In this document: piece by piece, positions 1-38,885 of the stretch
Position numbering within the stretch: the first letter of the stretch is position 1
Layout: every line of letters begins with the position of its first letter
Assembly: GCA_017961585.1 (NCBI GenBank)
Contig: JAGCWX010000002.1
Location: 1 to 38,885, forward strand
Source: Elusimicrobiaceae bacterium
GTDB lineage: Bacteria; Elusimicrobiota; Elusimicrobia; Elusimicrobiales; Elusimicrobiaceae
Direction of reading: 5' to 3'
Length of the DNA: 38,885 bases
Notes under the pieces: model-generated
Told to the model about the DNA's origin: nothing
The model's input: only the letters and a program-made list of their open reading frames with translations
Databases searched by the model: none
Made by a program: the position numbers and the translations under genes

Positions 1-83
1 AGGTCGCTGTCGGGGATCTCCCTTCTGCCTATTCCCAGCATTAACACCCGCCCAAGCACTTACTTACGAGACGGATGTGGGAG

Positions 84-314
84 ATTCCCCACAAAAACCT
101 TGGGGAATGACACTCTATCACAAACAGCGACAACCAGCGTGGAAGACCCTGAATCAAGTTCAGGGTGACCGTTGATTTAAGAGGTCATCCCCAAAGGTCG
201 TAATTGGGGATCCCCACCGCTTTCTCTTTTCGTCATGCTGAGGAGTTTCTGCTCAGCATCTCATCCGCTTTCAGCAACGCAAGGCAGAGATCCTGAACTA
301 AAACCTTTCAGGAT
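84..314. repeat. Cluster of five REP-like palindromes in the gene-free left end
   Basis: No credible gene lies in 1-433. The stretch holds five short inverted repeats with 7-9 bp arms and small loops: 84-108 (ATTCCCCA/TGGGGAAT), 148-165 (CCCTGAA/TTCAGGG), 187-211 (ATCCCCA/TGGGGAT), 235-259 (ATGCTGAG/CTCAGCAT) and 290-314 (ATCCTGAA/TTCAGGAT). Several are adjoined by ATGAC or GTGAC on one side. The general form (a hairpin with GGATGAC or GTCATCC at its edge) resembles dispersed REP-like palindromes known from several phyla. Calling them REP-like is inference from form. Confidence 0.6.
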
Positions 315-380
315 GACTCTTTTTTTCAAACCTCGGCAATCCCCACCACCTCTCGTCAATTTTTCCCTAGATCCAAACAA

Positions 381-411
381 AAACCCCCGGCAATAAGCCG
401 GGGGATTTTTT
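381..411. terminator. Rho-independent terminator of the rlmN-queC operon
   Basis: An 8 bp stem, CCCCCGGC (384-391) with GCCGGGGG (397-404), is flanked by A-rich sequence on the left and T-rich on the right. It can act in both directions. It lies just downstream of the last minus-strand gene of the rlmN operon. Confidence 0.85.
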
Positions 412-433
412 ACGGTAAAACGTAGCAAAGGAC

Positions 434-871
434 TTATTTTTTCACGCGGCGCATTTGCGCTTTCCAGGCCTTTTTAGCCGCCTGTTGTTTCTTTTTGGCT
501 TCACCGGAAAGTAAATCTTCCACTCGGCGGGCTTTTACTTCGGCCAGGTTGGCCTCGTCGGCCTGGATTTTGGCTTCCCAATGATCCAAATTGGCACGCT
601 CTTGCTCAATACGGTTTTTCATATAGGCAATTTGGGCGTCCACTTGTTGGTCCACAATTTGAGCCAGTTGCGCTTTGATAGCCGGTTTTTCGGCCTCAGG
701 TGCTTTTTTGTATTTTTTGATCAGCTGTTTGACCAATTTGCGCCGGGCTTTAAAGGAAGCTCTATTTTGCGTTTGCTGGGCCTGCGTGTTAGCGGTGGCT
801 ACGTTGTCTTGAGCCGCCAAGCAGGGGCCTGCCAAACCCATCAGTAGCACAAGAATTAAAATTTTCTTCAT
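434..871 (-). CDS. Secreted, highly charged coiled-coil protein of unknown function
   Basis: The 145-residue product starts with a typical Sec signal peptide (MKKILILVLLMGLAGPCLA, cleavage after Ala). The mature part is very rich in Lys, Ala, Gln and Glu and predicts as long helices, probably a coiled coil (for example around QIVDQQVDAQIAYMKNRIEQ), ending in a basic tail. I recognise no family. The ATG at 871 is chosen over a TTG two codons upstream, because AGGAGG lies six bases before it and gives a standard signal peptide. It is the last gene of a minus-strand run after queC, 10 bases downstream of that gene's stop, and is followed by a strong terminator. A periplasmic or envelope-associated role is inferred from the signal peptide only. 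Confidence 0.75.
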   Translation of the reverse strand: MKKILILVLLMGLAGPCLAAQDNVATANTQAQQTQNRASFKARRKLVKQLIKKYKKAPEAEKPAIKAQLAQIVDQQVDAQIAYMKNRIEQERANLDHWEAKIQADEANLAEVKARRVEDLLSGEAKKKQQAAKKAWKAQMRRVKK

Positions 872-881
872 AAACAACCTC

Positions 882-1610
882 CTAATTTAAAGATGTATCT
901 TTAACGCCGGCCTCTTGAAACCCTTTGGCCCGTAATTTGCAGGAATCACACTGACCGCAAGGTTTATCCCCCCCGGCATAGCAGCTCCAAGTAAGTTCAA
1001 AAGGCACGTGCAAACTGTCCGCCAGGCGGACAATATCGGCCTTATTTAGGTGCATAAGCGGGGCTAGCACCTCAATCCCTTCGGTAACCCCTTTTTGGGT
1101 CCCTCGGTTTAGGGCGCAAGCAACTGCCTGATAAAACGCAGGAGTACAATCCGGATAGCCCGAAAAATCCACCGCATTCGGGCCCGCGATAATCGTATCC
1201 GCCCCAATGCTGTCTAGCAGCGACCCGGCCAACGCCAAAAACAATAAATTCCGCCCGGGGACGTAGGTAGAAGGAATGGCATGTTGTTCAATTTCTTCCA
1301 CCGGGTGCACCGGCAACGGTTGCGCCGGATCCACCAACGAGCTGGATACCAACCACGGTAGTTTGATATCCAAAAAGTGCGTTTTTACGTTTAATTTTTC
1401 TGCAATTTTTTGAGCTGATTTTATTTCGCGCGCGTGCTTTTGGCCGTAGGTAACTGTTAACGTTTCACACGTGTACCCGTTGGCCAGCGCCCAATACAAA
1501 CACGTGGTGGAATCCAACCCGCCCGAAAACAAAACAATGGCCTTTTTATGAGCTTTGGGCTTGTTTTGCACGGCAAAAGGCGCGGCTACTTCAATCTTGG
1601 GTGCGCTCAT
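882..1610 (-). CDS. queC: 7-cyano-7-deazaguanine synthase QueC
   Basis: QueC makes preQ0 from 7-carboxy-7-deazaguanine, ammonia and ATP, in the queuosine tRNA-modification pathway. The 242-residue product has the PP-loop ATP-binding motif SGGLDS at residues 29-34, the conserved TYGQKH segment, and a C-terminal four-cysteine zinc site in WSCYAGGDKPCGQCDSCKLR. Length is normal for the family apart from about 20 extra N-terminal residues before the core. Its start overlaps the end of the upstream lipoprotein gene by 20 bases, so translation is probably coupled. No other queuosine gene is in the window. Sharing an operon with rlmN places two RNA-modification enzymes together. Confidence 0.95.
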   Translation of the reverse strand: MSAPKIEVAAPFAVQNKPKAHKKAIVLFSGGLDSTTCLYWALANGYTCETLTVTYGQKHAREIKSAQKIAEKLNVKTHFLDIKLPWLVSSSLVDPAQPLPVHPVEEIEQHAIPSTYVPGRNLLFLALAGSLLDSIGADTIIAGPNAVDFSGYPDCTPAFYQAVACALNRGTQKGVTEGIEVLAPLMHLNKADIVRLADSLHVPFELTWSCYAGGDKPCGQCDSCKLRAKGFQEAGVKDTSLN

Positions 1611-2025
1611 TTAAAATACCCATTACTTCAAAATCTTCCATGGCTTTGATGTCTTGTTCATTGACCGTATCCATGTACTTGATAGCATAAATAATCAGGG
1701 TAACGCGCGGATCTTGCGCACCGTCGCTTGCGCTGTTATATTGACCCAGCAAAATAGCATCAGCTCCCTTGGAAGCGGCCACTTTCTTGCCACGTTCTAC
1801 CCCCATTTTAAGCACTTGCGGGTCCGGCTTGAGGTTTTTGATACGCAAAAGGCCAATATTCCCATAAGGTTGGGTGATTTCCCGGGCGCTGGCTAGTACT
1901 TCTACATCTTGCGGTTTAGTAGGCGAAAATTCCGGCCCGATGGCAATCCAATCCTGGGTGCTGGTATCTAACGTAGCACATCCTACCAATGTGCACAACG
2001 CAAACAAAAGTCCTAATTTTTTCAT
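1591..2025 (-). CDS. Small lipoprotein of unknown function
   Basis: The 144-residue product begins MKKLGLLFALCTLVGC, a clear lipoprotein signal peptide whose lipobox LVGC puts the lipidated cysteine at residue 16. The mature domain (EVLASAREITQPYGNIGLLRI, later GADAILLGQYNS and VTLIIYAIKY) looks like the small alpha/beta lipoprotein folds of the DUF4156/RcsF type, but that is only a resemblance. The ATG at 2025 is preferred over an upstream ATG in frame because AGGAGG sits four bases before it and it yields the signal peptide. It lies 8 bases after rlmN and overlaps queC by 20 bases, so it belongs to the same operon. It would be lipidated by Lgt, which is encoded nearby. Confidence 0.75.
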   Translation of the reverse strand: MKKLGLLFALCTLVGCATLDTSTQDWIAIGPEFSPTKPQDVEVLASAREITQPYGNIGLLRIKNLKPDPQVLKMGVERGKKVAASKGADAILLGQYNSASDGAQDPRVTLIIYAIKYMDTVNEQDIKAMEDFEVMGILNERTQD

Positions 2026-2033
2026 AATTCCTC

Positions 2034-3056
2034 CTATCGTTTTTGAGCGGCCAATTGCCCGCACGCAGCCAAAATATCGTTGCCCATACTTTTGCGAATG
2101 GTTACACCTATCCCCATGGCTTTTAGCCCGGCGGCAAAATCTTTGACCAACCGTTCATCGGTTTTTTCGCCCCGGCCCAAATTGCAAGCAATTAAATTTA
2201 CATGCAACAAATAATTATCTTTGATACTATAAATCCAATCCGCCAATTTGCGGATATGTTCCGGGCGGCTGTTGACATTTTCCAATACGGAATATTCCAA
2301 AAATACTTGCCGCCCCGTCATAGCGATATATTCTTCCAACGCTTTTCTAAGGTCTTCCAAATCAAATTTGCGGTTCACGGGCATCATTTTGGACCGCTCG
2401 CTATTGTCGGCATTGTGCAGGGAAACAGCCAAATTGGCTTGCGGTAAATCCACCGCCAGTTTATGCAATTTGTCCGCAATCCCCGACGTAGAAATAGAAA
2501 TATGCCGCGCCCCAATATTCAGGTGATTTTCGCTGGATAGTTCGCGCGCGGCCTTAATCACGTTTAGGTAATTAAGCAACGGCTCGCCCATACCCATAAA
2601 CACCACGCTGGCAATACGATCGCCCAGCTTTTCTTGGTGCAAATATTGGAACCAAAAAAGTACTTGGTCGGTAATTTCTTCGGTAGTTAAATCGCGCTTA
2701 AAGCCCATTTTCCCCGTGGAACAAAACGAACAATGCAGCGCACAGCCCACTTGGCTGGATACGCACACGCTCCAGCTTTCTTGCGGCTTTAACAATACGG
2801 TTTCAATTTGAAGCCCATCGTGCAGGGTAAGCAGGGCCTTGGCTACTTTGTCTTTCTTAGACACCACCACCTTGGCTACCTGAAAGCTTAAAATCGGGCA
2901 ATCTTTGGTTAGCTGTGCGCGCAAATCGGCCGGCAGGTTGGTGGCCTGCTCCCAAGAGGAAATCCCTTTCTTAAACAGGGCTTCTTGCACCTGTTTAATG
3001 CGGAAATTGGGCAAGCCGGCCTGCTTAATGTAGGTTTTGACGGTTTCAAAATTCAT
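2034..3056 (-). CDS. rlmN: Dual-specificity 23S rRNA/tRNA adenine C2-methyltransferase RlmN
   Basis: This radical SAM enzyme methylates C2 of A2503 in 23S rRNA and A37 in some tRNAs. The 340-residue product has the radical SAM cluster motif CALHCSFC (Cys105, 109, 112), followed by STGKMGF. It also has the GMGEPL motif, the SISTSGI segment, VSLHNAD, and a conserved C-terminal cysteine (about residue 332, in ILAACGQL) that forms the methyl-carrying thioether partner. Length is normal. There is no Shine-Dalgarno before the ATG. Instead two overlapping TATAAT boxes lie 6-11 bases upstream, so the transcript is probably leaderless. It is the first gene of the operon running to position 434. Confidence 0.97.
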   Translation of the reverse strand: MNFETVKTYIKQAGLPNFRIKQVQEALFKKGISSWEQATNLPADLRAQLTKDCPILSFQVAKVVVSKKDKVAKALLTLHDGLQIETVLLKPQESWSVCVSSQVGCALHCSFCSTGKMGFKRDLTTEEITDQVLFWFQYLHQEKLGDRIASVVFMGMGEPLLNYLNVIKAARELSSENHLNIGARHISISTSGIADKLHKLAVDLPQANLAVSLHNADNSERSKMMPVNRKFDLEDLRKALEEYIAMTGRQVFLEYSVLENVNSRPEHIRKLADWIYSIKDNYLLHVNLIACNLGRGEKTDERLVKDFAAGLKAMGIGVTIRKSMGNDILAACGQLAAQKR

Positions 3057-3062
3057 ATACTT

Positions 3063-3073
3063 ATTATATTATA
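3063..3073 (-). promoter_or_regulatory. Promoter -10 elements of rlmN, leaderless start
   Basis: On the minus strand two TATAAT hexamers overlap by one base (3063-3068 and 3068-3073). The first ends six bases from the ATG at 3056. No ribosome binding site precedes the ATG and no strong -35 box is visible. Confidence 0.6.
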
Positions 3074-3131
3074 TTTGGCAAGGCAGCGGACGTGTACGCA
3101 AGCCCTGATTCCAAAACTTGCTTTTTTTTAG

Positions 3132-3137
3132 TATAAT
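3132..3137 (+). promoter_or_regulatory. Promoter -10 of the phosphohexomutase-eno operon, leaderless start
   Basis: TATAAT lies nine bases before the ATG at 3147, and the sequence between carries no Shine-Dalgarno. Transcription would start at or within a few bases of the ATG. The best -35 with a 17 base spacer is TTCCAA, which is weak. Confidence 0.6.
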
Positions 3138-3146
3138 ATCCGCACA

Positions 3147-4634
3147 ATGAATGAAACGATCAAATTTAGCACGGCCGGTTTCCGCGCCGTAACTGCAGAT
3201 GGGCTTACCGCTTTAAACGTACAGCGTTTGGCGTACGGGATTTCCGAACATATTTTGGAACATCCCTTCTATGGTTTTGAAGGAGAAGGATACAAAAAGC
3301 ATTGCCAAGCGCAAGGCAAAAAAATGAAAAAGCCCTTGGTTATTGTGGGCTTTGATACCCGTTTTCTATCCAAACAACTGGCTTATGTAGCCGCGAATGC
3401 CTTTGTACAAAACGGAATTTCCGTAAAAATAGCCGAGCTGCCCCTGCCCACCCCAGTGGCGGAATGGACCGTGGTCAACGAATGTGCCGTAGGCGGCCTG
3501 GTAATTACCGGTAGCGAAGGGGAATATTTTGTAAACGGCGTCAAATGGATTGCCTACTACGGCGGGATTGCCAACAATGAAATTATGTCCGACATTGCCC
3601 AGCGCATCCCTTCCCCCAATGCCCAAATTTTAAAGGCATCTTCTACCGAATTTGGCGAACTTAACTCCGCCGTGGTAGTTAGTAAAGATTTCCGCAAAGC
3701 GTATCTTGCGCGTATGGCCAGTTTGATTAACACCCGCGCGCTTAAAACCGCCAAGCTTAAAATAGCGGTGGACCCGCTGTTTGGTTCGGCCAAAAATTAT
3801 TTCCGCGCATTCTTGGAAAAATACGGCGTAACCGTGGAAGGGATTCACGAAGAAGATGACGTGCTTTTTGGTGGGAAAACCCCCAACGCCGGGCCGGTTA
3901 GCTTGCAAGAATTATCTAAGCTAGTAACCAGCAAAAAAATGCACCTGGGCATTGCCTGCAACCCCGATTGCGACAAATTCGGCATCATTGATGCCGACGG
4001 GAAATGGGTATCTTCTAACGAAATTGCCCCCATGCTTTTGGACCACTTAGTCCGCAACAAAAAACAAAAAGGCCGCGTCTGCCGCAGCGTCATTACCTCC
4101 AACTTGGTAGACCAAGTGGCCAAGGCCCACGGGCTTATGCTGCGCGACACGCCGGTAGGGTTCAAATACATTACCGAACTGATGACCAGCGGTCAATACG
4201 TTATGGGGATGGAAGAATCCGGCGGGATTGCTATTTCCCACCATATCCCCGATAAAGACGGCTTGCTAGCGTGTTTGCTGGTTATTGATATGCTGGCTAC
4301 CGAAAAGAAAAACCTCAAACAGCTTAAAAAAGAATTTTATAAAAAATACAATCAGCTTTTTGATCAAAAAGTCAGCATTCCCAAAACCGAAACGGAAATC
4401 AACCGCATTATGGAACGTTTGGACATTAAGCCCCCGCTGAGCATTCATAAAATGTCCGTATGGCGCATTGATTCCACCGATGGTTTTAAATTTATTTTAA
4501 AGGGTGGCAGTTGGCTGGCAATACGCCCTTCCAGCACCGAACATCTCATCCGCTTATATGCCGAAGCTGCCGACGAGAAACTGCCTGCTTTGTTGATTAA
4601 AGAGGGTAAAAAAATTATAGACAGCATCCTCTAA
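3147..4634 (+). CDS. Phosphohexomutase (phosphoglucomutase/phosphomannomutase family)
   Basis: This 495-residue alpha-D-phosphohexomutase interconverts hexose 1- and 6-phosphates. The four-domain family layout is visible: a catalytic loop at 121-133, a metal loop in NPDCDKFG, the sugar-specificity motif EESGG, and the C-terminal phosphate-binding motif RPSSTEHLIRLY. The catalytic serine (Ser123) is kept, but the usual TASHNP loop reads TGSEGEY, and the usual metal loop DPDADR reads NPDCDK. The enzyme is therefore divergent and its substrate cannot be assigned. There is an insertion of about 20 residues near the N-terminus (GFEGEGYKKH). It heads the operon with enolase 30 bases downstream, suggesting a sugar-phosphate role. 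The start is leaderless. Confidence 0.85.
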   Translation: MNETIKFSTAGFRAVTADGLTALNVQRLAYGISEHILEHPFYGFEGEGYKKHCQAQGKKMKKPLVIVGFDTRFLSKQLAYVAANAFVQNGISVKIAELPLPTPVAEWTVVNECAVGGLVITGSEGEYFVNGVKWIAYYGGIANNEIMSDIAQRIPSPNAQILKASSTEFGELNSAVVVSKDFRKAYLARMASLINTRALKTAKLKIAVDPLFGSAKNYFRAFLEKYGVTVEGIHEEDDVLFGGKTPNAGPVSLQELSKLVTSKKMHLGIACNPDCDKFGIIDADGKWVSSNEIAPMLLDHLVRNKKQKGRVCRSVITSNLVDQVAKAHGLMLRDTPVGFKYITELMTSGQYVMGMEESGGIAISHHIPDKDGLLACLLVIDMLATEKKNLKQLKKEFYKKYNQLFDQKVSIPKTETEINRIMERLDIKPPLSIHKMSVWRIDSTDGFKFILKGGSWLAIRPSSTEHLIRLYAEAADEKLPALLIKEGKKIIDSIL

Positions 4635-4663
4635 TTGCAAGCAAAGTAGAAACGAGGGCACTT

Positions 4664-5935
4664 ATGGCACATATTACAAAAATTACCGCACGGGAAATTT
4701 TGGATTCACGTGGCTATCCCACTGTGTCGGCCGAAGTTTTCCTTTCGGACGGTTCCCGCGGTACCGCCGCCGTGCCCAGCGGTGCTTCTACCGGCTCGCA
4801 CGAAGCGTTGGAACTGCGCGATGGCGGCTCTCGCTACAATGGCAAAGGAGTCCTAAAAGCCGTAGCCAATATAGAAAGTTTAAACCCGCTTTTAATGGGT
4901 ATGGACGCCGGAAACGTGCGCGCTATTGACCAAAAGATGTTGGCGGCCGATGGGACGGAAAACAAATCTCACCTAGGGGCTAATGCCACGTTGGCTGTTT
5001 CCATGGCGGTTTTGCGGGCCGGAAGTATCAGTGCCAAAATTCCGCTGTATCAACATTTGCGCCACGTGTATGCCCTGCCGGATTCCACTTATATTTTACC
5101 CACCCCCATGCTCAATATCATTAACGGCGGCAAACATGCCGATTCGGGGCTGGACATTCAAGAATTTATGATTGTTCCCGCGCAAAAACCTTCTTTTAAA
5201 GAAGCCCTGCGCGCCGCCAGCGAAACGTATCACTCCCTGCGCAATTTATTAAAGGAACAAGGCCAAGTCATTGCCGTGGGGGACGAGGGAGGGTTTGCCC
5301 CCAAAATTGCCAAACACGAGGACGTACTAAAAACCATTTTGCAAGCCGCCCAGCACGCCGGGCACGATGACATGTCCCTGGCGATGGACTGCGCTGCCAG
5401 CGAATTTTATAAAGATGGGAAATATCACTTTGAAGGGAAAAATTTAACCTCTCAAGAAATTTCTAGCATCTATGCCCAGTGGTGTGCCAAATACCCGCTA
5501 CTTAGTATTGAGGACCCCCTGCACGAAGATGACTGGGCCGGCTGGGAACATATCACACAAACCCTGGGAGCCAAAATCCGCTTGGTAGGGGACGATTTAT
5601 TTGTAACCAACCCCAAACGCTTGCAGCTGGGGATTGAACGCCACGCCGCCAACGCTATTTTGATTAAAGTAAACCAAATCGGCACGGTAAGCGAAACTAT
5701 AGACGTCATGAATTTGGCCAAACAACACGGATACACGTGCATTGTTTCGCACCGCTCCGGCGAAACGGAAGATACTTTCATTGCGGACTTAGCCGTGGCC
5801 ACCAACGCCGGGGCTATTAAAACCGGGGCACCGGCCCGCGCCGAACGTACCGCCAAATACAACCGTTTATTACAAATTGAAGCTGAATTAGGAGCAAAGG
5901 CCCTCTACGCGCAAGACCGTGCCTTTAAGCAATAG
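4664..5935 (+). CDS. eno: Enolase
   Basis: Enolase converts 2-phosphoglycerate to phosphoenolpyruvate in glycolysis. The 423-residue product has the N-terminal AREILDSRGYPTV segment, the flexible loop PSGASTGSHEA, the metal and substrate residues in GDEGGFAP, SIEDPLHEDDW and LVGDDLF, the catalytic lysine in ILIKVNQIGT, and the signature SHRSGETEDTFIADLAV. Length is normal. GAGGG just before the ATG is a plausible ribosome binding site. The gene is second in the plus-strand operon; ftsB follows two bases after its stop. Confidence 0.98.
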   Translation: MAHITKITAREILDSRGYPTVSAEVFLSDGSRGTAAVPSGASTGSHEALELRDGGSRYNGKGVLKAVANIESLNPLLMGMDAGNVRAIDQKMLAADGTENKSHLGANATLAVSMAVLRAGSISAKIPLYQHLRHVYALPDSTYILPTPMLNIINGGKHADSGLDIQEFMIVPAQKPSFKEALRAASETYHSLRNLLKEQGQVIAVGDEGGFAPKIAKHEDVLKTILQAAQHAGHDDMSLAMDCAASEFYKDGKYHFEGKNLTSQEISSIYAQWCAKYPLLSIEDPLHEDDWAGWEHITQTLGAKIRLVGDDLFVTNPKRLQLGIERHAANAILIKVNQIGTVSETIDVMNLAKQHGYTCIVSHRSGETEDTFIADLAVATNAGAIKTGAPARAERTAKYNRLLQIEAELGAKALYAQDRAFKQ

Positions 5936-5937
5936 AT

Positions 5938-6234
5938 ATGTTTAAAAGATTATCCGCCAAACAAAAAGTACTTTTTACATTCATCGCCGTAGTGGCGTTA
6001 GTGGGGCTTTTGCTGGGCGGAAGTATTTTTAATTTAGTACATAATAAGTTGGAATTGCGCCGCCTAAACAAACGGCGTGAATATTTGGACACACAATACC
6101 AACAGCTACTGGCTGAAAAAAAATTACTGCAGGATAAAGATTCGGCCTATATGGAATTATTGGCCCGCACGCGTTTTCACATGGTAAAACCCGGCGAAAT
6201 TGAATTTAGGTTTTCAACCGATGATAAACATTGA
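5938..6234 (+). CDS. FtsB/DivIC-like septum formation initiator protein
   Basis: The 98-residue product has a short basic N-terminus, one transmembrane helix (about residues 12-33), then a coiled coil rich in Leu, Glu and Lys (NKLELRRLNKRREYLDTQYQ). It ends in a short domain containing RFHMVKPGEIEFRF, typical of FtsB/DivIC, which bridge FtsL and FtsQ in the divisome. Family members are small and divergent, so the assignment rests on topology, the C-terminal KPGE motif and its place right after enolase, a common genomic position for ftsB. It begins two bases after the eno stop and its 3' end overlaps the next gene by 14 bases. Confidence 0.8.
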   Translation: MFKRLSAKQKVLFTFIAVVALVGLLLGGSIFNLVHNKLELRRLNKRREYLDTQYQQLLAEKKLLQDKDSAYMELLARTRFHMVKPGEIEFRFSTDDKH

Positions 6235-6829
6235 TGTACTCAACTTAGGCCCCATGGATAATTGCACCTACCTGGTAACACAGGGGGCAGACGCGCTGCT
6301 CATTGACCCCGCGTGGGACCCGCAATTTATCATCCACACGCTTGAGCAAAAAAAATTACATCTTTGGGCCGTTCTTTTTACCCACGGTCATTTTGACCAT
6401 GTTAAGTTTTCGCAAACCCTTTTGGAACATTTTGGCGTAAAAGCGTATTTAGAAGAAAGCGATATCCCTTTGGCCGGCCTCCCGCCTGAATTGTTACACA
6501 CATACCGCGGGGATCAACAAGTTAAAATCGGTCCGTTTAACGTGCAAATTTTGGCCACCCCCGGTCACACGGCCGGCGGCGTGTGCATCTTGCTGGAAGA
6601 CGCTTTATTTACGGGGGATACGCTTTTCCCCGGGGCGTGCGGACGGGTGGATTTACCCTCTTCCAATCCGCGCGATATGCTAGCCAGTTTGCGCCGCATT
6701 GCCGCCTTGCCCGAGGATACCCGCATTTTTGCCGGGCATAGCTACGGCGGACGTTGTAGCTCCACCGTGGCGGACGAAAAATTGCACAACCCTTACATGC
6801 GCAACGCGCTACGCTGGGAGGAAAAATAA
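6221..6829 (+). CDS. MBL-fold metallo-hydrolase (glyoxalase II-like)
   Basis: The 202-residue protein has the metallo-beta-lactamase zinc motif THGHFDH and further ligands in ATPGHTAGGV, LFTGDTLF and FAGHSYG. This pattern fits the small hydroxyacylglutathione-hydrolase-like proteins (YcbL/GloB group) that often hydrolyse thioesters; the true substrate is unknown. The ATG at 6221 is chosen over a TTG at 6200 because the protein then begins at MINIDVLNLGPMDNCTYL, the usual family start. It overlaps the 3' end of the ftsB-like gene by 14 bases, and its stop overlaps the lgt start (TAATG). Confidence 0.85.
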   Translation: MINIDVLNLGPMDNCTYLVTQGADALLIDPAWDPQFIIHTLEQKKLHLWAVLFTHGHFDHVKFSQTLLEHFGVKAYLEESDIPLAGLPPELLHTYRGDQQVKIGPFNVQILATPGHTAGGVCILLEDALFTGDTLFPGACGRVDLPSSNPRDMLASLRRIAALPEDTRIFAGHSYGGRCSSTVADEKLHNPYMRNALRWEEK

Positions 6830-7623
6830 TGCATCCTGTTTTACTGCACATTGGTAATTTTGAACTAGCCAGCTACGGGCTGATGACCGCCTTGGGCTAC
6901 GTTGCCGCTACCAGTTATTTACTCCCCCGCTTAAAAACATGCGGAATTAAAGGGCTCACGAAAGATATTTTTTGGAATTTAATTTTTATTATATTTGTGG
7001 GAGCTATCGTCGGTGGGAAACTTCTCTTTATCCTGGTTTCCTGGTCGCAATTAGGCCCCACGTTGGCGGAAAAATTATCTTACATTGTGCATAATTTGCG
7101 CTATGGGTTTGTGTTCTTTGGCGGGATGTTGGTGGCAGTAGGTGCGCTCATAGCATATATCCGCTATAAAAAATTACCGCTTTTAAAAACGTCGGACTTT
7201 TTGATAGTCGGCCTACCTTTAGGGCACGCCTTGGGGCGCATTGGATGTTTTTTGGCGGGATGTTGCTACGGCAAACCCACTACGCTGCCTTGGGGCGTTA
7301 CGTTTACGGATCCGCACGCCTTGGTGGCGCCGGAATTAATCGGCGTGCCGCTTCATCCCACGCAACTCTATGAAGCCATTTTAAACTTTGCGTTATTTTT
7401 ACTGCTGCATTACGCTTCTAAAAAACCGCATAAAGACGGAAAAATTTTAGTAGAGTATGTATGGTGCTACGCCCTGATGCGCTTTGGAATTGAATTTTTA
7501 CGGGGCGATTTTCGCGGTGGGTTTTTACTGGGGATGTCCCCCTCGCAACTAATCTGCCTGGCTATTGCGGGCGTTGCTTTTTACGTGTGGGCCAAGTTTT
7601 TAAGGAACGAACATGCCAACTAA
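6829..7623 (+). CDS. lgt: Prolipoprotein diacylglyceryl transferase Lgt
   Basis: Lgt transfers diacylglycerol from phosphatidylglycerol to the lipobox cysteine of prolipoproteins in the inner membrane. The 264-residue product has multiple transmembrane helices and the conserved segments IGNFELASYGLM, FFGGMLV, the signature LGRIGCFLAGCCYG and HPTQLYEA. Arg in LGRIG is the catalytic-signature arginine. The start overlaps the preceding stop by one base. Its substrates here would include the lipoproteins at 1591-2025 and 27800-28615. Confidence 0.96.
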   Translation: MHPVLLHIGNFELASYGLMTALGYVAATSYLLPRLKTCGIKGLTKDIFWNLIFIIFVGAIVGGKLLFILVSWSQLGPTLAEKLSYIVHNLRYGFVFFGGMLVAVGALIAYIRYKKLPLLKTSDFLIVGLPLGHALGRIGCFLAGCCYGKPTTLPWGVTFTDPHALVAPELIGVPLHPTQLYEAILNFALFLLLHYASKKPHKDGKILVEYVWCYALMRFGIEFLRGDFRGGFLLGMSPSQLICLAIAGVAFYVWAKFLRNEHAN

Positions 7624-8521
7624 ACAAACTTTTGTTTTTGACGGTTACACGCGGCGGCTGGATGTATTTGCGGCCGACGCGCTGCCCGATTTATCGCGCG
7701 CGCTGGTGCAGAAAATGATTAAAGAAGGCCGCATTACCGTCAACGGGAAAACGGTTAAACCCTCTTGGCCCTTAACCCGCGGGGAAGTGGTGGAAATCAC
7801 CTTGCCTCAGGCCCGCGCACAAACCCCGCTTAAAGATTTACTCATTCACGATGCCAAAGATTTTTTTGTAGTGATTAAACCGGCCGGGCTGCTGGTTCAT
7901 CCGCAAAGCCCCATTTGGGAAGAACACCCCGAAACGGTTTTCTCTTCGGACGAAACGCTTGTATCTATCATTTTGGCCCATCCCCCCAAGGGGTTTGATC
8001 CGGCCACGGCGCGCGCCGGGTTGGTACATCGTTTGGACCGCGAAACCAGCGGCGTGATGGTGGTAGCCAAAACGCCGCAGTTTCAAGCCGAAATGGTAGC
8101 GCTGTTTGCCAACCGCCAAGTACACAAAACGTATCACGCTATTGCGTGTGGCGAAGTGCCCAACGATAAAGGCACCATTGACGTACCCATTGGGCGCGTG
8201 GCGGGCGGCAAAATAAAAGCGTCCGAAATTGGGCGCGAAGCGGTAACCGATTATAAAGTATTAGAGCGCAAAAACGGGTTTACCTATATTGAGCTCTATC
8301 CGCGCACCGGCCGCACCAATCAGCTGCGCGTGCACTTAAATTGGCTGGGGTATCCCGTCTTGGGCGATTGGCTTTACAAAGGGGCCACGGCACCGCGTCT
8401 GATGCTCCACGCCCGGCGCATTGAGTTTAAACATCCCCTAACCGGTAAATCTTTAAAATTTGAAGCCCCCGTGCCGGACGACTTTATGGCCGCCTGGCAG
8501 CGGGTTACAAAAAGCAATTAA
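7613..8521 (+). CDS. RluA-family pseudouridine synthase
   Basis: This 302-residue enzyme isomerises uridine to pseudouridine in rRNA or tRNA. It has an N-terminal S4 RNA-binding domain (LSRALVQKMIKEGRITVNGK) and a catalytic domain with the signature GLVHRLDRETSGVMVVAK containing the catalytic aspartate. Downstream are the family motifs KTYHAI, RTGRTNQLRVHL and PVLGDWLY. It is closest in layout to RluD, but the target site cannot be told from the sequence. It overlaps lgt by 11 bases, is the last gene of the operon, and is followed immediately by a terminator. Confidence 0.92.
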   Translation: MPTKQTFVFDGYTRRLDVFAADALPDLSRALVQKMIKEGRITVNGKTVKPSWPLTRGEVVEITLPQARAQTPLKDLLIHDAKDFFVVIKPAGLLVHPQSPIWEEHPETVFSSDETLVSIILAHPPKGFDPATARAGLVHRLDRETSGVMVVAKTPQFQAEMVALFANRQVHKTYHAIACGEVPNDKGTIDVPIGRVAGGKIKASEIGREAVTDYKVLERKNGFTYIELYPRTGRTNQLRVHLNWLGYPVLGDWLYKGATAPRLMLHARRIEFKHPLTGKSLKFEAPVPDDFMAAWQRVTKSN

Positions 8522-8548
8522 AAAGCCCTCTTGTAAAGAGGGCTTTTT
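8521..8548. terminator. Bidirectional terminator between the pseudouridine synthase and pilin genes
   Basis: AAAAGCCCTCTT (8521-8532) pairs with AAGAGGGCTTTT (8536-8547), with A and T tracts on either side. It serves the plus-strand operon and the convergent pilin-like gene. Confidence 0.85.
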
Positions 8549-8573
8549 AAAATCCAAGGAATTAATCCTCAAT

Positions 8574-9107
8574 TTAGCCAGCAAGATTTTCCCATTTTCC
8601 GCCCATATTGGCACAGATTTTGTTACCCAGGGTTGAATTTCCCATACATATTCCGCCATCCGCAAAAGAGGACACCCCCGGAACATAAGTCTCTAGTAAC
8701 ATATAATCCGCATTGCTGCCCTCTTCGTCACATTGTCCATTTGGGCAACGCAAGGCCATAATTCCGCATTCTGCTTCATTACAAGTAGCGCTATATGCAA
8801 AATCACCATCACGGCACATCGTTCCTGCCCATGCCTGTTCCACATCACAAATAAAAGATTGAAATTCTATCACACTATTTGCTGTGGCATCGGGCCCTAC
8901 GAAAGTAACTTCGCTTTCCGGGAGCCCATTTTCTTGTGCATAAATCTCTATGGCTCTTTCCATATTAGAAATACTCATAAGCGCCTTAGCCAAACGGCTT
9001 TTTTCTACGGCGTATTGGTATTGTGGCAATGCTACTGCGGCCAAAATACCAATGATCAAAACTACTACTAATAATTCAATAAGCGTAAACGCTTTTGTAT
9101 TTTTCAT
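8574..9107 (-). CDS. Type IV pilin-like/pseudopilin protein, orphan copy 1
   Basis: The 177-residue product has a class III prepilin leader and hydrophobic N-terminal helix: MKNTKA, then FTLIELLVVVLIIGILAAVA. Glu is at position 5 of the mature helix, followed by LPQYQYAVEKSRLAKAL. The residue before the cleavage site is Ala, where Gly is normal. The C-terminal body is acidic and has eight cysteines, several in short-spaced pairs (CNEAEC, CPNGQC), suggesting disulfide-stabilised loops. The gene stands alone with AAGGAG before the ATG and a terminator after it. It could be a minor pilin or a type II secretion pseudopilin; no assembly genes are nearby. Such orphan pilin-like genes are abundant in Elusimicrobiota. 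Confidence 0.85.
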   Translation of the reverse strand: MKNTKAFTLIELLVVVLIIGILAAVALPQYQYAVEKSRLAKALMSISNMERAIEIYAQENGLPESEVTFVGPDATANSVIEFQSFICDVEQAWAGTMCRDGDFAYSATCNEAECGIMALRCPNGQCDEEGSNADYMLLETYVPGVSSFADGGICMGNSTLGNKICANMGGKWENLAG

Positions 9108-9155
9108 ATTTTTGTCTCCTTAAGAATTTTTTACAACTTATTACAATAAATTTAC

Positions 9156-10262
9156 TTATAAATCCTTTTGATACACGCGGTAGCGTTTGCTAAAGTGGCC
9201 GCCACATTCTTCAATGCCGCGCAACATACCCACGTTATCTTCCAGCACCCAAGAAAGTTCCGCCCAATCCCACACGGCCACACCATACGTGACGATATGC
9301 TTAATCAAAATCAAATCAATACCGTGTTTGCGAAACTCGGGCAATACGCCCAACATAATTAAACGCGAATCTTTAATTTTTTTCCACGCCAGCACGGCCT
9401 TTAAAAGCCGCCACGGATTATATAAAGACCCCCGCAAAATTTTGAGCACATGGTTCATATTGGGGATGCAAATATAAAACCCCGCCGGCACGCCGTTTTC
9501 TTCCAGCACGCAGGTCCCTTCCACACGCACAATGGATTTAAGCTCGTTTACAATGTCGGCCATTTCTTGCTTATCCAAGGGAACAAAGCCCCAGTTTTCC
9601 GCCCAGGCCTTGTTGTAAATCTCGCGGATAATCTCGGCCTCTTGGTCCAAATTTTTGAGGTTCAACCGGCGTAGCGTAATGCCTTCTTTTTTCTCACACC
9701 GAGAACACACTCTTAAAAACCGCTCGGAAAATTTGTCATCGCGGCAGCGTTCATAGGCCAGCAAATCTTTGGCTTTGGTAAAGCCCGCTTTTTCTATTAA
9801 ATCCGCATAGTAAGGGAAGTTATAAGGCATCATAATGGACGGCATGGAGTCAAACCCTTCCACCAACAGTCCATACGTGTGATTGCTAGACGGGTTGGCC
9901 GGCCCGCGCACCGCTTGCACCCCTTGCGCGCGCAGGTAATTTTCAGCCGCTTGGAACAAAGCCGCGGAAACTTCCACGTCGTTTATGCAATCAAAAAAGC
10001 CAAAAAATCCAATATTTTCATGGCGATATTCGTTATATTTGCGGTTGACCAACGCACAAATACGGCCCACCGGTTTACCGTTCTGATACGCCATAAATAA
10101 TTTACGGGTAGCGTGTTGCCAAAAGGGGTTATCCAGCCGCAAGAGCTTGCGTGTTTCTTCTTTTAGATCACCTACCCAATAGGGATCATTTTTGTAAAGT
10201 GCAAACGGAAAATTAACAAAACCGTTTAATTCTTTGTCACTTAGTTCCCGGATTTCTACCAT
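9156..10262 (-). CDS. GNAT-fold acyltransferase, candidate bacterial ceramide synthase
   Basis: The 368-residue protein looks like a double GNAT-type N-acyltransferase. It carries GKPVGRICALVNRKYNEY in the N-terminal half and MLGVLPEFRKHGIDLILI, an acyl-CoA-binding-like motif A, in the C-terminal half. A highly characteristic segment at about 119-151 includes GPANPSSNHTYGLLVEGF. As I recall, bacterial ceramide synthase (bCerS of Caulobacter) belongs to the GNAT superfamily. Here the gene follows a serine-palmitoyltransferase-like gene, so N-acylation of a sphingoid base is a reasonable hypothesis, not shown by sequence alone. A hairpin separates the two genes. GGGGGG precedes the ATG. Confidence 0.6.
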   Translation of the reverse strand: MVEIRELSDKELNGFVNFPFALYKNDPYWVGDLKEETRKLLRLDNPFWQHATRKLFMAYQNGKPVGRICALVNRKYNEYRHENIGFFGFFDCINDVEVSAALFQAAENYLRAQGVQAVRGPANPSSNHTYGLLVEGFDSMPSIMMPYNFPYYADLIEKAGFTKAKDLLAYERCRDDKFSERFLRVCSRCEKKEGITLRRLNLKNLDQEAEIIREIYNKAWAENWGFVPLDKQEMADIVNELKSIVRVEGTCVLEENGVPAGFYICIPNMNHVLKILRGSLYNPWRLLKAVLAWKKIKDSRLIMLGVLPEFRKHGIDLILIKHIVTYGVAVWDWAELSWVLEDNVGMLRGIEECGGHFSKRYRVYQKDL

Positions 10263-10283
10263 AAATCCCCCCTTTTAAAAACA

Positions 10284-10303
10284 ACCCCGCACCAGGGCGG
10301 GGT
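10284..10303 (-). terminator. Terminator or attenuating hairpin between the SPT-like and GNAT genes
   Basis: ACCCCGC (10284-10290) pairs with GCGGGGT (10297-10303). On the minus strand the stem is followed by TGTTTTT. It lies in the 49 base gap after the SPT-like gene, so only part of the transcripts may reach the acyltransferase gene. Confidence 0.75.
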
Positions 10304-10311
10304 ATTTTGAA

Positions 10312-11502
10312 TTATTTGATAATTCCCACAGCACGGCCGGCTTGTGCAAAACTATCAATAATTTTTTGCACATGTTCTTCTGTATGCGTGGCCATCAGCG
10401 TCAAGCGAATGAGCGCGCGGCCGGGCGGCACCGCCGGGCTGACCACCGGGTTGGCAAAGATGCCCATCTCGTGCAAGGCGCGCCACATTCTAAAGCAGTT
10501 TTCGTTGCTGCCTACGTGAACGGGCAAGATAGGCGTGGTGCTGGTGCCTAAATCGTAACCCAAATCTTCCAGCCCTTTTTTCAAAAGTGCCGTTAAGCGG
10601 AACAAATTATCCCGGCGGGAAGTATCTTTAGAAATTAAATCTACGGCCTTGGAAATAGAGGCAATGCACGAAGGCGGCATAGAGGCCGAGAAAATTTGGC
10701 TACGGGCATTGTGGCGCAAGAAATGGATGACTTCTTCATCCCCTACCACAAATCCGCCTACGGTAGCAAAGGTTTTAGAGCACGTACCTACAATCAAATC
10801 CACTTCGCCGTTTTCCAGGCCGAAATATTCGCACGTGCCGCGCCCGGTTTTGCCGATAATCCCGGTAGCGTGGGCATCGTCCACAATAATGCGCGCACCG
10901 TATTTCTTGCCGATTTTGACCACTTCCGGCAGCGGGCAGATATCCCCTTCCATGCTAAATACGCCGTCCACAATAATCAGCTTACCGGCATCGGCAGGTA
11001 GCTTGGCCATAACGCGTTCCAAATCGGCCATGTCGTTATGTTTAAAGCGGGCCATTTCCGCCCCGGAAAGGCGCACCCCGTCCAAAATGCTGGCGTGATC
11101 TAGCTTGTCCACAATAGCGTAGTCGCCTTTTCTCAGTAACGAGGAAACAACACCCAAATTCATTTGATACCCGGTTGCAAACAACAACCCGGCTTGTTTA
11201 CGTTTAAACGCGGCAATTTTCTTTTCCAGCTCGTCGGCTAGTTTAGTATTGCCGTTTAAAAGGCGGCTGCCTGCCACACCGGTACCGTATTTTTTAACGG
11301 CATCCAGGGCGGCCTGTTTCATTTCCGGGTCGTTGGCTAACCCCAAATAGTTGTTGGAACCTGCCATGATGTAGGTTTTCCCTTCTAACACAACCTCGGG
11401 CCCTTGGGCAGATTCAATGGGCTGGAAATAGCCGTAAACACCCATTTCCATGGCCAGTTTAGCATCTTTGTAATTGCGGCACTTTTCAAAAATATCAGAC
11501 AT
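10312..11502 (-). CDS. Alpha-oxoamine synthase, serine-palmitoyltransferase-like
   Basis: This PLP enzyme of the alpha-oxoamine synthase family (396 residues) condenses an amino acid with an acyl-CoA. Visible features are GSNNYLGL (49-55), KYGTGVAGSRLLNG, the stacking histidine in DHAS (136), VDDAHATG (Asp208, His211) and the Schiff-base lysine in TCSKTFA (Lys243). The N-terminal stretch with MGVYGYFQPIES and the KYGTGVAGSR-LNG pattern resemble bacterial serine palmitoyltransferase more than BioF, Kbl or HemA. Alternatives are 8-amino-7-oxononanoate synthase or 2-amino-3-ketobutyrate ligase. Context supports lipid synthesis: accB and accC lie upstream, a lipid-type acyltransferase lies downstream, and no bio genes are near. 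GAGGAAATT precedes the ATG. Confidence 0.75.
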   Translation of the reverse strand: MSDIFEKCRNYKDAKLAMEMGVYGYFQPIESAQGPEVVLEGKTYIMAGSNNYLGLANDPEMKQAALDAVKKYGTGVAGSRLLNGNTKLADELEKKIAAFKRKQAGLLFATGYQMNLGVVSSLLRKGDYAIVDKLDHASILDGVRLSGAEMARFKHNDMADLERVMAKLPADAGKLIIVDGVFSMEGDICPLPEVVKIGKKYGARIIVDDAHATGIIGKTGRGTCEYFGLENGEVDLIVGTCSKTFATVGGFVVGDEEVIHFLRHNARSQIFSASMPPSCIASISKAVDLISKDTSRRDNLFRLTALLKKGLEDLGYDLGTSTTPILPVHVGSNENCFRMWRALHEMGIFANPVVSPAVPPGRALIRLTLMATHTEEHVQKIIDSFAQAGRAVGIIK

Positions 11503-11526
11503 AATTTCCTCGTGGACAAATTCCGC

Positions 11527-12000
11527 TTATTGCGGTTTACAACTTGCTTTTTTAATAATTCCGGTAGTGCTTCTGCCTTTAAGCAAGGCAAAACGCACCA
11601 CTTTGCCGGCAAATTCACGTCCTACAATTTCAGTAGGTTTATAGTCCCCCCCTTTTACAAGTACATCCGGGCGGACAGCTTTAATCAAATTGTAGGGGGT
11701 ATCTTCCTCAAAAATACACACGTAGCTTACGCTTTCCAGCGCGGCCAGCACCAAGGCACGGTCCTGCTGTTTGTTGATCGGGCGGGTAGGCCCTTTCAGG
11801 CGGCGCACGGAAGCATCGCTATTTAGGCCCACCACTAGAATATCGCCTTTAGCGCGGGAAAATTCCAACACGCTCACGTGCCCGGCGTGTAAGATATCAA
11901 AACATCCGTTGGTAAATACAATTTTCTTTTTGGCTTTGCGCGCGGCGGTCAGTTTGGCTTTCAGCGCACGCAAGCTGACAATTTTATTTTTTGCTTTCAT
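11527..12000 (-). CDS. RfaE2-type nucleotidyltransferase (heptose 1-phosphate adenylyltransferase domain)
   Basis: The 157-residue cytidylyltransferase-like protein has the nucleotide-binding motif [42 protein letters not shown] and GRSTTGII. It matches the C-terminal domain of HldE as a stand-alone protein (RfaE2/HldC type), which adenylylates glycero-manno-heptose 1-phosphate for LPS-core or S-layer heptose. The kinase partner is not in the window. Its start overlaps the accC end by 17 bases, with AGGAAA before the ATG. The 24 base gap to the SPT-like gene suggests one transcript, so the operon mixes envelope sugar and lipid functions. A different substrate remains possible. Confidence 0.85.
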
Positions 12001-13363
12001 TTTCCTGCATCATCCGTTCAATCAAGCCGGTATCTATATTCCCGTTGCGAAAATCTTCATGCGCTAAAATTTTTTGGTGAAAGGGAATTGTGGTTTTGAC
12101 CCCTTCAATGACAAATTCGTTGAGGCACCGCTTGCTGCGTTTTAACAGCTGCTCACGGTTGGGTGCCGTTACAATCAGCTTGGCAATCAAGCTGTCATAA
12201 TAGCTGGGGATGGTATAGCCGCAATACATGTGGCTGTCCACCCGCACGCCGAGCCCGCCGGCGGGAACCCATTCCGAAATGGTACCCGGGCAAGGCATAA
12301 AATTATGCGCGGCGTCTTCGGCATTGATACGGTGCTCAATTGCGTGGCAGCGCACTTTGCCGGCTTCCTCTTGGGTGATGTGCAACGGTTCACCCTGGGC
12401 AATTTGAATTTGCATTTTCACCAGGTCCACCCCGCCTACGGCCTCGGTAATGGGGTGTTCCACTTGCAAACGGGTATTCACTTCCATGAAATAAAATTCT
12501 TTGGTGGGGGCCATCAAAAATTCCACCGTACCTACGCCGCGATATTTTGCGGCCTTAATCACTTTGGCGGCAGCGGTTTGGAGTTTTTGGCGGGTTTGCA
12601 CGTCCACAAACGGGGAAGGCGATTCTTCTACCAATTTTTGATGCCGGCGTTGCATACTGCAATCGCGCTCGGCAAAGGCCACCACGTTGCCGTAATTATC
12701 GGCGGCCACTTGCACTTCAATATGGCGCGGGTTGAGCACCAGCTTTTCAAAGTAGACACGGTCGTCGCCAAAGTTGGCGCGGGCCTCGGCCTGGGCGGTT
12801 TTGAGCATACGGTCCAAATCTTTTTCTTCAAAGCAAGCGCGCATCCCTTTGCCGCCGCCACCCAAGGTGGCTTTGATCATAATCGGGAATCCGATCTTGC
12901 GGGCGACTTCGTGATAATTGCTCCCCACCACGCCATCAGACCCGGGGGTGATCGGCACCCCGGCTTTTATAGCAATTTCACGCGCGGTGGATTTGACCCC
13001 CAGCATTTCAATCGCTTGCGGCGTGGGGCCGATAAACGTCATCCCGGCGTTGGTTACCGCTTGGGCAAATTCTGCATTTTCGGAAAGGAAGCCATACCCC
13101 GGGTGCACGGCATCGGCACCGGTCAGTTTGGCGGCGGTTACCAGCGCGTCTATGTTCAAATAGCTCAGGGAAGACGGCGCCGCCCCAATACAAACGGCCT
13201 CGTCGGCCATACGCACGTGTAAGCTGTTACGGTCCGCTTCGGAGTAAACCGCCACGGAGCGGATGTTCATTTCTTTGAGGGTACGAATGACGCGCAGGGC
13301 AATCTCGCCCCGGTTAGCAATTAAAACTTTGTGAAAAGCGTTGATTTTAACAGAATCGGACAT
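11984..13363 (-). CDS. accC: Biotin carboxylase AccC
   Basis: Biotin carboxylase subunit of acetyl-CoA carboxylase (459 residues) that carboxylates biotin on the carrier protein using bicarbonate and ATP. It has the N-terminal [16 protein letters not shown], the [19 protein letters not shown] motif, the ATP-grasp glycine loop [11 protein letters not shown], the segment [15 protein letters not shown], the substrate motif [14 protein letters not shown], and the catalytic [14 protein letters not shown]. All expected residues appear intact and length is normal. It starts two bases after the accB stop, so translation is coupled. The carrier protein encoded beside it lacks the usual biotinyl lysine, which raises the question of what this intact enzyme carboxylates. 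Confidence 0.96.
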
Positions 13364-13365
13364 AG

Positions 13366-13740
13366 TTATTTCTCAATAAAAAATAGCGGCAAGCCAAATT
13401 CCACTACCGCGCCTTCTTGGGCGGTTACTTTACGCAGTTTGCCTGAGATCGGTGCTGTGATTTTGTGCTTTTTAGAGGCCGTTTCCACCCAGCCCAACGG
13501 GTCGCCTTCCTGCACGGATTGTCCTTCGCTCAGGGTCAAATTTTGGCCTTTGGCGGCGGCGTGATAAACCCCGATAGCCGGGGCCGTTACCGCCGTGAGC
13601 GAGCATTCAAACTGAGCCGGCTCGGGCAGGGCTTCTTGGGTTTTGATTTCAATACAATTGCCGTTGTCTTCGTAACAAAATTCGGCCAAATCGGTGGTTT
13701 TCATCCATTGTGTTACTTGGGAAATGAGTTTTGTGTCCAT
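13366..13740 (-). CDS. BCCP (AccB)-like protein lacking the canonical biotinyl lysine
   Basis: The 124-residue protein has an N-terminal helix typical of BCCP (MDTKLISQVTQWMKTTDLAEF) and a C-terminal biotinyl/lipoyl-type domain (about 50-124). That domain ends in GAVVEFGLPLFFIE, which aligns without gaps with the usual GQPVEFDEPLVVIE. At the hairpin that normally reads EAMKMMN this protein reads ETASKKHK, so Ser89 occupies the biotinyl-lysine position and lysines follow at 90 and 91. Either biotin is attached one residue off, or the protein is unmodified and has another role. It heads the accB-accC-rfaE2-SPT operon with GAGGATATT before the ATG. The family assignment is firm; function as a carrier is uncertain. 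Confidence 0.8.
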   Translation of the reverse strand: MDTKLISQVTQWMKTTDLAEFCYEDNGNCIEIKTQEALPEPAQFECSLTAVTAPAIGVYHAAAKGQNLTLSEGQSVQEGDPLGWVETASKKHKITAPISGKLRKVTAQEGAVVEFGLPLFFIEK

Positions 13741-13887
13741 AATATCCTCAATAAAACCGGGAATAAAATATATATTGTTATTTTACCATTTTTGCCAGGG
13801 CCCGTGCTACTTTCCTACGCGTAAAGAGGCAACTAATCAATTTTGTCCCCTGGGCAGGCGTTCGTTTCACCCGTAGACTAAAAGTGT

Positions 13888-14361
13888 ATGAACACACTAA
13901 TACATGCGTCAAGGGTTGTTTTTTGGCTGGCCGTGTGTCAGCTACCCATGCTAGTTAGTGTCCCGTTTGTGGACCCCAACATGGCATGGTATCACACGCT
14001 GGCAAAACCGCCGTTTGTACCGCCGGACATGATATTCGGCATGGTATGGGGGGTGTTGTATTTGCTACTGGGTATTGCCGCGGTGATGGTGTTTCATCGG
14101 GGGGTAAGTAAACCGTTGCGCCCGGCCATGTGGTTGCTGGCAGTTCAATTAACGCTTAACGCGCTATGGACGCCGGTGTTTTTTGGGCTACATCATTTTT
14201 CCGGGGCGTTGACGGTGGTAGTGCTGATGCTGCTGGAGGGTTTCTTTCTGCACCGCGCGTTTGCCAAGCAAAGCAAATGGGCGGCGCGGATGTTAATCCC
14301 TTACTGGTTATGGCTAGGGTTTGCTACGTACTTAACTGCCGGTTTTATGATGCTCAACTAA
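13888..14361 (+). CDS. tspO: TspO/MBR family membrane protein
   Basis: The 157-residue protein has five predicted transmembrane helices and the TspO motifs WYHTLAKPPFVPPDMIFGMVW near the N-terminus, LNALWTPVFFG in the middle, and IPYWLWLGFATYLT at the end. TspO proteins bind tetrapyrroles and cholesterol-like ligands and affect porphyrin handling and stress responses; the role here is unknown. No Shine-Dalgarno precedes the ATG and a TAGACT box lies eight bases upstream, so this start may also be leaderless. It is a single gene followed by a strong terminator shared with the convergent pilin gene. Confidence 0.9.
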   Translation: MNTLIHASRVVFWLAVCQLPMLVSVPFVDPNMAWYHTLAKPPFVPPDMIFGMVWGVLYLLLGIAAVMVFHRGVSKPLRPAMWLLAVQLTLNALWTPVFFGLHHFSGALTVVVLMLLEGFFLHRAFAKQSKWAARMLIPYWLWLGFATYLTAGFMMLN

Positions 14362-14382
14362 AGAGCGAGGGGGTAAAAATAC

Positions 14383-14411
14383 AAACCCCGCGCGGATTGC
14401 GCGGGGTTTTG
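14383..14411. terminator. Bidirectional terminator after tspO and pilin copy 2
   Basis: ACCCCGCGC (14385-14393) pairs with GCGCGGGGT (14399-14407), with a TTTTG tail on the plus strand and a T-rich tail on the minus strand. Confidence 0.88.
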
Positions 14412-14449
14412 TAATGCTCAATTTTATCAAAAAAGCGACCGGGAAGGAA

Positions 14450-15100
14450 TTATGCTGTAATTTGCCAGCAATTACACTGCCCCCCTTCGCTACATCCGCC
14501 TTCATACCCACTTGGGCAAGGGCAATCCGCATCAGAGGAACACTCCCCGATGTTACCCGGTTCAGGTTCCGGCTCAGGTTCCGGTTCCGGATTCGGTTCT
14601 CCCCACGTTAGCCATCCTTGATTTTTTAATTGAGAGCAAATGCGTTCCCCCCATGCTCCATCCGGGTAACAAGTTCTTTCCCAATGATCACTACCCGCCT
14701 CTTTTACAGCTGCAATTCCATGCGCAAGCGACCCCGAACAAGCACTATCCGCGCAACGATCAAATTCTACATAACACATGCCGCTATTACACTCAGCAGA
14801 ATATAAAAAATGATTATCGTGGCACCAAAAATCATCACAGGTTAAATTGCTGATAATGGAATCAAAATTTATATCCAAAGATTCATGAGGATTTGCCATA
14901 AAAATAGCCCCTTCCGCAGGGTATCCTTTTTCCATTAGATATGCGTCTATTGCCTTTTGCATATCCGCAACAAAAGTAAACCCTTTGGCCAAGCGGCTTT
15001 TTTCTACTGCAAACTGATATTGCGGCAACGCCACCGCCGCCAAAATACCAATGATGATTACTACTACCAATAGCTCTATGAGCGTGAATCCTCTATTCAT
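14450..15100 (-). CDS. Type IV pilin-like protein with Pro-Glu linker and Cys-rich tail, orphan copy 2
   Basis: The 216-residue protein starts MNRG, then FTLIELLVVVIIIGILAAVA, a standard class III prepilin signal with Gly before the cleavage site and Glu5, then LPQYQFAVEKSRLAKG. The globular part has cysteine pairs (CDDFWC, CNSGMC, CADSAC). About residue 171 onward is a perfect dipeptide linker of seven Pro-Glu units, followed by a roughly 30-residue tail with six cysteines (CSSDADCPCP, CSEGGQCNC). The tail looks like a small disulfide-rich, EGF- or toxin-like module displayed on a stalk. This linker-plus-tail is absent from the other two pilin genes here. AGGAG precedes the ATG. Surface display is inferred. 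Confidence 0.85.
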   Translation of the reverse strand: MNRGFTLIELLVVVIIIGILAAVALPQYQFAVEKSRLAKGFTFVADMQKAIDAYLMEKGYPAEGAIFMANPHESLDINFDSIISNLTCDDFWCHDNHFLYSAECNSGMCYVEFDRCADSACSGSLAHGIAAVKEAGSDHWERTCYPDGAWGERICSQLKNQGWLTWGEPNPEPEPEPEPEPGNIGECSSDADCPCPSGYEGGCSEGGQCNCWQITA

Positions 15101-15189
15101 ACACAGTACTCCTGTAACAATTTTATTTGAAACACGTCCCTTCTATTGTAACTTATTTTTAAAATTTTTTTGCACCTTTTCTTGGGGGG

Positions 15190-15813
15190 TTAAATTTCTT
15201 TGTGCAAAACTTTGAGGGTGGCTTTTTCTTTGGCTACGGGCAGACATTCTTGCACCGTGTAGTTTTTCCCCTCTACGATTTGGGAAATGGCGGCAATATC
15301 GTCATCGGTAAGAACTTCTTTATCGTACGTGGTGCGGAATTGATACGCCAGCCCGCTTTGCAAAATCAAATCCATGGATTGGCGCAGCACGGCCGAGTTG
15401 GCCTCCACCCCCGTAATAGCAGCGTATTTATCCATAGGTGCTTTTAAGTCCATGGCAATAAAATCCACCAATTTTTTATCAATAAGCTCTTTGATAACTT
15501 CGGGGCGGGTGCCGTTGGTATCCAATTTGATTTTGTAGCCCAGGGCTTTCACATCGGTTAAAAAGCGGACCAGGTCTTCTTGCAGGGTGGGTTCCCCGCC
15601 GGAAATAACAACGCCCTCCAGGGTTCCCTGGCGGCGTTTAAGAAAAGACATAATTTCTTCTTCGGGTACGGACGGTGCAAACAAATGAGGATAGACCAAC
15701 TCCGGGTTGTGGCAATAACGGCAGCGGAAATTACATCCCTGTGTAAACACAATAGCCGCTGGACATCCCGGAAAATCAATTAAAGTAAACTTGACCAGCC
15801 CCCCCAGTTTCAT
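15190..15813 (-). CDS. nrdG: Anaerobic ribonucleoside-triphosphate reductase activating protein NrdG
   Basis: This radical SAM activase abstracts hydrogen from the glycyl-radical glycine of NrdD. The 207-residue product has LIDFPGCPAAIVFTQGCNFR with the cluster motif CNFRCRYC, then HNPELV, GVVISGGEPTLQ, KLDTNGTRP and FIAMDLKAP. Length is typical. The ATG at 15813 gives the normal family N-terminus, although no good ribosome binding site precedes it; it lies 27 bases after the glycyl-radical ORF and may depend on coupling. It is transcribed with that small gene, possibly from the promoter at 16136-16164 as well as from the nrdD promoter. Confidence 0.93.
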   Translation of the reverse strand: MKLGGLVKFTLIDFPGCPAAIVFTQGCNFRCRYCHNPELVYPHLFAPSVPEEEIMSFLKRRQGTLEGVVISGGEPTLQEDLVRFLTDVKALGYKIKLDTNGTRPEVIKELIDKKLVDFIAMDLKAPMDKYAAITGVEANSAVLRQSMDLILQSGLAYQFRTTYDKEVLTDDDIAAISQIVEGKNYTVQECLPVAKEKATLKVLHKEI

Positions 15814-15840
15814 ACGTCCGTAACCCGAAATGAGGTTAAA

Positions 15841-16065
15841 CTATTTATCGCTGGCGCAATCGCAACCGCAGCTGCAGCCACCTTCTACGTTCAAGGTTTT
15901 GCGCATAGCAAATTCTTCTTTTTTACCCTTGTTCCAGTTTTGCACCGGGCGCAGATATCCTACTACGCGGGAATATACTTCACATTTAGAACCCTGTACT
16001 TCGTTTAATTCTTTCTTAAGATCCGAAATTTTGGTTTCTACAGCTTGTCTTTCTTGTGCGGTCAT
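15841..16065 (-). CDS. Stand-alone glycyl-radical domain of anaerobic ribonucleotide reductase
   Basis: This 74-residue protein carries the C-terminal glycyl-radical motif normally fused to class III NrdD: CEVYSRVVGYLRP with the radical glycine at 36, then VQNWNKGKKEEF and AMRKT. Residues 1-25 are a charged helix and the tail is cysteine-rich (GGCSCGCDC). The large NrdD upstream ends after its zinc-binding cysteines and a helix and has no RVxGY motif, so the enzyme appears split into two polypeptides. The ORF is 137 bases downstream of nrdD, in a region closed by stops, and has a strong ribosome binding site (AGGAGGAGG), so it is translated independently. The two charged helices at the break (large-subunit C-terminus, small-subunit N-terminus) may pair. 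Confidence 0.85.
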   Translation of the reverse strand: MTAQERQAVETKISDLKKELNEVQGSKCEVYSRVVGYLRPVQNWNKGKKEEFAMRKTLNVEGGCSCGCDCASDK

Positions 16066-16135
16066 AATTGTCCTCCTCCTACAGAGTAAATATTTTTAAA
16101 TATGGCAACAGGTCCGTGAAAACCCATTACTGTTA

Positions 16136-16164
16136 ATTATGGCAATTTGCCAAATCGGTTTCAA
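16136..16164 (-). promoter_or_regulatory. Promoter with palindromic operator for the glycyl-radical subunit and nrdG
   Basis: On the minus strand TTGAAA (16159-16164) and CATAAT (16136-16141) are separated by exactly 17 bases. A perfect 13 bp palindrome TGGCAATTTGCCA (16140-16152) covers the spacer and the edge of the -10, a typical repressor-site position. This would let the glycyl subunit and activase be made separately from nrdD. A related inverted repeat, TTTGGC-4-GCCAAA, lies at 27082-27097. Confidence 0.6.
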
Positions 16165-16168
16165 GTAC

Positions 16169-16201
16169 TTTTTTGAGTTAGCTATGGGCTAACCCAAAAA
16201 A
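16169..16201 (-). repeat. Long imperfect inverted repeat directly after nrdD
   Basis: Arms TTTTTTGAGTTAGC and GCTAACCCAAAAAA surround a short loop, beginning two bases after the nrdD stop. On the minus strand the stem is not followed by a T tract, so it is not a standard terminator. It could stabilise the nrdD mRNA end or cause partial termination. Confidence 0.55.
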
Positions 16202-16202
16202 G

Positions 16203-18263
16203 TTATTTGCTGTAGAGTTGTTCCTCTAACAGCGCAATTTTGCGTTGCAATTCTTGCATACGCTCGGCCTTGCATTTGGGGCATTCAAAATGTTCCCCGG
16301 CAATATAGCCGCATTTGGGGCAGACGCTAAACGTGGGCGTGATGGAGAAATACGGCAAGGTATAGCGTTCGCACACGGTTTTAATAAAGCGTTTCATAGC
16401 ATCCAAATCTTTGATGCGTTCCCCGGTAAAGATGTGCTGCACCGTTCCGCCCGTATATTTGGATTGGATGGTGCTTTGCAAATCTAACATTTCAAAAACG
16501 TCGTCGGTATAGTTCACCGGCAGTTGGGAAGAGTTGGTATAGAACGGCTGGTGCCCCTGTTTATAAAGCGGCTCGTTGGCGCAGATAATTTCGGGGTAGC
16601 GTTCTTTATCCAACTTGGCCAAGCGGTAGGAAGTTCCTTCCGCCGGGGTGGCTTCCAGGTTGTAGTTATTGCCGGTTTCTTCTTGGAATTTGACCAAGGT
16701 TTCGCGCATAAACGTAAGCACTTTTTCGGCAAATTTGCGGCCCTTTTCCGTACCGATATCTTCCCCAATCAAGTTCAGGGCACATTCGTTCAAGCCCACC
16801 AACCCGATGGTAGAGAAGTGGTTCTTCCAAAATTCGCCAAAGCGTTGGCGGATGGAACGCAAGTAAAAGCTCATGTACGGATACAAATTCCCCTTGGTAA
16901 AGCGTTCAATTACTTTGCGCTTAATTTCCAAGCTGGTGCGGGCTACTTCCATACGGTCTTTCAAATTGGCAAAGAATTCGTCTTCATCTTTGGACAAATA
17001 CCCCAAGCGCGGCAAGTTGATCGTTACCACGCCAATGGAACCCGTGAGCGGGGCCGAACCGAACAACCCGCCGCCGCGTTTACGCAATTCGCGGTTATCA
17101 ATACGCAAACGGCAGCACATAGAGCGGGCATCTTCGGGGTTCATGTCCGAATTGATAAAGTTGGCAAAGTACGGAATCCCGTATTTGGCCGTCATTTCCC
17201 ACAAAGGGGTCAATTTGTCGTTATTCCAATCAAAATCTTTGGTGATGTTATAGGTCGGAATCGGGAACGTAAACACGCGGCCTTTGGCGTCGCCGGCTAA
17301 CATCACTTCGCAGAAAGCGCGGTTGAACATATCCATTTCATTTTGGAATTCGCCATAGGTTTTATCCTGCAGTTTCCCGCCAATAATGACCGGTTGGTCC
17401 TTGTAATAAGAAGGCACCGTTAAATCCATCGTTAAGTTGGTAAACGGCGTTTGGAACCCAACGCGGGTGGGCACGTTTACGTTGAATAAAAATTCTTGCA
17501 AGGCCTGTTTTACTTCATCGTAAGAGAGTTTATCATAATAGATAAACGGCGCAAGTAGCGTGTCAAAGTTGCTAAACGCTTGGGCGCCGGCACTTTCGCC
17601 TTGCAAGGTATAGAAGAAGTTGACCACTTGGCCCAAAGCAGTGCGGAAGTGTTTGGCCGGTTTGCTTTCCGCTTTACCGACAACCCCCGTAAACCCGCTT
17701 AAAAGTAAATCTTGCAAATCCCAGCCCACACAATAGGCCCCTAACAAGCCCAAATCGTGCAGGTGGAAATCCCCTTCGCTATGCATACGGCGCACGTTTT
17801 CGGGGTAAATTTTATTAAGCCAGTAGACCTTGCTAATTTCGGACGAGATATAGTTGTTCAGCCCCTGCAAAGAGTAGCCCATATTGCTGTTTTCGTTGAC
17901 TTGCCAGTCAATCTTTTGCAAATATTGGTCTACCAAATCTACGTTAAATTTGGAAGAAATTTCGCGCATACGGGCGTGCTGATCGCGGTAGAGGATGTAG
18001 GCCTTGGCTGTTTTATGATAATTGGAAGTTAACAGCACATCTTCCACAATATCCTGTACATTTTCCACATTGGGGATGGTATCGGAATAAAGCTGCTGGA
18101 TAATGTTAACGGCGCGAATAGTTAGTTTTTTAGCGGTTTCGGCATCAAACTCCCCGGTAGTTTGGGCAGCTTTGGTAATAGCGTTGGTAATTTTTTTCGG
18201 TTCAAACCGTTCGGTAGTTCCATCGCGCTTGACGATGTGGGTGATAACTTCTGCGTTTTCCAT
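16203..18263 (-). CDS. nrdD: Anaerobic ribonucleoside-triphosphate reductase NrdD, catalytic part without glycyl-radical motif
   Basis: Class III ribonucleotide reductase large subunit (686 residues), reducing ribonucleotides to deoxyribonucleotides without oxygen. It has an N-terminal ATP-cone (about 5-98, ITHIVKRDGTTERFEPKKIT), a glycyl-radical-enzyme barrel with the active-site cysteine pair in ARSMCCRLRIDN (383-384), and GSIGVVTINLPRLGYL. A C-terminal zinc site follows, with cysteines at 648, 651, 661 and 664 (CPKC...CPKC). It then ends in a helix of about 20 residues (ERMQELQRKIALLEEQ). The glycine-radical loop expected right after the zinc site is absent and is encoded separately downstream. 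AGGA precedes the ATG and a good promoter lies at 18310-18338. Confidence 0.93.
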   Translation of the reverse strand: MENAEVITHIVKRDGTTERFEPKKITNAITKAAQTTGEFDAETAKKLTIRAVNIIQQLYSDTIPNVENVQDIVEDVLLTSNYHKTAKAYILYRDQHARMREISSKFNVDLVDQYLQKIDWQVNENSNMGYSLQGLNNYISSEISKVYWLNKIYPENVRRMHSEGDFHLHDLGLLGAYCVGWDLQDLLLSGFTGVVGKAESKPAKHFRTALGQVVNFFYTLQGESAGAQAFSNFDTLLAPFIYYDKLSYDEVKQALQEFLFNVNVPTRVGFQTPFTNLTMDLTVPSYYKDQPVIIGGKLQDKTYGEFQNEMDMFNRAFCEVMLAGDAKGRVFTFPIPTYNITKDFDWNNDKLTPLWEMTAKYGIPYFANFINSDMNPEDARSMCCRLRIDNRELRKRGGGLFGSAPLTGSIGVVTINLPRLGYLSKDEDEFFANLKDRMEVARTSLEIKRKVIERFTKGNLYPYMSFYLRSIRQRFGEFWKNHFSTIGLVGLNECALNLIGEDIGTEKGRKFAEKVLTFMRETLVKFQEETGNNYNLEATPAEGTSYRLAKLDKERYPEIICANEPLYKQGHQPFYTNSSQLPVNYTDDVFEMLDLQSTIQSKYTGGTVQHIFTGERIKDLDAMKRFIKTVCERYTLPYFSITPTFSVCPKCGYIAGEHFECPKCKAERMQELQRKIALLEEQLYSK

Positions 18264-18309
18264 AATACGTGTCCTGATTAAAAAATTGCCGCATAGCGCG
18301 GTAAGGTAA

Positions 18310-18338
18310 ATTAAAACAAAAACAAACTAAAATTGCAA
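18310..18338 (-). promoter_or_regulatory. Predicted promoter of nrdD
   Basis: On the minus strand TTGCAA (18333-18338), a 17 base spacer, and TTTAAT (18310-18315), about 45 bases before the nrdD start. I see no NrdR-box consensus nearby. Confidence 0.5.
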
Positions 18339-18562
18339 ATCTTTTTATGAGGGCCTACATTTTACGTCGAAGAACGACTTAAGCGCGGTTTCCAAAAAAC
18401 TGCAAACAGTCTGCTTAATAATAATTATTACTAATAAGCACGTTTGTGTCAAATATTTTGAGGACCTATATTTTTTTGTATAAAAAATAAGCAAATTTCA
18501 AAAAGGGCCTAGGCCCTCAAACGGCTTGCAAAATTCATGAACTTCATTTTTCCATTCGCCCC
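18339..18562. promoter_or_regulatory. AT-rich divergent control region upstream of nrdD
   Basis: No gene lies between nrdD and the small ORF at 18615. The region holds an AT-rich inverted repeat with arms TGCTTA (18412-18417) and TAAGCA (18435-18440) around ATAATAATTATTACTAA. It also holds a perfect 12 bp palindrome GGGCCTAGGCCC (18505-18516) and two related half sites, GGGCCTA (18351-18357) and GGACCTA. These could be operator sites for anaerobic or nucleotide-pool control of nrdD; that role is inference. Confidence 0.4.
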
Positions 18563-18591
18563 TTGACGAACGGCCCAAAACTGATTACAAT
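18563..18591 (+). promoter_or_regulatory. Sigma70-type promoter of the 84-residue membrane protein gene
   Basis: TTGACG (18563-18568), a 17 base spacer and TACAAT (18586-18591). The ATG at 18615 follows with AAGGAGGG before it. Confidence 0.8.
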
Positions 18592-18614
18592 AATAGAGTA
18601 CCAAGGAGGGAGTT

Positions 18615-18869
18615 ATGGATTTCTATCAAGTTTGTGTTCTCATCGCCGTAGTGGCATTTGTTGTATTGGTAGTAGTGGCCGTGCGCGCTATTTTACAAAT
18701 TACCAAAACGGCTCAAGCCGCCGAATATTTAGTGCTCACCACCGCCGAGAAGGTGGACAAAACGCAAAGCACGTTTGAACTTTTGGACAAAGCATCCACG
18801 TTTGTGGACTCGGGCGTATACCGCACCCTTGCCATGGGCATTGACTTATTTAAGCGGCTTAAAAAATAA
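18615..18869 (+). CDS. Small membrane protein of unknown function
   Basis: The 84-residue protein has one N-terminal transmembrane helix (VCVLIAVVAFVVLVVVAVRA) followed by an amphipathic, partly coiled-coil region (ITKTAQAAEYLVLTTAEKVD) and ends in a basic segment (DLFKRLKK). The layout resembles short DUF948-type proteins but there is too little sequence to assign it. It has its own clear promoter, a strong ribosome binding site (AAGGAGGG) and a terminator, so it is a real monocistronic gene, divergent from nrdD. Confidence 0.8.
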   Translation: MDFYQVCVLIAVVAFVVLVVVAVRAILQITKTAQAAEYLVLTTAEKVDKTQSTFELLDKASTFVDSGVYRTLAMGIDLFKRLKK

Positions 18870-18888
18870 ACTGTTTTCGCCCACAAAA

Positions 18889-18917
18889 ATCCCCGGTTTA
18901 ACACCGGGGATTTTTTT
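18889..18917. terminator. Bidirectional terminator
   Basis: ATCCCCGGT pairs with ACCGGGGAT (ending at 18911) around a five base loop, followed by seven T on the plus strand and preceded by an A tract that serves the convergent gene. Confidence 0.88.
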
Positions 18918-18932
18918 AACTTAAACTATCTT

Positions 18933-19937
18933 TTAGAACCATTCCGCTTCCATATCGGGTTGGTCTTCTTGGGCCGCTTGGCTTTTGATGTATTTTACAT
19001 CGTCTGCAATGTTTTGTTCAAACTCTTCAAAAGCACCGCGGGTATTGATGTACTCTCTATATTTTTGCAAGAATTCGGCAATGGTAAAAGTGCCCCCTTG
19101 CACATGCACAGCGTGTGCCGCCAAATAAGCCCCGGCGTAGTGAGCCGTTGTGGGGTTTTGTTGTTTAAGCACTTCGTAGCGTCTTTGTGCACCGGAAACC
19201 ACCGGCAAAATAGCATCAATGGCTTTGTGATCTATAACGCCTTGCGGCATGCGGGCATCTTGTAAGAATTCTTTTTCACTGCCTTCTTGATCTTGCACAA
19301 ACTTGATCAACAACGGATCAACTTGGCCAAAATTTTCAATTTGCTCTAACATCCTTTGCGCAAGGACGGGGTTCGTTACGCGGGCTCCTTCAATCGCAAC
19401 ACGACCGATGCGAGCTTTCCCGCTGGCAACTACCAGCCGTTCTACGCGGTTGGCAAAGTCTTCAAGTTCGCCTTGTTCTTTCGGGCGGAAGCGCGGGGCT
19501 TGTGTGCGTACAAACGGGATGAACCCTTGCCCTTTAATTTGATAAGACGCATAGCACAACGCTTTAGGGGTGGCTTCTTCATCCGTCATAAGAGCCATCG
19601 GGTCCGCCATTTGAATAAGGATATATTGCGCGATGTAATAATTGTTTGCCTGTTTAGCTACGCTTTCTAAAAAGTACTCATCTTCCGCGCAACGTTTTTG
19701 GATTGAATGCGAAGCTAACGCTTTGGCTACAACCTGAGGACGTACCTTGCTTATGTGACGTCCAAGACCAGCAATGACGTTACGTTGTATATTTGTATTC
19801 TCTATCGGCCCCAGGGATTTCATTTCAGAGGTTAAAGCCGGTTGTTTTGCAGGATTCTTGCGAACCTGCCAACGAGCTTGGGCCATCACTGTAGTAGATA
19901 AACAGATCAGACCAACCAGGATTGCTACTCTTTTCAT
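18933..19937 (-). CDS. Secreted protein of unknown function, shares a C-terminal module with the gene at 20132
   Basis: The 334-residue protein starts with a Sec signal peptide (MKRVAILVGLICLSTTVMAQ). The mature part is mainly helical with two lone cysteines (in KRCAED and ALCYAS). I recognise no family. Residues about 253-320 align with residues 64-130 of the product at 20132-20584: shared positions include AH..GA.LA, FTI.EF, R..I and F......D. It is a single gene with GGAG before the ATG. Its promoter region (19982-20030) carries TATACT, an atypical -35 TGGCTT and a TAGGCCCTTTGACCT element that recurs upstream of the gene at 25683. Role unknown; periplasmic or exported. Confidence 0.75.
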   Translation of the reverse strand: MKRVAILVGLICLSTTVMAQARWQVRKNPAKQPALTSEMKSLGPIENTNIQRNVIAGLGRHISKVRPQVVAKALASHSIQKRCAEDEYFLESVAKQANNYYIAQYILIQMADPMALMTDEEATPKALCYASYQIKGQGFIPFVRTQAPRFRPKEQGELEDFANRVERLVVASGKARIGRVAIEGARVTNPVLAQRMLEQIENFGQVDPLLIKFVQDQEGSEKEFLQDARMPQGVIDHKAIDAILPVVSGAQRRYEVLKQQNPTTAHYAGAYLAAHAVHVQGGTFTIAEFLQKYREYINTRGAFEEFEQNIADDVKYIKSQAAQEDQPDMEAEWF

Positions 19938-19981
19938 ACGTTATCTCCTTTTTGCTTCTTTCTAAATTATCTTACACTATT

Positions 19982-20056
19982 AGTATAGTGGTTTTTCTTC
20001 AAAAAAGCCATAGGTCAAAGGGCCTAATGGGGTATAGGTCTTTGTACCCAAGGTTT
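19982..20056 (-). promoter_or_regulatory. Promoter with GGCC element upstream of the secreted-protein gene
   Basis: On the minus strand: TATACT (19982-19987), 17 base spacer, weak -35 TGGCTT (20005-20010). Just upstream lies TAGGCCCTTTGACCTATGG (about 20008-20026), and further up an inverted repeat GGGTAC...TATACCC. The same TAGGCCCTTTG-ACC-GG order precedes the promoter at 25636-25664. Confidence 0.45.
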
Positions 20057-20082
20057 TAAACGGACTTTTAAGCCCAAAAGAA

Positions 20083-20105
20083 CGCCTCCCCAATGTGGGG
20101 AGGCG
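20083..20105 (-). terminator. Terminator of the 150-residue secreted-protein gene
   Basis: CGCCTCCCCA (20083-20092) pairs with TGGGGAGGCG (20096-20105) around a three base loop. On the minus strand TTCTTTT follows. Confidence 0.8.
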
Positions 20106-20131
20106 CATACACCTCTACAGGAGGGAAAAAC

Positions 20132-20584
20132 TTATAGATTAAATCTTCCGTTTGTTTCTTCTAAAAGTTTTTCAGCTGCATTTTTTGGTTTTTGTGCCGC
20201 GTTAAAATCTTCCACCAGTTGTTCTGCAAAATCAAGCGTGTCTTCATCTTGCTGAGCAATAGCATCTCGGTTCTGTTCAATGAATTCCAAGATTGTAAAT
20301 AACCGGCCGTCACTCGTTTCAAACTTGGTTTCCAGGGCCAGTTTTGCTCCCACGCGATGGGCCTCTTTCGGGTCAACACGGCGCAGCAACCGGTATTCCA
20401 CCTTTACGGCAGTTACAAAGTTCATTACGGTAATGCGGTTGTCTTTCAATTCTTGTTGCAAGTCGGCTACCGCTTCAGCAAACGCTTTGGTAGAAGCTTT
20501 GGGATGCAAAAGCGTCATTTCTTGCGCCAAAGCCGCCGGTGCCAGTAATGCCAAGGCACACCATACAAATAGTACTTTTTTCAT
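20132..20584 (-). CDS. Small secreted protein of unknown function
   Basis: The 150-residue protein has a signal peptide (MKKVLFVWCALALLAPAALA, cleavage after Ala) and a helical, acidic mature domain with no cysteine. Residues 64-130 resemble the C-terminal module of the neighbouring 334-residue secreted protein, so the two are probably diverged relatives. I know no family for it. The ATG at 20584 is preferred to the in-frame upstream ATG because AGGAGG precedes it and it gives the signal peptide. The promoter is TTGAAA (20645-20650), 16 bases, TATACT (20623-20628), with GGCCC directly upstream of the -35. Confidence 0.75.
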   Translation of the reverse strand: MKKVLFVWCALALLAPAALAQEMTLLHPKASTKAFAEAVADLQQELKDNRITVMNFVTAVKVEYRLLRRVDPKEAHRVGAKLALETKFETSDGRLFTILEFIEQNRDAIAQQDEDTLDFAEQLVEDFNAAQKPKNAAEKLLEETNGRFNL

Positions 20585-20622
20585 AACTAACACCTCCTGT
20601 AGTAGTTTTCCCGTATATTGAT

Positions 20623-20655
20623 AGTATAAGCGTTTTTTGAAAAATTTCAAGGCCC
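20623..20655 (-). promoter_or_regulatory. Promoter of the 150-residue secreted-protein gene
   Basis: On the minus strand GGGCC abuts TTGAAA (-35, 20645-20650), then 16 bases, then TATACT (20623-20628). Confidence 0.6.
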
Positions 20656-20661
20656 AAAAAA

Positions 20662-20687
20662 CAGGCCCCCTTTTTTGAGGGGGCCTG
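20662..20687 (-). terminator. Terminator of the M29 aminopeptidase gene
   Basis: CAGGCCCCC pairs with GGGGGCCTG in a long GC-rich stem. On the minus strand TTTTTT follows directly. Confidence 0.85.
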
Positions 20688-20706
20688 CTTGGGAAAACTG
20701 GGGCAA

Positions 20707-21909
20707 TTAGTACTTGAACTGTCCGTTTTCGTACACCACTTTTTTAGTACCGTTTTTAAGCGTAGCGGTAACGGTTTTATTCTCGGTATTGATTAAATCC
20801 CAATGCAAAGAGGAATCATTAAACCCAAGTTTTTCTTTGGCCTTTTTATCCAATTTGCTTTGTGGTCCGGCGAATGTATCGGCATAACTGGCACCCACGG
20901 CTACGTGGCAGTTGCCGTATTTGCCGCCAAAGTTTTCATCGTAAAGAATATCGGCCATAAACTTGGTGATTTTGGAAAACCGCCGGTCCGTGAGTGAAAA
21001 CTCGCCAATTTGGCTGGCGCCTTTGTCCATAGCCAACATTTTACGCACAAATTCGGCCCCTTGCTCAGCATCCGCTTTAATCACACGGCCGTTTTTAAAT
21101 TCCAACTTAACACCTTTGACGTAATTGCCACTTCTATAAGAAGACAAATCGGCAAAGTACACGCCGCGGGTACCGCGCCAATCGGGCGAGGTAAAAATCT
21201 CAAACGACGGGATATTACACCCACCTCCTGCAATAAAACGGCGTTTTTCGCCTAGCAATACTTCAAAATCCATGTGTTGGGTTTGTACCCGCAGGGTTTT
21301 AATCGGCAAGGCGGAAAGCCACGCGCCGATTTCGTTAATTTGCCGGGTAACTTCCTTCCATTTTTTAACGGGATCTTTTTCGTTTAAAAAGCACGCGCGC
21401 GCCACTTGGTTGGCATATTCTTTGACGGATAGCCCCGCCCGTTTGGCTAGTTCTGCCGTGGGGTAATTGCACAATGTCCACGAAAAAAGCCCCTTTTGCT
21501 CACGTGCGTCCAAAATTTCGCGCACGGGTTTGCGGGCCACGGCACTTTTGGCCAATTTAGCCGGATCCACCTTTTTAAGGTGCGTTAAATCCAACGGGGC
21601 GTGCAATGCAATCAGCCCATTGATATTGCCTTGGATTTCTTTTTCCCCCACCGGCAAATAGGCCAGCTGTTTGTCATCAGCTAGTTGATAAAAATCCGTG
21701 GTAAAATCTTCCGGTGCCATCCAACGCAATAATACATTGTAACGTTGCGCCAAAAGCTTGCTGTAAACGGCTTTGGCCAACGGCGCGGCGGCCATATCGG
21801 TACGCAACAAAACGCTATCGTATTTTTTGAATTTTCCGTTGCGGCGGGCCGCTTGCAGGGCCCAAATGAGCACATCGGCATATTTTTGAAGTTGCGAGTT
21901 TGTAAACAT
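20707..21909 (-). CDS. Aminopeptidase, M29 family (thermophilic metalloprotease)
   Basis: The 400-residue protein matches M29 leucyl-type aminopeptidases (AmpS/AmpT), cytosolic di-metal exopeptidases. Family features are the N-terminal LQKYADVLIW, the metal-binding segment IPSFEIFTSPDWRGTRG, a second glutamate in IGEFSLTD, the NCHVAVGASYADTF segment with conserved His and Tyr, and the final SSLHWDLI carrying the last ligands. Length fits the family (about 370-415). Some positions differ from the common SALHIDL and TPD forms, so it is a diverged member. The ATG at 21909 has GGGGGA before it. It is monocistronic and followed by a terminator. Confidence 0.88.
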   Translation of the reverse strand: MFTNSQLQKYADVLIWALQAARRNGKFKKYDSVLLRTDMAAAPLAKAVYSKLLAQRYNVLLRWMAPEDFTTDFYQLADDKQLAYLPVGEKEIQGNINGLIALHAPLDLTHLKKVDPAKLAKSAVARKPVREILDAREQKGLFSWTLCNYPTAELAKRAGLSVKEYANQVARACFLNEKDPVKKWKEVTRQINEIGAWLSALPIKTLRVQTQHMDFEVLLGEKRRFIAGGGCNIPSFEIFTSPDWRGTRGVYFADLSSYRSGNYVKGVKLEFKNGRVIKADAEQGAEFVRKMLAMDKGASQIGEFSLTDRRFSKITKFMADILYDENFGGKYGNCHVAVGASYADTFAGPQSKLDKKAKEKLGFNDSSLHWDLINTENKTVTATLKNGTKKVVYENGQFKY

Positions 21910-21965
21910 AAAAAAGTTCCCCCTTTGCTTATTTAATGATATAATAGCAAATATAGAGGTTTTTT

Positions 21966-22718
21966 ATGAAGAAAATTGCACTTATTTTACTCACTGTTTT
22001 GGCATACCTTCCCGGCTGGGCGACCATTACCCCCCTGCCCGAAATTCAGTTTGACCTTATCTATAACACACAAGGCCACCCGCTGATTCAACCCACACAA
22101 AGCGAGCTGGTTTTGTGTCAGGATCGCTTGTGTATGCAAGCAGCTGCGCTGGGCACGTATGGTGCACAGAAATTTTCCTGCGGGCCCGGGGCCTGCCACG
22201 CTACCGCGTACGAGTTTTCCCCTTTTGCGCGCTTGGTTTTGATGTTTGAAGACGGCTCCGTACGTACCAGCCAAATTTTCTCCATTCCGGACGGACTTAT
22301 CACTCCGTTCAACGTGTACGTCAACGATAAAGAATTATCCGTACAAGCGGTGGATGCCCCTCCGCATGAGTTCCTGTGGAAACGCCCGCAGGCATGGGGT
22401 TCGCTCGTACTCATTTTGATCTTGGAAGTACTCTGCGCCGCCGCGTACGTACTCTATACCAAAAAGAGCTTTGCCATTTTGTACGGCGTAGCGATTGCCA
22501 ACGTAGTGACCACTTTTATTACGTGGGGTTTTTTGGCTCATTGGATTACCCAAAGCGCATTGTTGTGGGTTTTCTGCGTGGTGGTAGAAGCTGTGCTAAT
22601 TGGGCTTATCAACCGCAAGGACCTTTTGCCCAAAGAAGCTGCCCTGCTTAGCGTGATTGTTAACGTAACCAGCTACACACTGGGGATGATTATTTCTTTT
22701 ACGCTGGCCCAAATCTAA
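21966..22718 (+). CDS. Membrane protein with exported N-terminal domain, unknown function
   Basis: The 250-residue protein has a signal peptide (MKKIALILLTVLAYLPGWA). A cysteine-containing extracytoplasmic domain of about 120 residues (CQDRLCMQ, CGPGACHA) follows, then about four transmembrane helices (SLVLILILEVLCAAAYVLYT, later VVTTFITWGFL, LLWVFCVVVEAVLIGLI and LLSVIVNVTSYTLGMI). The architecture resembles an unnamed family of gut-bacterial membrane proteins, but no function is known to me. Its stop overlaps the convergent zupT stop by four bases. A TATAAT lies about 20 bases before the start, with AGAGG near the ATG. Confidence 0.7.
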   Translation: MKKIALILLTVLAYLPGWATITPLPEIQFDLIYNTQGHPLIQPTQSELVLCQDRLCMQAAALGTYGAQKFSCGPGACHATAYEFSPFARLVLMFEDGSVRTSQIFSIPDGLITPFNVYVNDKELSVQAVDAPPHEFLWKRPQAWGSLVLILILEVLCAAAYVLYTKKSFAILYGVAIANVVTTFITWGFLAHWITQSALLWVFCVVVEAVLIGLINRKDLLPKEAALLSVIVNVTSYTLGMIISFTLAQI

Positions 22719-23485
22719 AAAATCAGTAATACTACGGCCATGAGTGCCATGCCGCTCAGCACGCCGCTAATCACTTGGTGCCCGTGCCCGTAATCGTGCG
22801 CGGTGGGCAACAATTCATCTAGGGCCAAGTACACCATAATCCCGGCCACGGCAGCAAATAGTACACCCAAAATAGCTTCATGCAAGAAGTAATCTAAAAT
22901 AAAATATCCAACCGCTGCGCCCACCGGTTCGGCCATGCCGCTGGCCGCACTGGCCCAAAATGCCTTTTTACGGCTGCCGGTAGAGTGATAGACGGGCAAC
23001 GCCACAGCCATACCTTCGGGAATGTTGTGAATAGCCACAGCCAGTGCAATGGAAATCCCCAACGTCAAATTGTCTAGCGCAGAGAAAAACGTGGCCAGCC
23101 CTTCCGGAAAGTTGTGCAGCGTAAGTGCCAAAGCCGTAAACAGTCCGGTCTGTTTAAGTTTAGCGGTTTGTTTAAGTGTTTCTTCTTTTACATGTAACGG
23201 CGGCAGGCAGCGGTCCACCCCAAAAGCCAACATCATCCCCACAAAAAACAGCCCCACACACCCCCACGCACCCGTGCTTGGGCCGTACAAACCACTTAAT
23301 GTAGTTTTGGCGTGGGGCAAAATTTCCATAAACGAAACATACAACATCACCCCGGCCGAAAATCCTAGCCCTATTGCGAGGGCTGAAAAATTTTCTTTCT
23401 TCATAAAAAAGGACAACAGCCCACCCACTGCGCTGGCGGCACCGGCAAAAAAACTAAGTAAAAAAGCTATAGTTAAAGCAGTCAT
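22715..23485 (-). CDS. ZIP family divalent metal transporter (ZupT-like)
   Basis: The 256-residue protein has about eight transmembrane helices and the paired ZIP metal-site motifs ALTLHNFPEGLATF and AVAIHNIPEGMAVALP, which bind zinc or other divalent metals in the translocation path. A histidine-poor loop separates helices 3 and 4. It is close in layout to ZupT, an importer of Zn, Fe, Co or Mn. There is no Shine-Dalgarno; TATAGT lies six bases before the ATG on the minus strand, so the mRNA is probably leaderless. The 3' end overlaps the convergent membrane-protein gene. Confidence 0.92.
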   Translation of the reverse strand: MTALTIAFLLSFFAGAASAVGGLLSFFMKKENFSALAIGLGFSAGVMLYVSFMEILPHAKTTLSGLYGPSTGAWGCVGLFFVGMMLAFGVDRCLPPLHVKEETLKQTAKLKQTGLFTALALTLHNFPEGLATFFSALDNLTLGISIALAVAIHNIPEGMAVALPVYHSTGSRKKAFWASAASGMAEPVGAAVGYFILDYFLHEAILGVLFAAVAGIMVYLALDELLPTAHDYGHGHQVISGVLSGMALMAVVLLIF

Positions 23486-23542
23486 GGTTTAACTATAGCA
23501 ATTTAGCCATTAGCTGAAAACATCAATTTTGGATTAGAAAAA

Positions 23543-23570
23543 AACTCCCCGAGCAGATCTTCGGGGAGTT
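23543..23570 (-). terminator. Terminator of pilin copy 3
   Basis: AACTCCCCGA (23543-23552) pairs with TCGGGGAGTT (23561-23570). On the minus strand a run of seven T follows. Confidence 0.87.
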
Positions 23571-23575
23571 TTATA

Positions 23576-24124
23576 TTACATATCAACCGTACAGGTACTG
23601 ATAGGACTTGTAACATTCGGACAATAGCCCTGTCCATCCCAAGGTTCGTTATAACAGGTTTGCGTTGTTTGAACATCACCGCAAGCAAAGTAGGCAGAAC
23701 AATCGCTACCGGAACAAGTAACAGACTCCCGTTTCCCGGTTGTATTGTCATACGTTGCAGTAAGCGTCGCATCACCCGTTTTATGTTGGAACGATACTGT
23801 TGGTGAATAGGCTATGGCCTCTGAAGCATACTCAGGGAACAGATTCTCCTCATAGTCAAAATGCGTTAATTCGGGCATTTCTAGAACCAACGAGTCCGCA
23901 GAACAAAAAGTGCCATCCTCAGCTGTATTCCATCCTTCGCATAACCCACCATGTTCTAATAAATACAAGGGGAATGCCTTGTCCACGGCATTAATGGCTA
24001 CTAAAACTTCGCGGCCCTGGGCTTTTTTTACCGCTTTTTGATATTGTGGCAACGCTACCGCCGCCAAAATACCGATAATAAGTACTACTACTAACAACTC
24101 TATTAACGTGAATCCTTTTTTCAT
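23576..24124 (-). CDS. Type IV pilin-like protein, orphan copy 3
   Basis: The 182-residue protein begins MKKG, then FTLIELLVVVLIIGILAAVA with Glu5, then LPQYQKAVKKAQGREVL. It lacks the EKSRLAK segment shared by the other two copies. The body has cysteines in pairs (CSGSDC, CGDVQTTQTC), and a segment with repeated Thr and polar residues (GDATLTATYDNTTGKRES) that looks like beta strands. It is a monocistronic gene with its own promoter (TTGTTT-17-TATACT), AGGAGG before the ATG and a terminator. It could be a minor pilin or pseudopilin. No pilus machinery is in the window. Confidence 0.87.
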   Translation of the reverse strand: MKKGFTLIELLVVVLIIGILAAVALPQYQKAVKKAQGREVLVAINAVDKAFPLYLLEHGGLCEGWNTAEDGTFCSADSLVLEMPELTHFDYEENLFPEYASEAIAYSPTVSFQHKTGDATLTATYDNTTGKRESVTCSGSDCSAYFACGDVQTTQTCYNEPWDGQGYCPNVTSPISTCTVDM

Positions 24125-24150
24125 AAGTTCCTCCTATTACGTCACTTAAT

Positions 24151-24246
24151 AGTATAATGGAAAAACGCCAAAAAAACAAGGCCCAATTTGGGCCTAAGAC
24201 CCGGATTTATGATCCCTTTGGCAGCACTCCTTGGAATTGATATAAT
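24151..24246. promoter_or_regulatory. Divergent promoter region of pilin copy 3 and the Pif1-like helicase, with central GGCC palindrome
   Basis: Minus strand: TTGTTT (24174-24179), 17 bases, TATACT (24151-24156), for the pilin gene. Plus strand: TTGGCA (24218-24223), 17 bases, TATAAT (24241-24246), six bases before the helicase ATG. Between them is a perfect palindrome AGGCCCAATTTGGGCCT (24179-24195) that touches the pilin -35, a plausible operator or activator site. Confidence 0.65.
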
Positions 24247-24252
24247 AAGAAT

Positions 24253-25551
24253 ATGCCCGCAGAACAACCCCCCATTTTAACGGATGAATTTAAAGACGCG
24301 CTTGCCCTATTGGAAAGCAAACCCGCTACCCGGCCGCTTATTTTTATCACAGGGCGCGCGGGCACCGGCAAAACCACCCTTTTAAAATACTTCGCCCAAC
24401 ACACCGCGCAAAACGTAGTGGTACTGGCCACCACAGGGCTGGCGGCCATCAACGTGCACGGGCAAACCGTCCATTCATTTTTCCGTCTAAAACCAGGCAA
24501 TTTGCTGGACCGAAACCTCCTGCGCCGCCTGCCGCGCAAAACGGTGGAAAGCTTTGACACGCTTATTATAGACGAGGCCTCCATGCTCCGCGCCGACCTC
24601 TTGGACGCGCTGGACCACATCCTGCAAATTTCCACCCGGTGCGAGGAGCCCTTCGGCGGCAAGCAGCTTATTTTATTTGGCGATTTATTTCAACTCCCTC
24701 CCGTGGAAGAGACCGAGCACAGCGGGCTGTTTGATTATTTTCAGGCGCGTTATAAAAGCCCGTATTTTTTTGATGCTCAGGTATTTAGTCGCCTGCCGCT
24801 GGAAGTGTTTGAGCTTAAACGCATTTTCCGCCAACGCGCTGACAAAGATTATGCTTCCTTATTAAACGCCATTCGCGAGGGACGCGTCTCCCAACCACAG
24901 CTGGACAGCCAGCTTAACGGGCGTGTATCGGCCGAGACTCCGGCCATTTTAGAGAACAGCATCCTTTTAGCTACTACCAATCAAAGTGCTCAGTGGCGCA
25001 ACCATAGCCAGCTGGCGCAACTACCCGGGCAGGAGTTTGTCTACACCGCCACGGCAGATGAAACCTTCACCAAAACCCCGCCGGCCGACCGCGAATTGCA
25101 CCTCAAAAAAGGGGCCAAAATTATGATGCTCGTCAATAGCGACAATTGGGTCAACGGAGACATCGGCACCGTGCACGACCTGGGGCCCGATTTCATTCAA
25201 GTAGAGCTTAAAGGCGTGGTGTACGAAGTGCAACCGCATGTGTGGGACGAAGTACGTTACGAATTTAACCCCTTAACGCAAAAACTCACCCCGCACGTGA
25301 AAGGGTTTTTCAAACAGTACCCGCTTAAATTAGCGTGGGCGATTACGGTGCACAAATCGCAAGGGCTCACGTTTGAAAATATTTATTTAGATATGGGGCG
25401 CGGTGCGTTTGCCCCGGGGCAGACCTATGTGGCGTTAAGCCGTTGCCGCACGTTAGCCGGCGTACATTTAAAACGCCCCATTTTAACTTCCGACGTCCAG
25501 TGCGACGCACGCGTCCAACAATTTTTTGACCAAGTAAAAGGGGCCCGCTAA
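24253..25551 (+). CDS. Pif1/RecD-like superfamily 1B helicase
   Basis: The 432-residue ATP-dependent 5'-3' DNA helicase-like protein has Walker A GRAGTGKTT (34-42), motif Ia ATTGLAAINVHGQTVHSFF, Walker B LIIDEASM, motif III GDLFQLPPV, motif IV/V LKRIFRQ, and motif VI HKSQGLTFENIYLD with YVALSRCRTLAGV. This is the Pif1 arrangement, with the VHSFF signature typical of Pif1-like bacterial proteins. Length is that of compact bacterial Pif1 homologues, with no extra nuclease or HRDC domain. The start is leaderless: TATAAT ends six bases before the ATG and there is no ribosome binding site. A terminator follows. Confidence 0.9.
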   Translation: MPAEQPPILTDEFKDALALLESKPATRPLIFITGRAGTGKTTLLKYFAQHTAQNVVVLATTGLAAINVHGQTVHSFFRLKPGNLLDRNLLRRLPRKTVESFDTLIIDEASMLRADLLDALDHILQISTRCEEPFGGKQLILFGDLFQLPPVEETEHSGLFDYFQARYKSPYFFDAQVFSRLPLEVFELKRIFRQRADKDYASLLNAIREGRVSQPQLDSQLNGRVSAETPAILENSILLATTNQSAQWRNHSQLAQLPGQEFVYTATADETFTKTPPADRELHLKKGAKIMMLVNSDNWVNGDIGTVHDLGPDFIQVELKGVVYEVQPHVWDEVRYEFNPLTQKLTPHVKGFFKQYPLKLAWAITVHKSQGLTFENIYLDMGRGAFAPGQTYVALSRCRTLAGVHLKRPILTSDVQCDARVQQFFDQVKGAR

Positions 25552-25580
25552 CGCGCTATTTTCAAGTTCCATTTTCTCTC

Positions 25581-25609
25581 AAAGGGCCCACAAATTTATG
25601 GGCCCTTTT
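25581..25609 (+). terminator. Terminator of the Pif1-like helicase gene
   Basis: AAAGGGCCCA (25581-25590) pairs with TGGGCCCTTT around an eight base loop, followed by a T tract. Confidence 0.85.
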
Positions 25610-25614
25610 TCTAA

Positions 25615-25664
25615 AGGTACTAGGCCCTTTGTACCTGGTTTTTATTTTAAAATCCCGCTACACT
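25615..25664 (+). promoter_or_regulatory. Promoter with GGCC element for the clostripain-like gene
   Basis: Inverted repeat AGGTAC-N10-GTACCT (25615-25636) encloses TAGGCCCTTT. A weak -35 TGGTTT (25636-25641), 17 bases, and TACACT (25659-25664) follow. The layout mirrors the promoter at 19982-20026. Confidence 0.45.
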
Positions 25665-25682
25665 ATAGGTAGAGGGCACACT

Positions 25683-27023
25683 ATGACAAAATGGATGAAA
25701 AATTTAGCGTTGCTGCTGTGTTTGGCACTTGTTGGAAATTGGTGCGGTGCAACGCCGTTATCCCAGCAACTGGAACGAAAAATCCAGGACCAAACAACCC
25801 GCCCGTGGCAATTAGTCATTGTTTCGGTTTCGCATCCTACCGCCGGGGAATTGGAAAAATCCGTTCTACAAGCCATGAAGAAAAACAACGCCTTGCGGCA
25901 TGTAATTGTCGTCAGTGTGGCGCCCGCTCCCAAAGCCACCGAATTTAAATTAAATGCCGGGCACATTACCCAGGTAAACCTCTCGCGCACCCTTTCCAAA
26001 ACGGCCCCGCTGTTGTCCGTGCGTTCGCTTTTGGCCCGCCTGGATCGTTCTAATTCCAAGTTCTACACGGGGTTAGTGGTGGACGCGCACGGCTCCGGCC
26101 ACGAATTACACACTCTGTTACAGGGCGAGGATAAAATTCCCGTTCAAAAATTTTTTGAAGACATCAAACAAGCGGGTGTAAAAATAGACGTGCTGGAATT
26201 AAAATCGTGTTCCATGGGTTCTTTGGCCACCTTATATTACGCCACCCAAAGCGGCGTGGTGGATTATTTGCTGGCTTCGCCGCCGGTGCTGGTGGAATCT
26301 TCCGCGGATGTAGGGCTCTTGCACGCCGCCACGCAAGTGCCGGGGGCGTTGTCTCATCCGGCCCAAGCCGCGCAAGCGGCTGTTCTATCGGGCAGCCCGG
26401 CGTTTGTAAAACATGTGGAAAAAGAATTGGGCGCAAACATTCCCCCCTTTACTACCGCCAAAGTGGGGTATTTCCTGCCGGATCTTCGCGTGCCCGTGAA
26501 AAATTGGGCGCACTCGTTACTGGGGTTAGTGGTGGCTTCCCTCACCGATTCCAAAGGAACTTTTCTGTTGCACCAAGAAGAATTATGGCAAGCTGACCTT
26601 GCGCAAAAAACATCTCGGGACGATTCTTCCCAAGGCAATACACTCACCCAAATCTCTTTGTTTCAATACCAAAAGCGCAAACTTTCGTTAGATGCTTTTT
26701 TAACCAACCTATTAGGGTATCAAATGGATATCCACACCTGGGCCCCCCAAAACCAAGAATCCTACCGGCAAGCATTCACCCTTTTTAAAAATGACTCGTT
26801 AGCGTTGAAGCAACATTTAAATAGGGCTGTCAAACAAGGGGTCTGCTATCATAACGGGACGATTTATATCGCCAAAACCGCGCAAGACATGGATGCGTGG
26901 CCGCGGGAATGCTTGGGCAAGCTCTCGCTTGATTTCCAGCAAGTGGACGAAATTGTTATGCAATCCCGCCTTGATTTTTCCGCCGGAACTTACCAAAAAC
27001 GGCTGGGATCAATAGAAAAATGA
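25683..27023 (+). CDS. Secreted clostripain-like (C11) cysteine peptidase homologue
   Basis: The 446-residue protein has a signal peptide (to about residue 23, with a cysteine at 21 in WCGA) and a caspase-like alpha/beta core. The putative catalytic dyad is His136 in LVVDAHGSGH and Cys176 in LELKSCSMGSL, the positions of the C11 motifs WDHGGG and DACLMG. The rest shows no further recognised domain. Clan CD peptidases of this type are found in gut bacteria. The match is by motif and spacing only, and activity is not proven. The ATG at 25683 is chosen over an upstream in-frame TTG because it starts the signal peptide. GAGGG lies just upstream, 6-7 bases away. Confidence 0.72.
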   Translation: MTKWMKNLALLLCLALVGNWCGATPLSQQLERKIQDQTTRPWQLVIVSVSHPTAGELEKSVLQAMKKNNALRHVIVVSVAPAPKATEFKLNAGHITQVNLSRTLSKTAPLLSVRSLLARLDRSNSKFYTGLVVDAHGSGHELHTLLQGEDKIPVQKFFEDIKQAGVKIDVLELKSCSMGSLATLYYATQSGVVDYLLASPPVLVESSADVGLLHAATQVPGALSHPAQAAQAAVLSGSPAFVKHVEKELGANIPPFTTAKVGYFLPDLRVPVKNWAHSLLGLVVASLTDSKGTFLLHQEELWQADLAQKTSRDDSSQGNTLTQISLFQYQKRKLSLDAFLTNLLGYQMDIHTWAPQNQESYRQAFTLFKNDSLALKQHLNRAVKQGVCYHNGTIYIAKTAQDMDAWPRECLGKLSLDFQQVDEIVMQSRLDFSAGTYQKRLGSIEK

Positions 27024-27081
27024 ATCTACTAACATGGGCTCTTACGTTTACGCAACGGAGCATTTTGGACAAAGCTTCCAC

Positions 27082-27111
27082 TTTGGCAAACGCCAAAATA
27101 CTTAGTAATAA
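27082..27111 (+). promoter_or_regulatory. Putative promoter with TTTGGC/GCCAAA inverted repeat
   Basis: TTTGGC-AAAC-GCCAAA (27082-27097) overlaps a possible -35 TTGGCA (27083-27088), with TAATAA 17 bases downstream (27106-27111). It precedes the gene at 27140 and resembles the palindrome in the promoter at 16136-16164. Confidence 0.4.
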
Positions 27112-27139
27112 TATGATAAAATAATGAAAAGGAGAATCT

Positions 27140-27622
27140 ATGAAAAAGCTATTATTGACCTTATCTATTGGAATTTTTTGTTTGGGTGCAGCCACAAATG
27201 CGGTGGCACAAAAGAAAATTTCTGTGAGGCCGAAAGTTGTAAAAAGAGTGCCACGAACACCTAAAATCTCGCCCGCCAAACTTACTAGCGTTTTGAACAG
27301 AAGGATGCAGCCCCCCAAGCGCAATGCATCCCCATCTCTTTATGCCAATGATGAAGTACGGCAAATCTGCCAAGGCATAGAAGGTTTACGTTCAGAAAAG
27401 GTCTGCGCAAATTGGGTGGCCGAAATGGCCGCAAAAGACCCCAATTTCCAAGTTACTGCCATTAAACGGGCGCTAAGAAATCCTTATGGTTTGAGTACGG
27501 GGAAATTATTAGTTGTTTCTTACACCTATCAAAAGAAAAACTTGCAGCAAATCTTTGCTCAAGCGTGGGGTGATCAGTGGTATATAACTCATGAGAATTT
27601 GGATCTTAATAACTTGCGTTAG
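27140..27622 (+). CDS. Small secreted basic protein of unknown function
   Basis: The 160-residue protein has a signal peptide (MKKLLLTLSIGIFCLGAATN, cleavage likely after AVA at about 23). A strongly basic, proline-rich segment follows (RPKVVKRVPRTPKISPAKL), then a compact domain with two cysteines (QICQGI, KVCANW) and a C-terminal beta-like stretch (LLVVSYTYQKKN, WGDQWYITHE). No family is recognised. AAGGAG precedes the ATG with good spacing, and a hairpin terminator follows. The gene is monocistronic. Confidence 0.72.
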   Translation: MKKLLLTLSIGIFCLGAATNAVAQKKISVRPKVVKRVPRTPKISPAKLTSVLNRRMQPPKRNASPSLYANDEVRQICQGIEGLRSEKVCANWVAEMAAKDPNFQVTAIKRALRNPYGLSTGKLLVVSYTYQKKNLQQIFAQAWGDQWYITHENLDLNNLR

Positions 27623-27668
27623 CATCCTTCCCCAATAGAACAAAGCAACTCTCTTAAACATCCATTTT

Positions 27669-27700
27669 AAAACCTACACCCAGCGTGTGGGTTTTAAATT
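27669..27700 (+). terminator. Terminator of the small basic secreted-protein gene
   Basis: AAAACCTACAC (27669-27679) pairs with GTGTGGGTTTT (27685-27695) over 11 bp including one G-U pair, followed by AAATTTTTG. Confidence 0.7.
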
Positions 27701-27799
27701 TTTGTGTATATAACTGTTTACCCGGTTCAACGTTCACAAGCACGCATAGATTTCCTACCATCTGGCTCATATGATAAAATAGAAATAAGAGGTAAAAAT

Positions 27800-28615
27800 A
27801 TGAAAAAGTTGGCTTTGATTTTGGTTGTAGCTTTATTAACAGGATGCGTGCATGCACAACCCAAACAAAAAATTACCCTACAAGGTGACCATGGGAAGTT
27901 ATCCGCCATTTTACAAATTCCAAAAGATAAAAAAACATATCCGTTGGTTATGATTATGCATGGTTTCAACGGGCATAAAGATATGCCTCTGTTCCCGGAA
28001 TTGGAACATCAGCTCAATGAACGCGGCATAGCTACTATTCGTTTTGATTTTAATGGCCAAGGAGAGAGCGAAGGTTCTTTTTTGGACATGACGATTCCGA
28101 ACGAAATAGAAGATGCCCGCAAAATATACGAATACGTCCGTCAACTGCCCGGGGTAGAATCCGTATCCGCTGTAGGGCATTCCCAAGGGGGAGTAGTGGC
28201 CTCTATGTTGGCTGGGCAGTTGGGGGCAGACAAAATAAAGAGTATCGCGTTGTTGGCTCCGGCAGGGGAACTCAAGGATGATACCGCTAAAGGCGATTTG
28301 TTCGGCACGCAATATGACCCTGAGAATATCCCGGAATATATCACCCTGTACATCGGGCTAAAAGTGGGGCGCGCTTTTTTGGCAACCACCCCGCACTTGC
28401 CGATTTATGAAGTTGCCAGCCAATATACCGGGCCGGTGCTTATTGTGCACAGCGTGGATGATGAATTGGTACCTTATGTATATGGTGAACGTTTTAAACA
28501 AGGGTATAAAAATGCACATTTGGAAACATTGCATGCTTTTGACCATAGTTTTACACAGGATGTGCCTGCCGTCATCAACCTAGTAGCCACTTTCTTTTCC
28601 GAGCAACTTTTATAA
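27800..28615 (+). CDS. Alpha/beta hydrolase lipoprotein, feruloyl/cinnamoyl-esterase-like
   Basis: The 271-residue protein has a lipoprotein signal (MKKLALILVVALLTGC, lipobox LTGC, Cys16) and an alpha/beta-hydrolase domain. The oxyanion region is MHGFNGHK, the nucleophile is the serine in VGHSQGG, the acid is probably the aspartate in HSVDDELVP, and the histidine lies in AFDHSFTQ. The segment DLFGTQYDPENIPEY and the overall layout closely resemble rumen feruloyl/cinnamoyl esterases of the Est1E type, which release phenolic acids from plant fibre. Substrate is inferred from family likeness only. The ATG at 27800 is preferred to upstream starts because AAGAGG precedes it and it gives the lipobox. 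Lipidation would be by Lgt. Confidence 0.82.
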   Translation: MKKLALILVVALLTGCVHAQPKQKITLQGDHGKLSAILQIPKDKKTYPLVMIMHGFNGHKDMPLFPELEHQLNERGIATIRFDFNGQGESEGSFLDMTIPNEIEDARKIYEYVRQLPGVESVSAVGHSQGGVVASMLAGQLGADKIKSIALLAPAGELKDDTAKGDLFGTQYDPENIPEYITLYIGLKVGRAFLATTPHLPIYEVASQYTGPVLIVHSVDDELVPYVYGERFKQGYKNAHLETLHAFDHSFTQDVPAVINLVATFFSEQLL

Positions 28616-28624
28616 AAGATATTT

Positions 28625-28662
28625 CCAATTTTACTGCACCCACCAAGCGGTGTTCTACCGAC
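28625..28662. repeat. Dispersed repeat, copy A (core only)
   Basis: The core ATTTTACTGCACCCACCAAG followed by CGGTGTTCTACCGACG matches copies B and C with few changes. The upstream hairpin of the other copies is missing. A second short match (ATTTTCTGCCG, 28676-28686) also occurs at 29940-29950. Confidence 0.75.
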
Positions 28663-28780
28663 GAGGCGTGTACGAATTTTCTGCCGTGCTTTTCCAAGTC
28701 TGCCAAAGACAGTTCTTAAATTGGCAGAAAATGTATATTTATTGACGGCAGGTTCAAGTTCCTCTAGCGCAGATAGATTT

Positions 28781-29764
28781 TTAGGCTTGCTTAGTTTCAT
28801 TTTGAGGTTCAAGCAAATTGATAAGTTCAAGCAAATTGATAAAGTTTTCAAATTTAGCCCATTCTTTAATAAAAGCACTTCTAAGAGATGTAAATAGAAC
28901 AATATCCATTCCCCATTTCGTTTTTGTACATACAATTCCTTCGGGGCTAATCAGTATGGTTACTTTCCTGTCAATATTCTTTCCATAAGAAATTAAAGTG
29001 GGGAGAAATTTTTGAAAAAAATCTTGCTCTAAAGTTTGTGGGTCATCCGTATAAATTTCAAACAGACCTTGAGTGTCTATTTCTATTTTTTGGAGATTCT
29101 TAATTTTCTTTGCGCAGTTTCTTTTCGGCCTTATTAAAATTGTGCTCGTAATATTTTTTATGGGTACCGTACGCAAAACAAATCCTTCAAAATTTGAAAA
29201 ATGTTTGCGACCATGCTTTCCGGTAAAAGAAAACCGGTTAAGCAGATAGTAAAAATCCAATCTAAAAGGCCGGTCGGCATGTGTTCCTACATACAGGGGC
29301 TTTCCCTCTGATTCTGACGTATTCCCGTACACATTGATTTTATTGAGAAGGTTTACAAATTCCCACGCAGGACCTTTTTCTGTCCATGTCCAATCGTCAG
29401 GAGAGGTAGGCCTTAGAAGTTTTTGAAAGAAGTTTTTTTGTTCGATTCGTGCAGAATGAGCAATTTCATTGCAATCTAGTCCCCAACTCCAGTGGTGTTC
29501 TTCGCTTATAAAAAAAGGTATATATTCAACTAGTTTCTCCCTGCAAATATTCCACAATATTGGCAAAGGAATAAATCCAAAACACGCCATCCAAATTAAA
29601 AAACCTCTTGTCTCTTTATCCACGGGATAAGATATTACAATAAAACTGATTATCGCGCTTAAATAACAAAACAAATAAATAAGAATGATTATCTTAAAAA
29701 TTCTGGCTTTGGATAGATATTCCTTTTTTATTTGATATGGGAAATTTTCTTTATTTATAAACAT
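28781..29764 (-). CDS. DUF3137-like membrane protein
   Basis: The 327-residue protein has a basic N-terminus and two transmembrane helices (IFKIIILIYLFCYLSAIISF and the stretch around FLIWMACFGFIPLPILW). A cytoplasmic-type alpha/beta domain follows, with GRKHFSNFEGFVLRTVPIKN and LFEIYTDDPQTLEQDFF. That order of motifs fits DUF3137 proteins, whose function is unknown; the likeness is from memory and moderate. The C-terminus has a Leu/Ile/Asn-rich segment repeated in part (FINLLELINLLEP), with the matching DNA TTCAAGCAAATTGATAA duplicated in tandem near 28808-28842. GAGGA precedes the ATG. The gene is AT-rich compared with the housekeeping operons, consistent with an accessory region. Confidence 0.6.
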   Translation of the reverse strand: MFINKENFPYQIKKEYLSKARIFKIIILIYLFCYLSAIISFIVISYPVDKETRGFLIWMACFGFIPLPILWNICREKLVEYIPFFISEEHHWSWGLDCNEIAHSARIEQKNFFQKLLRPTSPDDWTWTEKGPAWEFVNLLNKINVYGNTSESEGKPLYVGTHADRPFRLDFYYLLNRFSFTGKHGRKHFSNFEGFVLRTVPIKNITSTILIRPKRNCAKKIKNLQKIEIDTQGLFEIYTDDPQTLEQDFFQKFLPTLISYGKNIDRKVTILISPEGIVCTKTKWGMDIVLFTSLRSAFIKEWAKFENFINLLELINLLEPQNETKQA

Positions 29765-30093
29765 TTCAAGGTTTCCTCTGATGTTAGATATACTCTTATT
29801 ATAAAATATTTTCTTTTAATCCAGTTGTTTTACTGCATAAAGTTCACTGCGCTATTTGCGACATAAACTTTTTGGACCTTAAAAATTTTTATAGAATACA
29901 AATTTTTTCCGCGGGAAATTTGTTATAGTTTTTCTGCCATTTTCTGCCGAGTACTTTCCCGTTTTTGACATTTTTTGTTAGTAAAATTTTCAGTTTCCCG
30001 ACGAGAAAGTATAAAAGAGAGTGGTTCAGTAAACAAGGACGGTTTTTAGGGCCTAAAATTGCGCGGAAAATTTGATTTTGTCGACGAGAAAAA
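29765..30093. other. Gene-free AT-rich stretch with repeat fragments
   Basis: No supported gene. It contains short repeated pieces: TTTTCTGCCATTTTCTGCCG (tandem, about 29931-29950), CGACGAGAAA at 29999-30008 and again near 30082, and an odd palindrome TTTTAGG-G-CCTAAAA (30044-30058). These look like remnants of the same repeat family as copies A-C. Confidence 0.5.
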
Positions 30094-30179
30094 TTTAGGC
30101 CCCGCATATGCGAGGCCCAAATTTTACTGCGCCCACCAAGCGGTGTTCTACCGACGGGTGAGTAACCAAAATAGTGCCC
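30094..30179. repeat. Dispersed repeat, copy B (full length)
   Basis: It begins with a near-perfect hairpin (TTTAGGCCCCGCATATGCGAGGCCCAAA as two arms about 30094-30121). The conserved core (30121-30155, TTTTACTGCGCCCACCAAGC then GGTGTTCTACCGACG) and the tail CCAAAATAGTGCCC (30166-30179) follow. Copy C keeps the same order of parts. Confidence 0.8.
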
Positions 30180-30186
30180 TATTTCT

Positions 30187-30777
30187 TTATAGTTCTCTAC
30201 CCATAACTTTGCGGGATTTGTTGGACGTTTGCTTGAGTATTTTATTTGATTTAGTATTTTGTTGATATTTTTTATCAAATGAGCATTCTTCCCAACCGGA
30301 CAAAACATCTTGACGAAATAATACTTTATACTTTTTCAAAACTTGTTCACAAGTCATACAACTTCCTTCGCGGAGCAATACTGGTTTATCATTTGGGCAC
30401 TCTTTACATTTGTCTTGGCCTTTTCTAACATCAAAAATAGGTGCTTCCGTCTGCTTATAATTACAGGGGACACAGGCCCCGTTGCTTAAAAGCACAGGCC
30501 TATCATCCGGGCAGTTTATAACGCAATCTGATCCAACTCCACTAGAGTTTTCACATTTTTCGCATCCTAGAATGCCCGCTACATTAGTCCAATTTTTATA
30601 TTCATCACACGCTATACAACTACCGTTGACATATAAAGGTTTATCATCCGTGCATTTTATTTGGCGTTGTTCATATTCTTTCTGCGCTTTTTGCAATTTC
30701 AGATCTACTGGACTTATAGCACCCATCACTTGTGTTGTGATGATAAATCCTAAAATGGCAAAAATGATTCTTTTCAT
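30187..30777 (-). CDS. Secreted protein with repeated CxDxPxxxxxGxCxxC motifs
   Basis: The 196-residue protein has a signal peptide (MKRIIFAILGFIITTQVMGA) and then a cysteine-rich domain built of three units. These are C-TDDKPLYVNGSC-IAC, C-PDDRPVLLSNGAC-VPC and C-PNDKPVLLREGSC-MTC, each separated by 20-30 residues that also carry Cys pairs (CEKCEN, CKEC). The pattern resembles small metal- or disulfide-bound knuckles. I know no function; such repeats seem typical of Elusimicrobia surface proteins (impression, not shown). The ATG at 30777 gives the signal peptide and has AAGGGAG before it; an in-frame upstream ATG is less likely. The C-terminal 25 residues are basic and polar and end seven bases from repeat copy B. 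Confidence 0.75.
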   Translation of the reverse strand: MKRIIFAILGFIITTQVMGAISPVDLKLQKAQKEYEQRQIKCTDDKPLYVNGSCIACDEYKNWTNVAGILGCEKCENSSGVGSDCVINCPDDRPVLLSNGACVPCNYKQTEAPIFDVRKGQDKCKECPNDKPVLLREGSCMTCEQVLKKYKVLFRQDVLSGWEECSFDKKYQQNTKSNKILKQTSNKSRKVMGREL

Positions 30778-30850
30778 AAATTTCTCCCTTTGTCGGTTTA
30801 TTGATATTCTATCATAAAAATGACTGTCCGACATTAACTAACTAGGATAT

Positions 30851-30937
30851 TTTTAGGCCCCGCAAACGCGGAGCCCAAATTTTACTGCGCCCACCAAGCA
30901 GTGAACCCTCGACGGAGAGGTGTCCAAAATAGTGCCC
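30851..30937. repeat. Dispersed repeat, copy C (full length)
   Basis: Hairpin GGCCCCGCAAACGCGGAGCC, core TTTTACTGCGCCCACCAAGC, and tail CCAAAATAGTGCCC match copy B in order and spacing. The middle differs (GTGAACCCTCGACGG versus GTGTTCTACCGACGG). It lies in the gene-free stretch 30778-31126, which otherwise holds only the Cys-repeat gene's upstream region and the fic terminator. Confidence 0.8.
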
Positions 30938-31082
30938 ATGATTTTCATACAAAAAGTACTGAAAATTTAAGCATTTTTTAACATCACTTTTAATTCATCG
31001 AGGGGCTTTCGAGGGAGGTTCAAGGCGCAGGTTGAGCAGTTATAAAAACTACCTGTGACTTAAAGTGTGACAATTTTACGAT

Positions 31083-31105
31083 AAAAAACCCCGCATTTAG
31101 CGGGG
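31083..31105 (-). terminator. Terminator of fic
   Basis: CCCCGC (31089-31094) pairs with GCGGGG (31100-31105) around ATTTA. On the minus strand TTTTTT follows. Confidence 0.85.
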
Positions 31106-31126
31106 CTTTCTAGTTATAAGTGAGAT

Positions 31127-31681
31127 TTATTTGCCTTGGCCGTATCCTTCGTAATAGTAGGACTGGTCAATGCCTTTGAAGATTACTTCGCGGTCTTCGG
31201 TTTTATCGGTCAAATTTGGCTCTAAAAGGGCGCGTAACTCCAAATCGTTAACCGGACTGCGCTCCATGGCCTGTAAGTAGAGATCTTTGTCCACATTTTG
31301 CCAGTTGACCACTTTGCCTAAGTTCTTTTTGAGGATAAGATCTAGCCAAATGCGTGTGGAACGTCCGTTGCCTTCCATAAACGGGTGGGCAATGTTCATT
31401 TCTACATACTTAGCGATGATCTGCTCAAAAGTGCTTTCCGGCATTTTATCAATGGCTTTGAGGACATCTTTTAGATATAGACTATTGGCAAAGCGAAACC
31501 CACTTTTGGAGATGTTTTTCTCGCGGATTTGCCCTGCATACGGGTATAATCCTTGGAACAAATACGCGTGGATTTGCTGTAGACCCTTGGTAGTGCCTAC
31601 TTCCACATTCTTAATGTCGCCCGATTCATATAACCGTCGAGCGTTTGCTAAACTAGCTTCATCTATCTTGTTTTGTTCCAT
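31127..31681 (-). CDS. Fic-domain AMP-transferase, class III (NmFic-like)
   Basis: The 184-residue protein has the Fic active-site motif [12 protein letters not shown] (His99), which transfers AMP from ATP to hydroxyl groups of target proteins. The C-terminal helix contains SYYYEG (174-179), the (S/T)xxxE(G/N) autoinhibitory motif that marks class III single-domain Fic proteins. Much of the sequence ([52 protein letters not shown]) is nearly the same as the Neisseria meningitidis Fic as I remember it; that enzyme modifies DNA gyrase. No antitoxin gene is needed in this class. The ATG at 31681 is preferred; an in-frame ATG six codons upstream has no ribosome binding site. It is the last minus-strand gene of the defence region. 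Confidence 0.9.
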
Positions 31682-31717
31682 ACGATTACCTACTTTCATT
31701 TTACCATAAATAACCCA

Positions 31718-32812
31718 CTATTTCTTCATTAAATCCCCAAAGTCTACACCTATTTGCTTACATGCTTTGTTCCCTTCACAGATCGCCTTTTCTTCCATGC
31801 CGACCAGTTGCATACCACGCTTAGGCAGGTTAAATACGGCCTTATGTAGGCTTGCGGGGGCTAGGTGGGCATAAATCTCGGTCATTTGGATGCTCCGGTG
31901 TCCAAGCAACTGAGATACTGTATAGAGTTCTACCCCATTTTGCACGAGTTGGCTTGCGAATGTATGGCGTAATTTATGTAAGAAACTCGGTACTCCTGCT
32001 TCTTTGGCGATTTCTCTGTAACGAGACGACAAGGACTCCTTACTGCGAACACGCCCAAAGTTGACCACAAAATCGTTTTCTGCGCCGACTTTCGCACTTT
32101 GTAAGGCGTTTCTTAAGCTTTCCGTCATTGGGACATAGCGGTGATATTCGGTTTTATTGGGAGCTATATACAGTTGGTTATGTTCGAAATCTACGTCTTC
32201 CCAACGAAGGTTTATCATCTCGCCTCTGCGTAGTCCGGCATCAGCCCCAAGTAACACCACAAGCCGCCATGTATCGGACGGACAGGCATTTAAGAGTTTA
32301 TCTATCTCTTCCGGGGTGTGAAATACTATCCTGCCCCTGGGTACCTTAAGTGCTTTTACGATGGCCCAATTCTGTTCGGGGATGTATTGCCATCTTTCGC
32401 CCATATGCATAACGAACTTAAAAGCCTGCAAAAGTCTATTGATGTTAGAGTGCCCGAATCCTCTCGTAATAAGATGTTCTTTGAACTGTTGTAATAATGC
32501 CGGAGTGACATCCAGCAGAAAACGCGGTTTTTTCATCTCTTCAAAGTATCGGATGGCTAGCTTGGTGCGCAATACAGTATTATCAGCTTTTTCAACAGAT
32601 ATTGAGCTTATCAGTTTATCTTTAAATGTTTTCCAAGAAATATGGACTTGTATCTTTTCTTTGACGGCATCCCTGCGCCGAATGAGTTCTCCGTATTTTA
32701 GATTGGCTACCAGTTTATTTTTGGTTTGCAGAGAAATCCGACGTCTCTTGCCCGTAACATCACGATAATCCGCATAATAGGTTGGTGCATTTTTGAATTT
32801 AATAACTCCCAT
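31718..32812 (-). CDS. Tyrosine recombinase/phage-type integrase
   Basis: The 364-residue protein has an N-terminal arm-type DNA-binding segment (TYYADYRDVTGKRRRISLQT), a SAM-like core-binding domain (about 60-150) and a catalytic domain. The catalytic residues are Arg195 (DAGLRRGE), Lys220, His279 and Arg282 (LHKLRH), His305 (LLGHRS) and Tyr314 (TEIYAH), a full set. The arm domain suggests an integrase of a mobile element rather than a simple invertase, although integrases next to hsd genes can also invert hsdS. The start at 32812 has AGGAG six bases before it. It follows hsdM after a terminator, so it is probably separately transcribed. No att site or tRNA is recognised nearby. Confidence 0.92.
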   Translation of the reverse strand: MGVIKFKNAPTYYADYRDVTGKRRRISLQTKNKLVANLKYGELIRRRDAVKEKIQVHISWKTFKDKLISSISVEKADNTVLRTKLAIRYFEEMKKPRFLLDVTPALLQQFKEHLITRGFGHSNINRLLQAFKFVMHMGERWQYIPEQNWAIVKALKVPRGRIVFHTPEEIDKLLNACPSDTWRLVVLLGADAGLRRGEMINLRWEDVDFEHNQLYIAPNKTEYHRYVPMTESLRNALQSAKVGAENDFVVNFGRVRSKESLSSRYREIAKEAGVPSFLHKLRHTFASQLVQNGVELYTVSQLLGHRSIQMTEIYAHLAPASLHKAVFNLPKRGMQLVGMEEKAICEGNKACKQIGVDFGDLMKK

Positions 32813-32915
32813 AATATTCTCCTGTAAGAAGTGTTGGTACACACATTCACGCTTCTTATAGGCCTAGAAGTCAAGCTATATTTTGAGGGTTTTCAGAAGA
32901 AAAATGGCATAAAAA

Positions 32916-32940
32916 ATCCCCGGTTTGAGAGGCCGGGGAT
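32916..32940 (-). terminator. Terminator of the hsd operon
   Basis: ATCCCCGG (32916-32923) pairs with CCGGGGAT (32933-32940). On the minus strand TTTTTT follows. It lies six bases after the hsdM stop. Confidence 0.85.
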
Positions 32941-32945
32941 TTTCG

Positions 32946-34388
32946 TTATTTTAATTTGCTTTGAAGTTCTTTGAAAGCAGTCAAACTAGATTGCAGATTG
33001 CCGATAATGTCTTTCAGCAATACTTCCGGTTCGGGCAAGTTTTCTAGCTCTTGTAAGCTCTCGTCTTTAAGCCACGTAATATCCAGGTTGGTTTTATCAC
33101 GTTTGATTAGCTCATCATACGTAAACTTCTTAAAACGTTCGGTTTCTTTGCGTTTGGAGCGATCTTCGGCATGGTAGCACTTCACAAAATCAGCCAAATG
33201 CTCATCAGATAGCGAGTTTTCCACTAACGTTAAATTCATATTGGTACGCAAGTCATACACCCACACATCGTTGGTACGGTGGCCGTTTTTCATGGGGGGA
33301 TGCTTTTCAAAGAAGATTACGTTTGCCTTTACCCCTTGGGCATAGAAAATACCCGTAGGCAAGCGCAAAATGGTATGCAAATTAAACTCATTTAACAGGC
33401 GTTTGCGCACTTTTTCGCCTGCCCCACCTTCAAATAACACATTATCTGGCACCACAACGGCGGCATAACCCGGCGTTTTCAAAATAGTCATAATGTGTTG
33501 TAAGAAGTTGATTTGTTTGTTGGAAGTTGTAGCGATAAAATCTTGGCGTTCGTAGTTGTCGGTTTCGCGTTTTAGAGTGCCGTCCTCGCCAATAATGGTA
33601 GTAGAACTCTTCTTGCCAAAGGGTGGGTTCGTTAAGCACATATCATAGCGTTTGTCGCCCGCGTTAAGCAAAGAATCTTTTTCCTCAATAGGGCATTTTC
33701 CCTCGCCAATACCATGCAAATACAAGTTCATGGCACACAAGTTGACGACTAGCGGCGTGATGTCATTGCCGGAAAGTTTATTGGCGCGGAGTTCTTTAAG
33801 CGTACGGCTATCACGCGTTTGCTTTTTCATGTAGTCATACGCAGCCAATAAAAAACCACCCGTACCGCAAGCAGGGTCCACCACTGTCATTTCCGGCGTG
33901 GGGCGCATTACTTCTACCATAGCGCGGATTAAAGGGCGTGGCGTAAAGTATTGGCCTGCCCCGGCTTTGGTTTCGGTAGCGTTTTTCTGCAAGAGACCTT
34001 CGTAAATAGCTCCTTTAACGTCCATATCTAGTGCAAGCCACGTTTCTTTGTTGATAAGGGCAATCAGTTGTTTTAGTTTGGCAGGGTCCGTAATTTCATT
34101 CTTAGCACGGCGGAAAATCGTGCCGATAATGCCTTTTTCTTTAGACAATGTTTCCAAAATCTGGGAGTAATGTTGTTCCAGTTCGGCTCCACTTAGGTTT
34201 AGAAGCGTATTCCAACGGAATTTTTTGGGGACGATAGAGCCCTCGTTTAGTAAAGTTTCACGCTCGTGGTCCATTTTTAGGAACAAGAGGTAGGTAAGTT
34301 GGCGGACATAGTCGGTATAACTAAGCCCGGCATCTTTCATGATGGTGGCATAATTCCAAACTTTGTTAATTAAGGTGGCTTCGGTCAT
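32946..34388 (-). CDS. hsdM: Type I restriction-modification system methyltransferase subunit HsdM
   Basis: The 480-residue N6-adenine DNA methyltransferase subunit works with HsdS for modification and with HsdR for restriction. It has the N-terminal HsdM helical domain (LINKVWNYATIMKDAGLSYT), the SAM-binding motif I DPACGTGG (171-178) after QYFTPRPLIRAMVEV, and the catalytic motif IV NPPF (254-257). A C-terminal LRLPTGIFYAQGVKANVIFF segment typical of type I enzymes is also present. Length is normal. It overlaps hsdS by four bases (ATGA), so it is translationally coupled as the last gene of the operon hsdR > unknown > sir2 > hsdS > hsdM. Confidence 0.96.
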   Translation of the reverse strand: MTEATLINKVWNYATIMKDAGLSYTDYVRQLTYLLFLKMDHERETLLNEGSIVPKKFRWNTLLNLSGAELEQHYSQILETLSKEKGIIGTIFRRAKNEITDPAKLKQLIALINKETWLALDMDVKGAIYEGLLQKNATETKAGAGQYFTPRPLIRAMVEVMRPTPEMTVVDPACGTGGFLLAAYDYMKKQTRDSRTLKELRANKLSGNDITPLVVNLCAMNLYLHGIGEGKCPIEEKDSLLNAGDKRYDMCLTNPPFGKKSSTTIIGEDGTLKRETDNYERQDFIATTSNKQINFLQHIMTILKTPGYAAVVVPDNVLFEGGAGEKVRKRLLNEFNLHTILRLPTGIFYAQGVKANVIFFEKHPPMKNGHRTNDVWVYDLRTNMNLTLVENSLSDEHLADFVKCYHAEDRSKRKETERFKKFTYDELIKRDKTNLDITWLKDESLQELENLPEPEVLLKDIIGNLQSSLTAFKELQSKLK

Positions 34389-35659
34389 TTTTGTTTATCC
34401 TTTTTAAGTTGGGTTAAATCTATCGGTTTATCGTTCGGGTCTTGCGGAACGAGTTTGCCCTCAAAGGCCCTTTTCAAAATGCTTTGTTTAAGCTGTTTGG
34501 CCTGTTCCAAGGCATTTGTAATAGCGGCTTGGGCTTTATCTGCAAATGCAAAAGCAGTTTCTATCTTCTTTACAATATCTCGTTGCTGTTCAATTGAAGG
34601 TAATATGGATGTCAAATTCAATAATTTAGTTCCAGATATATTCGGCTGAGCTCCTCCATATGCTAGGTGCAAAATAGCATCGGATAGAGAAAAAAACAAA
34701 TAATTTCGAAATTTAGAGAGGCATTTCGTTTTATCTATGATTTTTAAGTTTCCTACACGTTGATTTTGAAAAGCTTTTACATTTTCTTCATAAATGCCTA
34801 GTTTTCCAGTAGTTGCCCCAGACATCGCGAGTAATAGATCCCCCTTAGAAACAATAAAATTTTGATATTCTTGTTTATCTTCCACATAAACAGCATTGTC
34901 TAGAAATACTTTCCTATTTGTAGTAATATTAGAAATTCTTACAACAGGAATTCCTGCGTTTTGATACGATTTACTATCAAATGCATAGCCATTTTTTAGT
35001 ACAATAAAATCCTTAATTTTACATTTGGGATAATTTGAATTTCTAAAATAGGCATTTAAGACACTTTGACGGTAGGAGACGAGGGCTTCTTGTGTGGCTT
35101 CTAGCCGTTTAACTTGCTCATCTATAACCCCGAAAAGCTCCTCAATTTTCTTAACAATCCGCTTCTGCTCCGCCAATGGCGGCACAGGAATTTGTAATGA
35201 CAAGATGGAATCTGAAGAAATATTTGAAATGTTCGTTGTCGTTCGTGCATTTTTTCTAAAATATTGCTTGGTTTCTGCGGTTGTTAAAAAAGAATATAAG
35301 AAATATGGATAAATCAATTTCGGATTTGCCCGAATGACTCCCAAAAATGCTCCCCAAGTTATACCTTCATCTTTTTTTGTGGCAAACGTAACCCTTCCTA
35401 CTAAATCTAGAGAATTGGCGATTGATATGACAATATCATTTGGTAACAGAAATTGTTCCAAACGCTTTACAAAAGATTTAGGTATAAAATACAACTTATC
35501 ATGTTCTATGCCCGGCTGTTGCGCAGCTTTTGTAGTTGCTACAGCGACCGTTTCGTTCTCATAGCTTTCCAGACGACTACCCTTAGGAAAAGTAACCCCG
35601 CGAATAAAGGTGGACATATTTCCTAAAGCTATTGATAACCAATTATTGGGAGTTTTCAT
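34385..35659 (-). CDS. hsdS: Type I restriction-modification specificity subunit HsdS
   Basis: The 424-residue specificity subunit recognises a bipartite DNA target. It has two target-recognition domains (about 1-155 and 210-360), each followed by a conserved helical spacer: PPLAEQKRIVKKIEELF with the long helix to about 205, and LPSIEQQRDIVKKIETAFAF with LKQSILKRAFEGKLV at the end. The two TRDs differ from each other and are more AT-rich than the spacers, as expected for exchanged specificity modules. The target sequence cannot be predicted. The start overlaps the sir2-like stop by one base. No second hsdS copy or inverted partner is in the window. Confidence 0.94.
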   Translation of the reverse strand: MKTPNNWLSIALGNMSTFIRGVTFPKGSRLESYENETVAVATTKAAQQPGIEHDKLYFIPKSFVKRLEQFLLPNDIVISIANSLDLVGRVTFATKKDEGITWGAFLGVIRANPKLIYPYFLYSFLTTAETKQYFRKNARTTTNISNISSDSILSLQIPVPPLAEQKRIVKKIEELFGVIDEQVKRLEATQEALVSYRQSVLNAYFRNSNYPKCKIKDFIVLKNGYAFDSKSYQNAGIPVVRISNITTNRKVFLDNAVYVEDKQEYQNFIVSKGDLLLAMSGATTGKLGIYEENVKAFQNQRVGNLKIIDKTKCLSKFRNYLFFSLSDAILHLAYGGAQPNISGTKLLNLTSILPSIEQQRDIVKKIETAFAFADKAQAAITNALEQAKQLKQSILKRAFEGKLVPQDPNDKPIDLTQLKKDKQK

Positions 35660-36669
35660 TAAATAATCCTTATTTTTTCCAACGATTCTTTATTAAATCC
35701 AGTATCAATTATATGTAATTGATTCCGTGCATTTTGGATCGCAAACAATTCTTCCCATTCATGCTGCTTCGTTTTAGATTTGTCTTGCGTAATAATAAAA
35801 ATTCTGCACTTAGAATTAAGTTGAGTCTGAAACGCATATCGCGTGGCAACATCCGTTGTAGGTATGGAATATCCAATAACATATAATCTAGTTATTTCAT
35901 TTAATTTCTTACGAAACATTTGCCATTGAAAATCTAATAATTTTGTATTAAATACAAAGTTTTTCAACATTGAAGGAGGAACTAATAATGTCTGCAATCC
36001 TTGCTTATATCCTGGAATTGTTTTTGTTGTTGTAATCCTAATGCCATTAGGAAATTTGGGATCGTATAACCAATTTATGGAACCATGTAATTTATAAATT
36101 TTAAGAGAATTACACCAAAATTCTTCTTCATAAGAAGAAAAAGGAGATGTGATTAAATCCATTTTTTTGATGGAGTACATGGGATCAAATACGTTACTGG
36201 CTCCTGGTATGTTTTGGTACAATAGATTTTCTAATACTAAATCATAATTGAAGGTAAAAACGTCTGGACGTTCACTATGTAAATACTGACAGAAATTTCG
36301 CACATATGGTTCGTGTAAAAGTTCTTTTTCTAAATTTTTCTTTTCAAAAATTTCAACTATTAGATCTGTAATATATCTATACAAAATAGCTTTCAAATGC
36401 TCATCCTTATAATCTTCGTATGCAAAATTAGAAGATAAAAAAGTCATAATATCTTCAAAATTGGAATTGTTTGTATTCGTATCAACAGATTTAATATTTC
36501 CGATATTGGGTCCTACGATATATTTTTGCCAAATGTGTCGAATTTCCTGATCACCACAAATTATTTTTTTGTTAATATCTTTTGTGAGTTCATGCAGTAG
36601 TGGCATGCTCTTGCCGGCTACTGCCCGAGAAAAACCCGCACCTAAAATTAAAACTTCTTTCTTGCTCAT
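35659..36669 (-). CDS. SIR2-family protein, putative defence NADase
   Basis: The 336-residue protein has a SIR2-type Rossmann core: LILGAGFSRAVAGKSMP (LGAGFS at 9-14), VFTFNYDLVLE (Asn141, Asp143), YKLHGSINWLY (His195 of LHGS) and VIGYSIPTTD. These are the NAD-binding and catalytic motifs of SIR2-like effectors that deplete NAD in phage defence systems. No second domain is recognised. It sits in the hsd operon, overlapping the upstream unknown gene by four bases and hsdS by one, and has no visible ribosome binding site, so it depends on coupled translation. It is AT-rich compared with hsdM. Defence by NAD hydrolysis is inferred from family and context. Confidence 0.85.
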   Translation of the reverse strand: MSKKEVLILGAGFSRAVAGKSMPLLHELTKDINKKIICGDQEIRHIWQKYIVGPNIGNIKSVDTNTNNSNFEDIMTFLSSNFAYEDYKDEHLKAILYRYITDLIVEIFEKKNLEKELLHEPYVRNFCQYLHSERPDVFTFNYDLVLENLLYQNIPGASNVFDPMYSIKKMDLITSPFSSYEEEFWCNSLKIYKLHGSINWLYDPKFPNGIRITTTKTIPGYKQGLQTLLVPPSMLKNFVFNTKLLDFQWQMFRKKLNEITRLYVIGYSIPTTDVATRYAFQTQLNSKCRIFIITQDKSKTKQHEWEELFAIQNARNQLHIIDTGFNKESLEKIRII

Positions 36670-37718
36670 AAATTTACTTTTTTTGTCCCAATTTCTCTCA
36701 TATTAAACAAAGTTCCTTGCCGAGGATCAGCTGTCAGATTCGGAGTATTTAATTTAATACCTTCGGGGACTGGATCAATATCTTTGTCATTAAAACGAAA
36801 TACTTTAATGGCTTGTCTCTTATCACTCTTTTTGCCATTGGGGTGGATGATTGTTGTGTATTCAACATAAACAAGCATTTCATCGTCCTTTTTAGTTTCT
36901 TTTAATGGGTATAAACCACCAAAAAATTCTTTTCGAAACTTATCATCGGCCATAAGGAAACTAACCCTTTTGTCTGTATGTTTGTCTTTCGTTTTCCATT
37001 GAACTTGGCTATCTTGGACATTTACAGGGGCAATGATTGTAACCTCATGCAGTTCATAGCGTTTTTGTATAACATCTGTTTCAATGGGATCCGCCACTAC
37101 TTGTTTTATAAAGTCACTTTGTTTAATTGGAAAATTATGTTCTCTGGAAAAACCAATTCCTTTTATTCGTCCACTTTTAGCACACATAGTATAAAATTGA
37201 GTTTTTATTTTTGAGGCATCAAAACCGATCATATTTTTAGGATCAATCTGTTGTATTTCTAGTGGTTTTTTAGTCATGTATCCTCTGGTCAGTTCTGCCA
37301 ACAATTTCAAAGCAAAGGGAATAGATATAGTAACATCGTGATGTATATCTTTCGGAATAGCCTGCACATTGTTAATGGTACCTCGAATAATACTCTTAAA
37401 AGATTCTTTTAAATCTTTTCCCGTAGTCTCTTCTAGGAAAGCATCTATAAGTGGTTGCGCTACTACCCCAACAACTATATCGGGGCCATGAGCAGACAAA
37501 AAATTAAATATCTCTTGGAATCCGCCTTTTTCTGGTGGTTTAACATATGTAGTAAATTTTATAGATTCATGAAATAATTGTCTGTTCAATATATGAGCAA
37601 GTTGATCTACCGTTTCCGCTGTTTTACAAAATTCTTCAACTGAAACAAAATGTTCAATAGTATCAAAATGAACTAAAAGTTCCTGTGAATACTCTTTAGG
37701 AGTGTTATCCATTCTCAT
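36666..37718 (-). CDS. Unrecognised protein between hsdR and the SIR2 gene
   Basis: The 350-residue protein has a helical N-terminal half with a hydrophobic glycine-rich segment (about 78-95, HGPDIVVGVVAQPLIDAF) that could be a membrane-active or oligomerising helix. It is followed by charged helices. The C-terminal half looks beta-rich (222-310), including HEVTIIAPVNVQDSQVQWK, RVSFLMADDKFRKEF and EMLVYVEYTTIIHPNG. I do not recognise the family. It overlaps hsdR by four bases (ATGA) and the SIR2 gene by four, with GGAGAGGA before the ATG. The tight spacing suggests a partner, sensor or regulator of the SIR2 protein. AT-rich, like its neighbour, suggesting the two moved in as a module. Confidence 0.7.
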   Translation of the reverse strand: MRMDNTPKEYSQELLVHFDTIEHFVSVEEFCKTAETVDQLAHILNRQLFHESIKFTTYVKPPEKGGFQEIFNFLSAHGPDIVVGVVAQPLIDAFLEETTGKDLKESFKSIIRGTINNVQAIPKDIHHDVTISIPFALKLLAELTRGYMTKKPLEIQQIDPKNMIGFDASKIKTQFYTMCAKSGRIKGIGFSREHNFPIKQSDFIKQVVADPIETDVIQKRYELHEVTIIAPVNVQDSQVQWKTKDKHTDKRVSFLMADDKFRKEFFGGLYPLKETKKDDEMLVYVEYTTIIHPNGKKSDKRQAIKVFRFNDKDIDPVPEGIKLNTPNLTADPRQGTLFNMREIGTKKVNL

Positions 37719-38885
37719 TCCTCTCCATTATACCCAATAAGGGCGTTGTTTAAGTTCGTTAGTAACACAGGGATGGGAAGCAAGGAATCAAACACGCGAT
37801 GGGCCTTCAAAATACCGCCTTTGTCACTTAACGTTTCTTGTATGTCTTTTTCCGTCATGGACGAGTTATATACAATAAAATTTTTTATTTCATTGAGCCA
37901 GTCCATTTGCTCAGGCGTGAACACAATGCCACGTTGTTTCATACGGCCTAACCACAGGTTATAACGGGCCGTGGCTACTTTATCAAAGGGTTTTAATTCA
38001 TCATCTTGGCCCAATGCAAAGCGGATGAGTTGGATGACGTTTGTCAGCATCTTTTCCGGTCGCTTGGTTTCTACCACTTTGCTGGGGTTTACGCGCATAA
38101 ATGCACCCCACAATACCGGAATATCCAACGTGGGTGTATTATTCGCTAGGGCATCTGCCAGTTCTTTGATACCGTCATAGGTTAAGTGTTGCTTCCCATA
38201 CGAGCGGTGGTAAATGATAGATAAAGCCGTCAGCTCATCTTTATTCTTTTCAATAAAGGTTTTTAAGTTGTCCAAAATCTCTTGCTCGCGGTCCGTAGTG
38301 GGCTTCATAGTACCCGTATCCGGCGTAATATCATCTACGTACATATAGGCCTTGCGTGCATTGTTTAGGATCATATCTCGCAACGCAGGGGTGCTAAACG
38401 GACGGATGGCTTTTTCCTTAATCTGTTCCACCTCTGCTGGGGTTTTATGTTCCAATTTATCCGGATCTATGGCGTCCAACAGGTCATTAGCCAACGTCTT
38501 AAGCGTGGTGTTGCATTTCTCTTTCAGTTGAGCTTGTGACTCTTCATCCATAGATTTTTCCAACGCTGATACGCGGGAAGCCAAAGAACTGAGCGTATCG
38601 TCATCGCATTTACCCAAGGCCACGCTTTCCAGTAGTTTCTTAAAAGATACGGATTTCTTGCGCTCCAAGGGTGGAGGGACTGATTTTTTGCTTTCTGTAA
38701 CGCCTACTGCGTCTATTAAAATAAATTTGGATTTACATACAGCGTTTGGCGTAACAGCACGTAAGTCGTCCAGCGGAATCGTGCGGCAACCACGGCCTTT
38801 CATCTGCTCGTAATATAGTTCCGAGTGGACATCCCGCATGAAAATTAACACTTCTAGTGGTTTAACGTCCGTTCCTGTGGCAATC
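37715..38885 (-). CDS. hsdR: Type I restriction-modification subunit HsdR, 3' part
   Basis: The window holds only the C-terminal 389 or so residues; the frame is open to the right edge. HsdR is the ATP-dependent translocase and nuclease of type I systems. Visible is the end of the helicase motor: GTDVKPLEVLIFMRDV, then SELYYEQMKGRGCRTIP, which is motif VI. The long helical C-terminal domain that docks to HsdM follows, including RFALGQDDELKPFDKVATAR, WLGRMKQRGIVFTPEQMDWL and the final segment LLPIPVLLTNLNNALIG. Nuclease and Walker motifs lie outside the window. It is the upstream gene of the operon and overlaps the next gene by four bases. Confidence 0.93.
   Translation of the reverse strand, partial: IATGTDVKPLEVLIFMRDVHSELYYEQMKGRGCRTIPLDDLRAVTPNAVCKSKFILIDAVGVTESKKSVPPPLERKKSVSFKKLLESVALGKCDDDTLSSLASRVSALEKSMDEESQAQLKEKCNTTLKTLANDLLDAIDPDKLEHKTPAEVEQIKEKAIRPFSTPALRDMILNNARKAYMYVDDITPDTGTMKPTTDREQEILDNLKTFIEKNKDELTALSIIYHRSYGKQHLTYDGIKELADALANNTPTLDIPVLWGAFMRVNPSKVVETKRPEKMLTNVIQLIRFALGQDDELKPFDKVATARYNLWLGRMKQRGIVFTPEQMDWLNEIKNFIVYNSSMTEKDIQETLSDKGGILKAHRVFDSLLPIPVLLTNLNNALIGYNGEE

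Follow-up and report, generated by a model that had tools for sequence, protein, structure and literature searches.

We identified the intergenic stretch at positions 16066-16205 of the window, the whole 38,885-nt stretch of DNA analyzed here, as a real, conserved and locus-specific control element, in which a promoter is likely, an operator is doubtful and excess production of the downstream radical subunit is supported by sequence comparison. The reading that we favor, and hold to be fairly probable, is that of a structured intercistronic control region in the operon of a split class III ribonucleotide reductase, composed of nrdD, the gene of the glycyl-radical subunit and nrdG2. Comparison among relatives shows a hairpin (H1) that closes the nrdD message, a likely sigma70-type promoter with an extended -10 element abutting H1, a conserved mRNA hairpin (P3) where the transcript of that promoter is predicted to start, and, for the small subunit, a predicted Shine-Dalgarno (SD) sequence far stronger than that of either neighbor. 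In the model built on these elements, the radical subunit and the activase would be expressed from nrdD read-through plus a short transcript protected by its 5' hairpin, and the small oxygen-sensitive subunit would thereby be in excess over the catalytic part. A dyad located in the promoter spacer (P2) would belong to the same control element, with no visible regulon.

The window is contig 28 of a 1.49-Mb genome (98% complete) of a gut member of the Elusimicrobiota. Its closest named records, many of which come from ruminants, are MAGs of uncultured Elusimicrobium and Elusimicrobiaceae, with Candidatus Avelusimicrobium among them. nrdD (16203..18263, minus strand) codes for the large part of a class III ribonucleotide reductase, a 686-aa protein with an ATP-cone, an NRDD barrel and a Zn-cysteine motif (Pfam/NCBIfam). 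It matches the Pfam NRDD profile only to position 538 of 562, the chain ends past the zinc cysteines, and a regular expression search revealed no glycyl-radical motif in its 686 residues. The missing motif is carried by the adjoining chain of 74 aa (RVVGYLRPVQNWNKGK; 15841..16065, minus strand), which matches NRDD positions 531-560, confirming the two reductase halves described in an earlier note on this DNA. The next gene (15190..15813, minus strand) encodes an NrdG2-type activase (TIGR02495, 222.7 bits for a cut-off of 131.15). A small protein of the 74-aa type is encoded in all 37 genomes of the same genus, the window's included, and the only match to it in 24 genomes of the sister family lies within a 722-codon open frame, as expected for an undivided gene. 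The division of nrdD is thus a fixed trait of the window's lineage. A split class III reductase of Elusimicrobiota with a separate radical chain was not found in the literature searched.

At its C terminus, the small subunit has a tail (15841-15900 in the window, and its equivalent in relatives) that varies rapidly and contains Cys-Gly/Cys-Asp repeats in most rows of the comparison described below, e.g. GGCSCGCDCASDK. In the L119-L121 group, which includes UBA1174, the small subunit bears a long Asn/Thr/Ser-rich tail. In another phylum, a match (L135, Candidatus Margulisbacteria, MFRH01000053.1) is located in a frame of 191 codons that extends further at the C terminus, and nrdD may have been divided independently there.

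A promoter scan, shuffles and the comparison of relatives located a -35 element TTGAAA (16159..16164, minus strand) and a -10 element CATAAT preceded by TGC (16136..16141, minus strand). The resulting TTGAAA-17-(TGC)CATAAT arrangement (16164-16136, minus strand) has 10 of 12 consensus matches with TG ahead of the -10, as expected of a sigma70-type extended -10 promoter (hexamers 16-18 nt apart, TGn before the -10), and its sequence and coordinates are those given in the earlier note, which had placed it between the two reductase halves. Its score was 11.66 compared to a mean of 6.05 when the 140-nt region around it was dinucleotide-shuffled (p = 0.016, the minimum reachable with 60 shuffles). 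Because a scan of 8 kb returned 13 promoter-like sites for 10.8 expected, a single such site proves little. With a promoter only nominally significant when taken alone and a dyad that is not, the case must therefore rest on comparison. Two other candidates were rejected: a sigma54 promoter, whose -24/-12 consensus misfits by eye, and a gene on the opposite strand, as just short, unsupported frames are listed.

To this end, 76 distinct nrdD-to-small-subunit gaps were compared, corresponding to 79 loci from named records minus six (L127, L128, L130, L131, L132 and L135, which do not lie behind an nrdD end of the type seen here or belong to another phylum), plus the window and two further genomes. 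Scored with general promoter weights that do not derive from the window's genome, the promoter reached p ≤ 0.05 against dinucleotide shuffles in 36 of the 76 rows, where about 4 were expected; the score lacked individual significance in the 40 others. A strict criterion (TTG, 17±1 spacing, -10) retained 39/76 rows, including three (L061, L085 and L122) in which the picked site lies away from the usual place, and TG precedes the -10 in 27 of these 39. The -35 is poor in rows of clade c3, and the promoter anchor is a mere position mark for several of these rows and for L079. Among relatives, the -10 reads CATAAT, GATAAT, TATGCT, TAGAAT, AAAAAT or GAAAAT, as well as TACAAT below the strict cut. 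It thus varies within the consensus family at a 17-nt spacing, usually after TG, which is the pattern expected from selection for promoter function and not for one sequence. Furthermore, the place of the promoter, its 17-nt spacing and the extended -10 recur across deeply separated clades. A sigma70-type promoter, often with an extended -10, is likely present in the gap between nrdD and the small-subunit gene.

Immediately upstream of the -35, H1 (16203-16167, minus strand) consists of 16 pairs and a 5-nt loop (p = 0.016 against shuffles). The long inverted repeat reported straight after the nrdD stop is therefore real, and it overlaps the stop codon at the final base. H1 reached p ≤ 0.017 in 56 of 75 rows, and it ends 0-5 nt ahead of the -35 in 50 of the 58 anchored rows having p ≤ 0.05. 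The stem varies in a compensatory manner, with 5 of 11 pairs altered on both sides. Of 61 genomes, 14 have the exact H1 motif, in a single copy that always sits at the junction between nrdD and the small-subunit gene, ruling out a dispersed repeat. An intrinsic terminator was also ruled out since the U-run is absent: only 2 T occur within the 8 nt that follow H1 in the window, and none of the 75 rows has 5 or more. The A-tract of the 3' arm stops just ahead of the -35, a place that fits the location of UP elements, and may do double duty as hairpin arm and UP element.

On the other side of the promoter, we found a hairpin that the earlier note had missed. P3 (GTAATGGGTTT-TCAC-GGACCTGTTGC; 16105..16130, minus strand) lies 3' of the -10 and carries a UCAC loop (UUUCACGG) whose two closing pairs are U.G, in 29 and 33 of 34 rows. 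These 34 rows form alignment A6, drawn from 36 rows after dropping L065, where the finder had put P3 in the H1 loop, and leaving out L025 for want of coordinates. Compensatory changes are evident in the stem, as 7 of 9 pairs are altered on both sides, and covariation amounted to 0.234 compared to 0.124 when shuffled, a value reached by none of 500 shuffles; slid versions gave at most 0.118. A covariance model run on 41 genomes under stricter search filters returned matches at E ≤ 1e-3 in 15 genomes, every one at this locus, and the best match off the locus had E = 0.003. P3 was recognized in just 34-36 of the 76 rows. No Rfam family reached its gathering score for the hairpin or the gap in the window, which rules out a known Rfam element. 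Of the 23 rows that have both elements, 22 place the beginning of the P3 stem 3-9 nt beyond the -10. Because this coincides with the +1 predicted from the -10, P3 looks like the 5'-terminal hairpin of a putative short message.

The promoter is not retained throughout the window's own clade. In the NrdD tree, whose clade labels are crude (some c3 rows bear the label c5_no, and the pair L085/L087 that of c4) with no effect on the branching, nine rows including the window group together with a support of 95. Four of them (L057, L060, L061 and L133) lack both H1 and the -35, L058 has both hexamers degraded, and only the window, L059, L062 and L083 keep the promoter. As promoter-less L057 pairs with promoter-bearing L062 (support 80), at least two separate losses probably occurred. 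The independent promoter claimed by the earlier note thus holds for its conserved place, 17-nt spacing and extended -10, but five of nine rows of its own clade are devoid of it or carry a degraded version. This loss suggests that the promoter is useful but dispensable, an accessory to nrdD read-through, which must by itself be able to suffice; likewise, nrdD, the small gene and nrdG2 must be readable as one operon, since members of the window's clade have lost the promoter. Conversely, P3 is kept in 8 of the 9 rows, and P2 and P3 outlast the deletion of H1 and the -35. P3 must then also act in the read-through message, given its retention in promoter-less relatives.

In several clades, the -35 strand pairs with sequence past P3 or past the -10 to form a long-range helix, P1. 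Its strands in close relatives are CCGUGUG/CACACGG, CCGCACGC/GCGUGCGG and CCGCGCG/CGCGCGG. MAFFT misplaced the 3' strand of P1 in alignment A1, and RNAalifold consequently returned a structure without P1 there; strand swapping was used instead, a test in which kinship among rows can mislead. Swapped strands matched the native pairing once in 5000 trials for A1, never in 2000 for the wider c1 set and 48 times in 2000 for c3. The test was weak in c2 (100/2000) and in the five-row c4 (171/2000) and negative in c5 (1827/2000), and P1 has no counterpart in the window. Read-through RNA would thus be structured independently of the promoter, and this forms the basis of the strongest rival reading.

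According to this rival, H1, P2 and P3, enclosed by P1 in several clades, are RNA elements of a single nrdD-small subunit-nrdG transcript that direct processing or stabilization of its downstream part, and the hexamers are incidental. The covarying P1 strands, whose native pairing beats swapped strands, argue for it, as do P2 and P3 remaining where H1 and the -35 are deleted. However, the hexamers and their 17-nt spacing stay where P1 is absent (the window and c5) or weak (c2), and the position of P3 at the +1 predicted from the -10 is left unexplained, so that we consider an RNA-only element rather unlikely. We regard as very improbable that the A+T-rich gap contains a fortuitous promoter-like match and palindrome, with the inverted repeat alone being real. 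Such a coincidence would agree with the near-expected count of the 8-kb scan (13 vs 10.8) and with the p of 0.058 obtained for the dyad of the single sequence, but is disfavored by the repetition of place, spacing and extended -10 over deeply separated clades and by the covariation of P3.

The earlier note had further proposed that a repressor or activator binds a palindrome in the promoter spacer, placing the radical subunit under a signal other than that of nrdD. This proposal is compatible with the promoter of the control region that we favor, and our estimate bears on whether the operator is real, which we judge unlikely. The perfect palindrome is present as described (TGGCAAATTGCCA; 16152-16140, minus strand), in a single copy in the window's genome, and an equally good dyad arises in 5.8% of shuffled spacers (p = 0.058). 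The earlier note had called for a search of relatives: the arms TGGCA/TGCCA are identical in 18 of 76 rows, and a block comprising the dyad and the -10 (TGGCAAAGTGCCATAAT) is invariant across all 12 rows of A1, which speaks for an operator, but the geometry shifts across clades, as the left arm is variable and the loop in other rows measures 3, 4 or 7 nt. The right arm overlaps the extended -10, which accounts for it, and a TGCCAAAAT-like element without the left arm precedes nrdD in relatives. Dyads of different sequence occur in or close to the promoter of other clades, again as an operator would predict: in c5, a distant clade, GCAAA-N4-TTTGC occupies the same place ahead of the -10 (p 0.002-0.016 for 6 of the 10 rows tested under the c5 label, the mis-grouped L079 among the ten), and AGTTGC-N4-GCAACT spans the -35 in another.

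Conversely, we observed no dyad regulon. The exact dyad has 15 extra copies in the 37 genus genomes, compared to 4 for a reversed control; 10 of the 11 copies examined lie inside open frames of at least 80 codons. The dyad is also retained in relatives without the promoter. The candidate regulator NrdR was not detected, with 0 matches to TIGR00244 in the window's 98% complete genome (9 of 14 controls positive), and an NrdR box or regulon was rejected on that ground. With copies nearly all in open frames, shifting arms and spacing, and persistence without the promoter, the operator claim finds no support in the form given. The dyad may serve a dedicated single-site regulator as its operator or may form a small hairpin in the read-through RNA, the latter being slightly favored because the geometry of the dyad is not fixed. 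That the region upstream of nrdD carries different conserved elements is in keeping with an operator.

This gap of about 670 nt (18264-18932, minus strand) has its own conserved elements in relatives, as judged by eye: TTGACA followed by an A+T palindrome (TTATTAGTAATAATTACTAWTAA), a dyad TTCTCCGACGGAGAA, and another promoter-like sequence, TTGCAN-17-TGYYAAAAT. Upstream of nrdD in the window and 18 relatives, inspection by eye showed no TGGCA/TGCCA dyad and no P3.

Within the favored control region, the 3' end of the leader (16066..16085, minus strand) contains the SD sequence of the small subunit (AGGAGGAGGA). Using a general anti-SD sequence not taken from the window's genome, the predicted duplex amounts to -11.8 kcal/mol for the small gene, compared to -4.0 for nrdD and -3.2 for nrdG. 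The predicted SD of the small gene is stronger than that of nrdD in all 54 relatives in which both starts are placeable, and stronger than that of nrdG2 in 66 of 68. These predictions support an excess of the radical subunit that would arise in translation, irrespective of the promoter. The notion that radical subunit and activase are both made in excess is thus borne out for the radical subunit, which has the strongest predicted SD, but not for the activase, which has no stronger SD.

Internal promoters and stabilizing 5' stem-loops, such as the ompA 5' hairpin, are known from bacterial operons. The arrangement described here resembles these cases by a probable second promoter within an operon and a hairpin at the 5' end of the message, and differs from them in that the UUUCACGG hairpin of the window matches no Rfam family at gathering score. 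The split reductase of Pseudomonas aeruginosa belongs to class II and functions without a glycyl radical. As in that system (PMC4520616), one reductase chain is encoded here as two genes. NrdD of Prevotella copri (PMC11226230) shares the ATP-cone, barrel, Zn site, glycyl radical and radical-SAM activase, but has its radical domain at the C terminus, whereas in the window this domain forms a chain of its own, 74 aa long, which has a separate leader and ribosome-binding site. E. coli YfiD/GrcA and phage T4 Y06I provide a spare glycyl-radical domain for pyruvate formate-lyase (PMC8683613). Like them, the small protein is an autonomous glycyl-radical protein apart from the catalytic part and is also borne by phages; unlike them, it serves the reductase NrdD and not pyruvate formate-lyase. 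It would also be more than a spare, namely an obligate subunit, because the catalytic chain of NrdD itself lacks a radical domain.

Stand-alone copies occur on mobile elements. T4-like phages possess vs.6, a small ORF that matches Gly_radical (PMC1524935). The window's genome carries a second stand-alone glycyl-radical gene on contig 9 (L050; 2829-3008, minus strand), flanked by genes for a phage integrase (L050:1416-2603) and for an endolysin (L050:3820-4239), which makes it a prophage-borne copy. IMG/VR viral contigs L180-L186 and L188-L191 likewise encode short stand-alone NrdD-type glycyl-radical proteins. Reverse transcriptase, endolysin, tail, lysis, integrase or CI-like repressor genes lie near those of L180 and L182, and L181, L183-L186 and L188-L191 were examined for the glycyl-radical motif only. 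Since phages carry the radical subunit alone, its exchange in trans seems plausible, and the repair-type role suggested by the earlier note becomes more plausible through these phage-carried copies. Oxygen destroys glycyl-radical enzymes at the radical glycine. We tentatively propose, as a possibility that may well prove wrong, that the radical domain of the class III reductase of gut Elusimicrobiota is a disposable cartridge, a separate subunit produced in excess through its own promoter and a hairpin-protected message, swapped after cleavage by oxygen, and supplied in trans by temperate phages, which carry the cartridge gene by itself and would so sustain the dNTP supply of the host.

The conserved stretch, with its apparent second promoter and RNA hairpins, would let the cell make the fragile radical half of its reductase separately and in larger amounts. 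With a separate, separately expressed radical chain, subunit-exchange repair becomes directly testable for DNA-precursor synthesis, as for pyruvate formate-lyase, and the phage copies suggest that phages make use of such exchange. Furthermore, the conserved leader offers a defined handle on the dosing of the radical subunit in a phylum with few cultures.
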